Positions 1 through 64,000 of a stretch of 64,000 nt of DNA are shown here, piece by piece (the first letter of the stretch is position 1; the number at the start of each line of letters is the position of its first letter). Location of the stretch: contig NZ_AVPK01000005.1 in NCBI RefSeq assembly GCF_000768685.1, positions 186,001-250,000 of the forward strand. The letters are read 5' to 3'. Under the pieces are notes generated by a model. The model was not told the DNA's origin. It saw only the letters and a program-made list of their open reading frames with translations, and did not search any database. The position numbers and the translations under genes were made by a program. Origin of the DNA: Knoellia subterranea KCTC 19937. GTDB lineage: Bacteria; Actinomycetota; Actinomycetes; Actinomycetales; Dermatophilaceae.

Positions 1-484
1 TGCTCGACAGGACCGCCACCCACTGACCTCGGACCGGTGCGGGGTCGGTGGCGGCGTCCCGCTCGACCCAGGCCTCAAGGGCTGCAATCGCCTCCTCGTC
101 CGTGCTCGGCGTCGGATCGGGTGTCGGTTCCGAACTGGGCTCCTGTGTGGGTGACACCGCTGGCCCGTCTCCACCGTTGGGATGCGCCGTCCGGAGGGGC
201 GGGTCCGGCACCTCGTCGCTGTCCCGGCCTGAGGTCGCCCACCACCCAACCAAGACAAGCAGCAGGAAGCAGGCCAGCGCCGTGAGGGCCCTTCGCGCGA
301 AGCGGGAAGACGGCGAGGGATCGACCGCGTGGTCTGCGGCCGGACCGGATGGGTTCGCCCGGGCCGTCACACCGACTCCCTGTTCCTTGATGATGACGTG
401 GTCCGGTTCGCCATGCTGGCCACCCGTGACCCAGGCCTGGCACGTGTAGCACCTGCGCATCGACTCGAGCTTCGACCCCTCCAT
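1..484 (-). CDS. Membrane-anchored protein with N-terminal CxxC, 3' end outside window
   Basis: An open minus-strand frame starts at ATG 484-482 and runs off the left edge without a stop. The N-terminus (MEGSKLESMRRCYTCQAWV) has a CxxC pair that could bind metal. A hydrophobic stretch (ALTALACFLLLVLVGWW, about residues 68-84) looks like one transmembrane helix. It is followed by a Pro/Ser/Thr/Asp-rich linker and the beginning of a soluble domain. The layout suggests a cytoplasmic N-terminus and an exported C-terminal domain. A second in-frame ATG at 460-458 is possible; a GGAGGGG stretch lies upstream of it but at long spacing. I do not recognise the family. The steady coding composition makes the frame itself convincing. 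Confidence 0.65.
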   Translation of the reverse strand, partial: MEGSKLESMRRCYTCQAWVTGGQHGEPDHVIIKEQGVGVTARANPSGPAADHAVDPSPSSRFARRALTALACFLLLVLVGWWATSGRDSDEVPDPPLRTAHPNGGDGPAVSPTQEPSSEPTPDPTPSTDEEAIAALEAWVERDAATDPAPVRGQWVAVLSS

Positions 485-558
485 TCACCCACGGTATGAA
501 CGCGGGACGCCGCCGTCGTGTCCCTTCTTTGGGGACAAGGAGTGCCAGACTCGGACGA

Positions 559-1539
559 ATGGGGAGCGCAACGACGGGCACGGGTGACTTCGAGCTGACC
601 ATCGACGAACTCCGGGCGGTGGCGCGCTACGCCGCGGCCTGTGCCGAGCCGGTGCTCGTGCTCTTCGAGCGCACCCTCCCGGACGATCCGCGTCCACGTG
701 CCGCGCTGGATGCCGCGCTGGCCTTCGCCGACGGAGCGCCGCGGTCGAACCTCCAACGCACCACGGCCACGGCCGCGCACCGTGCCGGCAAGGAAGTCAC
801 CGCAGGCACCACCGACCCCGTTCGTGAAGCCGCGGGGCACGCAGCCATCGCTGCCGGGGATGCTGCGGGTGCGGCATACCTGCATCCGTTGGCGAAGGCG
901 ACCCAACTGCGACACGTGCTCGGATCGGCGGCGCACGCCGCCCACGCCGCCGAAGTGGCGCGAGGGAACGACCCGGTGGTGGCGGAGTACGTCCTCGATG
1001 CCGCCGCGAAGCGGATGCCGTCGGAGGTGCGCGAGGTGCTGGGTCGCTACCCGCGGGTGGCGCCGGGACGCACTCGCGTCAACGTCCTCATGGCGCGGCT
1101 CGACAGTCTCCTGCGGGACCCGGCGCCGGAGGCGCGTGAGGTCGACGACGAGGGCCCGTTCTTCCACGGGACGCGCGCCGACCTGGGTCCCGGTGACCGG
1201 CTCACGCCGGGCTGGGGCACGAATTACGGGTCGGGCAAGCGCTCGAACCACATCTATCTCACGGCCTCCCGCGACGGCGCTCCGCTGGCCGCGGCCCTCG
1301 CTCTGGGTGACGGGCCGCCGCGGGTCTATGAGGTCGAGCCGACCGGTCCGATCCATGACGACCCGAACGTCACCGACAAGCGGTTCCCCGGTAACCCGAC
1401 GCGGTCCTATCGCACGACCGAGGCACTCCGCATCGTGCGTGAGGTGCACGACGTGACCTTCCCGCCGGACGAGACGGTGGCGCACATGCGGGCCCGAGCG
1501 GCGGACCTCGCCGAGCTCGGCATCGAGGCCATGGACTGA
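559..1539 (+). CDS. arr: Imm-5-like domain fused to rifampin ADP-ribosyltransferase (Arr)
   Basis: This 326-residue protein has two parts. Residues about 10-195 are Ala-rich helices (FELTIDELRAVARYAA, YLHPLAKATQ) resembling the 'putative immunity protein' Imm-5-like family. Residues about 198-310 match Arr, which inactivates rifamycins by transferring ADP-ribose from NAD to the drug. The Arr part shows FFHGT, HIYLTAS, DGPPRVYEVEPTGP and DDPNVTDKRFPGNPT. The His, Tyr and Asp positions important in Arr enzymes are seen near residues 203, 233 and 267-268. Arr proteins are normally about 140 residues, so the N-terminal fusion is the odd part. ATG 559 is chosen because the Imm-5-like similarity begins right after it; an in-frame ATG at 496 would add 21 Arg-rich residues. 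The gene stands alone. Confidence 0.8.
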   Translation: MGSATTGTGDFELTIDELRAVARYAAACAEPVLVLFERTLPDDPRPRAALDAALAFADGAPRSNLQRTTATAAHRAGKEVTAGTTDPVREAAGHAAIAAGDAAGAAYLHPLAKATQLRHVLGSAAHAAHAAEVARGNDPVVAEYVLDAAAKRMPSEVREVLGRYPRVAPGRTRVNVLMARLDSLLRDPAPEAREVDDEGPFFHGTRADLGPGDRLTPGWGTNYGSGKRSNHIYLTASRDGAPLAAALALGDGPPRVYEVEPTGPIHDDPNVTDKRFPGNPTRSYRTTEALRIVREVHDVTFPPDETVAHMRARAADLAELGIEAMD

Positions 1540-1604
1540 CCACGCCCGAACTCGACCACGTCGAACCCTGGGCCAGCGACGCGCGCGGCGTGGACCCCGT
1601 AGAG

Positions 1605-1621
1605 TTAGGTTTGCCTAACAA
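1605..1621 (+). promoter_or_regulatory. Iron box (IdeR/DtxR-type operator)
   Basis: TTAGGTTTGCCTAACAA contains the TTAGGTT...CCTAAC half-sites of the actinobacterial iron box. It lies 14 bases before the start of the siderophore-interacting protein gene, so repression by an iron-loaded IdeR/DtxR protein is likely. The match is seen in the sequence; binding is inferred. Confidence 0.75.
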
Positions 1622-1634
1622 GAGGAGGAAGTCC

Positions 1635-2483
1635 GTGTCCCGTCGTCCAGACGAAGCGTTCTACGGCGCCGTCGTATCCCGTGAGCAGCTCTCGCCCACG
1701 CTCGTTCGCCTCGTCCTCGGTGGACCTGGCCTGCGGGGGTGGGGTGAGGGCTTCGGTGCCCACACCGACGCCTACTTCGTGCTGTGGTTCCCGCCTCAGG
1801 GCGCGCCGTATGCCGCGCCCTTCTCGGTCGAGCAGGTCAAGGAGGAGCACCCGCAGGAGCTGTGGCCTTCGCATCGTCACTACACGGCACGTGCGTGGGA
1901 CCAGACCGCGGGCGAGCTCACGGTCGACTTCGTCGTCCACGGCGACTCCGGCATCGCTGGTCCGTGGGCCCAGGGGGCGGCCGTCGGCGACACCGTGGTC
2001 CTCACCCAGGCCCACGGCGGCTACCGCCCTGACCACGAGGCCGACTGGCACCTCATGGTCGGCGACGAGTCCGCGTTCCCTGCCATCGCCGCGTCGGTCG
2101 AGGCCCTCCCGGAGGGCAGCAGCGTCGTGGCACTCCTGCTCTGCGATGGCCCCGAGCACGAGATCGAGCTCGCGTCCTCCGGCTCGCTCGAGGTGCGTTG
2201 GCTGCACCGCTCCGGCGATCGGGGTGACGCCAACCTGCTCGTTGACGCCGTCCGGGCGCTCGACTTCCCGGCGGGTCGCGGCCAGGGCTTCGTGCACGGT
2301 GAAGCCGGCGAAGTGCGCGAGGTGCGTCGGCACCTGCTCGGCGAGAGGCAATTCCCTCGTGAGGATCTGTCGATCTCGGGCTACTGGCGTCGGAGCATGA
2401 CCGACGAGGCGTGGCGCACGATCAAGCGTGAGTGGAACGCTGCCGTCGAGAGCGATGTGCCCCTGGTGACCGACGCCGGGTGA
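1635..2483 (+). CDS. Siderophore-interacting protein (FAD-dependent ferric-siderophore reductase)
   Basis: This 282-residue protein belongs to the SIP/ViuB family, cytosolic flavoproteins that use NAD(P)H to reduce iron in imported ferric siderophores. The N-terminal half forms the FAD-binding barrel (PTLVRLVLGGPGL, HRHYTARAWD, VDFVVHGDSGIAGPWA). The C-terminal half is the NAD(P)H-binding SIP domain (WHLMVGDESAFPAIAA, GEAGEVREVRRHLL, ISGYWR). Length is normal for the family. GTG 1635 is preceded at good spacing by AGAGGAGGAA and directly follows the iron box, which decides this start. It is transcribed alone, and iron-starvation induction is the likely regulation. Confidence 0.9.
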   Translation: MSRRPDEAFYGAVVSREQLSPTLVRLVLGGPGLRGWGEGFGAHTDAYFVLWFPPQGAPYAAPFSVEQVKEEHPQELWPSHRHYTARAWDQTAGELTVDFVVHGDSGIAGPWAQGAAVGDTVVLTQAHGGYRPDHEADWHLMVGDESAFPAIAASVEALPEGSSVVALLLCDGPEHEIELASSGSLEVRWLHRSGDRGDANLLVDAVRALDFPAGRGQGFVHGEAGEVREVRRHLLGERQFPREDLSISGYWRRSMTDEAWRTIKREWNAAVESDVPLVTDAG

Positions 2484-2517
2484 CCCACGCCGGAGCGATT
2501 TCCCGGCCGAGGCAGGA

Positions 2518-5500
2518 TCAGAGCGGGAAGCTGTCGGCGTAGACGAGCCGCTGCCGAACCGCTGCCGAGAAGAACAACATTTCCGTTTCTCGCACCGCGT
2601 CGAACGGGTCCTCGGTGTCGCCGACGTCCGTGGGGTGGATCTCGTACTCCTTGATGAGCAACCGATACGAGAAGCCCTCACGACGCTCCGGTTCACTCAC
2701 CATCGCGCTCCACGCCACGTCGCCCAGGCCGGCCTCGCCCACCGTCGCAGCGAGCTCCACGGGGTCGGACGAACGCACCCAGTCCAGGTCCGGATCGTCC
2801 CCGTCGGCGAGTCGCTCGATCTCGCAGGTCACCAAGCGACTGGCCCGGATCGACTGCGGCGTCACGCTCGTCCCACCCAGGGTTCCGACACCAACGGGTC
2901 CGGAGAGTCCCACTCTCAACCCGCGCGCCATCGGCCGCAACGTTGCCACGCGGCGCGGCAGGATCTGCGCGAAGTCAGCCATGACGACCTTCGAGATGTG
3001 GTGTCCCGCAATGGAATTCGCCTGATAACGGCACAACGCCAATCGCACGAACGGCTGATAGGCCACCCCACCGTCGACCTCGATGTCGCAGTACCAGAGG
3101 CGACGAGAGGCATCGAAGTGCGGCGTGTGTGCCACGACCGTCACCGGCGCCGCGGACGTCTCCTCGAGGGACACGCCCCCACGGACGCCTGTCCGCAGCG
3201 GGAACGACGCGACATAGGGCCCGTTCGACGCCGACCTCGACGCGAAGGCCGGGTCGGCACCGATCTTCGTGATGAGCGTGTCGGGATCCCTCTGCGGCGC
3301 CGGTGGCCACTTCAGCACAGGGTCGAGCACGACGTCCCCGATGCGCCCCATGGCGTCACTCATCGCCACGCGCAGCTCGGCTTCGCCGGCATCGCCCGCA
3401 ACCTGCGTCTCGGTGAGTCCGCCGGCCCGCAGGACCCGCTCGAGCGGGGTGCCACGGCGGCCCGTCTTCACGGCGCCGGCCTCGATGACCCGGGTCGCGA
3501 ACTCCTCTGCCCGCAGGCGATCCACTGCCTCGACCGTCATCCCGAGCTTCACGTCGATCGGCCACGTGAGCCAGGGCTGGTCCGTGAGCACGACGCCGAG
3601 CCGCTCGTCGTCGCCCGAGGAGTACCAGGGCCGACGCAGATAGACCCGCAGCCCGCAGTGCCGGGTCCGCTTGCGCCCGAGTCCCCCTCGCACCCCTCCA
3701 CCGGCGAGGAGGTCGGCCTCCCAACGGAAGGTGGGGATGACGTAGGCAACGTCCGGAGGATCCGGTCGCCTCGAGCTCGGAACCGACAGGGTCGCGTCGG
3801 GTCCGGTTCGCTTGATCAACGACGTCCGTATGCCGTCCACGTCCTCGAACCCGTCCGTCACCTCGGGCGGGAAGTACTCGCGGAAACGGGTGGTCGCCGT
3901 CGCGGAGTAGGTCACCGTCCGGTGCTTGGTGTCCCCGAACTCGTGCCGTAGCCGGTGCGTCGGCCCCACTGCCCCCGGGTCGCGCGCCACTCCCACAGCG
4001 GCTGCGTCGTCGCGGCCCACCCGGCAGGCGTCCTCGGTCGCCTCGAGGAGGAAGTCGCCGGCATGGCCCAATCGCTCGGTCAGCGCCGGTCGACCGTCGA
4101 CACCGTCGTCCGGCGCGTCGGCCAACACGTCGTCGACCTGCTGGGTCCAGCGGGCCTCGATGTCGAGGCGACCGGTGCTCTTGGCGTGCACGGCGATCGT
4201 CCCGCCGAGCGCACAGAACGTCTCGCCCGAGCCCCGGTTCATGCCGGCCGACGTCACGCCGATGACCGGGTCCGCGAGCGGCTTCTCCACCGCATGCACG
4301 ATCGTCAGCTCGACCCACGGCGTGAGCAGCCAGTTGCGGCTCTCCAGCGCCTCGTGCCGACGCGCCCACCAGTCGTCGTCATCGGTGGCCCTGCGGAGCA
4401 GGTCGTACATCCCCATGAGCTCGAGGTCGGCCTCGTCGACGGCCGAGCTCACCCGGATGGTCTTCATCTCGGCCTGCGCGATGGGCACGGTGAGGGTCCC
4501 GTCCGCCGCCGACCACACGGGGAGCTCCCACGCCGCCGCGGGAGTCACGGGTGCAGGTCCCGGCCCCTCGACGAGGACGATCCGGAACGGCTGTCGGTCC
4601 CACCACTGCGCGCCGCCAGCACCGCCACCACCGGCTTCGCCCGTCGCAGGCCAGTCCTGCCGCCGGTACTCGGGCTCCAACCAGAACCGGTTGAACCGCA
4701 CCCCACGGCTCAGCACGTCCGGCAGGTAGGGCGTCTCCAGCGTCGCCCCCGCCACCTCCTCCGGCAGCGCCCCTGCCTCGCGCGCGGCCACGTCGTACGC
4801 CGCCTGGATCTTCGCCGGGTCCCCACTCCCGATCGCCTCGTCGAACACCCCGTGCAGTTCCGCCAACTGCTGGGACGTCTTCGGCGGCACGACCCACCGT
4901 TCGTCCGTCGCGGCATACCCGAGCTTCGTCACCGTCACTGGTGCGAGCCCCTGGACGCGGGCCAGCGCGAGGTAGTCGTCCACCGTCATCCCCGCCGTCG
5001 ACCTGATGACCATCCGTAGCTGCGACTCGCCCTCACCGAAGGCCCGTCGCGGCACGAGCATCGGTGCGGGAACCGGCTCCCAGCGCAGGAACCGCGTGGA
5101 CGGACTCGCGTGCTCGTCGTCGAGGACCTCGGAGTCGAGGCTGTTCGCCGCGAGATCGACGGTCCGGGCCCGCAGCCGATAGTCGTGCCCGAAGCGCAGC
5201 GTCGGCAGGCTCCCCGGGGCAGCCCTGAAGGTCGTCTCCAGCGGCAGGCCCTGGTCAAGAGCCCTGTGCCCCAAGCGTTCTCGCGGTGTCTGCCCACCGT
5301 CGAGCTCCTCGTCCTCCGTGACGCCGCCACCGGGTCGAGGTGTCACCATGCTCCAGCCGGACCAGGACGCGATGGCCTCGTGCAGATAGAGGTCCTCGTC
5401 GCCCGGCACCGACGTCGTCGACGACCCCTTGACGAAGCCCTCGTCCTCCGCCGGCACCTTGAGGATCGTCCGTCCACCCGTTTCGGGTCGATAGGCAAAG

Positions 5501-6825
5501 GTCCCGACCCTCGCCACCAGCGACCGGAACTGTCCGGACCCGTCCTTCTCGGCTTCCCAGCGATACCCGCGGATCACGTCGTCCGCCCACAGATCTGCCC
5601 GTATGCCGGCCAGCTCACCCTGCGCGTGGGACCGGGTGTGGTCGAACTGTCCGACGACGGTCTCGGCGGTGTTGCGTCGAGTCACGGTCAGCCCGGCGCC
5701 GCGCAGCGCCGGCAGGGAGGCGGTCGTCGGGGCCATCGTCTCCTTCTGCGCCTTGTCCACCACGATCTGGCGGGCCACCGTGGAGGCGGTGTTCGTCGCC
5801 TTGAGGGCGGAGCCGTCGATGTCGATCTGGTGCACCCGGTACCAGTCCTCGCTCTCGAGCAGCAGCTGGCCGTCGCGGACGTCGTGTCGGCCGTCGTCAC
5901 GCGTGGCCGGCACGAACCACCGCTGGTCGCGCCACTCGTAGTTCATCCAAGGAGTCGCCGTGTCGTCGTTCATCCACGGCTCGGGGTCACCCTCCACGAC
6001 GACGCGGTAGCGGCGCCGACCCTCGAAGGCGGGGTCTGACGGCATACGTACGTCGATGGCCAGACCGAGCATCCGCAGGAGGTGCCCATAGTCGCCGAAG
6101 GCGGCCACGTAGTTGTGGAAGTCCAGTCCGGGTAGGTCGGGCGGCGGAGGGACGAGTTCTGGATCGATCTCCGAGGCGGGCGCGTCCCGCAACCGGTCGT
6201 CCGTGAGGCGCCGGTCGTAGAAGCGGTTCGCGAGGATGAACGCGTTGGCCCGGCTCGCGCGCGCCACACCGGAGGGCACGACCCGTCCGCGACGTCCCTG
6301 TGGTCCGCGATCGTCCTGCCCGAACCACGAGTCGAGCCGGCGCTCCTCCTCGTCGGGGAAGTCACCAATGCGCCCGAGGTCGTCCGCGAGGCTCGCGAGC
6401 AGAGGGTCGTGGATCGACGGGTGTTCGGTCGCGTGCTGCGCCGCCACCTGGCCATAGAGGGACAGGATCTCGTCGGCGATCCGGTCGGCCGGGAAGGAGT
6501 GGACCCGGCGGTCCGAGAGGTCACGCACCTCCGTCTCGTCGACGAAGACGTCACCGCCGAAAAGTCGGTCCCACGTCGCGGCGTCAGGGCTGCCGCCGCG
6601 CTCGTCGCGGGTGAGTTCGCACGTGCCGATGCCGTCGATCTCGGCGAGGAACTTCAGCCGGTCCAGGGCCGCGGCCCAGTGGCGGAAGGTCGGGAAGGAG
6701 TCGAGAGGCTCGCGCGTGCCGCCGGTGTGCAGGCGCGGAGTGACGAAGATCGTCGACTGGAGGTCTCCGGTCTCACGGTCGACACCGTTGGGCAGGAGGG
6801 TCCAGATGAGGGATTCCGTGGTCAT
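2518..6825 (-). CDS. Giant protein of unknown function, second gene of a pair
   Basis: This 1435-residue protein starts at ATG 6825 and follows the equally large upstream gene after only 12 bases, so the two are almost certainly co-transcribed. I see no signal peptide, transmembrane segment or classical catalytic motif. The protein is rich in Trp, Arg, Asp and Pro and appears to be mainly globular beta/alpha material. Short Gly-rich loops are present (GEAGGGGAGGAQWW near residue 730). The N-terminus (MTTESLIWTLLPNGVD) starts cleanly. The C-terminal part mentions no repeats. Its size and coupling suggest that both proteins form one large assembly or are displayed together. I cannot assign a function and did not force one. 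Confidence 0.85.
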   Translation of the reverse strand: MTTESLIWTLLPNGVDRETGDLQSTIFVTPRLHTGGTREPLDSFPTFRHWAAALDRLKFLAEIDGIGTCELTRDERGGSPDAATWDRLFGGDVFVDETEVRDLSDRRVHSFPADRIADEILSLYGQVAAQHATEHPSIHDPLLASLADDLGRIGDFPDEEERRLDSWFGQDDRGPQGRRGRVVPSGVARASRANAFILANRFYDRRLTDDRLRDAPASEIDPELVPPPPDLPGLDFHNYVAAFGDYGHLLRMLGLAIDVRMPSDPAFEGRRRYRVVVEGDPEPWMNDDTATPWMNYEWRDQRWFVPATRDDGRHDVRDGQLLLESEDWYRVHQIDIDGSALKATNTASTVARQIVVDKAQKETMAPTTASLPALRGAGLTVTRRNTAETVVGQFDHTRSHAQGELAGIRADLWADDVIRGYRWEAEKDGSGQFRSLVARVGTFAYRPETGGRTILKVPAEDEGFVKGSSTTSVPGDEDLYLHEAIASWSGWSMVTPRPGGGVTEDEELDGGQTPRERLGHRALDQGLPLETTFRAAPGSLPTLRFGHDYRLRARTVDLAANSLDSEVLDDEHASPSTRFLRWEPVPAPMLVPRRAFGEGESQLRMVIRSTAGMTVDDYLALARVQGLAPVTVTKLGYAATDERWVVPPKTSQQLAELHGVFDEAIGSGDPAKIQAAYDVAAREAGALPEEVAGATLETPYLPDVLSRGVRFNRFWLEPEYRRQDWPATGEAGGGGAGGAQWWDRQPFRIVLVEGPGPAPVTPAAAWELPVWSAADGTLTVPIAQAEMKTIRVSSAVDEADLELMGMYDLLRRATDDDDWWARRHEALESRNWLLTPWVELTIVHAVEKPLADPVIGVTSAGMNRGSGETFCALGGTIAVHAKSTGRLDIEARWTQQVDDVLADAPDDGVDGRPALTERLGHAGDFLLEATEDACRVGRDDAAAVGVARDPGAVGPTHRLRHEFGDTKHRTVTYSATATTRFREYFPPEVTDGFEDVDGIRTSLIKRTGPDATLSVPSSRRPDPPDVAYVIPTFRWEADLLAGGGVRGGLGRKRTRHCGLRVYLRRPWYSSGDDERLGVVLTDQPWLTWPIDVKLGMTVEAVDRLRAEEFATRVIEAGAVKTGRRGTPLERVLRAGGLTETQVAGDAGEAELRVAMSDAMGRIGDVVLDPVLKWPPAPQRDPDTLITKIGADPAFASRSASNGPYVASFPLRTGVRGGVSLEETSAAPVTVVAHTPHFDASRRLWYCDIEVDGGVAYQPFVRLALCRYQANSIAGHHISKVVMADFAQILPRRVATLRPMARGLRVGLSGPVGVGTLGGTSVTPQSIRASRLVTCEIERLADGDDPDLDWVRSSDPVELAATVGEAGLGDVAWSAMVSEPERREGFSYRLLIKEYEIHPTDVGDTEDPFDAVRETEMLFFSAAVRQRLVYADSFPL

Positions 6826-6837
6826 CGCCCCGTCCTC

Positions 6838-9800
6838 TCAGGCCGTCGCGAACGCGTTGCAGTACTCGTCCCACGGGCGCACCCCGTGGACCTGTGTCCC
6901 CATGACCTGCTCGAAGGTGGGGTCGGCGTTGGAGCCCTTGAACTTCTTCTCGCAGGAGATCTGGACCGATGTGGAGAGGAAGCAGACCTCGACCTCGATC
7001 GTGAGGCTCGCGCGTCCCACGGCCTTTCCCGACGAGGGCTCGTAGGACAGCTCGAGGTAGAGCTCGAGCGAGGCGGAAATGAGGCCGAGGACGTCGACCT
7101 CCCCACGGAGGCGGAAGTAGCCCGCGAGCTTGCCGTCGTCCTTGCCGTCGGGGTTCGTCTCGAGCCGGAAGTAGATCCCGGCCATGCACTCGATGCTGCC
7201 GCTCGCGACGCCGAAGTCGAGCGCGACCGCCGCGCCGAACTCGAAGGCGGCCTCGAGCATCCGGCAGCGATCGGGCGTCACCGAGATGGCGAAGAACCCG
7301 CCACCCCCGAAGACCCACACGGTGAGCCGGAACGGGTTCTCCCGGGTGCAGAAGTTGAACCGGAAGTCGAGGGAGTCGCCGATGAACGGGACGTGCGCCT
7401 CGGCACCGATCGACAGGTTGGCCAGGCTGAAGACGCCGATCGAGATGTCGGGCAGGGCGAGGTCGAAGCCCGCCCGGATGCCCTGCGTGGAGACGTCGAG
7501 GTAGGGCGGGTCGGAGAACCCGTCGAAGGGGACCAGGTCCTGGAGGGCGTTGACGAAGCTCAGCGGCCCACCGAACACCATGCCGGGTTTCGCGAGGACG
7601 AGGTTGACGTCCGGCTTCTTCCCCGGCAGCAGCGTGAATTCGAGTGTCTCGACCTTGAGTTCGATGAAGGGGTTCTTGCCGAGCAGGCGCAGTGAGAAGG
7701 GCGTCATCGAGCAGACGATCGTTGCGCTCGGGTCGCCGCCGGCCGTGATCGGCGCACGGACATCGACGGACAGGTCGAGCCGACCTTGCGCGCCGGCAGG
7801 TTGGAAGAGCGGGAAGTCCTTCGGCCAGGGGTCGAGCGGGGTGGACCAGTTCATCCGGGCGTGCACCGTCTCGGGCAGGCCGGACCCGCCGAGGAACTGC
7901 TCGGCAAGGTCGAGGATCTCGGTGATCCGGCCCGCGTCCGCGAGGACCTCGGAGAGGCGGCGGACGACTTCGGCTGCGTCCTTGAGAAGGGCGGTGGGGA
8001 CGGCCGCTGCGGTGGCCGCTTCTCCCTTGAGTCCCACCGTGCCGGCGGCGTCGACGACCTCGCTGATCGCCGCGCTGAGCGCGGTGAGGTCCGCGGCCAG
8101 CGCCGTGAGGGCGGCCTGTGCCGAGGCGAGGTCGCTGATGTCGGCGAATGCCGTGAGGGTTGCCTTCGCCCGCGTCTCGAGGGACGTGAGTCGGGTGCGC
8201 AGGGTGGCGACAGCAGCCTTGAGCTGGGCCACGGCCGCCTTCGCTGCTGCATCGGCAGCCGAACTCGCGGCGCTCACCCCGGCCGCCAGTCGCTGGTCGA
8301 CCTGCTGCGCCAACGTCAGGATCCGCTGCACATCGCCGAGCAGGGCCGTGACCTCGTTGATCGAGTCCGCGATGAAGGACGGCATGTTGTCAGGGCTGAT
8401 CTGGCCGACGAGGTCGGAGATCTTCACGGCGCCGAAGAGCTTGGCCGCGTCGAGCCCGGCGAAGAAGTCGGCGCCCTGCATGACGCCGTCCATCGCCTTG
8501 ATGATGTCTCCGCCGATGGGGCCCTTGCTCCCGGAGAGTCCCGTGACGTCGAGGTTGGGCGTGACGAATCCGCCGGACCGGTCGCCCTTGCCGGTGAAGG
8601 TGAGCTTGGCCGCGGCCGCCGCCGACGTCGCCTCGAGGAAGACGTGCGTGACGTTGCCCGTCCACTCCTTCTCGAGGTAGCGCTGCGGGAGCTGCATGGG
8701 CGCCGGGGTCGCCGCGCCGGCGAGGGCGTTCATGGCGGGAACGACGACGTCGGCCTGACCGAGCACGGGCACGAACCGCGGGTCGTCCTGCGTGCGCCCG
8801 TCCAGCTGGATCGCCGCATCGAACTCGAGCCCGTCCGTCGCCAGGGTCGTGTCGAGGGCCAAACCATCCGGCGCCTTCGATGCCGCGAACGCAACTCGCT
8901 GCCCGCCGAGCGGGTGCCGACGCTCGCCCAGCGACAGACCGGCATAGAAGTCACGGACGTTCTTCAGCGACGCCGCGGACACGTTGAGTCCACGTTCGAC
9001 GAAAAGCAGCGGGCCGGCATACTCGACGATGTTGTCCTCCCGGTCCGTCGCCAGGACGTGGAACGCGAACGGCACGTCGTCGATGGTGGGGATGAAGCAG
9101 AAGTTCGCGTTCGTGAGCGGGGCCGTCGGGTCCTTGGGCGGGTCGAGGTCCGGGGTGCTCCGGGTGAGCACGGACAGGGACGCCAGCGGCATCGCGAGGT
9201 CCAGCCGGGTGGGGCCGGAACCGGGGCGGTTGGGGTTCTGCCACGTCGCGCCCGTTGCGGGGAACCTGAGCGTCTGGTCGCGCACGACGATGAAGAAGCG
9301 CTGGCGCAGATAGGCGATCTTCCCCGTCATGCCCGAACCCGGTGGCGCAGAGTCGAATTGGCGCTCCGTCAGTTTGACGAGCGAGGCACGGTGGCCGAAC
9401 GGGAAGAGGAATCCGGCATAGACGACCTTGACCTCGTGGTCGCGACCCATCGTGGCGCGGTGCTTCCACTCGGTGATGCTGAACGACTTGGCGGGGCGTG
9501 TGGCCGTGGCAGGGAGGTCATTGGGGAGTTCAGGGACGTCGAGGTCGGAGCGCAACCACCCGCCCAGGGCGGTGAGCATGAGCCGGTCGACCTTCGCCGG
9601 TGGTGGGGTCCACCTGGCGCGGCCTCGTCGGAGGGTGAAGTTCGACGTCTCGTCGACGAGCATCCGACGGTCGCGGGTCGTGAGCGACTTCGTCCAGTTG
9701 GGGACGTCGGTGCTTCCGGTCGCGCTCGCCTCTGCGGGCGCGAGCGGTCCGCCCTCCATGTCGCGGGCCCAGATCGCGCGGACGGTGCGGGTGCTGGCGT

Positions 9801-10947
9801 CGTTCTCGTCGACGGTCGGCGCGCCGTCGGGGGTCGTGGCGCGCTGCCCGAGTCGTGAGTGCCAGAGTTCGACGCGCTGGTCGTGCTCGATCGGGGTGTG
9901 GGAGTGGGTGAAGGCGCCTCCGGCGTGGGGTGACAACTGGAGTCGCCACGGCAGTTCGATGGCGGTCTCGGTGGCCTCGGGTGGGCGCGGGGCGGGGCGG
10001 GCGAGCGCGGAGATGCCTGGGTTGAGGTCCTTCGTGACGCCCCCGACCGGCCCGACTGCGACCGGCTTGACCCCGAACTCCCCGGCCACGCGCGAGATCG
10101 AGCCGATCGCTGCACTCACGCCCCGGCCGAGTCGTTCGTCGAGCCGGCGGGTCATCGCGGCGGAACGCCCGATCGACCGCACGGCCCCCGGCACGGCCAG
10201 GCCTCCCCGGGCGGTGAGCCGACCCGTCACGCGCACGGTCCGGCTCTTCTTCACGAGCTCGAACGGGATGTCGACGTCGATGCGCACCCGGTTGGTCGCG
10301 TGCGGCACGACGCTCAGCGGGAGGGTGCTCATCGCGGAGAGGAGGCCGTCGAGGGACCACTCGATCGTCTCGTCCTTGACGACGAAAGACAGGCGCGAAT
10401 GCTGGCTGAGGATCGCCCGAACCGGTGGTGGAGTCGGTGCCGCGGTCGTGTTCGCCGGCGCCGGTTGCGTTGCGCCGCCGGGCAGTTCGGGCGGGCGGAC
10501 CATGGTGGGGCTGGCTGCCTTCTGCGGGAACGCCTCCTCGACGAGGTGCTGCGGTGGGAAGTCGACGATCAGGTATGCCGGCTTGTTCGCCTTCCGACGT
10601 CTCAGCACCCACCCGGGTGCGTCGCCGTCACCGCCGTCGGGCCTGGCCCAGGAGAGGTTCGCGAAGCTGAAGCGCAGGAGCAGCAGGTCGCTGGTCCGCA
10701 GTGCCGTGACCGGTCGCGGCAGCAGGAACGGTGAGTCGACGTCGATGTCGATGGGTCGCTCGATGGGGATGTCGATGGGGATGTCGATGGGACGGTCCAC
10801 GGGCCGGTCCACGGGAGCGTCGATCGGGATGTCGATGGGACGGTCGACCGGGCGTTCGAGCGGAGGGACCACGATGTGCGGGCTGCGTCGCCACTCGATC
10901 GGGCCGACCTTGCGCGTGGCGTCGGTGAAGTCGTTGCCGTTCGGCAT
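6838..10947 (-). CDS. Giant protein of unknown function with PID/PVD repeat and Ala-rich coiled coil, first gene of a pair
   Basis: The start at ATG 10947 (MPNGNDFTDATRKVG) gives 1369 residues, with GAGG 10-13 bases upstream. Residues about 28-70 are a low-complexity string of PVDRP/PIDIP units. A long middle region is beta-rich. Around residues 870-1010 lies an Ala/Leu/Thr-rich helical stretch (AADAAAKAAVAQLKAAVATL) that should form a coiled coil. The C-terminal part has long amphipathic beta strands alternating in barrel-like style (ISASLELYLELSYEP) and a Gly-rich turn (VFGGGGFFAIS). No signal peptide is visible. Together with its partner 12 bases downstream it could be a structural or surface protein, but no family is recognised. 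Confidence 0.85.
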   Translation of the reverse strand: MPNGNDFTDATRKVGPIEWRRSPHIVVPPLERPVDRPIDIPIDAPVDRPVDRPIDIPIDIPIERPIDIDVDSPFLLPRPVTALRTSDLLLLRFSFANLSWARPDGGDGDAPGWVLRRRKANKPAYLIVDFPPQHLVEEAFPQKAASPTMVRPPELPGGATQPAPANTTAAPTPPPVRAILSQHSRLSFVVKDETIEWSLDGLLSAMSTLPLSVVPHATNRVRIDVDIPFELVKKSRTVRVTGRLTARGGLAVPGAVRSIGRSAAMTRRLDERLGRGVSAAIGSISRVAGEFGVKPVAVGPVGGVTKDLNPGISALARPAPRPPEATETAIELPWRLQLSPHAGGAFTHSHTPIEHDQRVELWHSRLGQRATTPDGAPTVDENDASTRTVRAIWARDMEGGPLAPAEASATGSTDVPNWTKSLTTRDRRMLVDETSNFTLRRGRARWTPPPAKVDRLMLTALGGWLRSDLDVPELPNDLPATATRPAKSFSITEWKHRATMGRDHEVKVVYAGFLFPFGHRASLVKLTERQFDSAPPGSGMTGKIAYLRQRFFIVVRDQTLRFPATGATWQNPNRPGSGPTRLDLAMPLASLSVLTRSTPDLDPPKDPTAPLTNANFCFIPTIDDVPFAFHVLATDREDNIVEYAGPLLFVERGLNVSAASLKNVRDFYAGLSLGERRHPLGGQRVAFAASKAPDGLALDTTLATDGLEFDAAIQLDGRTQDDPRFVPVLGQADVVVPAMNALAGAATPAPMQLPQRYLEKEWTGNVTHVFLEATSAAAAAKLTFTGKGDRSGGFVTPNLDVTGLSGSKGPIGGDIIKAMDGVMQGADFFAGLDAAKLFGAVKISDLVGQISPDNMPSFIADSINEVTALLGDVQRILTLAQQVDQRLAAGVSAASSAADAAAKAAVAQLKAAVATLRTRLTSLETRAKATLTAFADISDLASAQAALTALAADLTALSAAISEVVDAAGTVGLKGEAATAAAVPTALLKDAAEVVRRLSEVLADAGRITEILDLAEQFLGGSGLPETVHARMNWSTPLDPWPKDFPLFQPAGAQGRLDLSVDVRAPITAGGDPSATIVCSMTPFSLRLLGKNPFIELKVETLEFTLLPGKKPDVNLVLAKPGMVFGGPLSFVNALQDLVPFDGFSDPPYLDVSTQGIRAGFDLALPDISIGVFSLANLSIGAEAHVPFIGDSLDFRFNFCTRENPFRLTVWVFGGGGFFAISVTPDRCRMLEAAFEFGAAVALDFGVASGSIECMAGIYFRLETNPDGKDDGKLAGYFRLRGEVDVLGLISASLELYLELSYEPSSGKAVGRASLTIEVEVCFLSTSVQISCEKKFKGSNADPTFEQVMGTQVHGVRPWDEYCNAFATA
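10738..10860 (-). repeat. Low-complexity 12-base-type tandem repeat encoding PIDIP/PVDRP
   Basis: Repeated GATGGGGATGTC-type units, with CCGGTCCACG-type variants, run through the 5' end of the 1369-residue gene. They encode alternating Pro-(Ile/Val)-Asp-(Arg/Ile/Ala) blocks. Such arrays can change length by slippage; whole 12-base units keep the frame. Confidence 0.75.
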
Positions 10948-11288
10948 TGCGCTGCCTCGATTCGGCGCTGCGGAGCCGATCGCAGGATCGACCCCGTCCC
11001 TACAGCTGCCGGGGCCGGCTCCCCGGTGTGGCGCGGCCACCCTCGGCGCGCATCCCAAACCCACTCGCCTTTCACGGTAGACCGCCCAAGGGTCGTCTCG
11101 CATCGCTTTGGCGGAGTCCGCTCCTGTCCCAGGACCAGTGCGCTCACGTGCCAGACGGTCGGCACGTCACCGGAGGACGCTCGACCTGACGCCGGTGCTG
11201 CTGGGGGCACCGGATCCTGCCATCACCACCCCGGCACCCGCCCCATGGCACGCGCCCGCGAGCCCGGGCACCAGAACAGGAGGAACCC
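10948..11288. other. Divergent intergenic region (341 bases)
   Basis: This gap separates the divergent giant-protein operon and the small secreted protein gene. It should hold both promoters. Apart from the ribosome-binding sites at each edge I see no repeat, terminator, RNA or convincing promoter hexamers. Confidence 0.5.
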
Positions 11289-11711
11289 ATGAAGGTCTCG
11301 AAGCGACTGCGGCGTCCGCTGCTCGCGCTCGGCGGGGCAACTGCCGCCCTCTTCGTCGCCGCACCTGCCGCCATGGCGCACCACTGCTTCATCCCGATGT
11401 ACTCCCTCAACGCTCCGGCTTCCGCCAACTGGCTCGTCTTCAGTGCCGAGGACGGCGCGGCACTCGAGGCGGGCTACACGGCGGGATGTGACGAGGCCGT
11501 GGCGGCCGGCTACGCCGCGCTCCAGAAGGCTGGTCTGCCCGTCGGCATCAAGATCTTCGAGCACATGACGATCGGTGACCCGAAGGAGACCGGTCGGATG
11601 AACCCGAACGGCGCCAACGGCAAGGGCCTCGAGTACTTCGGCGCCGGCTCCGAACTCCCCGGCATGATGGTCATGACGTGGATCAAGGGGGCCGACACGG
11701 TCGAGTGCTGA
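11289..11711 (+). CDS. Small secreted protein with His-His mature N-terminus
   Basis: This 140-residue protein has a clear signal peptide: KRLRRP, then hydrophobic LLALGGATAALFVAAPA, then AMA before HH. The predicted mature protein would begin HHCFIPMYSLNAP. Three cysteines remain after cleavage (HHCF, AGCDE and the C-terminal EC). A very good ribosome-binding site (CAGGAGGAACCC) fixes ATG 11289. The N-terminal His-His-Cys could bind metal, but that is inference. I do not recognise the family. It is monocistronic and lies divergent to the giant-protein pair. Confidence 0.8.
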   Translation: MKVSKRLRRPLLALGGATAALFVAAPAAMAHHCFIPMYSLNAPASANWLVFSAEDGAALEAGYTAGCDEAVAAGYAALQKAGLPVGIKIFEHMTIGDPKETGRMNPNGANGKGLEYFGAGSELPGMMVMTWIKGADTVEC

Positions 11712-11793
11712 ACCAGACGTGCGGTGGGGTGGGCTGAGGGAGTCCGCCCCACCGTTGCGTTCCCTCTCCGGGACCAACCCCTTGGTATGCCGG

Positions 11794-12795
11794 TCAGTCC
11801 AGTTGCGCTGCCGCGCAACGGTATTCGCTCGGCGTGACTCCGAACCGGGCGCGGAAGGTGCGTGCGAAGTATCCCGAGTCGTGGAAGCCGCAGGCCATGG
11901 CGACCTGGGTCACCGTGGCTGCGCCCGGAACCTCCCCGACCGCGAGCAGACCCCGGGCACGGTCGAGTCGGCGGGTCAGGACGGTGCGGCCGAAGCTCGT
12001 GCCGTGCTCCGCGAAGAGCTTGGTCAGGTAACTCACCGAGATGGACAACTCCTTGGCCACGTCGTGTGGGGTGAGCTCCGGGTCTGCCAGTCGGCGTTCG
12101 ACCTGGTCGAGGGCGGCCTGGAACCGCTGCAGCCGCACGGGGGCAACGGCACCTTCGATGGTCGTGGACACGGCGAGTGAGACGAGCCCGAGAAGCACGT
12201 CTGAGATGCCGTGGGCCTCGCGGGCCGTCAAGGGGTTCTTCTGCTCAGCCAGGGTCTGGATCGCGGTGGCGGCGATGGCTCCGGCTCCCGAATCACCCTT
12301 GATGACAACACAATTCGCCTGGGACGGATCGGCGAGCAGAGGGTCGAGGCTGGCCCGCGGAATCGCGATCGAGATCTGTTCGAAGGGCGACGCGAAGCCG
12401 AGCGTGAAGGGGCGATCGCCGTTGACGAGGACGAGGTCGCCAGGACCCGTGACGCTCATCCGTCCGTCCTGCATGGCCATACCGGACCCGACGAGCGGCA
12501 GGTTGAGGAAGTAGACGCCGTTCGCACCCTGCGCGATGTGGCGGGCCGAGTGCTCCACCACTTGGGCGCCCGTGGCGAGCCACGCGACACCCAGATCGGC
12601 GACCCTCCGCATGGCGCAACTCGCGAGCAGCCCATCGACCACATGGTCTCCTGGTGGCCGGCTCAGGGACACGGGCGCAAACGCCTCGCACGCCACGTGC
12701 TCCCACGCCGCGAACTGGTCACGGACCGGGACGTCATGGGTGCTCCAGACACGTTCGGCCACGCCGAGCATGTCCACCAATGTAGGACTGGCCAA
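11794..12795 (-). CDS. AraC-family transcriptional regulator
   Basis: This 333-residue regulator has an AraC-binding-like N-terminal domain (residues about 30-210; GVYFLNLPLVGSG, GPGDLVLVNGDRPF, EQISIAIPRASL) and a C-terminal double helix-turn-helix (about 225-330). The HTH shows DVAKELSISVSYLTKLF and VAMACGFHDSGYFARTFR, ending FGVTPSEYR, the usual AraC signature. Its architecture is that of the NphR/FeaR-like group, which commonly responds to aromatic or amine compounds. The ligand here is unknown. It ends 67 bases before the end of nothing else on its strand; the disulfide oxidoreductase gene behind it is read in the same direction and could be a target. Confidence 0.88.
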   Translation of the reverse strand: MASPTLVDMLGVAERVWSTHDVPVRDQFAAWEHVACEAFAPVSLSRPPGDHVVDGLLASCAMRRVADLGVAWLATGAQVVEHSARHIAQGANGVYFLNLPLVGSGMAMQDGRMSVTGPGDLVLVNGDRPFTLGFASPFEQISIAIPRASLDPLLADPSQANCVVIKGDSGAGAIAATAIQTLAEQKNPLTAREAHGISDVLLGLVSLAVSTTIEGAVAPVRLQRFQAALDQVERRLADPELTPHDVAKELSISVSYLTKLFAEHGTSFGRTVLTRRLDRARGLLAVGEVPGAATVTQVAMACGFHDSGYFARTFRARFGVTPSEYRCAAAQLD

Positions 12796-12862
12796 CCCTG
12801 TGCCGCAGGCGAATCGGGCAGATCGGAGCGGAGCGGTCCGGCGCCTCTGAGCTCGTTGGCCC

Positions 12863-14242
12863 TCAGTCCTCGGGTGTCCAGTGCGCGAGCTCGGCGAGCA
12901 CCTCGTTGAATGCCTCCGTGCTCGACGGGTGCGTCCAGATGCCGTTCATCAGCTCGTCGGCAGTGACACCGGCGCGCATCGCGAGGGCGACGAGGTTGAC
13001 CAGCTCCTGCGAGTCGATGCAGAACAGGCTCGCGCCGAGCACCTCGCGTGTCCCCGCGTCGACGGTGAACGTGATGACGCCCTCGGCGTCGCCGACGATC
13101 TTCGGTCGCGGCATGGCGGCGAGCTTCGCAACGGGCTTCGCGGCATACAGGACTGTGTGGCCGGCGGCCACGGCCTCGGCCGGTGACATACCCACGGACG
13201 AGAGCGGCGGAGTGATGAATGTGTTGTGCGGCAACGCAATTCGGTCGCTCGTGGTGCGCTCACCCTTGCCCATGAGCTGGTCCCAGACGATGCGGTTGTC
13301 GTCGAGGGAGATGTAGGTGAACTGTGGCCCGCCGTTGACGTCACCGACGGCGAAGACCCCGTCGACGTTGGTGCGGAGGTGGTCGTCGACGGTGATGAAG
13401 CCTCGTTCGTTCGTCTCGATGCCGGCCTTGTCGAGCCCAAGATCTGACGTGGCGGGAGTCCGCCCGACGGCGACGAGGACGGCGTCCGCCTCCACCTTTG
13501 CGTCGCTGCCGTCGACAAGCACCTGTATGCCGTCCGCGGACTTCTCGATGCCCGCCACCTTGACGCCGTTGCGGATCTCAACCCCACCGCGAACGAGGAG
13601 GTCGTGGGCCGTCTGGGCGACGATCGGCTCGGCCTTCTCGAGGAAGGTCTCGCTGGCGTCGAGCACGGTGACGTCGGAGCCGAACAGTCGGAACATGTTC
13701 GCGAACTCGAGGCCGATGAACCCGCCACCGATGACGGCGAGGCGCTTGGGGAAGGGGTCGATGTGCTGGATCGTCGTGGAGTCGTGAACGCCGTCCAGGT
13801 CGATGCCCGGCAGGTTCGGGCGGGTCGGCGACGTGCCGGTGCCGATGATGATGTTCTCCGCCGTGACGACGACGTCTCCGTCGCGGGTCTCGACGGTGAC
13901 TTCCTTGGGGCCGGTGAAGCGCGCGTGCCCGTCGAGGAGGGTGGCCTGGCCCTCGAGCATGGAGTGGTTGGCGGCGTTGAGCTTGCTGATGAGGGCGTCA
14001 CGGTCGGCGACTGATGCGGAGAAGTAGGCCTGCGGCTCGTCGGTCGGGCGGCGGGCCTCGGCCGAGACGACCAGGTCCTTGGTGGGGACTCAGGCGACGT
14101 TGATGCAGGTGCCGCCGTACATCATCGGGTCGCGCTCGACCAGTACCACGGACTTGCCGGCGGCGGCGTAGCGCTTGGCCAGGGTCTTGCCCGCCTTGCC
14201 CCAGCCGATGACGAGCAGGTCGACGTGCAGTGGTTCGGTCAT
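12863..14242 (-). CDS. Class I pyridine nucleotide-disulfide oxidoreductase with TGA at the second redox cysteine codon
   Basis: The 460-codon frame reads as a complete flavin disulfide reductase of the mercuric reductase/dihydrolipoamide dehydrogenase type. It shows an N-terminal FAD motif (DLLVIGWGKAGKTLA), the redox motif, a second nucleotide motif (RLAVIGGGFIGLEF), the FAD-anchoring AVGDVNGG, and the dimerisation domain ending in HPSSTEAFNEVL. In this class the redox motif is C-x4-C followed by VPTK. Here it reads GGTCINVA-TGA-VPTK, with TGA at 14092-14090 exactly where the second cysteine (TGC) belongs. Everything downstream stays in frame. ATG 14242 has GAGGAG at good spacing. Either the codon is read as selenocysteine, or a TGC-to-TGA change (mutation or sequence error) has broken the gene. 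Neighbouring genes also carry single-base lesions, which favours caution. Confidence 0.75.
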
Positions 14243-14398
14243 GGGTGCGCTCCTCGCGTGGGTCGGTGGCGGGTCGTCAGTTCACTCTTCTCGCAGCATG
14301 GCACGACCGCGGGGTGGCGTCCCGTGGAGGGCGCGAGCTCGCGGGCTGGCGCGACGGTGATCAGCGTGACGGGGGCGAGCTCTGTGGGGGTCGGCAAA

Positions 14399-14413
14399 TG
14401 ACGTGCCTTTGCT
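14399..14413. repeat. Half copy of palindrome family B
   Basis: TGACGTGCCTTTGCT matches one arm of the perfect palindrome at 30641-30681, allowing C for T at one position. No matching second arm follows closely. Confidence 0.6.
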
Positions 14414-14478
14414 CCACCAGATGACGCAAGCCCCGGTCCGGCTCGAGCCCGGCCTCACGTCGCTGAGTGAGCCGCGAG

Positions 14479-14913
14479 TCAGCCGCCGACCTGAGAGCTG
14501 TACTCCGGACACTGAAAGGCAATCGCCGAGATGGCCACCTTCGCGGCGGTGTCGCCCTCGAGCCTGAACTCGTCCTTCAGCCACGGGCCCACGTCTCCCG
14601 GCTTGCCGGACTCGATCCGGGTGCACGTGCCGGCCGCGAGTTCGTCCATCCGGGCGCTCTCGTCCATCCCGGCTGCCTTCGCGACGGCGTAGAACGCGAT
14701 CTTGGCTCCCATGGCCTTGCCCACGTCCTCGGCGGTGAGTCCCGTTGGCGAAGGAGACGTGGACGGTGAGGGTGACGAGGGCGCCTCGGTCGGGGTCGAA
14801 GCGGTGCTCGCCGTCTAGGGTGTCGGCGTCGTGGTGTCCGTCTTGTCGGCGGCGGGCGAGCAAGCGGTCAGAACGGCTACGAGGAGGCACAGCGGCAGCG
14901 CGACTCGGGTCAT
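14479..14913 (-). pseudogene. Lipoprotein gene interrupted by in-frame TAG
   Basis: From ATG 14913 the frame encodes a lipoprotein signal (MTRVALPLCLLVAVLTAC, with LTAC as lipobox) and a Thr/Pro/Ser-rich linker. A TAG stop (14817-14815) interrupts the linker. The same frame continues with more Ser/Pro/Thr linker and a folded domain (AMGAKIAFYAVAKAAGMDE, TCTRIESG, CPEYSSQ) to the stop at 14479. Two cysteines in this domain suggest a disulfide. The overall look resembles small DUF732-like exported proteins of actinobacteria. A single base change, for example CAG to TAG, would explain the break. Re-initiation at an internal GTG (14724) would lack the signal peptide. Confidence 0.7.
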
Positions 14914-14980
14914 GGTCGCAGTCTCCAACACGTTGCCTCCCGCCGCAGGCTGACTCCTGGCTCTTTGCCGCTCAACGTGA

Positions 14981-14994
14981 AGCAAAGGCACGTC
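14981..14994. repeat. Half copy of palindrome family B (opposite arm)
   Basis: AGCAAAGGCACGTC is the complement-side arm of the same element as at 14399. It lies between the lipoprotein gene and the broken membrane protein gene. Confidence 0.55.
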
Positions 14995-14999
14995 CCTAC

Positions 15000-15494
15000 C
15001 GAACACCCCACGAGCCCGCCGCGGGGGCTCACCCGACCACACACCCACGAAGAACGGTTCACGACAGACCCACCACAGCCCGACGAGACCGACGAGACCG
15101 ACGACGATGCCCGGAACCCGCATGTTGAATCCCTCTCGGATGCCCATGACGCAGAGGGTGAGGGCTCCCGCGGCCAGGCCAGCGTCGAGGCGTTGGTGTG
15201 CAACCACTCCGCCCGCCAGGCGTGGACGCCCCACGCGGTCTGACCCCCGAAGGTGCCCTTCCGCAGTGACGGCAACTCGCGCGTGAATGCGACGGCGACG
15301 GCGACGGCCAGCGCTGCGGTGAGGACGACTCCCACTGCCGTGTAGGTAATCAGCACCTGGAGGAGGGGGTTGTGCCGGTCGATAACCCACGCGGTCGCGA
15401 CGACCCCCGCCCCCAGAAGGGCGAGCACGGCATACATCGTCACGGTGCTCCACTTGTCCTTGCCCGTGAACGGCACTGCGGCTGGGAGTGGCAC
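15000..15494 (-). pseudogene. Four-helix membrane protein broken by a frameshift
   Basis: From a likely GTG start at 15494 (VPLPAAVPFTGKDKW) the first frame encodes two hydrophobic helices (MYAVLALLGAGVVATAWVI; LLQVLITYTAVGVVLTAALA) and continues to about AEWLHTN. Near position 15190 coding character jumps to another minus frame. That frame encodes AGLAAGALTLCVMGIREGF and two further hydrophobic stretches (VPGIVVGLVGLVGLWWV). The continuous membrane protein therefore needs a one-base shift. The second frame then runs into the palindrome half at 14981 without a natural stop, so the exact 3' end is unclear. No family is recognised. Confidence 0.55.
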
Positions 15495-15518
15495 GCGCGC
15501 AACGCTAACCGATCCCGA

Positions 15519-15586
15519 CGAGACGACCAGTTCTGCTCGAGCCGACCATGCAGAAGTGGTCGCCTCCCGCAGAAGTGGTCGTCTCG
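15519..15586. repeat. Intergenic palindrome family C, copy 1
   Basis: The arm CGAGACGACCAGTTCTGC (15519-15536) pairs with GCAGAAGTGGTCGTCTCG (15569-15586), apart from one mismatch. An extra partial arm GCAGAAGTGGTCG lies between (15550-15562). A related copy is at 24137-24203. Confidence 0.75.
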
Positions 15587-15630
15587 CGGTGGGGACTGAT
15601 GGCCCCTCCGGCACCGGCATGAACCCCTGT

Positions 15631-15690
15631 CCTGAGGTAGCCCTCACGCACGAAATACGGCACCTGACCGATGTGACGCGCTACCTCAGG
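15631..15690 (+). repeat. Inverted repeat upstream of whiB7
   Basis: CCTGAGGTAGC (15631-15641) and GCTACCTCAGG (15680-15690) are perfect inverted arms separated by 38 bases. They sit 60 bases before the whiB7 start. As RNA this would form a long hairpin in the leader, where WhiB7 genes are often controlled by attenuation. A role here is inferred. Confidence 0.6.
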
Positions 15691-15749
15691 CGACGACCGT
15701 GGACTCGTCAGCAACCGCTGGCGCCGGCCCCGGTCAGGAAGGTCCAGCC

Positions 15750-15998
15750 ATGAACACCGCGATGCGGCTCCCGTGTCAGGAGCGGCCCGACGACCTGTGG
15801 TTCGCGGATGCCCCCGACGAGGTCGCGCTCGCCCAGGCCCTGTGCCGTGGCTGCCCGGTCCGTCGTGCCTGCCTCGAGGACGCCCTCGATCGCGGGGAGC
15901 GTTGGGGTGTGTGGGGCGGCGAGATCATCCACGACGGCGTGATCGTCGCCGTGAAGCCGCGGGTCGGTCGGCCACGCAAGGACTCCACCGCGGCCTGA
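15750..15998 (+). CDS. whiB7: WhiB7-type iron-sulfur transcriptional regulator
   Basis: This 82-residue WhiB-family protein has the four cluster-binding cysteines (LPC, then CRGCPVRRAC), the WhiB turn GVWGGE, and a C-terminal GRPRK AT-hook. The AT-hook is the feature that separates WhiB7 from other WhiB proteins. WhiB7 binds the primary sigma factor and an AT-rich element to switch on intrinsic antibiotic-resistance genes. In mycobacteria its regulon includes arr, and an arr-type fusion lies 14 kb away here, though I see no WhiB7 site before it. ATG 15750 is preceded by CAGGAAGG; longer upstream starts would add unconserved residues. Confidence 0.88.
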   Translation: MNTAMRLPCQERPDDLWFADAPDEVALAQALCRGCPVRRACLEDALDRGERWGVWGGEIIHDGVIVAVKPRVGRPRKDSTAA

Positions 15999-16001
15999 GA
16001 G

Positions 16002-16469
16002 CTAGTTGTCGGGTTGGTGTCCGAACGACGCCTGCAACGCCTCGACCGTCGTCGTCCGCTCGCGCACCGCCATCCAGCGCAGCAGCGGCGTCACCGGCCG
16101 ATAGATGCCGCGCGTCTCGAGTCGCGCGTGGTGGTGCACCAGAGTCGTGTGGTCACCTTTCGCCTCGAGCCGGTATGCCGGCCAGCCCTCTGCGACGACC
16201 TTCCCGCCTTGCGTTGTCCACCAGTGGAAGACGAGGCGTGTGGGTGGTTCGAACTCGGAGATCTCACCGGGTGTCGGCCCGGCCAGGGTGCGGTCGAGGT
16301 AGGTCGTGCCGAGTCGAGGTGGGCCGGACGTCGTCTGCTCGGAGTGGCGGCGGATGCTGCCGCGCTTCGGCATCCACGCGTCATAGCCGTCGATGTCGGC
16401 CAACCGGGCGAACACGTCGGCGACCGGCGCGTGGACCACGCGCGCCAGTTCGAACTCGACGACGCCCAT
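16002..16469 (-). CDS. SRPBCC (START-like) family protein
   Basis: This 155-residue protein has the helix-grip features of the SRPBCC/polyketide-cyclase-like superfamily: an N-terminal strand (VVEFELARVVHAPVADVFARL), IDGYDAWMP, and central strands (EFEPPTRLVFHWW, TTLVHHHARLE). It ends in a long helix (PLLRWMAVRERTTTVEALQ). Such proteins bind hydrophobic ligands in a deep cavity; the ligand cannot be deduced. It converges on whiB7 with a three-base gap. Confidence 0.8.
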   Translation of the reverse strand: MGVVEFELARVVHAPVADVFARLADIDGYDAWMPKRGSIRRHSEQTTSGPPRLGTTYLDRTLAGPTPGEISEFEPPTRLVFHWWTTQGGKVVAEGWPAYRLEAKGDHTTLVHHHARLETRGIYRPVTPLLRWMAVRERTTTVEALQASFGHQPDN

Positions 16470-16632
16470 GTTTCAGCGTCCTCCCATTCGACTCCGAACT
16501 CAAGGCCTCAACAGTCCATTGACCAGCGGCGCCGAGGTCGAAGTCTGCGATTTCGTGGGTTCCGTTCATCGTCTGGGCGTTCTTGGGTGGGCGGGAACAG
16601 CGTGTCCATCCAAGAACGAACCCAGGAGTGTC

Positions 16633-17061
16633 GTGACCAGCACGACCGACACCGGCCGAAGCACGACCCGATTTCGCAGGATCGCGAGGACTGCGGCCGC
16701 CGCAACCCTGGCTCTGGGCGTCCAGTTCGCCGGGGGCGGTCCCGCGGACGCCGCCACGAAGTTGCTCTTCTCGTCGCCCGGCAACTTCGGCATCTCGGCC
16801 TGCCGGACGTCCACCACCGCGGTGAAGTTCACGGTGCACAACTACTCGTCACTGCCGATCTACCGCGTGAGCATGCGCACCATCTACGGGAACGGCACCT
16901 ACGTCGAATACATCCCGGGCTACTACGCCTCCAAGACCCAGTACTGGCCCCAGAAGATCGATGACGGGCGCCGCTACGTGCATCTTCGGCGCACGAACAC
17001 CAGCAAGGAGGTGGCCATGGGTTCCTTCTACATCGCCAAGGCGTACCTCCCCTACTGCTGA
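16633..17061 (+). CDS. Small secreted protein
   Basis: The 142-residue product has an export signal (FRRIARTAAAATLALGVQFA, cleavage near ADA-A) and a mature part rich in aromatic residues and beta strands (FTVHNYSSLPIYRVSMRTIY, YVEYIPGYYASKTQYW). It ends in PYC, with one partner cysteine in ISACRTS. GTG 16633 is chosen because AGGAG lies five bases upstream. No known family is recognised; the fold is probably a small exported beta-sandwich. Confidence 0.72.
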   Translation: MTSTTDTGRSTTRFRRIARTAAAATLALGVQFAGGGPADAATKLLFSSPGNFGISACRTSTTAVKFTVHNYSSLPIYRVSMRTIYGNGTYVEYIPGYYASKTQYWPQKIDDGRRYVHLRRTNTSKEVAMGSFYIAKAYLPYC

Positions 17062-17098
17062 AGGAAGGGAGAGCGTCGCCACCGCGCCCGACCTCGGT

Positions 17099-17494
17099 TC
17101 AGCGGCGAGTGGGAGCGACGACGTGAACGTCGGCTCGGTGACCTGATGCGGCCAACTTCGCATCGCAGGTCAGGAGAGGCACATCGAGGGCCTCGGCGAG
17201 GGCGAGGTACGACGCGTCATAGGCCGTGAACTGGTGCCGGAGGCCCCAGACCCGATCCGCGAGCGGGGCCAGCTCCTGCCGGTGGATGGTGAACTCGAAG
17301 AAATCGTGACGGGCCTGCTCGGCTGCGTGTGCGTCGAGTCGCCGCCCCAGCAGCAAGCCGCGCAGAACGGACAGGACCTCCACGTCGAGGAGGTGGGGTG
17401 CCGCCAGCTCACCGCTCAGGGCGTCGAGGAGTTGAGGCTCCGGGTCGAGTCCGACGAGGGCCTCGACCATCGCCGACGCGTCGACGACGATCAA
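17099..17494 (-). CDS. vapC: PIN-domain ribonuclease toxin (VapC-like)
   Basis: The 131-residue frame shows the PIN acidic residues: IVVDASAMVEAL at the N-terminus, DVEVLSVLRGLL in the middle, and TAYDASYLALAEAL with LLTCDAKLA near the C-terminus. This pattern is that of VapC toxins, Mg-dependent RNases held inactive by a VapB antitoxin. The likely start is TTG 17494, whose bases overlap the stop of the short upstream antitoxin-like frame, as is usual in such pairs. A longer upstream reading would run through the antitoxin in the wrong frame. Confidence 0.8.
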   Translation of the reverse strand: MIVVDASAMVEALVGLDPEPQLLDALSGELAAPHLLDVEVLSVLRGLLLGRRLDAHAAEQARHDFFEFTIHRQELAPLADRVWGLRHQFTAYDASYLALAEALDVPLLTCDAKLAASGHRADVHVVAPTRR

Positions 17495-17611
17495 CGGCGT
17501 CCGGACTCGAGCGCGTCGAGGATGTCGGTCGTGCTCGCTCCGGCCGTGCGATCGCGCTCGCGCAGTAGCGCGAACGGGTTCTCGTGGCCGGCGGTGTCGG
17601 GGGTCGGGCAT
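17491..17611 (-). pseudogene. Short antitoxin-like frame with a one-base shift
   Basis: The frame ending at TGA 17493-17491 encodes DTAGHENPFALLRERD and TDILDALESGRR, typical of a short antitoxin partner to the PIN toxin. It has no start codon of its own. ATG 17611 (MPDP) lies in a different frame, with a run of five C (minus strand) between. Removing one C would give one continuous 39-residue protein beginning MPDPDTAGHENP. The indel at a homopolymer may be a sequence error or true loss. Confidence 0.5.
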
Positions 17612-17622
17612 AACGTCGGTCC

Positions 17623-18165
17623 ATGGACACCACGGCAGCAGCACCCGGATCCTCCTCGGACGCACCCGCCACGCCCTCAGTCGACCGTCCCGTGTTTCCC
17701 GACGGCTACGGCATCCCCGAGACCACTGACGGTCAGCTCACCTGGGCTGACGTCGAGCCGCGGCTGGTGCAGTCGTTGCACTACTGGATCAGCAGCGTCC
17801 GACCTGACGGCACACCGCATTCCGTCCCGCGGTGGGGAGTCTGGGTCGACGGAAGGTTCTGGTACGACGGGGCGCCGACCACCCGGCATACCCGCAATGT
17901 CGAAAAGAACCCGGCCGTGACGCTCACCCTCGAGAGCGGCACCGAGGTCGTCATCATCGAAGGCGAGTCGGTCGCGACCCGGGCGGACGCCGAGGGTTTG
18001 GGCGCGCGGTTGTCGGAGGCGTTCGGGAAATACAAGGACAGCGGCTACTCCCCCGGGCCGGACTCGTGGTCGGGTGAGGACGGCGGCGGCCTGCGGGTCA
18101 TCACACCGAAGCGGGCCATGGCGTGGTTCGCGTTCCCGAAGGACTGCACGCGCTTCACCTGCTGA
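17623..18165 (+). CDS. Pyridoxamine 5'-phosphate oxidase-like (FMN split-barrel) protein
   Basis: This 180-residue protein has the split-barrel pattern of PPOX-like proteins: HYWISSVRPDGTPHSVPRWG, VWVDGRFWYDGAPTTRHTRN, VEKNPAVTLTLESG and VVIIEGESVA, followed by a C-terminal region ending in FPKDCTRFTC. Members bind FMN or F420 and reduce varied substrates. It is transcribed away from the PIN toxin locus and is followed directly by the first DnaA-box/small-RNA unit. Confidence 0.82.
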   Translation: MDTTAAAPGSSSDAPATPSVDRPVFPDGYGIPETTDGQLTWADVEPRLVQSLHYWISSVRPDGTPHSVPRWGVWVDGRFWYDGAPTTRHTRNVEKNPAVTLTLESGTEVVIIEGESVATRADAEGLGARLSEAFGKYKDSGYSPGPDSWSGEDGGGLRVITPKRAMAWFAFPKDCTRFTC

Positions 18166-18175
18166 TGGCGCGGTC

Positions 18176-18273
18176 TTGTCCACAGACGGTTGGGGACAAC
18201 ATGGGGACAAGTGGGCTACGCGGTGGACAACGGTGCGTGTGTTGTGGACAAACCGTGGCGTGGCTGTGGACAG
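18176..18273. promoter_or_regulatory. Cluster of DnaA-box-like sites, unit 1
   Basis: Six nonamers of the actinobacterial DnaA-box type lie in 98 bases. TTGTCCACA is at 18176 and, on the opposite strand, at 18243-18251. TTGTCCCCA (complement) is at 18191 and 18202, TTGTCCACC at 18222 and CTGTCCACA at 18265. No dnaA or dnaN gene is nearby, so this is not the usual origin. It could titrate DnaA or control the RNA that follows. Confidence 0.65.
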
Positions 18274-18304
18274 AAATGGAATTCGAGAAAGTTCTCGAAA
18301 GCCC

Positions 18305-18334
18305 TTGTGGCACAACGCAATTGGGGCGTAGAAC
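18305..18334 (+). promoter_or_regulatory. Putative promoter of small RNA copy 1
   Basis: TTGTGG (18305-18310) and TAGAAC (18329-18334) are 18 bases apart. The same hexamers and spacing occur in copy 2 (24362-24391) inside the best-conserved part of the duplicated unit. Confidence 0.5.
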
Positions 18335-18340
18335 TCTCTT

Positions 18341-18524
18341 ACGCACTCCCCTCGGGGAGAGCGGGACAGCTCGGAAACGAACGTCCGCACAGGTGGTTCG
18401 CCCCCCTGCGAGAGCCAGGTGACGTAGGCACTCGGGACCAGAAGAGAAGAGCAGTCGATCGGGATCGTCACATCGACCGATCACCCCGAAGGGCCCTTGG
18501 AACTCATACTTCCGAGGGCCCTTC
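18341..18524 (+). ncRNA. Candidate structured small RNA, copy 1
   Basis: This stretch of about 184 bases is closely similar to 24398-24579 and has no coding pattern. Predicted helices are CTCCCC/GGGGAG and GAGC/GCTC, then a long stem GTCC/GGAC enclosing a CAGGTGG-TTCG-CCCCCCTG hairpin, then GATCGG/CCGATC, then the terminator hairpin. Several differences from copy 2 are paired, for example in the TTCG-capped stem and the GTCC stem. Such changes point to a conserved RNA structure. No known RNA family is recognised with confidence. Confidence 0.6.
18488..18524 (+). terminator. Strong hairpin at the end of small RNA copy 1
   Basis: GAAGGGCCCTTGGAA pairs with CTTCCGAGGGCCCTTC around a six-base loop. 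It is nearly identical in copy 2 at 24543-24579. No U-tract follows, as is common in high-GC genomes. Confidence 0.7.
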
Positions 18525-18570
18525 ACCCTTGTCCGGCCCGGGATCGCGCCCGCTCGGATGTGCCACCTGC

Positions 18571-18645
18571 CGACTTCTTGCCCCGTTGGGACACGGGCGA
18601 CAGCGCGTAGCGCCGCACCGCGTGTCCCAACGGGGCAAGAAGTCG
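18571..18645. repeat. Intergenic palindrome family A, perfect 25-base arms
   Basis: The arm at 18571-18595 (core TTGCCCCGTTGGGACAC) is matched perfectly by its complement at 18621-18645, with a 25-base loop. It lies between small RNA 1 and the convergent regulator and could end transcription from both sides. A single arm recurs at 24601-24625, and a variant palindrome lies at 27497-27560. Confidence 0.85.
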
Positions 18646-18659
18646 AGGGAGGAGCGTGA

Positions 18660-19229
18660 TCAGGCGACGGCGGCGTCGACGGCCTGGAGGCGATAGCCCA
18701 CACCGTGCACCGAGTGGACCTCGCAGCCGGCGTTCGGGCCGAGGCGCTTGCGCAGCCGCTTGACCGTCGACGCCAACTGTTCGTGGTCGCCGAGATAGTC
18801 GGTGTGCCACAGCGCCTTGACGAGCGCACCGAAGGGCCAGACCCGGTGCAGGTCCGAGGCGAGGAGGGTCAACAGGTCGAACTCGCGGGCCGACATCCGG
18901 AGCAGCTGGTCACCGGCAAGGACTTCGCGGACGGGCGGGTCAATGGTGAGCCGACCGACCCGAATCGGCTCCGGCTCGACCGCGGCGACGGAACCCCGCG
19001 CCGTGATCGCCGTCGCCGGGGCAGCCGACGCGTCAGTGCCCGTCGCGGCACTGGACACCGCCGGCATCGGCTGACCGACCGGCCCCGCGAGCACCGTCCG
19101 GGCGGTCTCGACGTCACTGGCCGCCATGACGAGCGTGCCGTGGGCCACCGATGCGGCGAGGGCGGCGACCTCCTTGAGGGGCAGTCCGACACACACGACG
19201 AGTGTCTGGGCGATCGGACCGTGACTCAT
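18660..19229 (-). CDS. Winged-helix (OmpR/PhoB-type) regulator without receiver domain
   Basis: The 189-residue protein has a C-terminal OmpR/PhoB-like winged helix (about residues 95-185): LTIDPPVREVLAGDQLLRMS, REFDLLTLLASDLHRVW, TVKRLRKRLG and VHSVHGVGYRL. The N-terminal 90 residues (VVCVGLPLKEVAALAASVA) lack the aspartate pocket of response regulators, so control by a sensor kinase is unlikely. ATG 19229 follows GGAGAAGAAC. It is divergent from the large secreted protease, which it may control. Confidence 0.82.
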   Translation of the reverse strand: MSHGPIAQTLVVCVGLPLKEVAALAASVAHGTLVMAASDVETARTVLAGPVGQPMPAVSSAATGTDASAAPATAITARGSVAAVEPEPIRVGRLTIDPPVREVLAGDQLLRMSAREFDLLTLLASDLHRVWPFGALVKALWHTDYLGDHEQLASTVKRLRKRLGPNAGCEVHSVHGVGYRLQAVDAAVA

Positions 19230-19341
19230 GGTTCTTCTCCATCCCCTGCGGAGCACTTCTGAGCAACCTCAATGAACGGAACCTAGGCCCGAGTCGGTAA
19301 AAGGCGGCCCGGCTACGGGTAAGTAGTTGGCAAAATTCCGA

Positions 19342-19405
19342 TCACTTGCGCCGGATAGTTACCACGCCGCAGCCTCCGAGGTGGGGAACCCACCGAGCAA
19401 AGTGA
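19342..19405 (+). ncRNA. Possible structured leader RNA of the protease gene
   Basis: TCACTTG (19342) pairs with CAAAGTGA (19398) to close an element. Inside are ACGCCGCAGCCTCC and a GGTGGG-GAA-CCCACC hairpin (19380-19394). The compact closed shape 170 bases before an exported protease recalls actinobacterial cyclic-dinucleotide riboswitches, but I cannot match a consensus with certainty. A tandem repeat of the 11-mer CCGGACATTGC follows (19406-19427). Confidence 0.35.
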
Positions 19406-19507
19406 CCGGACATTGCCCGGACATTGCCCGACTCGCGCCCTCGACCTGCCCGACAAGTGACCCGCAGGCGTCCTTCCCCGTGCCGGGAGCCGCTGCAAGC
19501 GTGAGAC

Positions 19508-19533
19508 GACGTCCCCGCGATCACGGGGACGTC
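19508..19533. repeat. Inverted repeat before the protease start
   Basis: GACGTCCCCG (19508-19517) and CGGGGACGTC (19524-19533) are perfect arms six bases apart, 45 bases before the protease ATG. This could be an operator or an RNA hairpin. Confidence 0.55.
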
Positions 19534-19577
19534 CCCTCGTCCCGGACACCCATCCGGGGCCAGATGACGGAGGTTCC

Positions 19578-22500
19578 ATGCGAGTTCATTCCGAAGGGCG
19601 GGGACGGCTGTGGCCAGCCATCCTGGCGGTCATTGCCCTGATCCTGGCCACATGGGGCGCGGGCCTGCAGTCGGCCCAGGCCGCCGGAGTCCAGGGCACA
19701 CCAGCTGCTGGATCCGACCCGGACGCCAAGTTCACCGCTGCGGTGACCAAGCAACTCCAGACCCAGAAGTCCGCGGACTTCTGGGTTCGTTTTGCTGACC
19801 GCGCGGACCTCACGGCCGCCAGTTCCCTCAAGGACTGGAACAAGCGCGGCGTGGCGGTCTACGACGCGCTGCGCAAGCAGGCCGCGGCATCGCAGGCCGA
19901 CGTCATCGCCCAGCTCAAGAAGGCGAACATCGACCACACCTCGTACTGGATCAGCAACGCGGTCCTCGTCCGTGGCGGCACCGAAGAGCTCGCCCAGTCG
20001 CTCGCCAAGAACGCGAAGGTCGCGCAGATCCGGGAGACCAGCGTCTACGAGGCGCCCGAGCCGATCGATCTGAAGAAGACCGGCGACATGGGCCATGACG
20101 CGGTCGAGTGGGGCATCTCCGCGATCAACGCCGACGACGTCTGGGCCAGTGGCATCACCGGCCAGGGCATCACCGTGTCGAGCATCGACTCCGGAACCGA
20201 CGTCAACCACCCGGCCCTGAAGTCGAAGTACCGCGGCCTCCTGCCCGGTGGCACCTTCGACAACAACTACAACTTCTTCGACTCCGCCGGTGCGTGCAAC
20301 GACGCCGGCGACCCGTGCGACACCGACGGTCACGGCACCCACACGATGGGCACGATGCTCGGCTCCGACGGCGCCAACCAGATCGGTGTCGCCCCCGACG
20401 CCAACTGGATCGAGGCCAACGGGTGCAGCACCTGTGCCGACGCCGACCTCATGGAGTCGGGCCAGTGGATGCTCGCCCCGACGCGCACCGATGGCACCGG
20501 CGCCGACCCGAGCAAGCGGCCGCACGTCATCAACAACTCGTGGGGTTCGCGCAACCCGAGCAACGACCCGTTCATGGAGGACATCACCCTCGCGTGGGAG
20601 GCCGCCGGCATCTTCGGCCAGTGGTCCAACGGCAACAGTGGGCCGGCGTGCAACACGAGCGGTTCGCCCGGCTCGCGCATCGCGAACTACTCCTCCGGCG
20701 CGTTCGACATCTCCGGCAACATCGCGAGCTTCTCGGCCCGCGGCGCCGGCCAGGACGGCGTCGTCAAGCCGAACATCTCGGCTCCCGGCGTCAACGTCCG
20801 CTCCTCCCTCCCGGGCGGTAGCTACGGCACGGCCAACGGCACGTCCATGGCCTCACCGCACGTGGCCGGAGCAGTCGCTCTCCTGTGGAGCGCCGCACCG
20901 TCCCTCGTCGGTGACATCGCCGGAACCCGGGCGCTGCTCAACTCCACGGCCGTCGACACGAGTGACCTCACCTGTGGCGGCACCGCCGAGAACAACAACG
21001 TCTGGGGTCAGGGCAAGCTCGACGTCCAGGCGCTCATCGCCGCCGCTCCCGTCGGCAACGCCGGGCACATCGCCGGCACCGTGACGGCCGGTGGCAACCC
21101 GGTCAGCGGCGCCACGGTCCAGGTGACCGGTCCGACCACCCGCACCCTCACCACCGGTGCCGACGGCGCGTTCAACGTCGCGGTCACCGCGGGCGACTAC
21201 ACGGTCAAGGTCACGGCCTTCGGCTACCTCGCCTCGACCCAGTCGACCTCGGTTGCAGCGGGTGCGACCGCGACGGTGAGCGTCGCGCTGGAAGCTGCTG
21301 CCCGGCATACCGTGTCGGGCACGGTGACCATGGGCGAAGGTGGACCGCCGGTCAACGGCGCCACCGTCGCCATCGCGTCCCAAATCGCCTCTGTCACAAC
21401 GGGATCGGACGGTCGCTACTCCATCGCTGATGTGCCCGAGGGGACCTACACCCTCAGCGTCAGCATCGGTGGTTGCGCGGCTCCGTTCTCCCGTGAGGTC
21501 GTCGTCGATGGCGACGAGACGGTCAACGCGGCGCTCGCGGCGCGGGCCGACGGCTACGGCTACACCTGCAGCGTGACGACGGGCACTCCCGCCCAGGGCA
21601 CGACGCAGACGACCCTCACCGGTGACGAGAGCTCGCTCGCGATCGACCTGCCGTGGAGCTTCCCGCTCTATGGCAACACCTACCCCAAGGCGTACGTGTC
21701 GACGAACGGTCACATCAACTTCCTGGCCGGAGCGACGCTCTACTCCAACGGGACGCTCCCGTCCGCGGCTGCTCCCAACGCGGCGATCTACCCGTACTGG
21801 GACGACCTCAACATCGACGCCAGCGCCGGTGTGTGGACCGGGACGACGACGATCGGAGGTGTCGAGGCGTTCGTCATCGAGTACCGCAACGTCCGTCTCT
21901 ACGCCGACGCCAACGCCCGCACGAACTTCTCGGTTGCGTTGTTGCGCAACGGAAAGATCGTCATGGGCTACGGCGCGATGACCGAGGGCAAGCCGGCACT
22001 GACCGGCACCTCGGCGACCATCGGCATCGAGAACGCGACGGGCACCGTCGCGTGGCTCTACTCCTTCAACAACGCCGGAGTGGTCTCGCCGAACATGTCG
22101 CTGACCTTCTCGCCGCCGCCCTCGGGCACCCTCTCCGGGACCATCACCGACGCGAACGACCACCTCCCGGTGGCCGGCGCCAAGGTGACGATCACCCCGG
22201 CCACGGGTGACCCGGTGTCGGTCACCACCGCGGAGGACGGCACCTACTCGAAGGTCCTCTTCCTCGGAACGTATGCCGTGAAGGCCGAGGCGGAGAACTA
22301 CGTCACCGAGTCGACGTCGATCACCTTCGACAGCGACGGTGACACCGCCGAGTTCAGTCCGGCGCTCAAGACGGGCATCGCGACGATCACCGGCGCGGAG
22401 TCCTACGACTGGGGCGTCCTCGCCGCGGGTGACACCCGGCGCGAGACGTTCACGGTCAAGAACACGGGCACCGCTCCGCTCGAATTCTCGGTGGCCGAGT

Positions 22501-24017
22501 CCGGTCGCAAGACCACCTCGTCGGCCTCGCGACCCGCCGTGCTCAGCGGTGATGCCGTGAAGACGGCGACGAAGGGTCACACCAGCGCGAAGTCCGCCAA
22601 GGGGCTCTTCAGCACCGCACAACGTGCGGCGCAGAAGTCCCTCGTCGGGCCGACCGCGACCGGTGACGTGCTCAAGAGCTGGGACACGGGACTCTCCGTG
22701 GCCTGGGGTGTTGGCGTCAACTCCAACACCCACGTCTGGATCTCCGACCCGGAAGCCATCACCAACACCGCCTTCACGACCGACGGCGCCGCCCAGGCGG
22801 AGTTCCCCGGCAACTGGGGCGGCTCGTGGAACGGTGACATGGCCCTGAACACCCGCACGGGTGAGATGTGCCAGGTCAACGTCGGTGGCGACAACACGAT
22901 CGTCTGCTTCGACTCCTCGACTGGTGTGGAGTCGTCGCGGATCGACGGACCGGAGTGGACGAGCACGTCGCAGCGCGGCCTCGCGTACAACGAGGGCGAG
23001 GACGTTTTCTACATCGGCGGCTGGAACGAGGGCATCCTCTACACCGTCGCCGGCCCAACCCACGACACCCCGGGCGCGACCCTGGCTCAGTGTGAGACGG
23101 CGGAGCCCGGCATTGCCGGTCTCGCGTTCAACTCCGAGTCGGGAACCGTGTGGATGGTGCCGAGTGCCGAGACGACGGTGTTCTACCAACTGTCGCCCGC
23201 GGACTGCTCGACGCTGCGCACGGTCGCCTTCCCGTCGACCGAGGACTTCCCCGGCGCCGGGCTCGAGGCGGACGCGGAGGGCAACCTCTGGGCGGCCGAC
23301 CAGGTGTCCGGCAAGGCGTACCTCGTCGACGTCGGTGACCCGATCTCCACGGACGTCCCGTGGATCTCGGTCGACCCGACGACCGCGACGATCGCCGTCG
23401 GTGAGACGAAGACGTTCACGGTGGACGTCGACGCCTCGCTCGCCGAGCCCGGTGTCTGGTCGGGTGCCCTGCGCATCTCGACCGGCGCTGGTCGCGTCAA
23501 GGCCACCACCGTTCCGTTCCACGTCGTCATCTCGTCCTACTCGGTCGGTGTTGACGCGGGCGGCGCGGCGTCCCAGGGCAAGGACCTCTTCCTCTGGAAG
23601 GGCGACAAGCCGTGGGCCGCGGGCAGCTGGGGTTACGTCGGATCCGGCACTCGGGTCGTCACCACGTCGAAGGCGATCGCCAAGACGGATGACCCGAAGC
23701 TGTTCCAGACGCAGCGCGTCGGGGCGATGTCCTACCGGTTCGACGACGCACCGGCTGGCACCTACGCGGTCGACTTCGGCTTCGCCGAGTTGGCCAACAC
23801 CAAGGCCGGCAAGCACCAGTTCGACGTCAAGGTCAACGGGGCGTACGTCCTCGTCGGCAAGGACATCGTCAAGGACGCCGGCACCTTCACCGCCGACCTC
23901 GACCAGATCACGGTCGAGCACGCCGGCGGCACGCTGACGATCGAGTTCGTCCCGCGCAAGGCCATGGGACAGCCGGTCATCAACACCCTCAAGGTCCAGG
24001 AGAGGAGCGACCTCTGA
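19578..24017 (+). CDS. Large secreted subtilisin-like (S8) serine protease with carboxypeptidase-regulatory-like and malectin-like domains
   Basis: This 1479-residue exported protease has a signal peptide (ILAVIALILATWGAG, cleavage near QAA) and a propeptide (about 50-165). The S8 domain follows with Asp204 (SSIDSGTD), His252 (DGHGTHTMGT) and Ser423 (NGTSMASPHVAG). Downstream are beta modules of the carboxypeptidase-regulatory type (AGTVTAGGNPVSGATVQV; SGTVTMGEGGPPVNGATV; SGTITDANDHLPVAGAKV). There is a region with an Ig-like repeat (WGVLAAGDTRRETFTVKNTG) and propeller-like blades, and a malectin-like C-terminus (about 1325-1479). The protein probably digests proteins outside the cell, with the C-terminal domains binding carbohydrate or substrate. 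ATG 19578 has GGAGG upstream. It is monocistronic. Confidence 0.92.
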   Translation: MRVHSEGRGRLWPAILAVIALILATWGAGLQSAQAAGVQGTPAAGSDPDAKFTAAVTKQLQTQKSADFWVRFADRADLTAASSLKDWNKRGVAVYDALRKQAAASQADVIAQLKKANIDHTSYWISNAVLVRGGTEELAQSLAKNAKVAQIRETSVYEAPEPIDLKKTGDMGHDAVEWGISAINADDVWASGITGQGITVSSIDSGTDVNHPALKSKYRGLLPGGTFDNNYNFFDSAGACNDAGDPCDTDGHGTHTMGTMLGSDGANQIGVAPDANWIEANGCSTCADADLMESGQWMLAPTRTDGTGADPSKRPHVINNSWGSRNPSNDPFMEDITLAWEAAGIFGQWSNGNSGPACNTSGSPGSRIANYSSGAFDISGNIASFSARGAGQDGVVKPNISAPGVNVRSSLPGGSYGTANGTSMASPHVAGAVALLWSAAPSLVGDIAGTRALLNSTAVDTSDLTCGGTAENNNVWGQGKLDVQALIAAAPVGNAGHIAGTVTAGGNPVSGATVQVTGPTTRTLTTGADGAFNVAVTAGDYTVKVTAFGYLASTQSTSVAAGATATVSVALEAAARHTVSGTVTMGEGGPPVNGATVAIASQIASVTTGSDGRYSIADVPEGTYTLSVSIGGCAAPFSREVVVDGDETVNAALAARADGYGYTCSVTTGTPAQGTTQTTLTGDESSLAIDLPWSFPLYGNTYPKAYVSTNGHINFLAGATLYSNGTLPSAAAPNAAIYPYWDDLNIDASAGVWTGTTTIGGVEAFVIEYRNVRLYADANARTNFSVALLRNGKIVMGYGAMTEGKPALTGTSATIGIENATGTVAWLYSFNNAGVVSPNMSLTFSPPPSGTLSGTITDANDHLPVAGAKVTITPATGDPVSVTTAEDGTYSKVLFLGTYAVKAEAENYVTESTSITFDSDGDTAEFSPALKTGIATITGAESYDWGVLAAGDTRRETFTVKNTGTAPLEFSVAESGRKTTSSASRPAVLSGDAVKTATKGHTSAKSAKGLFSTAQRAAQKSLVGPTATGDVLKSWDTGLSVAWGVGVNSNTHVWISDPEAITNTAFTTDGAAQAEFPGNWGGSWNGDMALNTRTGEMCQVNVGGDNTIVCFDSSTGVESSRIDGPEWTSTSQRGLAYNEGEDVFYIGGWNEGILYTVAGPTHDTPGATLAQCETAEPGIAGLAFNSESGTVWMVPSAETTVFYQLSPADCSTLRTVAFPSTEDFPGAGLEADAEGNLWAADQVSGKAYLVDVGDPISTDVPWISVDPTTATIAVGETKTFTVDVDASLAEPGVWSGALRISTGAGRVKATTVPFHVVISSYSVGVDAGGAASQGKDLFLWKGDKPWAAGSWGYVGSGTRVVTTSKAIAKTDDPKLFQTQRVGAMSYRFDDAPAGTYAVDFGFAELANTKAGKHQFDVKVNGAYVLVGKDIVKDAGTFTADLDQITVEHAGGTLTIEFVPRKAMGQPVINTLKVQERSDL

Positions 24018-24136
24018 CGGGTTGAGCCTCGGCTCGATCCCTTCCCCCCGGACTCCCGGTTCGTGCGCAGGCACGGACCGGGAGTTCCGGCGTGTGCGGT
24101 GTCGTCTCGAGGGGCCGAGCGAGGGCCAGGTGCCGT

Positions 24137-24203
24137 CAGACGACCAGTTCTGCGCGAGACGACCAGTTTGGGCTGGTCGTCTCGCGAAAAGGTGGTCGTC
24201 TCG
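24137..24203. repeat. Intergenic palindrome family C, copy 2
   Basis: CGCGAGACGACCAG (24153-24166) and CTGGTCGTCTCGCG (24173-24186) are perfect 14-base arms with a six-base loop. They are flanked by further GACGACCAGTTCTGC and GGTGGTCGTCTCG arms. This is a relative of 15519-15586. Confidence 0.8.
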
Positions 24204-24230
24204 AGGTGGGCGGGTGGCCCGCCCCTGTTC

Positions 24231-24329
24231 TTGTCCACAGGGGATTGGGGACAAGTTGGGGACGGAGCCGCAAACCGTGTGGACAACGTGACTCCTGCGG
24301 TGGACGACACGCCCGCCGCCTGTGGACGG
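24231..24329. promoter_or_regulatory. Cluster of DnaA-box-like sites, unit 2
   Basis: TTGTCCACA is at 24231, TGGGGACAA at 24246 and TGTGGACAA at 24278, with weaker TGGGGACGG, GGTGGACGA and TGTGGACGG sites in between and after. Order and spacing follow unit 1 at 18176-18273, with the outer sites more degenerate. Confidence 0.55.
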
Positions 24330-24397
24330 AGAAATTTCTGCAGGAAGTTTGGCGAAACCCCTTGTGGCACACCGCAATTCGGGCGTAGAAATCTCTT

Positions 24398-24579
24398 ACG
24401 CACTCCCCCCGGGGAGAGCGGGACAGCTCGGAAGAGAAGGTCCACACAGTGGGTTCGCCCACTGCGAGAGCCAGGTGACGTGGCACTCGGGACCTGAACG
24501 GAAGAGCAGTCGATCGGGAGCGTCACCACGACCGATCACCCCGAAGGGCCCTTGGAACTCATACTTCCGAGGGCCCTTC
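24398..24579 (+). ncRNA. Candidate structured small RNA, copy 2
   Basis: This second copy of the 18.3-kb RNA keeps the same putative promoter (TTGTGG 24362, TAGAAA 24386, 18-base spacer) and the same terminator hairpin (24543-24579). Its internal hairpin is CAGTGGG-TTCG-CCCACTG, closed within an AGGTCC/GGACCT stem. The corresponding stems in copy 1 differ in sequence but still largely pair. It lies between the protease and furA and is read in the furA direction, but is separated from furA by its terminator and about 200 bases. Confidence 0.6.
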
Positions 24580-24600
24580 ACCTATGTCCGGGCGGGTGAT

Positions 24601-24625
24601 CGTGTCCCAACGGGGCAAGAAGTCG
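24601..24625. repeat. Single arm of palindrome family A
   Basis: The 25 bases here are identical to the right arm of the perfect palindrome at 18621-18645 (core GTGTCCCAACGGGGCAAG). They sit at the same place after the small-RNA terminator, so they appear to be part of the duplicated unit. Confidence 0.8.
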
Positions 24626-24664
24626 AGGGCGCCGCGGGGGGTAGTGGGCGCGCGGCGCACAGAG

Positions 24665-24704
24665 TTCTCACTTCGCTTGATCGCGGCGGTCAAGCGAAGT
24701 GAGA
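24665..24704. repeat. Perfect inverted repeat upstream of furA (family D)
   Basis: TCTCACTTCGCTTGA (24666-24680) and TCAAGCGAAGTGAGA (24690-24704) are perfect 15-base arms with a nine-base loop, about 80 bases before furA. It could be an operator for furA autoregulation, though it does not look like a known FurA box. It could equally be another intergenic palindrome. Confidence 0.7.
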
Positions 24705-24781
24705 GAAACCCACTTCAGGCGGGAAAGTCGCTCGGTGTTTTCTTGACAGATTCCAGAAAAGGGAGTTGGCTGGATGCCGTG

Positions 24782-27480
<2,699 letters not shown>

Positions 27481-27496
27481 TAGTCAGCTTCGACTT

Positions 27497-27560
27497 ATTG
27501 CCCTGTTGGGACCCGATGTGCGGGCGGTACCGCCCGCACAAACGGTCCCAACAGGGCAAT
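27497..27560. repeat. Nested palindrome after katG (family A variant), probable terminator
   Basis: Outer arms ATTGCCCTGTTGGGACC (27497-27513) and GGTCCCAACAGGGCAAT (27544-27560) enclose a second perfect 24-base palindrome at 27517-27540 (half TGTGCGGGCGGT). The outer arms are the family A core with T for C. A degenerate half (GGTCCCAGCAGCGCAATA) follows topoisomerase IB near 28615. Confidence 0.8.
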
Positions 27561-27609
27561 ACGTCGTTCTGGGGTCGTGAGGCGTTGCGCGTGGTGGACA
27601 GTGGTCGAC

Positions 27610-28604
27610 ATGACCCGACTACGCACGGTCTCGCCCAAGAGCCGCGGTTGGACGCGCCGCCGCGCAGGCAAGGGCTTCACCTATCTCGACGATGCGGGCA
27701 AGCGCCTCCCCACACGTGAGGTGGAGCGGATCCGTTCCCTCGCGATCCCGCCGGCGTGGGAGGACGTTTGGATCTGCCCTGTTGGCAACGGTCACCCCAG
27801 GCCGTTGGCACCGACGACGCCGGGCGACGCCAGTACCTCTATCACCCCGACTGGCGTGCCAAGCGGGACGAGCTGAAGTTCGACCGCATACTCGAGGCAG
27901 CCGCGCAATTCCCGCGCGTTCGCCGCCGCGTGACCCGCGACCTTCACAGAGACGACATGCCGATCGAGCGGGCTGCCGCTGTGGCCGTGCGCCTCCTCGA
28001 TCTTGGCTATTTCAGGATCGGCAATGACGTCTATACCGACGCCAACGGCTCCTTCGGTTTGACGACACTCGAGCGCAAGCACGTGCGCAAGGCCGGTTCC
28101 GAGTTGCGCTTCCACTTCGAGGGCAAGGGCGGGATCGACCAGCAGGTGACGATCCACGACAAGGACGTCATCGCTGCACTGGCCGTGATGCGCCGTCGTC
28201 GAACCACCTCCGACCGGGTGCTTGCCCACCGCGACGGCACGCGCTGGCGCGATCTCGAAGCCTCCGACGTCAACGCCTACCTCGCCGACGTCTTCGACGG
28301 CGAGATCACCGCCAAGGACTTCCGAACGTGGCACGCGACAGTGCACGCCGCTGCCGCGCTCGCGAGTTCACCGGAGCCCGGGGACACGCAGGCATCCCGA
28401 CGCCGCGCGGTCAAGGACGCGATCGAGCAGGTCGCCGACTACCTCGGGAACACCCCGACGATCGCGAAGAACTCATACGTTGACCCACGCGTCATCGACC
28501 ACTACGAGAGCGGCGAGACGATCAGCATCCCCACGGCCAAGGGACGTGACCCTCTCGCCCGCCAGGCGGGTCTTGAGAGGGCGGTCCGGGCACTTCTTGG
28601 TTGA
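27610..28604 (+). pseudogene. DNA topoisomerase IB, split by a one-base deletion
   Basis: The first frame from ATG 27610 encodes the N-terminus (RGWTRRRAGKGFTYLDDAGK, IPPAWEDVWICPVGNGH). After CACCCCAGG (27793-27801) the protein continues in the next frame (QAVGTDDAGRRQYLYHPDW) to the stop at 28604. The C-terminal catalytic core is intact: LLDLGYFRIGND, FHFEGKGG, DFRTWHATV, and the nucleophile region TPTIAKNSYVDPRV with its Tyr. The enzyme relaxes supercoils through a 3'-phosphotyrosine. One missing base explains the break. With that base restored the protein would be about 331 residues, normal for bacterial TopIB. Confidence 0.8.
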
Positions 28605-28643
28605 TCTGGCTCGGTCCCAGCAGCGCAATAACTCGTTGTGAGG

Positions 28644-29351
28644 TCAGACGAGGGCGAAGAGGAGGAGGGTTGCCTCCCAGGTGCAGCCCGCCAGGACGGC
28701 GGCGAACGACACGATCCACACAAGCGCCGGTATGCCGGTGAGTTGCCTCAGCACGTTGGCGTCACTTCCGCGGTCCGCGCGTCCGTGGCGCGAGGTGAGG
28801 GCGCCGAGGTGGCGCCAGGCTCCGATGAGCAGGACGAGACCGACGGCGAGGAGCACGAGTGCCTGCGTCTCGGGGGTCGCCCACCACCAGAGCGCGCCGA
28901 GGCCGGCCGCGGCCAGCGCCACCGTGAAGAGCGTCCCGGCGGAGCGTAGGAAAACGAACACGATGCACAAGGTGAGGGCGGACGCGAAGAGCAGGCGGGC
29001 GGCATACCCAGACGTCGCGGACCACACGGCAAGGAGGCCGACGATCCCTGGCATCGGATAGCCCGCCCAGGTCGTGGCGATGCGGCCGAGGCCGCGGGCC
29101 GGGCCGACGGTGACGGCGTGGCCGGACATGTCGCCGCGGACGACGAAGCCGGTGAAGCGGCGACCGAACGCGACGCCGACGATGGCGTGGCCGAGTTCGT
29201 GGACGAGGGTGACGGCGATGCGCAGGGCCTGCCAGAGCTGCGGCACGAGGACCACGGCGAGTCCGCCGACGACGGCGAGGGTGAGGGCGGTGAGGTGGAG
29301 GCCGGGCGGGGCGGCCGCGAGCCGCGACGTGAGTTCGGGGCCGAGGTCCAT
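28644..29351 (-). CDS. M50B-like membrane metalloprotease
   Basis: This 235-residue integral membrane protein has the zinc-protease motif HELGH in a helix (IAVTLVHELGHAIVGVAFG), followed by about five hydrophobic segments (PMPGIVGLLAVWSA, LLFASALTLCIVFVFL, VALAAAGLGALWWW, LVLLAVGLVLLIGAW, VWIVSFAAVLAGCTW). It fits the actinobacterial peptidase M50B-like family. The second zinc-ligand motif typical of site-2 proteases is not obvious. ATG 29351 (MDLGPELTSRLA) is taken; longer readings are Arg-rich and unlikely. It overlaps nothing and is divergent from topoisomerase IB. Confidence 0.82.
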   Translation of the reverse strand: MDLGPELTSRLAAAPPGLHLTALTLAVVGGLAVVLVPQLWQALRIAVTLVHELGHAIVGVAFGRRFTGFVVRGDMSGHAVTVGPARGLGRIATTWAGYPMPGIVGLLAVWSATSGYAARLLFASALTLCIVFVFLRSAGTLFTVALAAAGLGALWWWATPETQALVLLAVGLVLLIGAWRHLGALTSRHGRADRGSDANVLRQLTGIPALVWIVSFAAVLAGCTWEATLLLFALV

Positions 29352-29398
29352 GGGCGCTGACCGTAGCCGGTGGCGCTGTGGAGTTGGGGCGGAGGCCG

Positions 29399-30160
29399 TC
29401 AGCGGGCGAGATAGCCGCCGTCGATGGGGTAGTAGGCGCCGGTCGCGAAGGACGACCCATCGCTGGCGAGCCAGGCAACGAGCTCGGCCACTTCCTCGGG
29501 TTCGCCGAGGCGCTGGAGAGCATGCTGGGTCTCGAGGAACGTCCTGGCCTCGTCGGTCAGGCCGGCATCGATGAGCGGGGTGCGGATGAAGCCGGGGCCG
29601 ACGGCGTTGACGCGGATGCCATCGGCAGCGTGCTCCCACGCCGCCACTTGGGTCAGGCCCACGACACCGTGCTTCGCGGCGGTGTAGGCCGGGGCGGTGG
29701 CGAAGCCCACGGCTCCCAGGATCGAGGCCATGTTGATGATCGACCCACCGCGACCCGAGGCCTTCATGGCTCGGATGGCCGCGCGCTGGGTGTAGAAGAC
29801 CCCGTCGAGGTTGACCCGGATCACCTGGTGCCAGCCGTCGTCTGTGTAGTCGCCGCTGTTCGACGCCTCACCACCGATACCGGCGTTGGCCACGACGACG
29901 CTGACGTGACCGAGGACGTCGACGACCTCGTCCATCGCCCGGTCGACCGCCGCCGAGTCCGTGACGTCCACGACCGCGCCGTGCGTGCGGTAGCCGAAGT
30001 CCTCGAGCTCCGTGAGCACGGTGTCGATCGCACCCTGGTCCCGGTCCCAGATGGAGATGTCGGCGCCGGAGCGGGCGAGGACGTGGGCGCAGGCCCGACC
30101 GATCCCAGACGCTCCACCGGTGATGACGGCGACCTTGCCGCCCAAGCCGTAGGTGTTCAT
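29399..30160 (-). CDS. Short-chain dehydrogenase/reductase
   Basis: This 253-residue classical SDR has the cofactor motif TGGASGIGRA, VVDVTDSA, VVANAGIGG, catalytic Ser in NMASI, YTAAK (Tyr and Lys), VNAVGPGFIRTPL, and a C-terminal IDGGY. Aspartate after the second strand (IWDRD) suggests NAD preference. The substrate is unknown. Its ATG overlaps the stop of the upstream lipoprotein gene by four bases (ATGA), so the two are translationally coupled. Confidence 0.9.
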   Translation of the reverse strand: MNTYGLGGKVAVITGGASGIGRACAHVLARSGADISIWDRDQGAIDTVLTELEDFGYRTHGAVVDVTDSAAVDRAMDEVVDVLGHVSVVVANAGIGGEASNSGDYTDDGWHQVIRVNLDGVFYTQRAAIRAMKASGRGGSIINMASILGAVGFATAPAYTAAKHGVVGLTQVAAWEHAADGIRVNAVGPGFIRTPLIDAGLTDEARTFLETQHALQRLGEPEEVAELVAWLASDGSSFATGAYYPIDGGYLAR

Positions 30161-30489
30161 CTGCGCTTCCTCGATTCTCGTGGGGTGGGGCGGCCCGTGC
30201 GGGCAGCCCCGGAAAAGGCGACGGAGGCTCCGAGCAGGAACCCGAAGTCGTACCAGTGGCCGGAGTTGTGTACCTCGTAGATGGCCACGTCGTCGTTGAA
30301 CAGCGACACGATGAAGGTGATCGGCGAGATCGCCCCGTGCCACAGGCCGAACCAGAACCCGCTCTGGGCACCGGTGCCGACGGCGTCGTTCGCCGCCGCT
30401 GCACAGCCGGCCATGAGCAGTGTTACGAGCCCGAGCCCCAGCACCGGGGCCAGTCGCCCCGGCCGCGAGTCCATCATCGGAATCACCAC
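30157..30489 (-). CDS. Small lipoprotein coupled to the short-chain dehydrogenase
   Basis: The 110-residue product has a type II signal (RLAPVLGLGLVTLLMAGC) with lipobox LMAGC. The mature part carries WFGLWHGAISPITFIVSLF and a second hydrophobic stretch near its end (YDFGFLLGASVAFSGAA), then a basic tail. The likely start is GTG 30489 or ATG 30477. The family resembles small actinobacterial lipoproteins of unknown role. Confidence 0.72.
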   Translation of the reverse strand: MVIPMMDSRPGRLAPVLGLGLVTLLMAGCAAAANDAVGTGAQSGFWFGLWHGAISPITFIVSLFNDDVAIYEVHNSGHWYDFGFLLGASVAFSGAARTGRPTPRESRKRR

Positions 30490-30640
30490 CCGCCTCGGGC
30501 CGTCTCTCCGGCTTCGTCCGCCGGGTCTTCACCCAGTCTTGGGTTCCCGCGCGCGGAGGGGCAGGGTCGAAGGTCCCGGCTGATGGAGCTGACGGGGCCA
30601 TTCAGCCCGGGAGAGGAAGGTCTCCACTGTCTGCTGGAAA

Positions 30641-30681
30641 TGACGTGTCTTTGCTGCGCCAGGTGCAGCAAAGACACGTCA
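30641..30681. repeat. Intergenic palindrome family B, perfect 17-base arms
   Basis: TGACGTGTCTTTGCTGC (30641-30657) and GCAGCAAAGACACGTCA (30665-30681) form a perfect hairpin with a seven-base loop. It lies between the lipoprotein gene and the FMN-binding gene on the same strand. Half copies are at 14399, 14981 and 62759 (AGCAAAGACAC). Confidence 0.85.
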
Positions 30682-30717
30682 ATTCGTGAGTCCCCGAGGG
30701 TCCCGCCGACGGTCGTG

Positions 30718-31344
30718 TCAGAACCTCGGGATCGACGGCGCGCTCGGACGAGTCGGGTCGAGCGCGGGGTCGCCGGCGGCGAGGGTGCCGTCGAACCATT
30801 CGTCACGCTTCCAGTCCGGCACCGGCGGCGTCTCGCCCTCGACCGGCACGAACACCGACCGACGCGTCCGCCCGTCCTCACCGTGCGTGTGGACATATCG
30901 ACGGCAGTTGGGGAACACCGCAGAGAGGCGGATACGCACGACAAGCGTGGCACCGGCATACACACTCATCAGTGGGTCGTCGGCGTCGATCGACGCCGAG
31001 CCGGTGAGGCGCAGGCGAGACCCGGTGGACCAGTCGATGAAGAGGAGTCCGACGGCGGCGTTCTCGGTGATGTTGCCCGTGCTGAGGAACATGCCGTTGC
31101 CGTCGTAGCTCGGGAACGCGATCGTGTGCGCGTCGACGACCCGGACGAACCCGGGGTCGCCGCCCTTGTGGGAGCACTGCGGCTGCCCGTTCGCGTCGGC
31201 GGTGGCCAGGAAGAACATGTCGCGCGCCTCGATGAAGGCGCGGTACGACGAGACGTCGTCGCCCGCGACACTCGCGAGGCGATCGGCGAGCCGCCGGGTG
31301 TCGAACCGGTCCTGCAGCACGCGGTGAGACTTGGTGAAGTCCAT
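30718..31344 (-). CDS. Pyridoxamine 5'-phosphate oxidase-like FMN-binding protein
   Basis: This 208-residue split-barrel protein shows FIEARDMFFLATADANGQPQ, CSHKGGDPGFVRVV, IAFPSYDGNGMFLSTGNITE, VGLLFIDW and LRLTGSASI. This is the pattern of a PPOX subgroup that binds flavin and often reduces small organic molecules. ATG 31344 is preceded by GGAGAGG. It is monocistronic. The exact substrate is unknown. Confidence 0.85.
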   Translation of the reverse strand: MDFTKSHRVLQDRFDTRRLADRLASVAGDDVSSYRAFIEARDMFFLATADANGQPQCSHKGGDPGFVRVVDAHTIAFPSYDGNGMFLSTGNITENAAVGLLFIDWSTGSRLRLTGSASIDADDPLMSVYAGATLVVRIRLSAVFPNCRRYVHTHGEDGRTRRSVFVPVEGETPPVPDWKRDEWFDGTLAAGDPALDPTRPSAPSIPRF

Positions 31345-31600
31345 GGTCGTTGCCTCTCCGGATCGAGCATGGCACCGCTCGTGGAGGGCGCGGAAGTGCC
31401 GGACGTGCCGGGTGCGCATCCCTACGCCGGGCTGGTCACAAACGATTCGGTATGCCGGGTGCGCGCGTTGCACCGTGGCGCACCTTCGTGCCCCGCCAGA
31501 TGGCGGGTGAAACCCGGCGAACTCCCGTCCCCCGACGGGTATTGCGGGATCGTTGACGCTCCGAAACTGGTGCGACCACCATTGAGCAAGGAGGCTCAGG

Positions 31601-31849
31601 ATGACCGCTCCAACCACAGAACCCACGACCACTGCCGTCGTTCCGCCACTCGATCCGGAACTGGCCCCGGTGCCGCCGGCCATCCGTCAGGTGCTCAGGC
31701 CGATCACCTCCGACACGTTGGCGGATGTGCGCCTCCCTCTTGTGGTGATCGTGAGCGAAGCCTGCAGCAATCGCTCCGTCGATCGGTGCCAACCCGCTCG
31801 CGGAAGAACCTTGGGTCGGGCCCTGTTCGAGGACGTGACCGATGTCTAG
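31601..31849 (+). pseudogene. Truncated N-terminus of an alpha/beta hydrolase (HSL-type)
   Basis: A strong ribosome-binding site (CAAGGAGGCTCAGG) leads into an 82-codon frame. Its first part (PPLDPELAPVPPAIRQVLRP, ITSDTLADVR) looks like the N-terminal cap of actinobacterial hormone-sensitive-lipase-type hydrolases. The similarity stops after about 45 residues. What follows (EACSNRSVDRCQPARGRTLG) has no hydrolase features, and the catalytic GDSAG/His parts are absent. It abuts the convergent alkyltransferase-like gene, so a deletion or insertion has removed the rest. Confidence 0.5.
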
Positions 31850-32310
31850 CGGCCGGGTGCGCAGTCTCGGCAAGAGTGCTGAATCGTTTCGTGCCTCCAG
31901 CACGGGGCGGGCTCGCGGTACGGCCTCGACTGGGACGTTCGCGCCCCAATGGCCCTTGGGTGTCGGTTACCAGATGCCAGGCTGGCCACGCGTCCATCCT
32001 CCGTGAACTCAACGCCCTCGCTGACCAGCACGGCCCGGGCCCAATCAACCCACCGATGCGTGTTGTCATCCTGATCGGCCAGCAAAGTGCCATCGGCCTT
32101 CACGACCCGCCACCACGGAATGTCATGGCCCTCGGCGGGGGTAGTCATCCACGCATCGTTGTCGGGTCGGTTTCCGAGAACATTGCCGACCGCACGCGCG
32201 TGATTGCGAGTGAGGCCCACCCGCTCGGCAAGATCGCCGTAGGTGATCACGGTGCCTGCCGGGATGTCACGAACCGCCGCATAGATGGCTTCGGAGTTGA
32301 GGCTGGTCAC
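31846..32310 (-). CDS. Alkyltransferase-like protein (ATL, MGMT family)
   Basis: This 154-residue protein has the DNA-binding half of O6-alkylguanine alkyltransferase: DIPAGTVITYGDLAERVGL, HARAVGNVLGNRPDN and IPWWRVVKADGTL. In true transferases the active site reads PCHRV. Here the cysteine is Trp (PWWRVV), the sign of ATL proteins, which bind alkylated guanine and hand it to nucleotide excision repair. The last 45 or so residues are Arg-rich and may be read-through beyond the normal end, because the locus is rearranged at 31.73-31.85 kb. The start is GTG 32310. Confidence 0.8.
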   Translation of the reverse strand: MTSLNSEAIYAAVRDIPAGTVITYGDLAERVGLTRNHARAVGNVLGNRPDNDAWMTTPAEGHDIPWWRVVKADGTLLADQDDNTHRWVDWARAVLVSEGVEFTEDGRVASLASGNRHPRAIGARTSQSRPYREPAPCWRHETIQHSCRDCAPGR

Positions 32311-32561
32311 GCACCGATGCTCTCAGTCTGGGGTGGCGCCCGCAGCAATTTCGCGGCTGGCGGCCCGCGATGGTGACGTGGGCAGCCTGAGTGAGACAGG
32401 CATGCGAACGGGGGTGCTCACGTCCTTCTGGGCGCCGTGACGCGCCTGGAGAGACCACTTCGGTGGCCTCGTCGCGTGTGCCTGACCGGGTTGGCTGCTG
32501 TGGCGGGCCACCGCCCCTCGCAGCCGTAACCGCAGGTCAGCGACTTTCGGGTAATACCCAC

Positions 32562-33356
32562 TCAGCCGACGACGGGCGCGAGGGCGCGTCGGTAGGTGTC
32601 GATGTCGGGTTCCTCGTCGCTCAGGAGCCGGAACAGGCCGGCGCGCACCATCGCCTGCCGCGGCGCGCCCGTCGTCCACGCGTCCATGACGGCGAGGTCG
32701 GTCCCCCAGTTCACGGCGGCGTCGAGGGTGGCGACCGCCTCGGCCCACAGGGCGGGCCGCCAGTACGGCGCGACGTCGATGACGAACGGGATGCCGTCCC
32801 CGTCGAGGAGGACGTTGCCGGCGAGGTCGCCGTGGACGAGCTGGTCGGGGCCGAGGTCGTGTGTGGTTGTGCGTGCGGCCAGGAGTTGGGCGACGAGGGG
32901 CGCGATGGGCGTGGGTATGCCGGTGGGCTGGCTCTCACCGAAAGCGGCGAGTTCCGCTGTGGCCCAGCGTGATTCGTTGTGGCGTATGCCGTTGGGCTGG
33001 GACTCGACCTTGGCTGCCAGTCGGGCGTGGAGCAGGCGCCCGGTGGCGAGGACGACGTCGAGGTCGGTGCAGAGGCGCGTGTCTGGTTCGTACCTCGTCG
33101 CGCCCCAGCCCTGCACGACCCACTCGAGCTCGCGGGTCGGGATCGGCATGGCGAGGCGTATCGAGCGGGGGCGTTCGTGGTCGAGTACGGCGGAAAGTCG
33201 GGCGATGATCGGGTTGAGCCAGTGGGCCAGTCCTCGATCCCGTCCGGGCGAGAGGACGAGGTCGCCGGCGCGAAAACTGTGGCCCTGACCGCCGTCGAGT
33301 GCGATCGGCTCAGGCGGCACCGCGAATAGGTCGTAGACCTCGGTCGACGGCATCAA
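32562..33356 (-). CDS. Aminoglycoside phosphotransferase-like kinase
   Basis: This 264-residue APH/choline-kinase-fold protein has the catalytic loop LVHGDLAGNVLL (H-x-D-x4-N) and a following metal-binding aspartate (FVIDVAPYW) in place of DFG. The N-terminal lobe is short and lacks a clear P-loop (FRAGDLVLSPGRD). It matches the actinobacterial single-copy APH-like family with no known antibiotic substrate, so a resistance role should not be assumed. Its start lies one base from the 12-bp repeat at the left edge of the defence island. Confidence 0.78.
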   Translation of the reverse strand: MMPSTEVYDLFAVPPEPIALDGGQGHSFRAGDLVLSPGRDRGLAHWLNPIIARLSAVLDHERPRSIRLAMPIPTRELEWVVQGWGATRYEPDTRLCTDLDVVLATGRLLHARLAAKVESQPNGIRHNESRWATAELAAFGESQPTGIPTPIAPLVAQLLAARTTTHDLGPDQLVHGDLAGNVLLDGDGIPFVIDVAPYWRPALWAEAVATLDAAVNWGTDLAVMDAWTTGAPRQAMVRAGLFRLLSDEEPDIDTYRRALAPVVG

Positions 33357-33368
33357 CGATTGAACTCC
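33357..33368. repeat. Left copy of 12-bp direct repeat flanking the Hhe-like gene
   Basis: CGATTGAACTCC here is repeated exactly at 39105-39116. The interval contains only the DUF4011-helicase-Vsr gene and its upstream region. Confidence 0.7.
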
Positions 33369-33432
33369 TCAGGGAGTCGAGCGAGCGTTACACGGGTTAG
33401 GCGCCGCGTCGTCAGGCGTTGAGTCAACGGCG

Positions 33433-36400
33433 TCAGTCCTCGACGAGGCGCACGGCGCCGCCTTCGAGGCTGATCGTGTCGTTCTCGCGCATCCGCCGAA
33501 GAACCCAGTCCAAGCGACTGGTGATGTCCTGACCGCGGCGGTTCCATCCGAAGACTCGAGCGGTTGCGGTCATCAGGTCTTCGTAACTGACGGTTCCGGC
33601 GTCCTTGAGCAGGTTCGTTACGGCAATGCGTATCTCGATGTCGGGTACCTGGCCCGCGGTCCGAAGACCCGCCCCGTCGTCGGTGGGTACACGCACAGTC
33701 GCGTCGCTTCGTCCCGGGATGTCGAGGAACTCATCGTTGAAGGTGACGTTGGCCTGTCGGATGGCAGCGTTGATGTTCTCTCGGATGCGTTGCCCAATTC
33801 GGCCGATGTACCAAGCGTCTCTGAGTCGCTGGTGGACTACGTCGATGTGCACGGGGCCTTCTTCGCGGGCGAGGACCTCGATGCCTTCGACCATGTCGAA
33901 TCGTGCACCGGGATCGGACGGGTCTGCCCATCGCGGCAGCCGCGGGACTGCAGCTTCGACGTAGGGCGTGACCCATGCCGGGGGTGCGGTTCGGTCGACC
34001 TCGGCGAAGGCGACTTCCGCGCGTTCGAAGTGGTCCACGACGCCGGAGAGGCGCCCGGTGACAGGGGCATTGATCGCCAGCTCGATCGCGGCCTGCAGGC
34101 GAATGGTCTCGGTGGGGCGGTCGCGATACCAGGCGGTTCCCCAGATGCGGTGCAGTCGCCAGCCGAGGCCTTCGAGGACTTGCTGTCGGAGGCGGTCGCG
34201 ATCTCGGGCGGCGGGCGAGGAGTGGTACATGTACCCGTCGCATTCGATCCCGATGGCGTACACGCCGGGGTGAGCGGGATGGCGTACGCCGATGTCGATG
34301 CGGTACCCGGCAGCGCCGACCTGGGGCTCGACGGTGAAGCCCATAGCGCGGATAGCACCTAGGACCGAGTCCTCGAATGGGCTGTCGGTGTCCAGACCGG
34401 ATGGGCCTAGGTCGAGGGCGAGGGCGCTCATGCCCCTCTCAGCGAAGTCGAGGTAGCCGGTGAGGTGGCGCACGCTCTCGTTGGTGCTGTCGGGGATGTC
34501 CCCGGCGCGGATTGAGGTGACGATCTCTACGCGCTGGCGGGCGCGGGTGATGGCGACGTTGAGGCGCTTCCACCCCTTGCTCTTGTTGAGGGCGCCGAAG
34601 TTGCTGGTGACCTTGCCGTGTTCGTCGGGCCCGTACCCGATGGAGAAGATCATCACGTCACGTTCATCGCCCTGGACCGACTCCAGGCTCTTGATGAAGA
34701 AGCCGTGGAGGCGGTCACCGTCGAGGTGGTCCGCAAGGTCGGGGCGTTCGTCCATAACCCGGTCCAGGGCGGACTGGATGGCGTCGGCCTGCGCGACGGA
34801 GAAGGTGACGACGCCCAGTGACGTGTCCGGCCGGGTGTCGAAGTGGTGGAGGATCCGGCGCGCGACGTGCTCCGCCTCCATCGGGTTGTCGCGGCTGGTT
34901 CCTCGCCGATACTCGCCGTGCACATGGAACAGTTCGACACCGACGTCCGGTCCCTCGCTGTGCGATCCAGGGAAGGTGACGAGTTTGCCCTCGTAGAAGT
35001 TCTGGTTCGAGAAGGCGATGAGCGACTCATGCCGGGAGCGGTAGTGCCAACGCAAGCCCAGATTGCGGAAGGCTCCCGAGGCCTTGGACAGCTCGAGGAT
35101 GGATTGAAAGTCCGTGACGTCGGTGTCTATCTCTGCTTCGTCGTCGGTCATTCGGTCGAAAAACGAAGTGGGCGGCAACTGCTTGTCGTCGCCCGCAGTG
35201 ATCAACGCTCGTCCCCTATAGACGCAATTCACGGCATCGCCCGGGGTCACCTGGGAGGCTTCGTCGAAGATCACCACGTCGAACTTCATATCCGGAGGCA
35301 GATACTGCGACACCGCGAGCGGGGACATCATGAAGCACGGCTTGATGGCCAGCGTTGTGGTGCGGGTCCTGCTGATGAGGTCCCGCACTGGCAGGTGGCG
35401 GGTCTTCTTGGCGCCTTCACGGCGTATCAGCGCAGGTTCGCCGACGTCCGTGGAGGCTGGTCGGCGGGAGTTGACCGCGCGGATGATGTCGCCGGTGGCT
35501 GCCGGGATGAGTTGCCGGTCGAGAGCTCGGAATTGTTCGATGAGGGCGCTGCGGTCTTCTGCGCGCACTGGCTGCAGGTCGGTGTCGGCGGCCATGATGG
35601 CGTCGGCCCAGGAACGCAGCACCGCTCGTTGGATGACCCGACCGACGTCCTCGACCGGGACATGAGTGTCCGTGCAGAATCGAACAACGTCGATCAGGCC
35701 GTGGCTGGCGAGGTCCTCGGTTGCCCGGGTGTAAGCGATCCACTCCTCTTGGCCGGTGCTGTCCGAGCGGAAGTCGGCGAGCAGGCTCGCGGCGGAATCG
35801 GGGTCGTCGAGTTCTCGGGCGAGTTCGGTGTGCCGGTCCGCGTGGAACGCTGCGGTGATGGCTGCGGCGGCCGACTCCCAGTTTTGCAGCGCGGTCGGGA
35901 GGTGGTCGGTGAGCCTAGCCAGTTCCAAGGCTTTCACCTGTTCCGCGTTCAAAGGTGTGTCCACGCCGTGGCGGGCGATTCGCACGCCTTGCGCCCAGGC
36001 GAGAGCGGTAGCTAGGCCCGTCGTGTCTGTGCTGGTGCCGCGGTACTGGGCTTGGCCCAGGACCGCCTCGAACCGTGGCGCGTCTCCGTCCAGTGCGGCG
36101 TGCGCGTCGACAGCGCCTTGCCTGGCGGCAAGCAGCGTGGTGGCCTCGGAGAGGGTAATCACGCGGGCGGTGGCCTCGCTGACGGCTTGGGCGATCGTGG
36201 CGGTCTGACGCAGCGGTGTCAGGTGCGTCCGCAGCCAGGTGATCGCGTCTTCGAGCGACCCCAAGAGCAGGTCCGGTCTGGCGGTTCTGGCGGGGGCGGG
36301 CGCCAGGGATATGCGCCACCTAAAGAGGTCGGCTCGGGTCTGGTCGATGAGCGCCTTGAGCGCGGGCTCCGGGGTGGACGTGACGTGGTCGGTGAGTGAA

Positions 36401-38883
36401 GGCAGGAGCGTTTCGGGGGTGCGGCGCAGGACGTCATCGGCGACGGCGAGGGCTTGGTCGATGGCGTCGAAATCGGTGTCGCGGCCGTTCCAATACCGGC
36501 CGAGGATGGCACCCATTGACGTGTCCGCGATGTCGTATGCGGCTTGGGACTCGGACCAGGCGACAGCCAACCCGAGGTCATGGATGGCCTCTTCGAGGCT
36601 GACCATCTCGGTGGTGAACGCTGCGACGGCCTTCTTGTCGCGTCGGTAGTCGCCGAAGAGCTTTCGCAGGCCCTTGTGGACGTTGGTGAACCGCTCGTGC
36701 AGGTCACTTAGGGGCTGGGCGAGGGCAGCGTCGGTGTAGAGGCGGCGCGCAGCGGTTTCAGCGCTGGCGAGGTCGGTGACGCGCCGATGCAGGATCTGTG
36801 CTGCGCCGCGGGCCTGGTCGAGTCCAGCGGGAGTGAGCCATGCCCTTTCGGGGCGGTGCGGCACGAACGCGGCGTCGGCGAGGTCGAGCAGGGTGTCGAT
36901 GTCCTGGATCGTGCTGACCGCCGGCAGACGCAGAGCAGTGGCCAAACCAAGGGCGGCGTTCAGGCGTTGTTCCAGGAGTGTCGCATCCCGCTCGAAGCGG
37001 TCGGCGATCTCGCGGGCGTCCGCAGCGCTCAGGTCGTCCAGCGAGAGCGGGGCCGGGCTCAAACCGGTCAGCGTCGGTCGCGCCGGGAGGGTGGCCGGGT
37101 CGGGAAGATCGGTCCACGTCACACCCGCGACCTTGGCTACATGATCATGCGCGGCTCGGATCGTGTCCAGATGTGCCTGCACTGCGTCGGCCGTCTGCTG
37201 AACGGAGGAGAAGTCGCCTGTGGTCAGCCAGTCGTTGTGGACGCCCGGCGGGCGGGTCCCGATCAGGGCCAGCAGACGCACTAGAACGTGCAGGTCGTTC
37301 AGGGACGTCAGCGCGAAAGCGTCCATGACATTGGCGTTATGCGCCGTTGTGCCTGAAAGTTCAGCCAGTCCGTTCTCGGCCGAGTACAGGCGCGCGTCCA
37401 TCGGGCTGCGGTCGATGACCTGCCGCCATAGGTAACTCGTTCCTTGTGTGGCGGGTCGCCACGCCCGCTGGAGCCGGGAAGCGGCGTCGGCGATCTCGGC
37501 CAACGACTCTTGGCTCAGCTCCGCGCCCGGGGCTGCAGGGGTGGGTGCGGCTGGCAAGTGGTCGTACTGGGAGATCATGCCGAGCACATGGTGCAGCGAC
37601 TGCTCCAAGGGACTGCGTACACGGTTCATCGCTGCTGCGTAAGCGTTGAGGGACTCACGCCTTTCTGCAGCCTGCCGGCGATCCATGACGGCCATCCCGG
37701 GTGGGGCCACCGCGATCGTGTCGAGCGCAGTGGCCAACTGGGCAGCGACCTCCTTGCGACTGGCCTTGTGACTGTGGAGTTCGAGCAGGTAGTTCTCCAG
37801 CCCGACGTGCGCGAGGCGGTTGCGGACGACCTCCAGGGCGGCAGCCTTTTCCGACACGAAGAGCACCGTCTTCCCAGCGTGGAGGAGGGCGCCGATCATG
37901 TTGGCGATCGTCTGGGACTTACCTGTTCCCGGAGGGCCGTCCATGACGAAACTGCGTCCGGCAACTGCCGCGGCCACGCACGCGCGCTGCGACGAGTCCG
38001 CATCGAGGACGAGCGGGGTGTTCTCCGGGGGCGCGTCACGGTCGATGTTCTCGGGTTGGATCTCGTCGAACAGCAGCGAGCCGTCCTGGCTCGTCGGATC
38101 CTGGTTCGCGAGTGCGTTCACCAGAGGATGCGCGGTGATGGTGGCCTCGTTGGCGACGAGGTCGCGGTACATAGCCTCCTTCATGAAGGAGAACGCGGAC
38201 AGCACCGCATCATCCGACACGGTCCAACCACGTTTGGCGGCGACCGCTGTCTGGACGCGAGCCAGGACTGCTTCGACGCTCAGGTCAGTCAGGTCGTCAA
38301 CCGTCGGCAGCGTCACGCCCAACTCCACCAGCCTCAACGCAAGCGCGGGGTTGATCGTGGGGTCGTCATCGGTGTTCACCCTGAGATGCGGTGAGTTCTT
38401 CCGCCCCATGGAGATGAACTGAACGGGCACCAACAGCAGGGGGCTCATGTATTGGGTGTCGTCGACGTCCTTCCAGTGCAGCATTCCCAAGGCGACGTAC
38501 ATCACCGAGAGGCCGCGGTCCAAGAATTCCTGGTTGGCACGACGGGCGAGGTTGCGCAGCGCTGATCCCAGCTCTTTGTTGGGCTTTCGGCAGTGCAGTC
38601 GCGCCCGTGCGCCCGCCTGCGTGCTTTGCGTGGCGTCGTCTTCATAACTGATCGGGTCGTCGGGGTCGGGTTCTCCCTCGAACTGCCACTCAACCCCACG
38701 ACGCAACCCGTCGTAGATGTCATGTAACCCGGGGGCTGTGAGTGACACGGTTCCGGTCTTGGAATGCTTGAAGTTCAAGGCTCGATTTGTACCGGTGAGG
38801 TTGACCAGCCCATCTCGCCACACTCGAAGTGCCTCGGTCACGTCCGCCGTTGGCCGCGCTGCGTGAGCCTGATCCCCGCCCAT
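33433..38883 (-). CDS. DUF4011-helicase-Vsr protein (Hhe-like antiphage defence)
   Basis: This single 1816-residue protein has an N-terminal DUF4011 region (LVNLTGTNRALNFK) and a split SF1 helicase with Walker A FVMDGPPGTGKSQT near residue 316. The helicase also has FDVVIFDEASQVTPGDAVNC with GDDKQLPP near 1205, and LNVAITRARQRVEIV. After this comes a Vsr/MTES_1575-like PD-(D/E)XK endonuclease (about 1505-1600; GAAGYRIDIGV, IGIECDGYMYHSS) and DUF3320 (EGPVHIDVVHQRLRDAW). This order is that of the Hhe single-gene defence system described among predicted antiphage genes. It should load on foreign DNA, translocate and cut. It carries no GTATGCCG octamer and is bracketed by a 12-bp repeat, both signs of transfer. 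Confidence 0.88.
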   Translation of the reverse strand: MGGDQAHAARPTADVTEALRVWRDGLVNLTGTNRALNFKHSKTGTVSLTAPGLHDIYDGLRRGVEWQFEGEPDPDDPISYEDDATQSTQAGARARLHCRKPNKELGSALRNLARRANQEFLDRGLSVMYVALGMLHWKDVDDTQYMSPLLLVPVQFISMGRKNSPHLRVNTDDDPTINPALALRLVELGVTLPTVDDLTDLSVEAVLARVQTAVAAKRGWTVSDDAVLSAFSFMKEAMYRDLVANEATITAHPLVNALANQDPTSQDGSLLFDEIQPENIDRDAPPENTPLVLDADSSQRACVAAAVAGRSFVMDGPPGTGKSQTIANMIGALLHAGKTVLFVSEKAAALEVVRNRLAHVGLENYLLELHSHKASRKEVAAQLATALDTIAVAPPGMAVMDRRQAAERRESLNAYAAAMNRVRSPLEQSLHHVLGMISQYDHLPAAPTPAAPGAELSQESLAEIADAASRLQRAWRPATQGTSYLWRQVIDRSPMDARLYSAENGLAELSGTTAHNANVMDAFALTSLNDLHVLVRLLALIGTRPPGVHNDWLTTGDFSSVQQTADAVQAHLDTIRAAHDHVAKVAGVTWTDLPDPATLPARPTLTGLSPAPLSLDDLSAADAREIADRFERDATLLEQRLNAALGLATALRLPAVSTIQDIDTLLDLADAAFVPHRPERAWLTPAGLDQARGAAQILHRRVTDLASAETAARRLYTDAALAQPLSDLHERFTNVHKGLRKLFGDYRRDKKAVAAFTTEMVSLEEAIHDLGLAVAWSESQAAYDIADTSMGAILGRYWNGRDTDFDAIDQALAVADDVLRRTPETLLPSLTDHVTSTPEPALKALIDQTRADLFRWRISLAPAPARTARPDLLLGSLEDAITWLRTHLTPLRQTATIAQAVSEATARVITLSEATTLLAARQGAVDAHAALDGDAPRFEAVLGQAQYRGTSTDTTGLATALAWAQGVRIARHGVDTPLNAEQVKALELARLTDHLPTALQNWESAAAAITAAFHADRHTELARELDDPDSAASLLADFRSDSTGQEEWIAYTRATEDLASHGLIDVVRFCTDTHVPVEDVGRVIQRAVLRSWADAIMAADTDLQPVRAEDRSALIEQFRALDRQLIPAATGDIIRAVNSRRPASTDVGEPALIRREGAKKTRHLPVRDLISRTRTTTLAIKPCFMMSPLAVSQYLPPDMKFDVVIFDEASQVTPGDAVNCVYRGRALITAGDDKQLPPTSFFDRMTDDEAEIDTDVTDFQSILELSKASGAFRNLGLRWHYRSRHESLIAFSNQNFYEGKLVTFPGSHSEGPDVGVELFHVHGEYRRGTSRDNPMEAEHVARRILHHFDTRPDTSLGVVTFSVAQADAIQSALDRVMDERPDLADHLDGDRLHGFFIKSLESVQGDERDVMIFSIGYGPDEHGKVTSNFGALNKSKGWKRLNVAITRARQRVEIVTSIRAGDIPDSTNESVRHLTGYLDFAERGMSALALDLGPSGLDTDSPFEDSVLGAIRAMGFTVEPQVGAAGYRIDIGVRHPAHPGVYAIGIECDGYMYHSSPAARDRDRLRQQVLEGLGWRLHRIWGTAWYRDRPTETIRLQAAIELAINAPVTGRLSGVVDHFERAEVAFAEVDRTAPPAWVTPYVEAAVPRLPRWADPSDPGARFDMVEGIEVLAREEGPVHIDVVHQRLRDAWYIGRIGQRIRENINAAIRQANVTFNDEFLDIPGRSDATVRVPTDDGAGLRTAGQVPDIEIRIAVTNLLKDAGTVSYEDLMTATARVFGWNRRGQDITSRLDWVLRRMRENDTISLEGGAVRLVED

Positions 38884-39104
38884 CGTCCACCACTCTCATC
38901 AACAGCTTGGCATCTGGATATTCGCCTCCAAATGCCTCGTTACGTATCGGCGAGATTACCGATCGCAGGGGATCTGCGGGTGCGGTTGTCAGGAGTGCAC
39001 TCTTACCGGGAGAAACCGTCTACAGATGTCATCGTCCCAAGGTTTTCGTGCCGGTGGTGAGGACGACGTCGGGATCGGCCATTGACCTACGGCGCTGGCT
39101 TCAC

Positions 39105-39116
39105 CGATTGAACTCC
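39105..39116. repeat. Right copy of 12-bp direct repeat flanking the Hhe-like gene
   Basis: CGATTGAACTCC is identical to 33357-33368. It lies 222 bases upstream of the Hhe-like start and 44 bases from the end of the next gene. Confidence 0.7.
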
Positions 39117-39159
39117 ATGTACTTGCAATGACTCACGCTCTTTGGTGCGCCAACTTGCG

Positions 39160-40122
39160 TTAGGGCTTGATCTGGATCGTCTTGTACCGGGAGAAGCGCA
39201 ACTCGTATCCGAACTCCGTGCCTTCCGCTGTGAGTGCCCGGCCACCGGTCTTCGACGCGTCCCACACCCAGGGCATTACGAAGCGAGTCGGGTCGTCGAC
39301 GGCGACCGCGTTAATGGCGGATCGTGCGGCTTCTTTCAGCGATGTCAGATCCTCGGGACTTGCGGCGCCCACGCCTCGCTGACGACCGTCTGATGCCGTA
39401 GCTCGCGCCAGGGCAAGGAGGTCGTCAGTGGGTTCCTGCTGCTGCGAACGCGACGTTTCGGGAGTGACTTCGTCGGCCTCGCCTGCCGGGTCAACCGGAA
39501 CCTCCCCGACTAGGGCGAGCCGTTGCTCCATGGGCCGCAGCCTCGCCAGGTTGGAGACCACATTCGCCACGGCCTGCACGTACGAGCCGACTTCGGGCCG
39601 AGACTCCGATCCCCATACGGTCTCAACCAACGGCAGAACGTCGGACCAGACGAGGTGGCTGTAGCGCTGGCCGGCGACGAGTTCAGGCGCGGGCTTCGTC
39701 AGTGGACCCGTGATGTAGGTCAGGTCGATGGCCCGGTGGGGGTGCGCCGCCGCAGCGAGTCGCGAGTAGTACGGCAACTGGGCCGGGCGATGGCTCCCCG
39801 CCTCGGTCTTGAGTTCGATGACCCACACGCGCTGCGGCCAGAGAACCGCCCAGTCTGGCCAACCGTTCTCCGCTGTGCTTTCGACCTTCGGCAGCAGGTA
39901 CTCGTCGACAAACGAGTCTGGTTCGAGTTCACTTCCGGCGGTGTCGCCGTGGGCCAGAGTGTCGAGCAACTTCAGGAACTGCATCCCTTCGGGGCTCGGC
40001 ACGCGGGGCGAGTTCCACGGAGGCGCCTCACCACCGAGCACGAGCGTCGTCAAGGCGCGCTGGAGGAACTCCTCACGTCCCAACTTCAGGCGACGCCACC
40101 ACGACTCCGGACTTTCCCACAT
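39160..40122 (-). CDS. PD-(D/E)XK nuclease-like protein
   Basis: The 320-residue protein has a restriction-endonuclease-like core around residues 70-120. An acidic helix (FVDEYLLPKVES) is followed by PDWAVLWPQRVWVIELKTEAG, which gives Asp and the E-x-K pair expected of PD-(D/E)XK enzymes. A further helix (AQLPYYSRLAAAA) follows. The C-terminal part (GQRYSHLVWSDVLPLV; AARSAINAVAVDDP) is a separate, unassigned domain. The setting between two other nuclease proteins suggests a defence role, perhaps with the divergent DUF6884/GIY-YIG gene. ATG 40122 is used. Confidence 0.72.
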   Translation of the reverse strand: MWESPESWWRRLKLGREEFLQRALTTLVLGGEAPPWNSPRVPSPEGMQFLKLLDTLAHGDTAGSELEPDSFVDEYLLPKVESTAENGWPDWAVLWPQRVWVIELKTEAGSHRPAQLPYYSRLAAAAHPHRAIDLTYITGPLTKPAPELVAGQRYSHLVWSDVLPLVETVWGSESRPEVGSYVQAVANVVSNLARLRPMEQRLALVGEVPVDPAGEADEVTPETSRSQQQEPTDDLLALARATASDGRQRGVGAASPEDLTSLKEAARSAINAVAVDDPTRFVMPWVWDASKTGGRALTAEGTEFGYELRFSRYKTIQIKP

Positions 40123-40249
40123 GTCCGAAGGCTAGGACGCCGCACCGACATTCACCCGGGAAACCCGAGGCGGGGGTCATCTGGTCCGGAACCAGCCGGT
40201 CGATACGAGATTCGCCCTCGGCCGGTCGCGTGGCGCGGTATCAAGGAGC

Positions 40250-41551
40250 ATGCGGTTCACCCTCGACGGAGAGTCCTTCGAACTCACCCGTGAACAGGTC
40301 CATTTGCGGCTACAGGGCCACGCGCCGGAGCCGATCCAGCAGTACTGGGTCGAGGTTGAAGGGACACGGTGGCCGCCGAAGCAGGTCATCTCGTTGGCGA
40401 CGGGCGTCGCGGACAGACAGCGCTTCCAGTCCCAGTCGGCGCGACTCTGGCTCCAGAGATTGGGCTTCACCGTCGGCGGCGGGAATGGCTCACAGGAAGC
40501 ATCACGACCCTTGGTGCGCCGGCAATCTGCAGAGCGCGTTGCCCAGAAGGTCGTCGACGTGCCGACCTCGCACGTAGACAGGCCCACCGACGTCGTCTTG
40601 ATCGGCTGCGTCAAAAGCAAGCTCGATCAGGGCGCCGCGGCCAAGGATCTATACATCTCCGACTACTTCCTGAAGATGCGGGCCTACGCCGAAGCCAGCC
40701 ATCGTCCGTGGTTCATTCTCTCGGCTGAGCACGGGCTCCTCGCGCCAAATCAGTGGGTCGAACCCTACGAGCGCTACCTTCCGGACACCTCGCGCGAGTA
40801 CCGAATTGCGTGGGCCGAGAACGTTGTTCGTGATCTCGAGGCTTCTGAGGGGCCGCTTGCCGACGTCGTCATCGAAGTCCACGCAGGAGCGGCATACGTC
40901 GAGTCGATCACTGCGCCCTTGTCTCGCCGAGGTGCAGTGATCATCGATCCCCTGCAAGGGCTCCAGTTCGGCAAACGGCTGTCGTGGTACAGCCAACGAG
41001 CAACCGGACGCGGTATTCAAGCGGAACCCGATGCCGACATGCTGCGAGATGTGGCGAGGGCGAGGCCCCTCAGGGAGATCCTCGACGGCAAAGGGGCAGG
41101 CATCCGTGCGCCCGGAATGTACTCCTGGTACGTCGACGCTGAAGGAGCGACCGACCTGAGCCATGGCCTGGGGCAGCACGTCGAGCCGGGCCTCATCTAT
41201 GCCGGCCTCGCGGGCGCTACTCGCCGCAGCGGTGCACCTTCGTCCAACACCCTCTGGGGCCGCATCGCGACGATGCACCTCGGCAAGAAGCAACAGTTTT
41301 CGACGCTACGCCGGAGTTTGGGGTCGATCCTCGCCCACGCGGACGGCGTGGCAGCAATCGACGAGATCCGGCTGACCGCTTGGATGCTGGACCACCTCCG
41401 CGTGATCACCGTGCCGACAGCGGACGCGGACACGCTCGACGAGCTGGAAACCGTAATCCTCAGTGAGCTCGACCCGCCGCTCAACCTCGCCAAGGTGCCA
41501 CGGACTCCCCTTCGAGTTCGTCTCTCCGAACTCCGGAAGCAATACGGATGA
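40250..41551 (+). CDS. DUF6884 and GIY-YIG nuclease fusion protein
   Basis: Three parts are visible in 433 residues. The first 75 (FELTREQVHLRLQ, WPPKQVISLATGV, SARLWLQRLGF) resemble the small N-terminal head module attached to some modification-sensing endonucleases. The middle (about 112-245) is DUF6884-like: VVLIGCVKSKLDQGA, LYISDYFLKMRAYAE and LSAEHGLLAPNQWVEPYE, a fold related to deazaguanine-handling enzymes. The C-terminus (about 288-430) looks like GIY-YIG (PGMYSWYVDAEG, GLIYAGLAGATR, LWGRIATMHLG, STLRRSLG). A modification-dependent nuclease is the natural reading. AAGGAG lies almost against ATG 40250. Confidence 0.7.
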   Translation: MRFTLDGESFELTREQVHLRLQGHAPEPIQQYWVEVEGTRWPPKQVISLATGVADRQRFQSQSARLWLQRLGFTVGGGNGSQEASRPLVRRQSAERVAQKVVDVPTSHVDRPTDVVLIGCVKSKLDQGAAAKDLYISDYFLKMRAYAEASHRPWFILSAEHGLLAPNQWVEPYERYLPDTSREYRIAWAENVVRDLEASEGPLADVVIEVHAGAAYVESITAPLSRRGAVIIDPLQGLQFGKRLSWYSQRATGRGIQAEPDADMLRDVARARPLREILDGKGAGIRAPGMYSWYVDAEGATDLSHGLGQHVEPGLIYAGLAGATRRSGAPSSNTLWGRIATMHLGKKQQFSTLRRSLGSILAHADGVAAIDEIRLTAWMLDHLRVITVPTADADTLDELETVILSELDPPLNLAKVPRTPLRVRLSELRKQYG

Positions 41552-41639
41552 GGTATGCCGGCCGCTGGCCGACGCTTTTCTCTGGCGGTGGCCGGTGGCA
41601 CCCTGCCGCAGTGGAGTTGATTGCGATCCCCATCGAGGG

Positions 41640-44600
41640 TCAGTCAGGCGGCGTGAGGTCGATCCTGTAGGAGTCGCGGTGGAGGTCTGCTCCCGATGCC
41701 GCGCGCTGACGTAGGAGGGCCAGCATGTCCTCTTGCCGTGGCTGGCCGAAGGTGAGCCGGTACATCGCGACGTCTCGCTTGGTCTGTTCATAGCGGGGTC
41801 CGTCCGAGCTGAGAGCAAAGGGTGCGACGTGGCGTTCGATTCGAGCCGGGCCGGGGTAGACCCAGTTCGGGGCGAAGTCGCCGTACTTCTCAGTGAGGTC
41901 GGTGGCCAACGCGAAGGCGGTCTCCCACGGGTCACGCCCCGGGGCGCTCCGCACCGCATCCGCGTGCTTGTGGGCGACATTCCGGCGAATCGCATGACCG
42001 CGGTACCGGTCGACCCGGCCCTCGCGCTGTTCGAAGTCGACCGGGTTGGGCGGTACGTTCCAGTGGAAGACCGCGTGTGACCACCAGTGGAAGTCGATGC
42101 CTTCCTGACCCACCGATGTGGAGGCGAGCACGAAGGGCCAGAAAGGTCCGTTGAAGGCTCTCCGCACCTCGGGTTGGCGGTTGTCCTCGCTTTCGTTCTT
42201 GCGCCCGCCGTAGCGCAGCGCGAACTTGGGCGTGAAGGTCAGCGGCGACGCGATCTCGTCCGGGTTGAGAGCCTGGTACGTGCTGGCGCGCAGGCTGATC
42301 GAGTCTGCGACGACGCGAGCCAAATCGCCCAGGATTGCGTCGGTCAGTGTCCCGGCGAATTGATCCTTCCGCAGGTGGTGGACGTACTCGTCCATGGTTG
42401 CCTGCAAGTTGCCCCACGCGCAGTACTGGAGCACGCGCTGCCAATAGTCCTGCCCGTCGTCGGTCACCTTCTCAATCAACTTGGTGACATCGGGACGGTT
42501 GAACAGGGAACGTAGCCCGTTCGCGATCACCGCGGCCGCTTCGAAGTGTGCTCTGTGATCCACGGCGTCTTCGTCCGTCAGGACGCGAGCCAAGGCCCGG
42601 TGGGCAATGTTTGCCGGTGAGTGTAGGGCCAGACGGGCGAGCGACTCCACGTGTTCGGTTGTGACGCGCCGGGCGCCCGATTGCAGCTCCGCCCGGGCCG
42701 CCTCGATGTGGATCCAGAGGCCGGTGTCATGCTGCGCCTCATCGTCATCGGACTCTTGCCCTTCGGTGGACCGTCCCGCCAGGGCCTCGGCATAGCCACG
42801 CAGTCGAGCCTCCTCTGGGTGCGCCACAGGCCACACGGCGACGTGGGAGAAGGCGACCTGCCACAGGCGGTCTCTTCCGTCAATGTCGTGCACCTTGGTG
42901 TCCGATCTCGCGGCGGCGCTGTCCAGCACTGTCGAGATTTTGGTCGCGGCGGCGGACAGTGCCTCGTCCAACGTGAGCACTCGCCCACCTTGTGCCGAAA
43001 CGAGCCTGAGGGGGTCAGCCGCCTCGGCCAACCCGGGCATCGGCCACGAGAGAAGCAGTGTGGTCATGGAGGCCGGAGCACCCTCTCGAGCCGTGTAGCT
43101 CAGCGGGCGTGCTTGCCGCTTGCGACTCTCGGTGGTGTACGCGTCATAACCCGAGCCCTCCACCGCACGGCGCTCTGCCTCGTAGCTAAGGATTGACGCC
43201 ACAGCCGTCGGTGTCGCCGTCCAGGACGAGAACACGAGCAACTTTGTCATGCCCTCCGCGTCAACGAACGGGCCGCCTGCTTCGAAGTAGGGCAAGGAAG
43301 GCGGTACCCAGAGCAGTTTCCACCAGCCCTTGTCGACCGTATTCGCCATGAGGTCGCGCATCTTGGCATTCCCGCCGTCAACGCTGTCGAACGATTCGAG
43401 CGCAGAACGCCGGAGCCGTTGGGTCCTGCCCAGCGCAGGGACGGACCCACCCTCAGCAGCGGCCGCCTTGATCCGTTCGCCGAGTTTGTAGGTGTCGCAG
43501 AAGTTCACGAAATAGGGCGCTGACTTCCAGTACTCCGGTGTGACGAGGCCCGAGTCGCGCGGCTCCTTGACCGCATTCGCGACCTCCCCCAGCGCAGCGA
43601 AGCCCATCAGATCCGCCGCCGTGACTCCGCTGGCTGGACGCAGGACCTCCGTGCGGTGCAGGACCTCGTCCACCTGAGGCCGCTCGGCCCTGCTCATCAC
43701 CTTGAGCAGTTCGGATCCGATGTCGCCTGCCAGCTTCGCGACGTCCTGTCCGTGCGTCACTGCCGAGCGATACCGGCCAAGCTGCTCTTTCAAGGAGTCG
43801 GCACCGAAGTCGCCGTGTCCCTCCCCGAGGAAGGCAACGGTACTGAGAAAGTCTGACGCGTGGTCCTCGCCTGATTCCTCGGCAAAGGTGAAGGCCTTGT
43901 AGGGCGTGGCCGAGAGCAGCAGCACCTTCGCATGCTTGTAATTGAAAAGATCGTGCGCCAGTTCCCCTGCCTCCGACTCCAGATTCAGGAGGTGCCTGAA
44001 ACGTTGGAACTCGTCCAGGATCACCAAGTCGGGCTCGAGGCTCTCCACACTCGCCCGGGCCAACGCTCGTCGAAATGACCGCACGAGGTCCGAGCGTTCG
44101 TCCAGCCACGCGCCTGGCACAGACGACTTGCGCCCAACGGCCATGAGGAGCTCCTGGAGCCGTGCATCCATTGATGGGGATCCGAGGGCGAGCTCGTGAT
44201 TGAAGCGATCCACGATGACGGGATCCAACGGCTCCTGCCGGAAGATCTTCTCCAGCCAGCTTGTCCAGCTCTCGAAGGTCTCCAACTTCCTCACGCCTCC
44301 CTGAAGGATCCTCTTCAGGGCTCGTTTCTGATGGCCGTCGAACTCGTAGATGTCGCAGAGAACGACGTACAACATCGCTCGTTCCTCGACCGTCCCCGTG
44401 CTCTGCCCCATGTCGAACGACGTGCCTGGTGTGAACGAGACCAGGTTGACGGGTTTCCCCGAGCGCTGTGTCTTGGCCAGGGCGCCAGTGTGTCGCGCCA
44501 GCAGTGTCAGGCGGCTGGAGAAGGCCACGGCCTCATTGCTGGTGACGTTGAGTCGCTTGATGTTCTGCTGGGCAAGGTCGGCGTTCGCGCAGACATAGAC

Positions 44601-44819
44601 GATGTCGATGCGACCGATGTCGTCCTTCGTCTCCAGCATCTCGACCGTCTTGGCAATGACACCTCGGGCGACCATGCTCTTGCCGAGCCCCGTCTCGTCG
44701 GCGACGAGGAACCGGCCGGATCCCTCGGGCCGGTGAAGTTGGGTGCACACGTGCTGGACGGTCCGTCGTTGGAAGTCGGTGAGGCCATCCAGGACTCGAT
44801 CTGCGGAGAAGCCGGTCAT
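41640..44819 (-). CDS. SNF2-like DNA helicase/translocase, last gene of the defence operon
   Basis: This 1059-residue SF2 ATPase of the SNF2/RapA-like type has Walker A VADETGLGKSMVARG near residue 45, DLVILDEFQRF near 265, and motif III VLLLSATPYK. The C-terminal helicase lobe has motif V/VI ASTSVGQEGIDFHWW and QREGRVDRYRGH near 935. The long insert between lobes (about 330-850) is typical of defence helicases paired with phospholipase-D proteins. ATG 44819 overlaps the upstream stop as ATGA, so its translation is coupled. It should move along DNA and present or remodel targets for the PLD nuclease. Confidence 0.85.
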   Translation of the reverse strand: MTGFSADRVLDGLTDFQRRTVQHVCTQLHRPEGSGRFLVADETGLGKSMVARGVIAKTVEMLETKDDIGRIDIVYVCANADLAQQNIKRLNVTSNEAVAFSSRLTLLARHTGALAKTQRSGKPVNLVSFTPGTSFDMGQSTGTVEERAMLYVVLCDIYEFDGHQKRALKRILQGGVRKLETFESWTSWLEKIFRQEPLDPVIVDRFNHELALGSPSMDARLQELLMAVGRKSSVPGAWLDERSDLVRSFRRALARASVESLEPDLVILDEFQRFRHLLNLESEAGELAHDLFNYKHAKVLLLSATPYKAFTFAEESGEDHASDFLSTVAFLGEGHGDFGADSLKEQLGRYRSAVTHGQDVAKLAGDIGSELLKVMSRAERPQVDEVLHRTEVLRPASGVTAADLMGFAALGEVANAVKEPRDSGLVTPEYWKSAPYFVNFCDTYKLGERIKAAAAEGGSVPALGRTQRLRRSALESFDSVDGGNAKMRDLMANTVDKGWWKLLWVPPSLPYFEAGGPFVDAEGMTKLLVFSSWTATPTAVASILSYEAERRAVEGSGYDAYTTESRKRQARPLSYTAREGAPASMTTLLLSWPMPGLAEAADPLRLVSAQGGRVLTLDEALSAAATKISTVLDSAAARSDTKVHDIDGRDRLWQVAFSHVAVWPVAHPEEARLRGYAEALAGRSTEGQESDDDEAQHDTGLWIHIEAARAELQSGARRVTTEHVESLARLALHSPANIAHRALARVLTDEDAVDHRAHFEAAAVIANGLRSLFNRPDVTKLIEKVTDDGQDYWQRVLQYCAWGNLQATMDEYVHHLRKDQFAGTLTDAILGDLARVVADSISLRASTYQALNPDEIASPLTFTPKFALRYGGRKNESEDNRQPEVRRAFNGPFWPFVLASTSVGQEGIDFHWWSHAVFHWNVPPNPVDFEQREGRVDRYRGHAIRRNVAHKHADAVRSAPGRDPWETAFALATDLTEKYGDFAPNWVYPGPARIERHVAPFALSSDGPRYEQTKRDVAMYRLTFGQPRQEDMLALLRQRAASGADLHRDSYRIDLTPPD

Positions 44820-46675
44820 GCTCGCGCCTTTCCCAGTTCTGTTCGCGCCTGCGCGACCGCGGACCACAAGTCCTCGAAGCCGTCGGGCAGCAGTTTCCGG
44901 CCCTCGTCAGTGGCCATGAGCCGGCGGACAAGCCCATCGAGGTCGTCGAGAGCCGACGCGTTCGAGGACAGGGCACGCAGCACCAGCTCGAGGATCCCGG
45001 GCCCTTGACCTGCCCGCCCCACGGGACCACTCTCACCATCACCCGCAATCGACTCGAGTGAGGCGAGCCAGTGCGCGTTTCCAAGGCTGAGCAGCAGGTG
45101 AAGGAAGCGCAGGAACTTCTCGGGCGTGTCGATCTGACGCGCTAGAACGACGTCGAGTCGATCCTCTGGGTCGTTGTGGAGCTCAGCCACCACCACCGTG
45201 CTGACCGACAGACCTGACGGGGCGGTCAGAGACACCCACACAAAGGGTGTGATGTCGGCCTTCTGGACGCCTGTGTACTCCTCCTTCAGCGGTTTGGCTG
45301 CGTCGATCTGCCGCCCTGACCCGGGCCGCGTGAGTAGGCCCACGGTGCAGGCCCACTCTTGGGGCGTGGAATACGCGCGATTTGTGGTCACCCTTAAACC
45401 GAACGTCGGCGTCCCCTCCGTGGAGGCCCCATCCTTGGCGACGGTGACCTCGTGTTGGACTTCGGCTATGGAGCGCAAGGCGTTCTCCAGCGCCCACCGC
45501 TCCTCCTCCTGCGGGTCCGGGCTCCGTCCGCCCGTGACGGCATACGGTCGCGCAAGCCCGGCCAACGAGCCGTCAGGCCCGATGAAGGTGTCGATCCCGA
45601 ACGCTTTCCGGGGTCCCTGGAACTCGACCATGAACTCGACGTTGGAGCCGAAGGCCGCGTCGGTGGCGTTTGCCGATCCGATGAGGAGCCGGGGTCGCTG
45701 CCGGCCATCGGGTTCCACGACGTAGACCTTGGCGTGCAGGCCATTCAGCAGTGACCCACCACCGGCTGGAGGGCCGGACCCCACGTCGCCCTCGGCGGGA
45801 TTCTCGACCACGTCACCTGAGTCGATTCCCGCCATTTCGTCCAGCACGTATGCCGCGATGTCGCCGGCCGTGCCGACCTCCAGTTCCTCGAGGGCTTCGG
45901 GCCTGGAAAGCACCGTGACGTCCGTGCTGCCTTCTGTGGCAGAGCGAAGACCGGCGTCGTTGAGGAAGGGAGAGACCACAAGGTGCCTCTGCCCCTCGAG
46001 GTCCAACCCTCGCCCCTCAGCGAGGTAGTGAAATCCCATGAAGGTCGCAGGCTCGGGATACTCCCACATCACGCGACGAGCAGCCTCAGCCAAGTTCAGG
46101 ACCCGCGCGCGGCGCTCCGGTGCCATGTCACTCACGGTCCGTCCCGGGAGGCTCGCCAAGAGATCACCCAGTGGTGCATTCGCTGGGTCAGGTCGGGCGG
46201 TAAGGCCCGCAGAGTCGAGACGGACAACGACGTCCCACGTACGGTCATGGGTCAGGTTCCGAGTGAGCACGAGAAGCCGAAACTCCGAGGACGGCGATCC
46301 CGCGCCGTCGGACTCCAGAGGGTCGTAGCGGATGAACCACACCTTTGGATGGAACAGCCCGCCGGGGGGCCGGCGCACGGCATGGACCATCGGTTCGACG
46401 AAGGCGAAGAGGTCGGCGGCCTTTGCCGGCAGGGCGATGTTGCCCGCTTGGCAGAAGATGTCGATACGGTTGGCGGCCGAACGTACAGCTTCGAGCTTGC
46501 TGATCGGGTCCTCGCCGCTTGCGGCGGATCCTCCAAATGCCGAAAAGGCCAAGGGAGGAATGACGGCTGCGGGGAGGCTCAGGGTGAAGGTCGTGGCGAC
46601 CGCTGCCCCCAAACCGAAGCCAGCATTGGGGCGCAAGTGGTCCAAAAGGATGGCGCGGCTGTCAGGAGGAAGCAT
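44816..46675 (-). CDS. Phospholipase-D-superfamily nuclease
   Basis: The 619-residue protein carries two HxK half-sites: LFHPKVWFIRYD followed by LVLTRNLTHDRTWD, and LLNGLHAKVYVVEPDG followed by LLIGSANATDAAFG. This is the PLD-nuclease arrangement seen in DNA-cutting defence proteins. The C-terminal third is unassigned. ATG 46675 lies inside the end of the DUF6361 gene (14-base overlap) with AAGGA upstream. Its stop overlaps the helicase start. Nuclease and helicase are thus made together, as with PLD-helicase pairs such as those in DISARM, but the DUF1998 and methylase partners of DISARM are missing. Confidence 0.83.
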   Translation of the reverse strand: MLPPDSRAILLDHLRPNAGFGLGAAVATTFTLSLPAAVIPPLAFSAFGGSAASGEDPISKLEAVRSAANRIDIFCQAGNIALPAKAADLFAFVEPMVHAVRRPPGGLFHPKVWFIRYDPLESDGAGSPSSEFRLLVLTRNLTHDRTWDVVVRLDSAGLTARPDPANAPLGDLLASLPGRTVSDMAPERRARVLNLAEAARRVMWEYPEPATFMGFHYLAEGRGLDLEGQRHLVVSPFLNDAGLRSATEGSTDVTVLSRPEALEELEVGTAGDIAAYVLDEMAGIDSGDVVENPAEGDVGSGPPAGGGSLLNGLHAKVYVVEPDGRQRPRLLIGSANATDAAFGSNVEFMVEFQGPRKAFGIDTFIGPDGSLAGLARPYAVTGGRSPDPQEEERWALENALRSIAEVQHEVTVAKDGASTEGTPTFGLRVTTNRAYSTPQEWACTVGLLTRPGSGRQIDAAKPLKEEYTGVQKADITPFVWVSLTAPSGLSVSTVVVAELHNDPEDRLDVVLARQIDTPEKFLRFLHLLLSLGNAHWLASLESIAGDGESGPVGRAGQGPGILELVLRALSSNASALDDLDGLVRRLMATDEGRKLLPDGFEDLWSAVAQARTELGKARA

Positions 46676-47867
46676 CGCGATCCTTAGCCTCGTTGATGTC
46701 GTTGAGGATGCGACGGACCGTCCCCCAGCGATACGTGAACAGGCCGCCACCAGAGTTCCCTGACCAAGCTTCGAGGAGTTTCCTGTTGACGAAGCGGGAC
46801 TGCTTCCCCTTGCGTCGCTCTCGCTCGAGGACGAACGCTCGTGCGCCTGCATCGTCTGCGACGCGTTGCGCACGCCCAGACCTGACCCAACCGATCCAGG
46901 TGTTCACGAAAAGGCGCGTTCGGTGGCTGATGTTGGGGTTCTGCTCGATCACCAACTGCCAGAACTCCGCGGTGTCCCAAGCCGTCAAGTCCGCAGACAG
47001 GGGGGCGATCTCCTCGTCCGCCCACGCGGCCAGCGCCTCTCGGTAGTGGGCGACTGGATCTGAGACCGTCGTGAAGCCGGCCTTTTCGTACTCCTCGGCG
47101 ACGAGGAGGTTGTAGAGCAGGGCGGCACCGTGCATGGAGACGGCGAACAGCCTCGCGTGGTCCAGTTCGGAGAATTGACCGGCTGGGGCTGCGTCCCAAG
47201 GTGTCGCAAAAGCGTCCGGCAGGACCTGGCCTTCGCGGACCAGATGTGCCAGGAGCGTTGAGGGGCAACTCATCTCGATGCGCTCGCTCAGCCAGCCAGC
47301 CTCTTCAGCGGTGAGCTTGAAGCCGCTCGGGACGGACCCCGGAAAACCCTGCGGAGGTTCGGGTACCCCGGCTGCCCACTCCTGAGGGGATCGCGACGCA
47401 AGCTCGGATGGCTCGTCGTCACGGGAGCGAGTCAAACCAAGATGGCCGATATCGGCGACGTTGCCTACGACGCCGTACCGGACCATCCCAGACCAGTAGA
47501 TCGTCGAGGGCAGAGTCCGCAGAGCTGCGCCTGCTCGCTTGCCGATCAGCCCCGAGTCATCGTCGAGGTTCTCCGTCTTGAGTGCGCTGATGAGCGCGCG
47601 CTCCTGCCGTTGCCCCTTCGCCTTGGCCGCCGCTCCCGACAAGCCTTTGGCCGAACCGCGTGTGTAACACCACGGAATGAAGAGGTAGTAGCGGGCACGT
47701 GTCTGAACTACGGAGAAGCCAGGGAACAGGGCGTCGCTGAACGCATCCCTGATCTGGCCGAGACCCAACTCGTCTCGCGACTCTGTCTCGCTGAACAGAG
47801 CAATGAGGTCCCGGGCAAGGCGTTGTTCCTCGACGGTGTTGTCGAGCCACGCAATAGACGACCCCAC
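46662..47867 (-). CDS. DUF6361 family protein
   Basis: This 401-residue protein begins GSSIAWLDNTVEEQRLARDL, then ELGLGQIRDAFSDALFPGFS and TRARYYLFIPWCYTRG. These are the hallmarks of DUF6361. The rest is mostly helical (EYEKAGFTTVSDPVAHYREA, WLVIEQNP-like helices) and ends in basic RRKGKQSRFVNRKLLEAW. The biochemical role is unknown; the family is found beside PLD nucleases and SNF2 helicases. GTG 47867 has GGGAG upstream and follows the preceding stop by 17 bases. Confidence 0.8.
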   Translation of the reverse strand: MGSSIAWLDNTVEEQRLARDLIALFSETESRDELGLGQIRDAFSDALFPGFSVVQTRARYYLFIPWCYTRGSAKGLSGAAAKAKGQRQERALISALKTENLDDDSGLIGKRAGAALRTLPSTIYWSGMVRYGVVGNVADIGHLGLTRSRDDEPSELASRSPQEWAAGVPEPPQGFPGSVPSGFKLTAEEAGWLSERIEMSCPSTLLAHLVREGQVLPDAFATPWDAAPAGQFSELDHARLFAVSMHGAALLYNLLVAEEYEKAGFTTVSDPVAHYREALAAWADEEIAPLSADLTAWDTAEFWQLVIEQNPNISHRTRLFVNTWIGWVRSGRAQRVADDAGARAFVLERERRKGKQSRFVNRKLLEAWSGNSGGGLFTYRWGTVRRILNDINEAKDRDASS

Positions 47868-47884
47868 CGTGGTTCTCCCTCGTT

Positions 47885-49894
47885 CTAGTCGATGGCGGCT
47901 GAATTGCTCGACGGAGTCGGGTTGACCGACCCGGTCGTGGTGTCAGTCAATACCGATACCGCGTTGGCGATGGCGTCGTCGCCACGCCGACGAAGCGTGG
48001 GCTCCAACACGGCAAGGTCTACGCCAACTGCCGCTCCCATGTCATCCAGAGTGACGAGCTCTTCAGGCAGTTCCAGCACCCGGGCGAGCAACTGCGACGG
48101 ATGCGTAGCAACGGACGGATCGAAGAGCGTGCAGTCGAGGCTGTGCGTGGTTCGGTCGAAGACGAGGCGCAGTTCGTCTCCGTCAGTCGCACCAACGGCT
48201 TCGGCATGGGCTCGCAGGCTGCCGATGTTCGGGCCCATGTGGCTCGAGGCCGACCAATTGATGGGGAGATCTCGTACGGTGTTCGACATCACCGCACTCT
48301 GACCGGGGGCGACCCCGAGGGCACTGGCCACTTCGACCGGGAACGGACGCCCGCTTCCTCGCAGGATCTCCTTGTCGACGCGGACATGCAGGGCAATGCG
48401 TGAAGCCCCGTCCAGGGCGAACAACCCCCTGACTGCGGCGGGCCTGAGGCTGGGTACGTACGGCTCGTCAGGCCTCCGCAGGCGTAGCACGCCGTCTTCG
48501 AGCACGAAGATGGGAGCCGCGGAATAGGCGGTCACACTTCCCGGCTTGATCGCATGGCGCTCTGCCAGGTGGTCCGCAAGTTCTCTGAGAACGCAGGGCC
48601 CAACCTCCTCGATGCGCGTCACCATCGACGCGACGACACCGCCGTACTCCGGCATCCCCCACGAAGCAAGAGCGAAGTCGTCCTTGGTGACTCGGATGAC
48701 GCGCGAGTCCTGGAAGAGCCGGTCGCGGAGGCCCTTGATGTTGATGTCCCGCCCAATGTGCCGCGCGATCTGTTCGTGACTCTTGGGTACTCCAGAAACC
48801 GTCAGGACGGCGATGGCCTGCTCCACGAGATTGCCGGGCCAGAGGACAAGGGTGTCCTGGAGCCGTCCCAGACCCTTGATCTGGTCAACGGCCCAGGACA
48901 GGTGGTGGTCCACAACTCCTCTTGCGAGCAAGTCCAGCCGCAAGGCGTCCTCGTCGACCATGGGCCCGTTGTCGACGAGGGGGACTTCCGACGGCTTGGG
49001 CCAGGAGAACCCACGCCGACGAATGAGTCCGCTGTCGCGGTCCCAGTCCATGCCCGCGAGATAGAGAAGCAGTCCGAACTCGTCCGAGTGGCCACCGTCG
49101 TCACCGACCAAGGGCACCTCGCTGTCCGGCGCGCAGGCCCCAAGGCCTCGCTCCAACAGGTGGAGTGACCACCGAACGGACCGTCCTTCATCTGAGGCCA
49201 CCCATTCCGCGAGTCGGGTCTTGAGTTGCGACTCGATCTGACGGATTCGCTCTCGCGTCAGGCTGAACTCTGTTCCGAGTTCATCGAGAGTCGCGCCCTC
49301 GAACCTGATCAGTCGCCGCTCGAGCACGCGGGCGTCGCGCGCACTCAGGTCGGCGATCCACTCAAGGATGTCTGGGAGTGGATCGATGTCGACCTTAGGA
49401 AGGGGCGACTCCGAAACGGCACTGACCGCTGCCGCCACGTCCGCGGGCGCGTCGCCACCCGCGAGGTGGCGTAGTGCCTCCCCCACGGTGAGAGCGCCCC
49501 CAGAGAACCGTGCCCACTCAACCAAGAGGGTGAGGTCATGCACCGCGTCACCCAGCGTCAGGTTCTGAGGGCCGTCTCCAGTTGGAGGTGCCTGCGGTGC
49601 ATACCCGGCCGCGATCTGGGACTCCGCGTGCCGAGCGACGCGATGGGCAAACACGGCGATGCGCTCGACCTTGCCGACCCCGAATGCTCGCCAGGTCAGG
49701 GCATCCGCTGGGCTGAGATCCAGCAGGTCCGCGACCGTTCTGATCCCGCGCCGTTCGAGCCATTGCAGCTCCAAGCGATAGTCCTGTGCTTCCCTCACCG
49801 GCCTCAGCTCAAGGCCGAGCAGGTGCCAGGCCTTCACTTGGTGCAACACGGGGTGCCGTGTACCGAACGTCTCGATACTCCGGTCACCAGGCAT
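47885..49894 (-). CDS. Alpha-CTD-like / sigma region 4-like DNA-binding protein
   Basis: The 669-residue protein opens with a helix-hairpin-helix module like the RNA polymerase alpha C-terminal domain (WLERRGIRTVADLLDLSPAD, FGVGKVERI). Near residues 195-240 is a sigma-70 region 4-type HTH (EGATLDELGTEFSLTRERIR, QIESQLKTRL). Two or three winged-helix-like units follow (SHEQIARHIGRDINIKGLRD; LRELADHLAERHAI) and an unassigned C-terminus. It lacks sigma region 2, so it is not a sigma factor. It may control the operon or recognise DNA for the effector genes. ATG 49894 is chosen; a TTG at 49906 overlapping the EcsC stop is possible. Confidence 0.8.
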   Translation of the reverse strand: MPGDRSIETFGTRHPVLHQVKAWHLLGLELRPVREAQDYRLELQWLERRGIRTVADLLDLSPADALTWRAFGVGKVERIAVFAHRVARHAESQIAAGYAPQAPPTGDGPQNLTLGDAVHDLTLLVEWARFSGGALTVGEALRHLAGGDAPADVAAAVSAVSESPLPKVDIDPLPDILEWIADLSARDARVLERRLIRFEGATLDELGTEFSLTRERIRQIESQLKTRLAEWVASDEGRSVRWSLHLLERGLGACAPDSEVPLVGDDGGHSDEFGLLLYLAGMDWDRDSGLIRRRGFSWPKPSEVPLVDNGPMVDEDALRLDLLARGVVDHHLSWAVDQIKGLGRLQDTLVLWPGNLVEQAIAVLTVSGVPKSHEQIARHIGRDINIKGLRDRLFQDSRVIRVTKDDFALASWGMPEYGGVVASMVTRIEEVGPCVLRELADHLAERHAIKPGSVTAYSAAPIFVLEDGVLRLRRPDEPYVPSLRPAAVRGLFALDGASRIALHVRVDKEILRGSGRPFPVEVASALGVAPGQSAVMSNTVRDLPINWSASSHMGPNIGSLRAHAEAVGATDGDELRLVFDRTTHSLDCTLFDPSVATHPSQLLARVLELPEELVTLDDMGAAVGVDLAVLEPTLRRRGDDAIANAVSVLTDTTTGSVNPTPSSNSAAID

Positions 49895-49902
49895 GTCGCT
49901 GG

Positions 49903-50667
49903 TCAATCCACGTTGCCTTGCTCTGCGTGGGGTGCGGAGGTGGAGACGACAGGCACCAGCGCCGCGTCTCTTTGGAGGTGAGTCGACCAGTCGGTCGGCG
50001 GTGGCCCGAAGGCGCGGCGCGCTGACTTCACAACCCCGTAGCCGAATAATGCGTTGCCGCCTGCGCCGATCGCAGCGCCGATCCCGACAGGTGCTTGCTT
50101 GCCGATCACGAGGACTCCCTGCCGGGTGCCGTACCTCGTCACGAAGTTGTGCCCGAGGACCTTGTTGACCTGCTTGATGGACGAGGCGGGAATGCTGGCT
50201 GTGAGCAGCCGCCCCCAGTGCGCGCCCGTTCTCCCGGCCGCCTTCTCGACGAGTTTGCTGCCCGAGTTGCCCAGGAGCACACCCATGACCAAGGTTCGCC
50301 GTCGCTCGAGATCTTGGACCGGCACACCGTGGATCTCCGCAAGCGCCAGTGAGTAGAGGGCAGAGGCCTCGGTGAAGGCCGCCAGATCGAGGACTGCCGC
50401 GCCGACCGAGAACCCAGTGGGCGCGAATGCCGATGCTCCGGCAGCGCCACCGGTTGTCGACACGGTAGCGAGGTAGTACTTGTTGAGGCCCTTGACGATC
50501 TCAGCGGGGGTTGCGCCGGGGCGACTTCGGCGGACCCTGTTGATATAGGCGTCCACTGCGGGCTGCTGAACCGACACGGCCTTGGTGATGGCGGATTCGA
50601 GCATCCGACCGGGGCGCGACGACTCTCCAGCCGCGGCGGGGATGGTCTCTTCGACGGGCTCGACCAT
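49903..50667 (-). CDS. EcsC-like protein
   Basis: This 254-residue protein has EcsC-type helices with Gly/Ala-rich amphipathic segments: YYLATVSTTGGAAGASAFA, GFSVGAAVLDLAAFTEASA, YSLALAEIHGVPVQDLERR and a C-terminal GIGAAIGAGGNALFGYGVV. EcsC-family domains associate with membranes and are found in several defence contexts, where a membrane-active effector role has been suggested. ATG 50667 shares one base with the upstream TGA, with AGGAGAA upstream. It sits between the restriction enzyme and the sigma-4-like gene. Confidence 0.72.
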   Translation of the reverse strand: MVEPVEETIPAAAGESSRPGRMLESAITKAVSVQQPAVDAYINRVRRSRPGATPAEIVKGLNKYYLATVSTTGGAAGASAFAPTGFSVGAAVLDLAAFTEASALYSLALAEIHGVPVQDLERRRTLVMGVLLGNSGSKLVEKAAGRTGAHWGRLLTASIPASSIKQVNKVLGHNFVTRYGTRQGVLVIGKQAPVGIGAAIGAGGNALFGYGVVKSARRAFGPPPTDWSTHLQRDAALVPVVSTSAPHAEQGNVD

Positions 50668-53600
50668 CACTTCTCCTGCATGGGGTTCTGGTTCTCGCGG
50701 ATGGCGAGGGGTGGGAGGGCGTCGACGATCTTCATCGTCTCGAGGCTCACGGTGACGATCCGTGCGAGCAGGTCGATGATGTACCTCGGGTCCGACACCT
50801 CACGGCTCCAGTCGTTGGGGTCGTTGACGATCCCGGACGCCTTGTCGGTCTTCACCTGGTAGCGGTCGAGAATCCACTCGACCGCCGAGCGCGACCCGAG
50901 CATGTAGCGGTGCGTGTCCTCGGGGATCCCGCTCAGCGTGATCCGGTCGTTGTATATGACCGTCGACTTGTCGGCGACGAGCTTCTTCGTCTCCGGGTCG
51001 CGCTTCTTCGCGAACGCCATCTTCTCGACCCTGAAGATCTCGTATGCCGTGTCGTCGTCCGGTGCGTCCACGTCCAGTCCGTCGAGCGGGTAGGGAGTGA
51101 CGGACTCGTACCCGAGGTGCAGCTTCGACAGCTTGCGGCCGGCGTCGACGAACGGCTGGGCGTCCTCGACGAGCGGGATTCGAGGAAGCATCTTCTTGAG
51201 GTCGGCCGCGTAGGTCTCCTGGTATTCCGGCGAGTGCAGCAGCCCATACACGTAGAAGAAGATGTCGTCCTTCGTGAACGCTTCCTGGTATGCCGCTCGG
51301 AACCGTCCCAGCGCCTCATCTGTGATGTTGTCGACCCGTCGGTATCCGTCAACGACGTCGCTATCGCCAGCATCGAAGAGCGACCCATCCTGGTCGTCCT
51401 TCTCGTACCGCCAGCGAGCAAAGAACTGGCTGTTCTGCCCCGCGCCCATGCGCTGTACATCGGGAATATGGGCGGTCATGAGCAGGGAGAATGGCGCGGA
51501 GGCTCCGGCGCCGATGACGCTGAATCCAACATTTTCAGCATGATGAGCGCTCGGGAAATAGCTCGGCACTCTGTACACACTCTCGTTCCATTCCCGGTTG
51601 TAGTACAGGACCTCTTTGCAGAATGGGCGGTAAGAGGCGATGGTTATAGAGGCCTCGTCGAATTTTGAGGAGCGTCCCCGTTCAACCTCTCGCCGACGAC
51701 CCGCATCCCAACTGATTCGACCCGGGTCGCTGTTACCTTTCCGTGTAAAGAATGCCGAGCCAGAACCGTCATAGACGTCAACCAACTCGTTAAAAAATCT
51801 GATGGTCGACTGCATCGAGCTGGTGACTTTGGAAGACCCGAAGGAGTACGCCCAAGCGTCCCGACAAGTCATCACTCCCCTTGAGTGGGAACCCACCACG
51901 GCCGGTACGTTGTCGTCCTTGCTGCCGAGAGGCATGAAGGAATCGAAGTCGTCACGTCGTTGGTTGAGCCAGTCACCCTGACGGTTAGGGGTCAGCGAGT
52001 GGGCCTCAAGTCCACCCACAGACGAGGTGGCCGCGACCTTGGCGAGCTTCTCCTCGCGGGTGAGGTAGTCCCCAATGTCGGCATAGCGGATCGTTGCTGC
52101 GCCCGTCTCTGTTTGGTCCTTGACCAGGACGGTGACGGCCACCGTCGCACGTGAGCCCGCATCAAAGACCTTGCCGCCCTCCTTCCGGGACTGCTCGCCG
52201 GCGGTGCGCTGGTTGCCACGAAGATTGAAGACGTGGATTGCCGAGAACTCGTCGGCAAGAGTTATCCGCATGCCGTCAGCAGTGTTGGAGTCGAGCCAGC
52301 CGCCGTTCGTCACGAAGGCGATGACGCCTCGGTCCTTGATCCGCAGTGATGCCCACTTAATGGCTCGGATGTAGGAGTCGTAGAGCGAGTTCTTGTTGGT
52401 TGCCGTCGAGCGAGCCGCGTAGGTGTCGCGGATGGCGGCGTCGAGGGTCTCGTACTTCTCGTTGGCGTTGTTGTCGTTGGCGCTGTCCTGACCAGAGGAA
52501 TACGGCGGGTTGCCGACGATGACGGTGATGGGGAGCTTGCGTTGGCGATTGATGCGCTCGTTGTTCTCGGGGAAGACGCCCAGGTCGTCCTCGTCGCCGT
52601 GCTCGTACGACTGGAAGGTGTCGGTGAGCACCAGCCCGGGGAACGGCTCGTACGCCGCCTCCTCGTCAAGCGAGCCCCGGATGAGGTCTTGATAGGTCGT
52701 CTCGATGTTGACGGCGGCGATGTAGTAAGCGAGGAGCAGGATCTCGTTGGCGTGCAGCTCGTTCGCGTACTTGCGAGCGAGGTCGTGCGGCTTGATCAGG
52801 CCCGACTGGAGCAGCCGCACCATGAACGTCCCGGTGCCGCTGAAGCCGTCGAGGATGTGCACGCCCTCGTCGGTCAGTCCCTGCCCGAAGTGCTTCTGGA
52901 GGACCTCGTCGGCCGAGTTCAGGATGAAGTCGACGATCTCGACCGGGGTGTACACGATGCCGAGCTTGTCCACGGTCCGCTTGAACGCGGTGGCGAAGAA
53001 CTTGTCATAGAGCTCGACGATGATCCGTTGGCGACCCTCTGCGTTGTCGACACCCTCAACTCGACCACGCACCGAGGAGTAGAACTTCTCGAGCTCGGAG
53101 TTCTCGGCGTCGAGGGAGTGCTCGTCGAGAACGGCGAGCATGCGCTCCATCGTCTGTGCCACTGGGTTGTTCGCCGCAAAGTCGTACCCGGCGAACAGAG
53201 CCTCGAACACGGGTCGGGTGATGAGGTGCTGGGCGAGCATCTCGACCGCGTCGGTCTGGGTGATGCCGTCGTTGAGGTTCCCCCGCAGGCCGGCGAGGAA
53301 CGCCTCGAACTCCTTGGCTGGTTTCGACTCGGGGTCCGCGAGGAGACCGGTGATTCGGGCGATGTGCTGCTCGGCGATCTTGGCGACGTCCTTGGCCCAG
53401 GTCTCCCAGTAGCGACGCTCGCCAACCTTCTTGACGATGCGCGCGTAGATCGCGTCGCGCCACTCCTCGATCCCGAAGGGGAGCGTGAGCTGCGTGGAGT
53501 CATCGCCGGAACCGCCGCCACGAGAGCCGCCGCTCGTGTCGATGATCGTGATCTTCGTGTTCTTCTTCGTGTTGAGGTCGAGCTGGTTGACCATCGCGTT

Positions 53601-55598
53601 GAAGCGGTCGTCATGGGCGCGCAGCGCCTGGAGCACCTCCCACACGGCTTGGAAGCGCTTGTTGTCGGAGAGCGCTGCCTCGGGAGACATCCCAGCGGGG
53701 ACGACGACGGGCAGGACGATGTAGCCGAGCTTCTTGCCGGGGGCCTTGCGCATGACCCGGCCCACCGACTGGACGATGTCGACCTGCGAGCCGCGCGGCG
53801 TCAGGAACATGACCGCGTCGAGCGCAGGCACGTCCACCCCCTCGCTGAGGCAGCGCACGTTGGTGAGTACGCGGCATACGTTGTCTGTCTCTTCGGCACC
53901 GGACTTGAGCCAAGCGAGCTCGTTGCCGCGGTCGACGGCGTTCATCGTCCCGTCGACGTGGCGGATCTGGACCTGCATGCGGTTGCGCTCGCGGACCGCG
54001 TCGGTGTCCTCGTCCTCGGCGTAGGTCGAGATGAGCCGGTCGACGATGCTCGGGAATGCCTCGCGCGCCGCCTTGCTCGCCTTGATGTTCGCGGCGAAGG
54101 CGACGGCGGTCTTCATCGGCGTGAGGTCGTCGCCGTCGAGGTCGTCGGAGGTGAGGGCGTCGCCGAAGCGCTTGGCCAGACCGTTCCAGCAGCCGATGAG
54201 CTTCGCCGCGTCCTCGAGCTTGATCTCGCCGGACTGGGCAAGTTCGCTCTGGAAGGACTCGGCGACGAAGCTCTCGTCAACCTTGAGGACGAGCACCTTG
54301 TAGTCGGTGAGCAGGTCGCGCTCCACTGCCTCACCGAAGCCGAGCCGGTGGAGGACGGGACCGTAGAGGCTCTCGTCGTCCATCGAGACGAGGACGGCAG
54401 CGGCGTTGTCCGCCTTCTCCTTGACCTTCGGGTCGAAGAGGCGGGGAGTCGCCGTCATGTAGAGCCGCTTGGCGGCCTTGATGTAGCTGTTGTCGTGGAC
54501 GCGGACGAACTGCGACTCGACGGTGTCGGCGAGGGTGACGCCCGTGGTGCGGTGCGCCTCGTCCGCGATGATGAGGTCGAAGTCCGGAACGCCGTCCTTC
54601 TGTGCCTGGGCCACGACGTCGATCGACTGGTAGGTCGAGAAGATGACGGTGAACTTGTCGTGCTCGTGCGCCTCTTTGATCTTCGCGGCGAGCGCCTTGG
54701 TGTCCGTCGTCGCCGGAATGATGAGGTCGTGGACCGCGATGTCCTCGGGATCGTCCTTGGGCTTCGGACCGCCCTTGCCGACCTTGACGTCCGAGCAGAC
54801 CGCGAAGGCACGGAACGGGAGCTCGGTCTCCTGGGCCCACTCGCGGAAGGTCTGATTGACGAGCTGGATGCTCGGGACGAGGAACAGAACGGTGGTCGCC
54901 TTGGCCTTGCTGTCGGTTGCGAGTTGCTCGGCGATCTTGAGGCTCGTGAAGGTCTTGCCCGTGCCGCAGGCCATGATCAGCTGACCGCGGTCGTGGGTGG
55001 CGAGGCCGTTGATGACGGCGTCCTTGGCCTGCTTCTGGTGGGGGCGGAGCTGGTTCTTGCCCGTCAACGGGAGATAGGTCTGCGGCGCCTGCCAGTCGAT
55101 CTGGCTCCAGTCGACCTTGCTCTCGAGGAGGTCGTTGATGCCGATCCGGGTCACCGGGACGGTGAGACCGTCGAGCTGCTTCTCGATGTTGGAGCCCCAA
55201 CCCCTGGCCGTCGAGAGAACGATGCGGCCGGTGAACTTGTCCTTCGCAGTCGCCGCGAGGAAGGAGTCGATGTCCTTCTTTGAAACGTAGGACTGCGGGT
55301 CGTAGAACTTGCACTGGACCGCGGTCCAGCCGCCATTGATCTCGTCCTTGGCGACAATGTCGATGCCGTGGTCGTGGGCGTTGCCGCGCTCTGGCCAGTC
55401 CTGCCAGAGGTAGACCTCGGAGAACTGCTCCGAGAACTCGGGGGCCGTGCGGAGATAACTCGCCATGAGCCTCTCGAAGGCGCTTCCCTTGCCGGTCTTG
55501 TCCTCGCCGAACTCATTCCAGATTTCGTCGAGCTTCCCCAACAGGAAGTCCCTGTCCGTCTCGACCACGGTGTCGATTGCCCCTCGCCTGCTGCTCAC
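50667..55598 (-). CDS. Single-chain type ISP restriction-modification enzyme
   Basis: This 1643-residue protein has the order nuclease, translocase, methylase, target recognition. The N-terminal PD-(D/E)XK (about 70-100) reads HDHGIDIVAKDE then WTAVQCKFY. The SF2 motor has MACGTGKTFTSL near 208, DLIIADEAHRTTG and LYMTATPRL, and ends with SVGRVMRKAPGK. An N6-adenine methylase shows ILDGFSGTGTFMVRLL and VGNPPYSSG near 1029. The C-terminal about 350 residues should read the target sequence. Size and layout match LlaGI/LlaBIII-type enzymes, which methylate one strand and cut after translocation. The recognition part (about 51.4-52.4 kb) is visibly less GC-rich. GTG 55598 starts the operon. Confidence 0.92.
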   Translation of the reverse strand: MSSRRGAIDTVVETDRDFLLGKLDEIWNEFGEDKTGKGSAFERLMASYLRTAPEFSEQFSEVYLWQDWPERGNAHDHGIDIVAKDEINGGWTAVQCKFYDPQSYVSKKDIDSFLAATAKDKFTGRIVLSTARGWGSNIEKQLDGLTVPVTRIGINDLLESKVDWSQIDWQAPQTYLPLTGKNQLRPHQKQAKDAVINGLATHDRGQLIMACGTGKTFTSLKIAEQLATDSKAKATTVLFLVPSIQLVNQTFREWAQETELPFRAFAVCSDVKVGKGGPKPKDDPEDIAVHDLIIPATTDTKALAAKIKEAHEHDKFTVIFSTYQSIDVVAQAQKDGVPDFDLIIADEAHRTTGVTLADTVESQFVRVHDNSYIKAAKRLYMTATPRLFDPKVKEKADNAAAVLVSMDDESLYGPVLHRLGFGEAVERDLLTDYKVLVLKVDESFVAESFQSELAQSGEIKLEDAAKLIGCWNGLAKRFGDALTSDDLDGDDLTPMKTAVAFAANIKASKAAREAFPSIVDRLISTYAEDEDTDAVRERNRMQVQIRHVDGTMNAVDRGNELAWLKSGAEETDNVCRVLTNVRCLSEGVDVPALDAVMFLTPRGSQVDIVQSVGRVMRKAPGKKLGYIVLPVVVPAGMSPEAALSDNKRFQAVWEVLQALRAHDDRFNAMVNQLDLNTKKNTKITIIDTSGGSRGGGSGDDSTQLTLPFGIEEWRDAIYARIVKKVGERRYWETWAKDVAKIAEQHIARITGLLADPESKPAKEFEAFLAGLRGNLNDGITQTDAVEMLAQHLITRPVFEALFAGYDFAANNPVAQTMERMLAVLDEHSLDAENSELEKFYSSVRGRVEGVDNAEGRQRIIVELYDKFFATAFKRTVDKLGIVYTPVEIVDFILNSADEVLQKHFGQGLTDEGVHILDGFSGTGTFMVRLLQSGLIKPHDLARKYANELHANEILLLAYYIAAVNIETTYQDLIRGSLDEEAAYEPFPGLVLTDTFQSYEHGDEDDLGVFPENNERINRQRKLPITVIVGNPPYSSGQDSANDNNANEKYETLDAAIRDTYAARSTATNKNSLYDSYIRAIKWASLRIKDRGVIAFVTNGGWLDSNTADGMRITLADEFSAIHVFNLRGNQRTAGEQSRKEGGKVFDAGSRATVAVTVLVKDQTETGAATIRYADIGDYLTREEKLAKVAATSSVGGLEAHSLTPNRQGDWLNQRRDDFDSFMPLGSKDDNVPAVVGSHSRGVMTCRDAWAYSFGSSKVTSSMQSTIRFFNELVDVYDGSGSAFFTRKGNSDPGRISWDAGRRREVERGRSSKFDEASITIASYRPFCKEVLYYNREWNESVYRVPSYFPSAHHAENVGFSVIGAGASAPFSLLMTAHIPDVQRMGAGQNSQFFARWRYEKDDQDGSLFDAGDSDVVDGYRRVDNITDEALGRFRAAYQEAFTKDDIFFYVYGLLHSPEYQETYAADLKKMLPRIPLVEDAQPFVDAGRKLSKLHLGYESVTPYPLDGLDVDAPDDDTAYEIFRVEKMAFAKKRDPETKKLVADKSTVIYNDRITLSGIPEDTHRYMLGSRSAVEWILDRYQVKTDKASGIVNDPNDWSREVSDPRYIIDLLARIVTVSLETMKIVDALPPLAIRENQNPMQEK

Positions 55599-55686
55599 GT
55601 GCGCACCATACCGAGCGGGAAAAGGTGTCGCCTGCCGAACAGCGAATTGCGGAAAGTTGCGCTGACCTGCGGAGTTCTCGAGACGC

Positions 55687-58461
55687 GTGTCGGGTGCCAG
55701 TCCTATCGTTCGGCTCGTGGGAAATCTTGCGACAGGGGGCGGCAGCAGTGCCGTCGCAGCGTCAGCGCACGCCGGCTGTGAGCGCTTTCGTCACACCGAC
55801 CCAATGCTCACCGGAAAGAGTCGGCGAGCACTTGCTGCCGATCTGGACAAGCCGGACACCTCGGCCGGCATCCCCGAAGCGCGTTTCATGCGCGCCATGG
55901 TGTTCGAGCGATTGGTGCGCGACGAGAAGTTCGTGTCCGAGCTGCTCACGACGACTGTCGGAACGCTCGGGCTGACGCGGCCGCCGGGCGTTCGTCGCGC
56001 CGACGGCAAGGTGACCGAGGCGGCGACGGCGCTGGCCTTGAGTCAGGCCCATCTCAAGGCGGTGCACCAGGGCGAGGCCACGATGATCACTGGTCTGGCG
56101 GTGCCGTATCCCGGGATCCATGCGTCGGTTGGAGCGACTCCGGTCAAGCCCGACTTCGCAGTGGTCGCGCCTCGCCGGTCCGAGGACGGTGGAGTTGCCG
56201 AGGCTGATGGCGACGCTCCGATCATCGGCAGTTGGCTCGTCATGGGCGATGCCAAGGACTATGAGCGGGTCCGCTCACGGATCGATGACCAGCGGATGCT
56301 CAAGGGCTTCCTCCAAGTGGCGTTGGGGGCCGAGGCGGCAAGGGCCTGGGCATCACTGCCTGACGGGATGAAAGTCCATCGGTCAGGAGCGCTGGCCGTG
56401 CCGCGAAACAGCTTCCTCCAGCCGGTGGCCGTGGTTGAAAGGCTCGATGACCACTGCATTGAAGTGATGGAACGGGCCGCGGAGCGCCAGGCCCTGCTGG
56501 CCGACTCGTCGGTGACGTGGCCGGTCGCGTCCGAAGATGTGGCGTCGTTTGTCGAGCACCTCGAGCTGACCTTCGACCCTGCGGCGTGTGTCTCGTGCGC
56601 GCTGTTCAACTACTGCCGCTCACAAGTGCGGGACAGCGCCGAGCCGGTGTCACGACTGATCGAGATAGGGGTGCGTCCCGAGCTTCGCCCGTCGTTGCTG
56701 GGGCTGATCGACGGCTCGGGTGAGGTCAAGGACGATCCCGAATCGCTCGCGGCGACGGTGATGGCAACGATCGACGGGCTTCCGTCCTCAACAGGCCAGC
56801 TCCGGACGGATCCTGTCGGTCTGCCCGGAACGATCAGTGTCGTCCTGGCCAAGTCGGATGCCGCGGCGCTCGGTGTCCATGGCATCGGGATCCAGCGGGT
56901 CGCCGCCGACGGTGTCGAGCCGTGGAAGTTCGAGATCTTCGACAACCCACAGGCGCCCGCCACACGACTGGCTGTGATGGCGGCGTTGGGCACGGCCCTC
57001 GACGCAGCGTTGCTCGAGAGTTCCGCCAACGGCAGCGAGGACTCTGCCGCCGTGCACATTGTCCTGCCTGATGCGGCAACAGCCGACCTGCTCGTCTCGA
57101 TCGCAGACTCCTTGGCCGGGGTCGAACTGAGTCGGCTGCGATGGGAACGGGACCTTGAGCAGGGACGCAAGGCGCTCACGTGGGGTGGCGAGCCGGCCAC
57201 GGTGCCCGAGGCCCTGACAGATCACCAGCGGTTGGCAGTGAGCTTCCTTCTGGACCAGGACAGATCCCGGGCCATGACACTTCGGTGGCTGCTCATTGAC
57301 CTGCGCGCCGTCATGAAGCGGCATTTTGCGGTGGGAGGACCACTGGTCGACCACGGTCGTCTCGACTACCTCGTGACCTGGGCGAGCGCCACGGCTCCTC
57401 TCGAGCACCGGGAGATCTCTGATGGCATCGCGGATAGCCCTCACACCCCGGGTGCGCGGCTGACCAACGATCGGTCCGACGCGATCCACCGCGCCGCACG
57501 ACGCGGCGGCGACACGGCATACGAGGAATTGGTGACGGAGGAGCTCACCTACAAGGCCGAGGTGATGGACTGCGCGGCAGGGGTTCTCGAACGGCTCCCG
57601 GAGTCGAAATTGCGGCCCGTCAATCAGGCTCTGGAGGCGACCGCCCAGCAGGTCTGGCGCCGGCGCCGGGATCTCCATGCGTCGGATCTCGTGCGGTTCG
57701 GTCGTGTCGCGTGGTTCTGGCGCAACAACCAGGTCGACGCCATCGACGCAGACTCGAAGTGTGCGGTCCAATTGGCAGCCCTCGGTAACGCACACACGCT
57801 TCGCGATCTTGCGCTGAACGCGGGGACTCGCGAGGTCGCCTTCGCCGAGGTCACATCGACGACCCCGCTGCGCCTCGCCCCAAAGTCACGGCGATTCACC
57901 GATGGCACGACGATCGCCATGCTCCAGCACGAGGAAGACCTCGCCGTCGAAGCCGACGCGACGACGCTGAAGGTCCAAGCAGGAAGTTTCAAATTCGGTC
58001 AGTTGAGTGTGGGACCTCTGGAAGCTGACGACCAGACCACCACCGACGGCTCCTTTGCCTGGTTGCCGAAGATCGCGCCCGTCGTGTCGGTCGGCGATCG
58101 TCTGGTCGTCGCGGACATGGCGTGGTTCGGCGGCTCATTCAAGTCCGGTCACGAACTGGCCGTGACGCGGCCGGGTCCCGACCGGACGAGCGCACCGAAG
58201 CCCGACTGCCACGACGGTTCGTATGCCGCTACCCCGGATGAGCATCGCTGGTGCTGTCGCTCGCATGAGGACGCAGAGGCTGAATACTCCGACGAACTCG
58301 CGGAACGCCGAGAGAGGGGCGAACTCAATCCGCAGGCATGGCCGCCCCTGCTCGACTTCGACCAGTTCGACACCGCGGCAGATGGCACGCCCACCGGTGA
58401 TCATGACGAGACGGTTGCCATGGATGCGGCCGCCGATCTGACACCTGACGATCTGGACTGA
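55687..58461 (+). CDS. RecB-like PD-(D/E)XK nuclease with probable Fe-S cluster
   Basis: The protein of up to 924 residues has a Cas4/AddB-like pattern. A first cysteine lies near the N-terminus (HAGCERFRH). The nuclease residues are VKPDFAVVAPR and VMGDAKDYERVR, and three further cysteines are close together (AACVSCALFNYCRSQ; C-x2-C-x5-C). The large C-terminal part is unassigned; its tail has HRWCCRSHEDAEAEY. The start is uncertain: GTG 55687 or GTG 55717 keep the first cysteine, while ATG 55804 would lose it, so I favour the longer forms. It is divergent from the type ISP operon and followed after four bases by an SF1 helicase, suggesting a nuclease-helicase complex. Confidence 0.72.
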   Translation: MSGASPIVRLVGNLATGGGSSAVAASAHAGCERFRHTDPMLTGKSRRALAADLDKPDTSAGIPEARFMRAMVFERLVRDEKFVSELLTTTVGTLGLTRPPGVRRADGKVTEAATALALSQAHLKAVHQGEATMITGLAVPYPGIHASVGATPVKPDFAVVAPRRSEDGGVAEADGDAPIIGSWLVMGDAKDYERVRSRIDDQRMLKGFLQVALGAEAARAWASLPDGMKVHRSGALAVPRNSFLQPVAVVERLDDHCIEVMERAAERQALLADSSVTWPVASEDVASFVEHLELTFDPAACVSCALFNYCRSQVRDSAEPVSRLIEIGVRPELRPSLLGLIDGSGEVKDDPESLAATVMATIDGLPSSTGQLRTDPVGLPGTISVVLAKSDAAALGVHGIGIQRVAADGVEPWKFEIFDNPQAPATRLAVMAALGTALDAALLESSANGSEDSAAVHIVLPDAATADLLVSIADSLAGVELSRLRWERDLEQGRKALTWGGEPATVPEALTDHQRLAVSFLLDQDRSRAMTLRWLLIDLRAVMKRHFAVGGPLVDHGRLDYLVTWASATAPLEHREISDGIADSPHTPGARLTNDRSDAIHRAARRGGDTAYEELVTEELTYKAEVMDCAAGVLERLPESKLRPVNQALEATAQQVWRRRRDLHASDLVRFGRVAWFWRNNQVDAIDADSKCAVQLAALGNAHTLRDLALNAGTREVAFAEVTSTTPLRLAPKSRRFTDGTTIAMLQHEEDLAVEADATTLKVQAGSFKFGQLSVGPLEADDQTTTDGSFAWLPKIAPVVSVGDRLVVADMAWFGGSFKSGHELAVTRPGPDRTSAPKPDCHDGSYAATPDEHRWCCRSHEDAEAEYSDELAERRERGELNPQAWPPLLDFDQFDTAADGTPTGDHDETVAMDAAADLTPDDLD

Positions 58462-58465
58462 GCCG

Positions 58466-59977
58466 ATGGTCGACATTCACTTCACGGATCCCAAAGTCGA
58501 GTTGCTCGACAGTCGTCACCACGCCGAGGCGGCCGTTGGCAACGTCGACGTCACCACGCATGCCATCGCGGCGCTCCGCGACGCCCTGTGCGGCGATGAG
58601 GAGTACGAACGCATCCTGCTCAAGGCGGCAGCCGGCGCTGGTAAGTCCCACGCCTTGCGTCGCATGGTCGACGACGCCCTGAGTCAACCGGGCTGCACGC
58701 GAGTCGGAGTGACGGCTTTCGCCAACAAGCAGGTCTTCCCCCTCGCCCACGAGCTGGGGAAGATGCTGGGCAAGGACAGCGTGTGCCTCCTCGTGGCTGA
58801 GGAACGACTTCCTTCGGTGCCACCCGCCACCCTCGGGGCCGCGACGGTCGTGGTGTCCTACAAGGACTGTCCACCCGAGGCGACGGTTCTGCTTGGAACA
58901 ACCCACAAGTTCCAAGGCATTGCGTCCTGGCTCATGAAGTCGATCGGGCCGGCCAGCAACGGCGAACGACTCTTCGACGTTCTCTTCATTGACGAAGCGT
59001 GGCAGCTGCCACTCCACCGGTACCAGCAGATCAACCGCCTCGCGCCGATCGACGTCGGCGTGGGTGACGTCGGTCAACTGCCTCCGCTCGACCCGTCACA
59101 GAATCCGTGGCGCGGAGACCCCGGCCACAACCCATACCGCGCGTGGCCCACGAACTTCGAGGACGACGCCCATACGTGGTCCAGGGAAATGCCAGCGGTC
59201 TGGCGTCCGACGGCCGCACAGCTTCCCGTGTGGAGGTCGTTCTACGGCGACTGGGATGACCTCAACTGCGTCGCTGGACCGGGCGACCGTGAGTTGGTGC
59301 TGGATGACCCGGGCGCCGCGGATGGCTCGCGCGCGGTGTGGGAGCAAGTCGGCACCGGCGTGGCGACGCTCGTCGAAGTTGATGGCTTGCCGGATGCCGA
59401 GGCACCAGACGTCGACCTCCCTCTCATGGGGGCGCTCGAGAACCTTCTCGACGACCTCCTGGACGTCGGATTCACAGTCAGGACAACGGCATACGACGCT
59501 TTTGGTATCCCGGAGGGCGAGACGCTCGTGCCCGCGCGCGACATCACGGACCGGGCAGTGATCGCGGTTCTCGCGACTCGCAATCAGGCCGTGGACGATG
59601 CCCAAGAAATCGTCGATCGGCTGCGCGCGAAACACGACCTGCCCGAGGGGTGGATCGTCGCATCGACGGTGGACTCCTGGCAGGGGCAGACCAACGTGCT
59701 GACCGTCGCGATCCACCCGCTGTCGGGTGCCACGACATTGGACGAGTTCAACTCGGCCTTCGGGCGGCTCGCTGTGACGTGCACGCGGGCGACGCACGGT
59801 CTCCTGCTCTTGGCTCGCGCCGGCTTGGACGACCTGCTGGCGATGGCGCCTGCCCGACCGGGGACTCCGCTCGGTGAGCCCGGGACGCGGCAACTACCTC
59901 GGCAGACTCATCAACGGATCCTCAAGGCCTTCTCCCGCGGCCGCTGGTCCGCACCACTGGAAGCGAGCGTGTCATGA
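58466..59977 (+). CDS. SF1-type helicase/ATPase partner of the RecB-like nuclease
   Basis: The 503-residue ATPase shows Walker A LLKAAAGAGKSHALR near residue 53, FDVLFIDEAWQLPL near 174, GVGDVGQLPP, TVDSWQGQTNVLTVA, and the SF1 motif VI region RLAVTCTRATHGLLLLA. It is shorter than UvrD-type enzymes and has few extra domains. It begins four bases after the nuclease stop, and its stop overlaps the next ATG, making a tight three-gene unit. DNA unwinding or translocation feeding the nuclease is the likely job. Confidence 0.8.
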   Translation: MVDIHFTDPKVELLDSRHHAEAAVGNVDVTTHAIAALRDALCGDEEYERILLKAAAGAGKSHALRRMVDDALSQPGCTRVGVTAFANKQVFPLAHELGKMLGKDSVCLLVAEERLPSVPPATLGAATVVVSYKDCPPEATVLLGTTHKFQGIASWLMKSIGPASNGERLFDVLFIDEAWQLPLHRYQQINRLAPIDVGVGDVGQLPPLDPSQNPWRGDPGHNPYRAWPTNFEDDAHTWSREMPAVWRPTAAQLPVWRSFYGDWDDLNCVAGPGDRELVLDDPGAADGSRAVWEQVGTGVATLVEVDGLPDAEAPDVDLPLMGALENLLDDLLDVGFTVRTTAYDAFGIPEGETLVPARDITDRAVIAVLATRNQAVDDAQEIVDRLRAKHDLPEGWIVASTVDSWQGQTNVLTVAIHPLSGATTLDEFNSAFGRLAVTCTRATHGLLLLARAGLDDLLAMAPARPGTPLGEPGTRQLPRQTHQRILKAFSRGRWSAPLEASVS

Positions 59978-60291
59978 CGAAGTACAGGACAAGAGCCTTC
60001 GCAGATCCGAAAGTGTTCAGTGTCTACGTCATCGAAGTTCTTGGCGGCGTCGATGGTGAGCTCTATGTGGGTCAGACATGGCACACCCCCGAACTTCGCC
60101 GTCAGCAGCACGTTGACGGGGTCCGCCGAGGTCGTGTGTTCAAAGGGAGAGACCGGGAAGTCGGTCTGCTACGCCCTGACCTGGTTCCACCCCTCGCGTC
60201 ACTGACAACCCGCGAACTGGCCGAAGCGGCGGAGAAGTACGTCGCCGCCGTCCTCCGCTCACAAGGGTTCAAGGTTTATGGGGGACATTGA
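59974..60291 (+). CDS. Small GIY-YIG-like protein
   Basis: This 105-residue protein has VFSVYVIEVLGG, ELYVGQTWHTPELRRQQHVD, a GIY-YIG-like pair of strands and helix, and a C-terminal helix with Glu (ELAEAAEKYVAAVLRSQGF). It is at the lower limit for a GIY-YIG catalytic domain. The ATG overlaps the helicase stop (ATGA). Its place suggests it works with the RecB-like nuclease and helicase. Confidence 0.68.
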   Translation: MTKYRTRAFADPKVFSVYVIEVLGGVDGELYVGQTWHTPELRRQQHVDGVRRGRVFKGRDREVGLLRPDLVPPLASLTTRELAEAAEKYVAAVLRSQGFKVYGGH

Positions 60292-60342
60292 GCGGCTCCG
60301 AATAGCACCCGGGATCGGCCCACCACGTCCTAGGTTGTTTCC

Positions 60343-60831
60343 ATGGGCGAACTTCACCAGAGTGACTCAAGTGTCCAGTCGAGCGCGGAGAGCGCCATCG
60401 TCGAAGCGCTGGGTGCCCAGCTGCAGTTGAACCTCGTTCCGGGTGGAACGTTGAAGTTGGCTGGTGGGGCCAGCATTCAGCTGGATGCGCGAAGCGACGA
60501 CGGGAGCGTGGCCGTGGAGGCCTACGCCCGACAAGGCGTCCTCAGGGGCGGGCAGCTGAAGAAGATCGCGCAGGACATCCTGAAGCTTGCGCTTCTACGT
60601 GCAGAGCCAGAGCACAAGGACGTTCGTCCGATCATCGTGTTCGCCAGTGAAGAGGCCAGGTCCTCGGTGAAGGGCTGGCTCAGACAGGCCGCGGACACCT
60701 TCGGAGTGGAACTTCACGTTGTTGAGTTGGATGACGCGCTGCGTGCCCAAATTGTCGCGGTCCAGGACCGCCAGAAGATGACGAACGTCGCACTCCCAGC
60801 AGTGGTTGGCGACCTCACTGTGGAGGACTAG
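60343..60831 (+). CDS. Unknown protein at the end of the second defence module
   Basis: This 162-residue protein has strands and helices reading LKLAGGASIQLDARSDDG, VAVEAYARQGVLRGGQL, KKIAQDILKLALLRAE and VRPIIVFASEEARSSVKGWL, then VELHVVELDD. The D...E-x-Y...K arrangement might be a reduced nuclease or nuclease-like fold, but I cannot assign it. It starts 51 bases after the GIY-YIG gene on the same strand. There is no clear ribosome-binding site before ATG 60343. Confidence 0.65.
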   Translation: MGELHQSDSSVQSSAESAIVEALGAQLQLNLVPGGTLKLAGGASIQLDARSDDGSVAVEAYARQGVLRGGQLKKIAQDILKLALLRAEPEHKDVRPIIVFASEEARSSVKGWLRQAADTFGVELHVVELDDALRAQIVAVQDRQKMTNVALPAVVGDLTVED

Positions 60832-61111
60832 GAATTCGGCAACTCGAGCTCAGTTCGGCAAGCCGCAGGCGGAGCCATCGGAACTCCGCTCAGGGCTGCT
60901 GCTGGGGCGTCCGCGCGTGAGAAATTGGAGTCGGAGGGGCTGGGGGCGGCGGAGGACATCCTGTTGACTCGATGCATGTGGTCGTGTCGATCAGGGGTGG
61001 GGAGACGACGGACGCGCACCTCTACGCCGTCTGACGCCGTGTGGCCCCGGTCGAGGCCGCACGCCGAGCACGACCCAGCCCGCTGACGGACCTGAGACGT
61101 AGGGTTGCCGC
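60832..61111. other. Gap closing the defence island (280 bases)
   Basis: No gene, repeat or integration site was seen here. It marks the change from defence genes to ordinary metabolic and repair genes. Confidence 0.5.
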
Positions 61112-62068
61112 ATGGCACCGCGACTGCTCGCCAAGGCACTCGACACCGCGCTCGACCGCACAGTCGTCCCCGGCTTCTCAAAGATCGGGTATGCCGTCCG
61201 CCGTCACCTTCCGACGTGGCCGGCCGACCCCGCGCCGGGAGTCCTGGACGGGAAGCACGTGGTCGTCACGGGTGCGACGTCAGGACTGGGTGAGGCAACG
61301 GCATACCAGCTCAGTCGTCTGGGAGCGCACGTCCATCTCGTGGTGAGGAACGCCGAGAAGGCGGCCCGCATCGCCGCCACGCTTCCCGGGCCGTCGACGA
61401 CGTGGGTGTGCGATCTCGGTGACCTCGACAGCGTCCGCGAATGTGCCGCAGCGCTCCTCGCCGACGGTCCACCGCTCGACGCGATCGTGCACAACGCGGG
61501 TGCGATGCCGGCGACGCGGACCGAGTCGCCCCAGGGTCACGAACTGTCCATGTCGATCCACGTGCTCGGGCCGGTCCTGCTGACCGACCTGCTCCTGCCG
61601 AAGCTCGCCGGGCGCGAGGCGCGGGTCGTGCTGGTGACGTCGGGCGGGATGTACGCCCAGGCGCTGCCGGTCGAGGACCCGGACTACGAGCGCGGCGAGT
61701 ACGCACCGCCGACGGCGTATGCGCGCAGCAAGCGCACCCAGGTCGAGCTGCTCCCGGTGCTGGGCGAGCGGTGGGCGCCGGCCGACATCGCGGTCTACGT
61801 CATGCACCCCGGGTGGGCTGCGACGCCGGGGGTGACCGAGTCGCTGCCGACCTTCGACAAGCTCATGGGGCCGATCCTGCGCGACGCCGACCAGGGCGCG
61901 GACACGACGACCTGGCTGGTGGGTGCGCAGCCCCGGCCCCGCGGAGGTGGACTGTGGATGGACCGCGCGGAGAGGCCGACGGCGTACTTCGGGCGCAATG
62001 GCGCGACCTCGGACGAGCGCCAACGGATGTGGCAGTGGGTCGCTGACGCCGCCGGCGTCACGCCCTGA
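61112..62068 (+). CDS. Short-chain dehydrogenase (DHRS12-like)
   Basis: This 318-residue SDR has an extra N-terminal segment of about 45 residues before the cofactor motif VTGATSGLGEAT. It shows VRNAEKAARIA, DAIVHNAGAMP, VLVTSGGMYAQ (Ser) and YARSKRTQ (Tyr, Lys), then MHPGWAATPGV. Arg after strand 2 suggests NADP. The N-terminal extension and PGWA segment match DHRS12-like SDRs. It is followed after five bases by the glycosylase gene and may form an operon with it. Confidence 0.88.
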   Translation: MAPRLLAKALDTALDRTVVPGFSKIGYAVRRHLPTWPADPAPGVLDGKHVVVTGATSGLGEATAYQLSRLGAHVHLVVRNAEKAARIAATLPGPSTTWVCDLGDLDSVRECAAALLADGPPLDAIVHNAGAMPATRTESPQGHELSMSIHVLGPVLLTDLLLPKLAGREARVVLVTSGGMYAQALPVEDPDYERGEYAPPTAYARSKRTQVELLPVLGERWAPADIAVYVMHPGWAATPGVTESLPTFDKLMGPILRDADQGADTTTWLVGAQPRPRGGGLWMDRAERPTAYFGRNGATSDERQRMWQWVADAAGVTP

Positions 62069-62073
62069 CCACC

Positions 62074-62715
62074 GTGGACCAGGACGCGTGGGAGCGGCAC
62101 GTCCGCGAGGCTGTGGCCCTGCATCCCGAGCTCGCGGCCGAACTTGACCACCACGGGATGCCGGAGCGCTGGTCCCGGCCTCCGGGCTTCCCGAGCCTCG
62201 TGCTGCTCATCCTCGAGCAGCAGGTGTCGCTCGCGTCGGCGGCAGCGGCGTACGCGCGAGTGCGGACGCGGGCGGGTGCGATGACGCCGGTCGCCCTGCT
62301 CGCGACGACACCTGAGGAGCTGCGCGAGGACGGGGTGTCTCGGCAGAAGGACCGCTATTTGCGGGCGCTCTCGGCGGCCGTCGCGAGCGGCGAGCTCGAC
62401 CTCGTCGGGCTGGCTGAACAGTCGGACGCGGAGGTGGCGGCGGCGCTCACCGCGCTGCCCGGGATCGGTCGCTGGACGGCGGAGGCGTATCTGCTGGCCT
62501 GCCTCGACCGGCCCGACGTGTGGCCGGTCGGCGACCGGGCGCTGCAGGTGGCGGTCGCCGAGACGCTGGGGCTTGAAGACGTGCCGATCGCGGCGGAGCT
62601 GGAGGAGATTGGTGAGCGATGGCGCCCCCACCGGTCGACGGCCGCGAGGCTTTTGTGGCACGGCTACCTGGCTCGCCGAGGGCGACAAGAAACCGTCGTC
62701 GACCTGGACGCCTGA
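62074..62715 (+). CDS. DNA-3-methyladenine glycosylase II (AlkA-like, HhH-GPD)
   Basis: The 213-residue protein has an HhH-GPD fold: LVLLILEQQVSLASAAAAY, DGVSRQKDRYLRALSAAV, and the hairpin ALPGIGRWTAEAYLLACLDR followed by VWPVGDRALQ. The conserved catalytic Asp is in that last segment. It removes alkylated bases and starts base-excision repair. The AlkA N-terminal domain is absent. The start GTG 62074 lies five bases after the dehydrogenase stop. Confidence 0.9.
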   Translation: MDQDAWERHVREAVALHPELAAELDHHGMPERWSRPPGFPSLVLLILEQQVSLASAAAAYARVRTRAGAMTPVALLATTPEELREDGVSRQKDRYLRALSAAVASGELDLVGLAEQSDAEVAAALTALPGIGRWTAEAYLLACLDRPDVWPVGDRALQVAVAETLGLEDVPIAAELEEIGERWRPHRSTAARLLWHGYLARRGRQETVVDLDA

Positions 62716-62758
62716 CCCGCCCCCACCCGCCTGATATCGCGTGTGCTCCAGCATGCGA

Positions 62759-62769
62759 AGCAAAGACAC
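62759..62769. repeat. Partial arm of palindrome family B
   Basis: AGCAAAGACAC matches the right arm of the element at 30665-30681 for 11 bases, in the gap between the glycosylase and methyltransferase genes. Confidence 0.45.
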
Positions 62770-62874
62770 TCCCTTGGCCGACCCCCATCGACCCCGCCCG
62801 GTCCCGTTCCCGCTCGGACCAGCCAACCCACGAACCCATTCCCACCACCACCCGATCGGCGTAGCGTCGACAGG

Positions 62875-63636
62875 GTGACCTTCAACGTCGCGGCCGACGC
62901 GTACGGCCGGTTCATGGGGCGCTACTCCGAACCCCTGTCGACGGTCTTCGCCGACTGGGTCGGGGTCCGTGCGGGCCAGAGTGCCCTCGACGTCGGCTGT
63001 GGCCCGGGTGCCCTCACCCAGACCCTCGTCGACCGCCTCGGAGTCGCCAATGTCTCTGCGGCCGACCCGTCGCCACCGTTCGTCGAGGCCGTGTCGGCGC
63101 GCTTCCCCGGGCTCGTCGTCCACCGCGCCCCGGCGGAGCAGCTGCCGTTCGACGACGGCGCCTTTGACGTGACTCTCGCCCAGCTCGTCGTCCACTTCAT
63201 GCAGGACCCCGTCACCGGCGTCGCCGAGATGGCCCGGGTCACCCGGCCCGGCGGAGTCGTTGCTGCCTGTACGTGGGACCTCGCCGGAGACCGATCCCCG
63301 CTCAACCCGTTGTGGAGCGCGGCGCGTCGCCTGGACCCGCGCATCACCGATGAGTCCCATCTCGCAGGCGCCCGCGAGGGCCAGCTCGCCGCGATCGCCC
63401 GAGACGCCGGCCTGCGCGACGTCGAGTCCGGTGAGATCGCGGTGACCGTCATCCACCCGAACTTCGACGAGTGGTGGGAACCCTTCACCCTCGGCGTCGG
63501 CCCAGCCGGCGAATACGTGAAGTCGCTCGACGACGACGGCCGTGAGGCGCTGCGCGAGGAGGCGCGACGAGGCTTCCCTGCCGAAGGCCCGTTCGAGATC
63601 ACCGCCGTCGCCTGGGCGGTCCGCGGCCTCGCCTGA
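62875..63636 (+). CDS. Class I SAM-dependent methyltransferase
   Basis: The 253-residue protein shows SAM-binding motif I (ALDVGCGPGALTQTL), motif II (VSAADPSPPFVEAV), APAEQLPFDDGAFDVTLAQL and post-motif TRPGGVVAACTWDL. This is the UbiE/Methyltransf_11 pattern. The substrate is unknown. GTG 62875 (VTFNVAADAYGRFMG) is used; upstream residues in the frame are Pro/Arg-rich and unlike coding sequence. Confidence 0.88.
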   Translation: MTFNVAADAYGRFMGRYSEPLSTVFADWVGVRAGQSALDVGCGPGALTQTLVDRLGVANVSAADPSPPFVEAVSARFPGLVVHRAPAEQLPFDDGAFDVTLAQLVVHFMQDPVTGVAEMARVTRPGGVVAACTWDLAGDRSPLNPLWSAARRLDPRITDESHLAGAREGQLAAIARDAGLRDVESGEIAVTVIHPNFDEWWEPFTLGVGPAGEYVKSLDDDGREALREEARRGFPAEGPFEITAVAWAVRGLA

Positions 63637-63709
63637 CCATGCTCTCCGGGCGGTGGGCTCGTGTCGGGTCCTTTGCGCGCTCAGCTCGCGACCCACTCGC
63701 GCCACGGGG

Positions 63710-63737
63710 TTGACGTGTCAGACGTGACGTCTATGCT
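63710..63737 (+). promoter_or_regulatory. Sigma-70-type promoter of the antitoxin-like gene
   Basis: TTGACG (63710-63715) and TATGCT (63732-63737) are 16 bases apart, 50 bases before the ATG. TTTTCG and CGAAAA arms (63760-63777 region, TTTTTCGAAACCGTCGAAAAG) follow and may be the autoregulatory operator. Confidence 0.65.
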
Positions 63738-63787
63738 GTAACGAAGAAAACGAAACCATTTTTCGAAACCGTCGAAAAGAGTGAGTC

Positions 63788-64000
63788 ATGCCGGCGACGC
63801 TGGAAGCCAAGACCTACCTCCCGAGCGCCCTTGCCGAACTTGAGGCATTCCACAGAGACTTGGACGAGGCGGCAACGAGCGAGTTCGCGTTGGTCGGCCC
63901 TGCGGGCCGCGTCCAGGTTCCTGCGGAAGTTCACGCGATCCTCGTTCAGGTGGTCGAAGCCATGAGCGAGGGCAAGGCGATCACTGTGACTCCAAATGAG
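63788..64000 (+). CDS. Excisionase/HTH-type antitoxin, 3' end outside window
   Basis: The first 71 codons from ATG 63788 are read: MPATLEAKTYLPSALAELEA, EFALVGPAGRVQVPAEVHAI and LVQVVEAMSEGKAITVTPNE. The last part is the linker typically found before the excisionase-type HTH in antitoxins paired with PIN toxins. The toxin would lie beyond the window. A good promoter and an inverted repeat upstream fit an autoregulated toxin-antitoxin operon. Confidence 0.7.
   Translation, partial: MPATLEAKTYLPSALAELEAFHRDLDEAATSEFALVGPAGRVQVPAEVHAILVQVVEAMSEGKAITVTPNE

Follow-up and report, generated by a model that had tools for sequence, protein, structure and literature searches.

Two related intergenic units

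The window, by which we mean the entire 64,000-nucleotide stretch of the Knoellia subterranea genome analysed here, contains two related intergenic units at 18176–18529 (copy 1) and 24231–24584 (copy 2), each composed of DnaA boxes, a CTTGTGG/TAGAA promoter, a structured RNA of ~190 nt, and a terminator hairpin. Copy 1 has a PNPOx-like gene on one side and a convergent winged-helix gene on the other, and copy 2 is neighboured by an S8 peptidase gene and furA-katG. Because the unit of another Knoellia genome (G008) also precedes genes read by eye as furA-katG, copy 2 probably occupies the older site. An earlier note on this DNA had described a unit of ~400 bases duplicated 6 kb apart, and the two copies are indeed 81% identical across 349 bases; divergence has been faster in the box region (66% identity) than in the RNA (92%). 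A search of the whole 3.57-Mb genome (G000) returned these two as the only full-length copies, the third-best match covering only 28 bases.

Copy 1 begins with six DnaA boxes (18176–18273), one on the plus strand (18176–18184) and five on the minus strand (18191–18199, 18202–18210, 18222–18230, 18243–18251, and 18265–18273), all within one mismatch of TTGTCCACA and two of them exact. The remaining features are on the plus strand. The promoter predicted from the sequence (18305–18335), of a type common to related loci, has −35 TTGTGG at 18305 and −10 TAGAACT at 18329–18335. The RNA follows at 18340–18529 and matches covariance model R1, of which it is itself a member, with 197.8 bits. It includes a 5′ hairpin (CGCACTC...GAGAGCG, 18342–18363) recognised by folding and covariation counts, a pseudoknot (18419–18471) in which 18419–18424 pairs with 18466–18471, and a terminator hairpin (18488–18524) with a 15-bp stem and the loop CTCATAC, relatives of which are known in other loci.

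Copy 2 has three boxes (24231–24286; 24231–24239 on the plus strand, 24246–24254 and 24278–24286 on the minus strand), with more degenerate ones until about 24330; box positions in both copies were converted from distances to the −35 element. Its predicted promoter, of the same common type (24362–24392, plus strand), has −35 TTGTGG at 24362 and −10 TAGAAAT at 24386–24392, and its RNA (24397–24584, plus strand) matches R1, again as a member of the model, with 214.7 bits. The terminator hairpin (24543–24579, plus strand, loop CTCATAC) consists of the same 37 bases as that of copy 1, in keeping with the near-identity noted earlier, and the proposed order of boxes, promoter, structured RNA, and terminator is confirmed in both copies. 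The extent first assigned to copy 2, 24231–24625, is right at its start, although the RNA model stops at 24584 and the remainder includes a repeat arm shared with 18571–18645. That segment, downstream of copy 1, is an inverted repeat whose arms are 36 nt long, and a 24-base arm end occurs once more after copy 2 (24602–24625); it is probably a separate terminator or repeat.

Structure of the RNA

The copy-1 RNA fold beats 200 of 200 shuffled sequences (z −3.6), and comprises the 5′ hairpin, a multibranch core, the pseudoknot, and the terminator hairpin. Building model R1, as the earlier note had suggested, recovered the RNA from relatives, and 15 long RNAs (seven from the genus Knoellia, one from Intrasporangium flavum, and seven Nocardioides records) were assembled as alignment A4. 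Standard pairs occupy 98.1% of the cells of the fold and 18 of 59 pairs have changed on both sides, which none of 500 shuffles equals, the fold having been drawn and counted on one and the same alignment. Sliding the partners by 1–3 columns lowers pairing to 40–47%. Further pair types show no excess in A4, with 416 of 500 shuffles reaching the observed number. In helix 6, the pseudoknot, every cell is paired and three of six pairs have changed on both sides. Covariation thus supports the RNA fold, pseudoknot included. A conserved protein is unlikely to be encoded here, since near relatives differ by one-base gaps.

A short form of the RNA, 92–96 nt in length and present once in G000, has the same 5′ hairpin and terminator loop as the long form. 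None of its pairs has changed on both sides among seven short forms, and its fold is therefore based on stability and identity.

Distribution among actinobacteria

The long unit was found in five of the eight other genomes of the same genus searched. A scan of named genomes returned 22 stretches, 16 of which contain the unit (Knoellia, Janibacter HTCC2649, Intrasporangium, and Nocardioides); the other six (L036, L038, L043, L045, L048, and L050) lack its remainder and were judged to be chance. In a class-wide search with R1, 41 of 394 genomes match at E ≤0.001. All matches below 1e-10 outside G000 fall in family f34, which includes Nocardioides because the G272 sequence is the same as that of the named locus L049. 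Weak matches outside f34 are carried mainly by the terminator hairpin, and two (L145 and L146), without a hairpin bearing the loops looked for, were attributed to chance.

When up to two mismatches were allowed, the terminator hairpin was found 47 times, in 37 of 394 genomes, and the reversed pattern not at all. Fifteen are exact and 28 have two mismatches with stem pairing intact in all (G-U counted); of the remainder, three have the loop CUCAUGC and one a single stem change to G-U. Among 95 hairpins collected, 87 have the loop CUCAUAC and five CCCUUAC or CCCUUAU, although the set was chosen by loop and is uninformative on other loops. Further actinobacterial families have RNAs of other lengths with the common promoter type and the CUCAUAC loop, the stem varying by compensated pairs. 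Outside f1 and f34 the body is variable in length, reaching about 470 nt before the loop, and the proposed kinship of these RNAs is based on promoter, start, and terminator, their bodies being unaligned. By eye, a second CTCATAC-loop hairpin seems to sit after the RNA terminator in L023 and L024 (f1-g47).

DnaA boxes at the RNA promoters

Promoters were identified by a rule blind to boxes, requiring a CTTG...TAGA-type promoter and enough upstream sequence. Seventy of the 95 hairpins pass, 62 of them non-redundant; the other 25 were left out because the promoter is absent by this rule or there is too little upstream sequence. The 62 promoters contain 86 boxes with at most one mismatch in 9,300 bp (9.2 per kb), versus five in 59,796 bp of flanks (0.08 per kb). 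In an unguided comparison of 7-mers the box core ranks top, occurring in 36 of 62 promoters and 5 of 384 flank pieces. Box centres lie near −36, −48, −59, −70, −80, and −92 relative to the −35 TTG, and further out, with a period of 11.0 bp (R 0.62) that none of 5,000 random placements reaches. With a common random shift per genus (15 groups) or per family (10 groups), 3 and 5 of 10,000 trials reach it, respectively; as the loci share ancestry, the phase represents conserved spacing and not many independent events. Several boxes therefore stand close upstream at conserved spacing, as looked for in a DnaA-regulated promoter.

At least one box is present in 46 of the 70 promoters and at least two in 32. 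The 24 boxless promoters include all nine of f40, five of 18 in the Nocardioides genus, four of five in f28, and both of f1-g47, together with the two short forms of g1 in the set, one further short form, and one in f13; the RNA family therefore does not need DnaA everywhere. The short form L028 has one box. A different element, GACACGCC, is found around −37, −47, or −57 in 15 of the 62 promoters, and in 1 of 384 flank pieces, and a second factor probably acts at the RNA promoters bearing it. The palindrome GGCGTGTC-N-GACACGCC occurs once or twice per genome in the four genomes searched, and is seen before short-form and some other RNA promoters (G000:C1:134239–134260, L010, L015, L023, L025, and L158). 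The half-site GACACGCC is also present in several promoters with DnaA boxes.

Two further sites in G000 resemble parts of the unit. One, at C33:14061–14088 (L003:1501–1528), precedes a gene read as HU; its 28 bases are 93% identical to the copy-1 promoter (E 1.6e-4) and include GAAAGCCCTTGTGG, and inspection by eye shows no DnaA boxes there. A fourth ACTCATACT in the genome, at C28:116069, is not the RNA and stands before a TetR-like gene, as read from the translation.

Boxes elsewhere and distance from dnaA

The two units contain every exact TTGTCCACA site in the window (four) and half of those within one mismatch (9 of 18). Genome-wide there are 36 exact sites, versus five for the reversed pattern, and oriC and the dnaA promoter are among the other places where they occur; a separate box cluster adjoins dnaA. 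Boxes at RNA promoters are less often exact (17 of 98) than those near dnaA (36 of 77), the latter counted in the 450 bases richest in boxes at 16 dnaA loci. Six Knoellia loci supply most of these 77 boxes, and some of the clusters may be something other than the true origin. The five commonest variants at RNA promoters all occur in the clusters near dnaA as well. TTGTGCACA accounts for 8 of 98 boxes at RNA promoters and none of 77 near dnaA, and TTATCCACA for 4 of 77 near dnaA and none of 98 at RNA promoters.

The unit shares a strand with dnaA in G000, G006, G007, and G008 and lies 87–157 kb away from it, the two G000 copies being at 87 and 93 kb and thus not adjoining dnaA/dnaN as oriC would. 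The RNA and dnaA are about 1.2–1.6 Mb apart by the shorter way in six genomes, four from genus g92 and two from the Nocardioides genus, and 0.27 Mb apart in G279; G004, G005, G272, G321, and G514 have them on separate contigs. The box cluster is therefore away from oriC as at datA, although its origin distance is not conserved between Knoellia and other genera.

Comparison with known RNAs and elements

No Rfam family, 6S included, reaches its gathering score in the window, and at E values up to 10 the segment 18176–18640 (465 bases) matches five microRNA families only, each below gathering score. Across 17 related loci Rfam gives one tRNA and nothing else, and the window contains no tRNA. The earlier note had allowed that the unit might be part of a known mobile repeat; we rejected a phage, plasmid, or viral repeat, as phage and plasmid records contain no match to the unit and two hairpin patterns searched against viral contigs gave none either.

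DnaA is a known transcription factor for protein genes, and box clusters outside oriC are familiar from datA of E. coli and from Streptomyces; the units share that location, but here the boxes are phased with a promoter, paired with an RNA, and variable in chromosomal place between genera. EcpR1 of Sinorhizobium reportedly acts on the dnaA mRNA, whereas the unit RNA is proposed to be a target of DnaA. EcpR1 is described as a small RNA with links to both replication and the cell cycle (PMC4414408). CcnA of Caulobacter, also linked to the cell cycle, is a non-coding RNA whose locus contains DnaA boxes, although it is alphaproteobacterial, is located at the origin itself, has weak boxes inside the gene, and is presumably activated by CtrA (PMC8959179); the units are away from the origin. 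Among the matches listed in the open-licence PMC literature, none is a DnaA-controlled RNA gene in actinobacteria.

Two other actinobacterial RNAs require comparison. Ms1 (MTS2823, scr3559) is structured, has its own promoter, and is also predicted in Knoellia, Intrasporangium, and Nocardioides, in these respects resembling the unit RNA; it is syntenic with a HAD-hydrolase gene ('inhibition of morphological differentiation'), binds RNA polymerase, and is near the origin in some genera, and DnaA is not mentioned in the main text of the paper (PMC9130861). We excluded identity with Ms1 by position, as the HAD-IB genes of G000, G006, G008, and G363 are elsewhere and the unit neighbours differ; CTCATAC is absent from 9 of 10 HAD-hydrolase loci examined. 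CoRP of Corynebacterium is also a structured RNA, but it is 516 nt long, lies between tRNA genes, and binds RNA polymerase, and it has no reported homologs beyond that genus (PMC11077062). Its size and place exclude identity with the unit RNAs of 188–190 nt in a window without tRNA genes.

A proposed DnaA-controlled RNA family

The best reading, to which we give a probability of roughly 0.6, is that the units belong to a family of structured RNAs whose transcription DnaA controls. It is built on the conservation and fold of the RNA, the boxes, their conserved phase, and the shared loop; transcription, DnaA binding, the direction of control, and the action of the loop are what we infer from these. 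The DnaA-controlled small RNA proposed earlier gains from the co-occurrence of boxes and RNA in several families and from the helical phasing of the boxes with the promoter, control itself being a step beyond. Each unit would be a non-coding structured RNA gene with its own promoter and terminator. The boxes, spaced roughly a helical turn from each other and facing the same side of the DNA, precede a promoter whose −35 (CTTG[CT]G) is poor; DnaA bound to this row would set transcription of the RNA, most likely as a class-I-type activator. At class-I promoters the activator touches RNA polymerase from upstream, and such contact would fit the poor −35, the one-face boxes, and the occasional swap for another phased site; repression is the alternative. 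The weaker boxes may make the promoter responsive to high or ATP-bound DnaA.

The RNA would then inform other targets of the state of replication initiation (how much DnaA there is, or in which nucleotide form), perhaps via the conserved terminator loop. CUCAUAC contains the YUNR U-turn motif known from antisense RNAs, which suggests that the loop may pair with another RNA. Start-codon antisense targets through GTATGAG were not enriched in five genomes (9 matches versus 17 in the control), and neither the loop nor its complement was found near dnaA or at the HU locus in seven loci. Mimicry of a tRNA anticodon (CAU) was dropped, as the CCCUUAC variant lacks the U33 that the usual rule calls for. 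In its fullest form the proposal is more tentative and somewhat less probable than its converse: a widespread actinobacterial RNA family would be wired to the initiator, with DnaA on one face switching on an RNA that relays the replication state cell-wide via its near-invariant U-turn loop, and with DnaA replaced in some lineages by a GACACGCC-reading regulator at similar phase. If DnaA control is correct, these bacteria have an RNA output of the replication initiator, the route from replication state to gene expression becomes directly testable, and there is a marker transcript for DnaA activity. The same box-RNA arrangement in many related bacteria suggests an RNA that reports on chromosome replication.

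Three other explanations merit consideration. The boxes could be a DnaA sink near the origin, like datA or the Streptomyces clusters, next to an RNA gene functionally unrelated to DnaA; titration was raised in the earlier note, and the 87–157 kb same-strand distances in Knoellia and the presence of two copies in G000 fit it. We nonetheless think it improbable, given that phasing of the boxes with the RNA promoter is maintained from family to family, that G000 has another cluster of box-like sites without the RNA, and that the RNA is 1.2–1.6 Mb from dnaA in g92 and two Nocardioides-genus genomes; as the distance varies between genera, a sink tied to origin distance is not a general explanation. 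Slightly less probable again is control of the RNA by a protein other than DnaA, bound at the TTGTCCACA-like sites, as the opposite preferences of TTGTGCACA and TTATCCACA and the second phased element GACACGCC might suggest, although the commonest box variants are shared with the clusters near dnaA.

Least likely of all is an RNA polymerase-binding RNA related to Ms1 or CoRP, with the boxes as a lineage-specific means of regulating it. The own promoter and terminator, the length near 200 nt, the actinobacterial range, and the position of Ms1 near the origin in some genera would agree with such a relationship, but there is no HAD-hydrolase neighbour, no CTCATAC at nearly all the HAD loci examined, and no Rfam match. 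Its multibranched fold with a pseudoknot also differs from 6S RNA, a long hairpin with a bubble. This explanation concerns the function of the RNA and is compatible with DnaA control, which remains the reading we prefer.

The cluster without the RNA, a dense intergenic group of box-like sites (TTGTCCACA, TTGTGCACA, GTCATCCACAG, and others) at G000:C30:154613 (L182:1490–1670), is about 37 kb from dnaA and is a better candidate for a DnaA sink than the RNA units. Pairs of exact TTGTCCACA sites, 28–29 bases apart on the same strand, are also present in G000 at C1:164583, C12:428911, C32:135896, and C32:215086, and are possible further DnaA-controlled sites.
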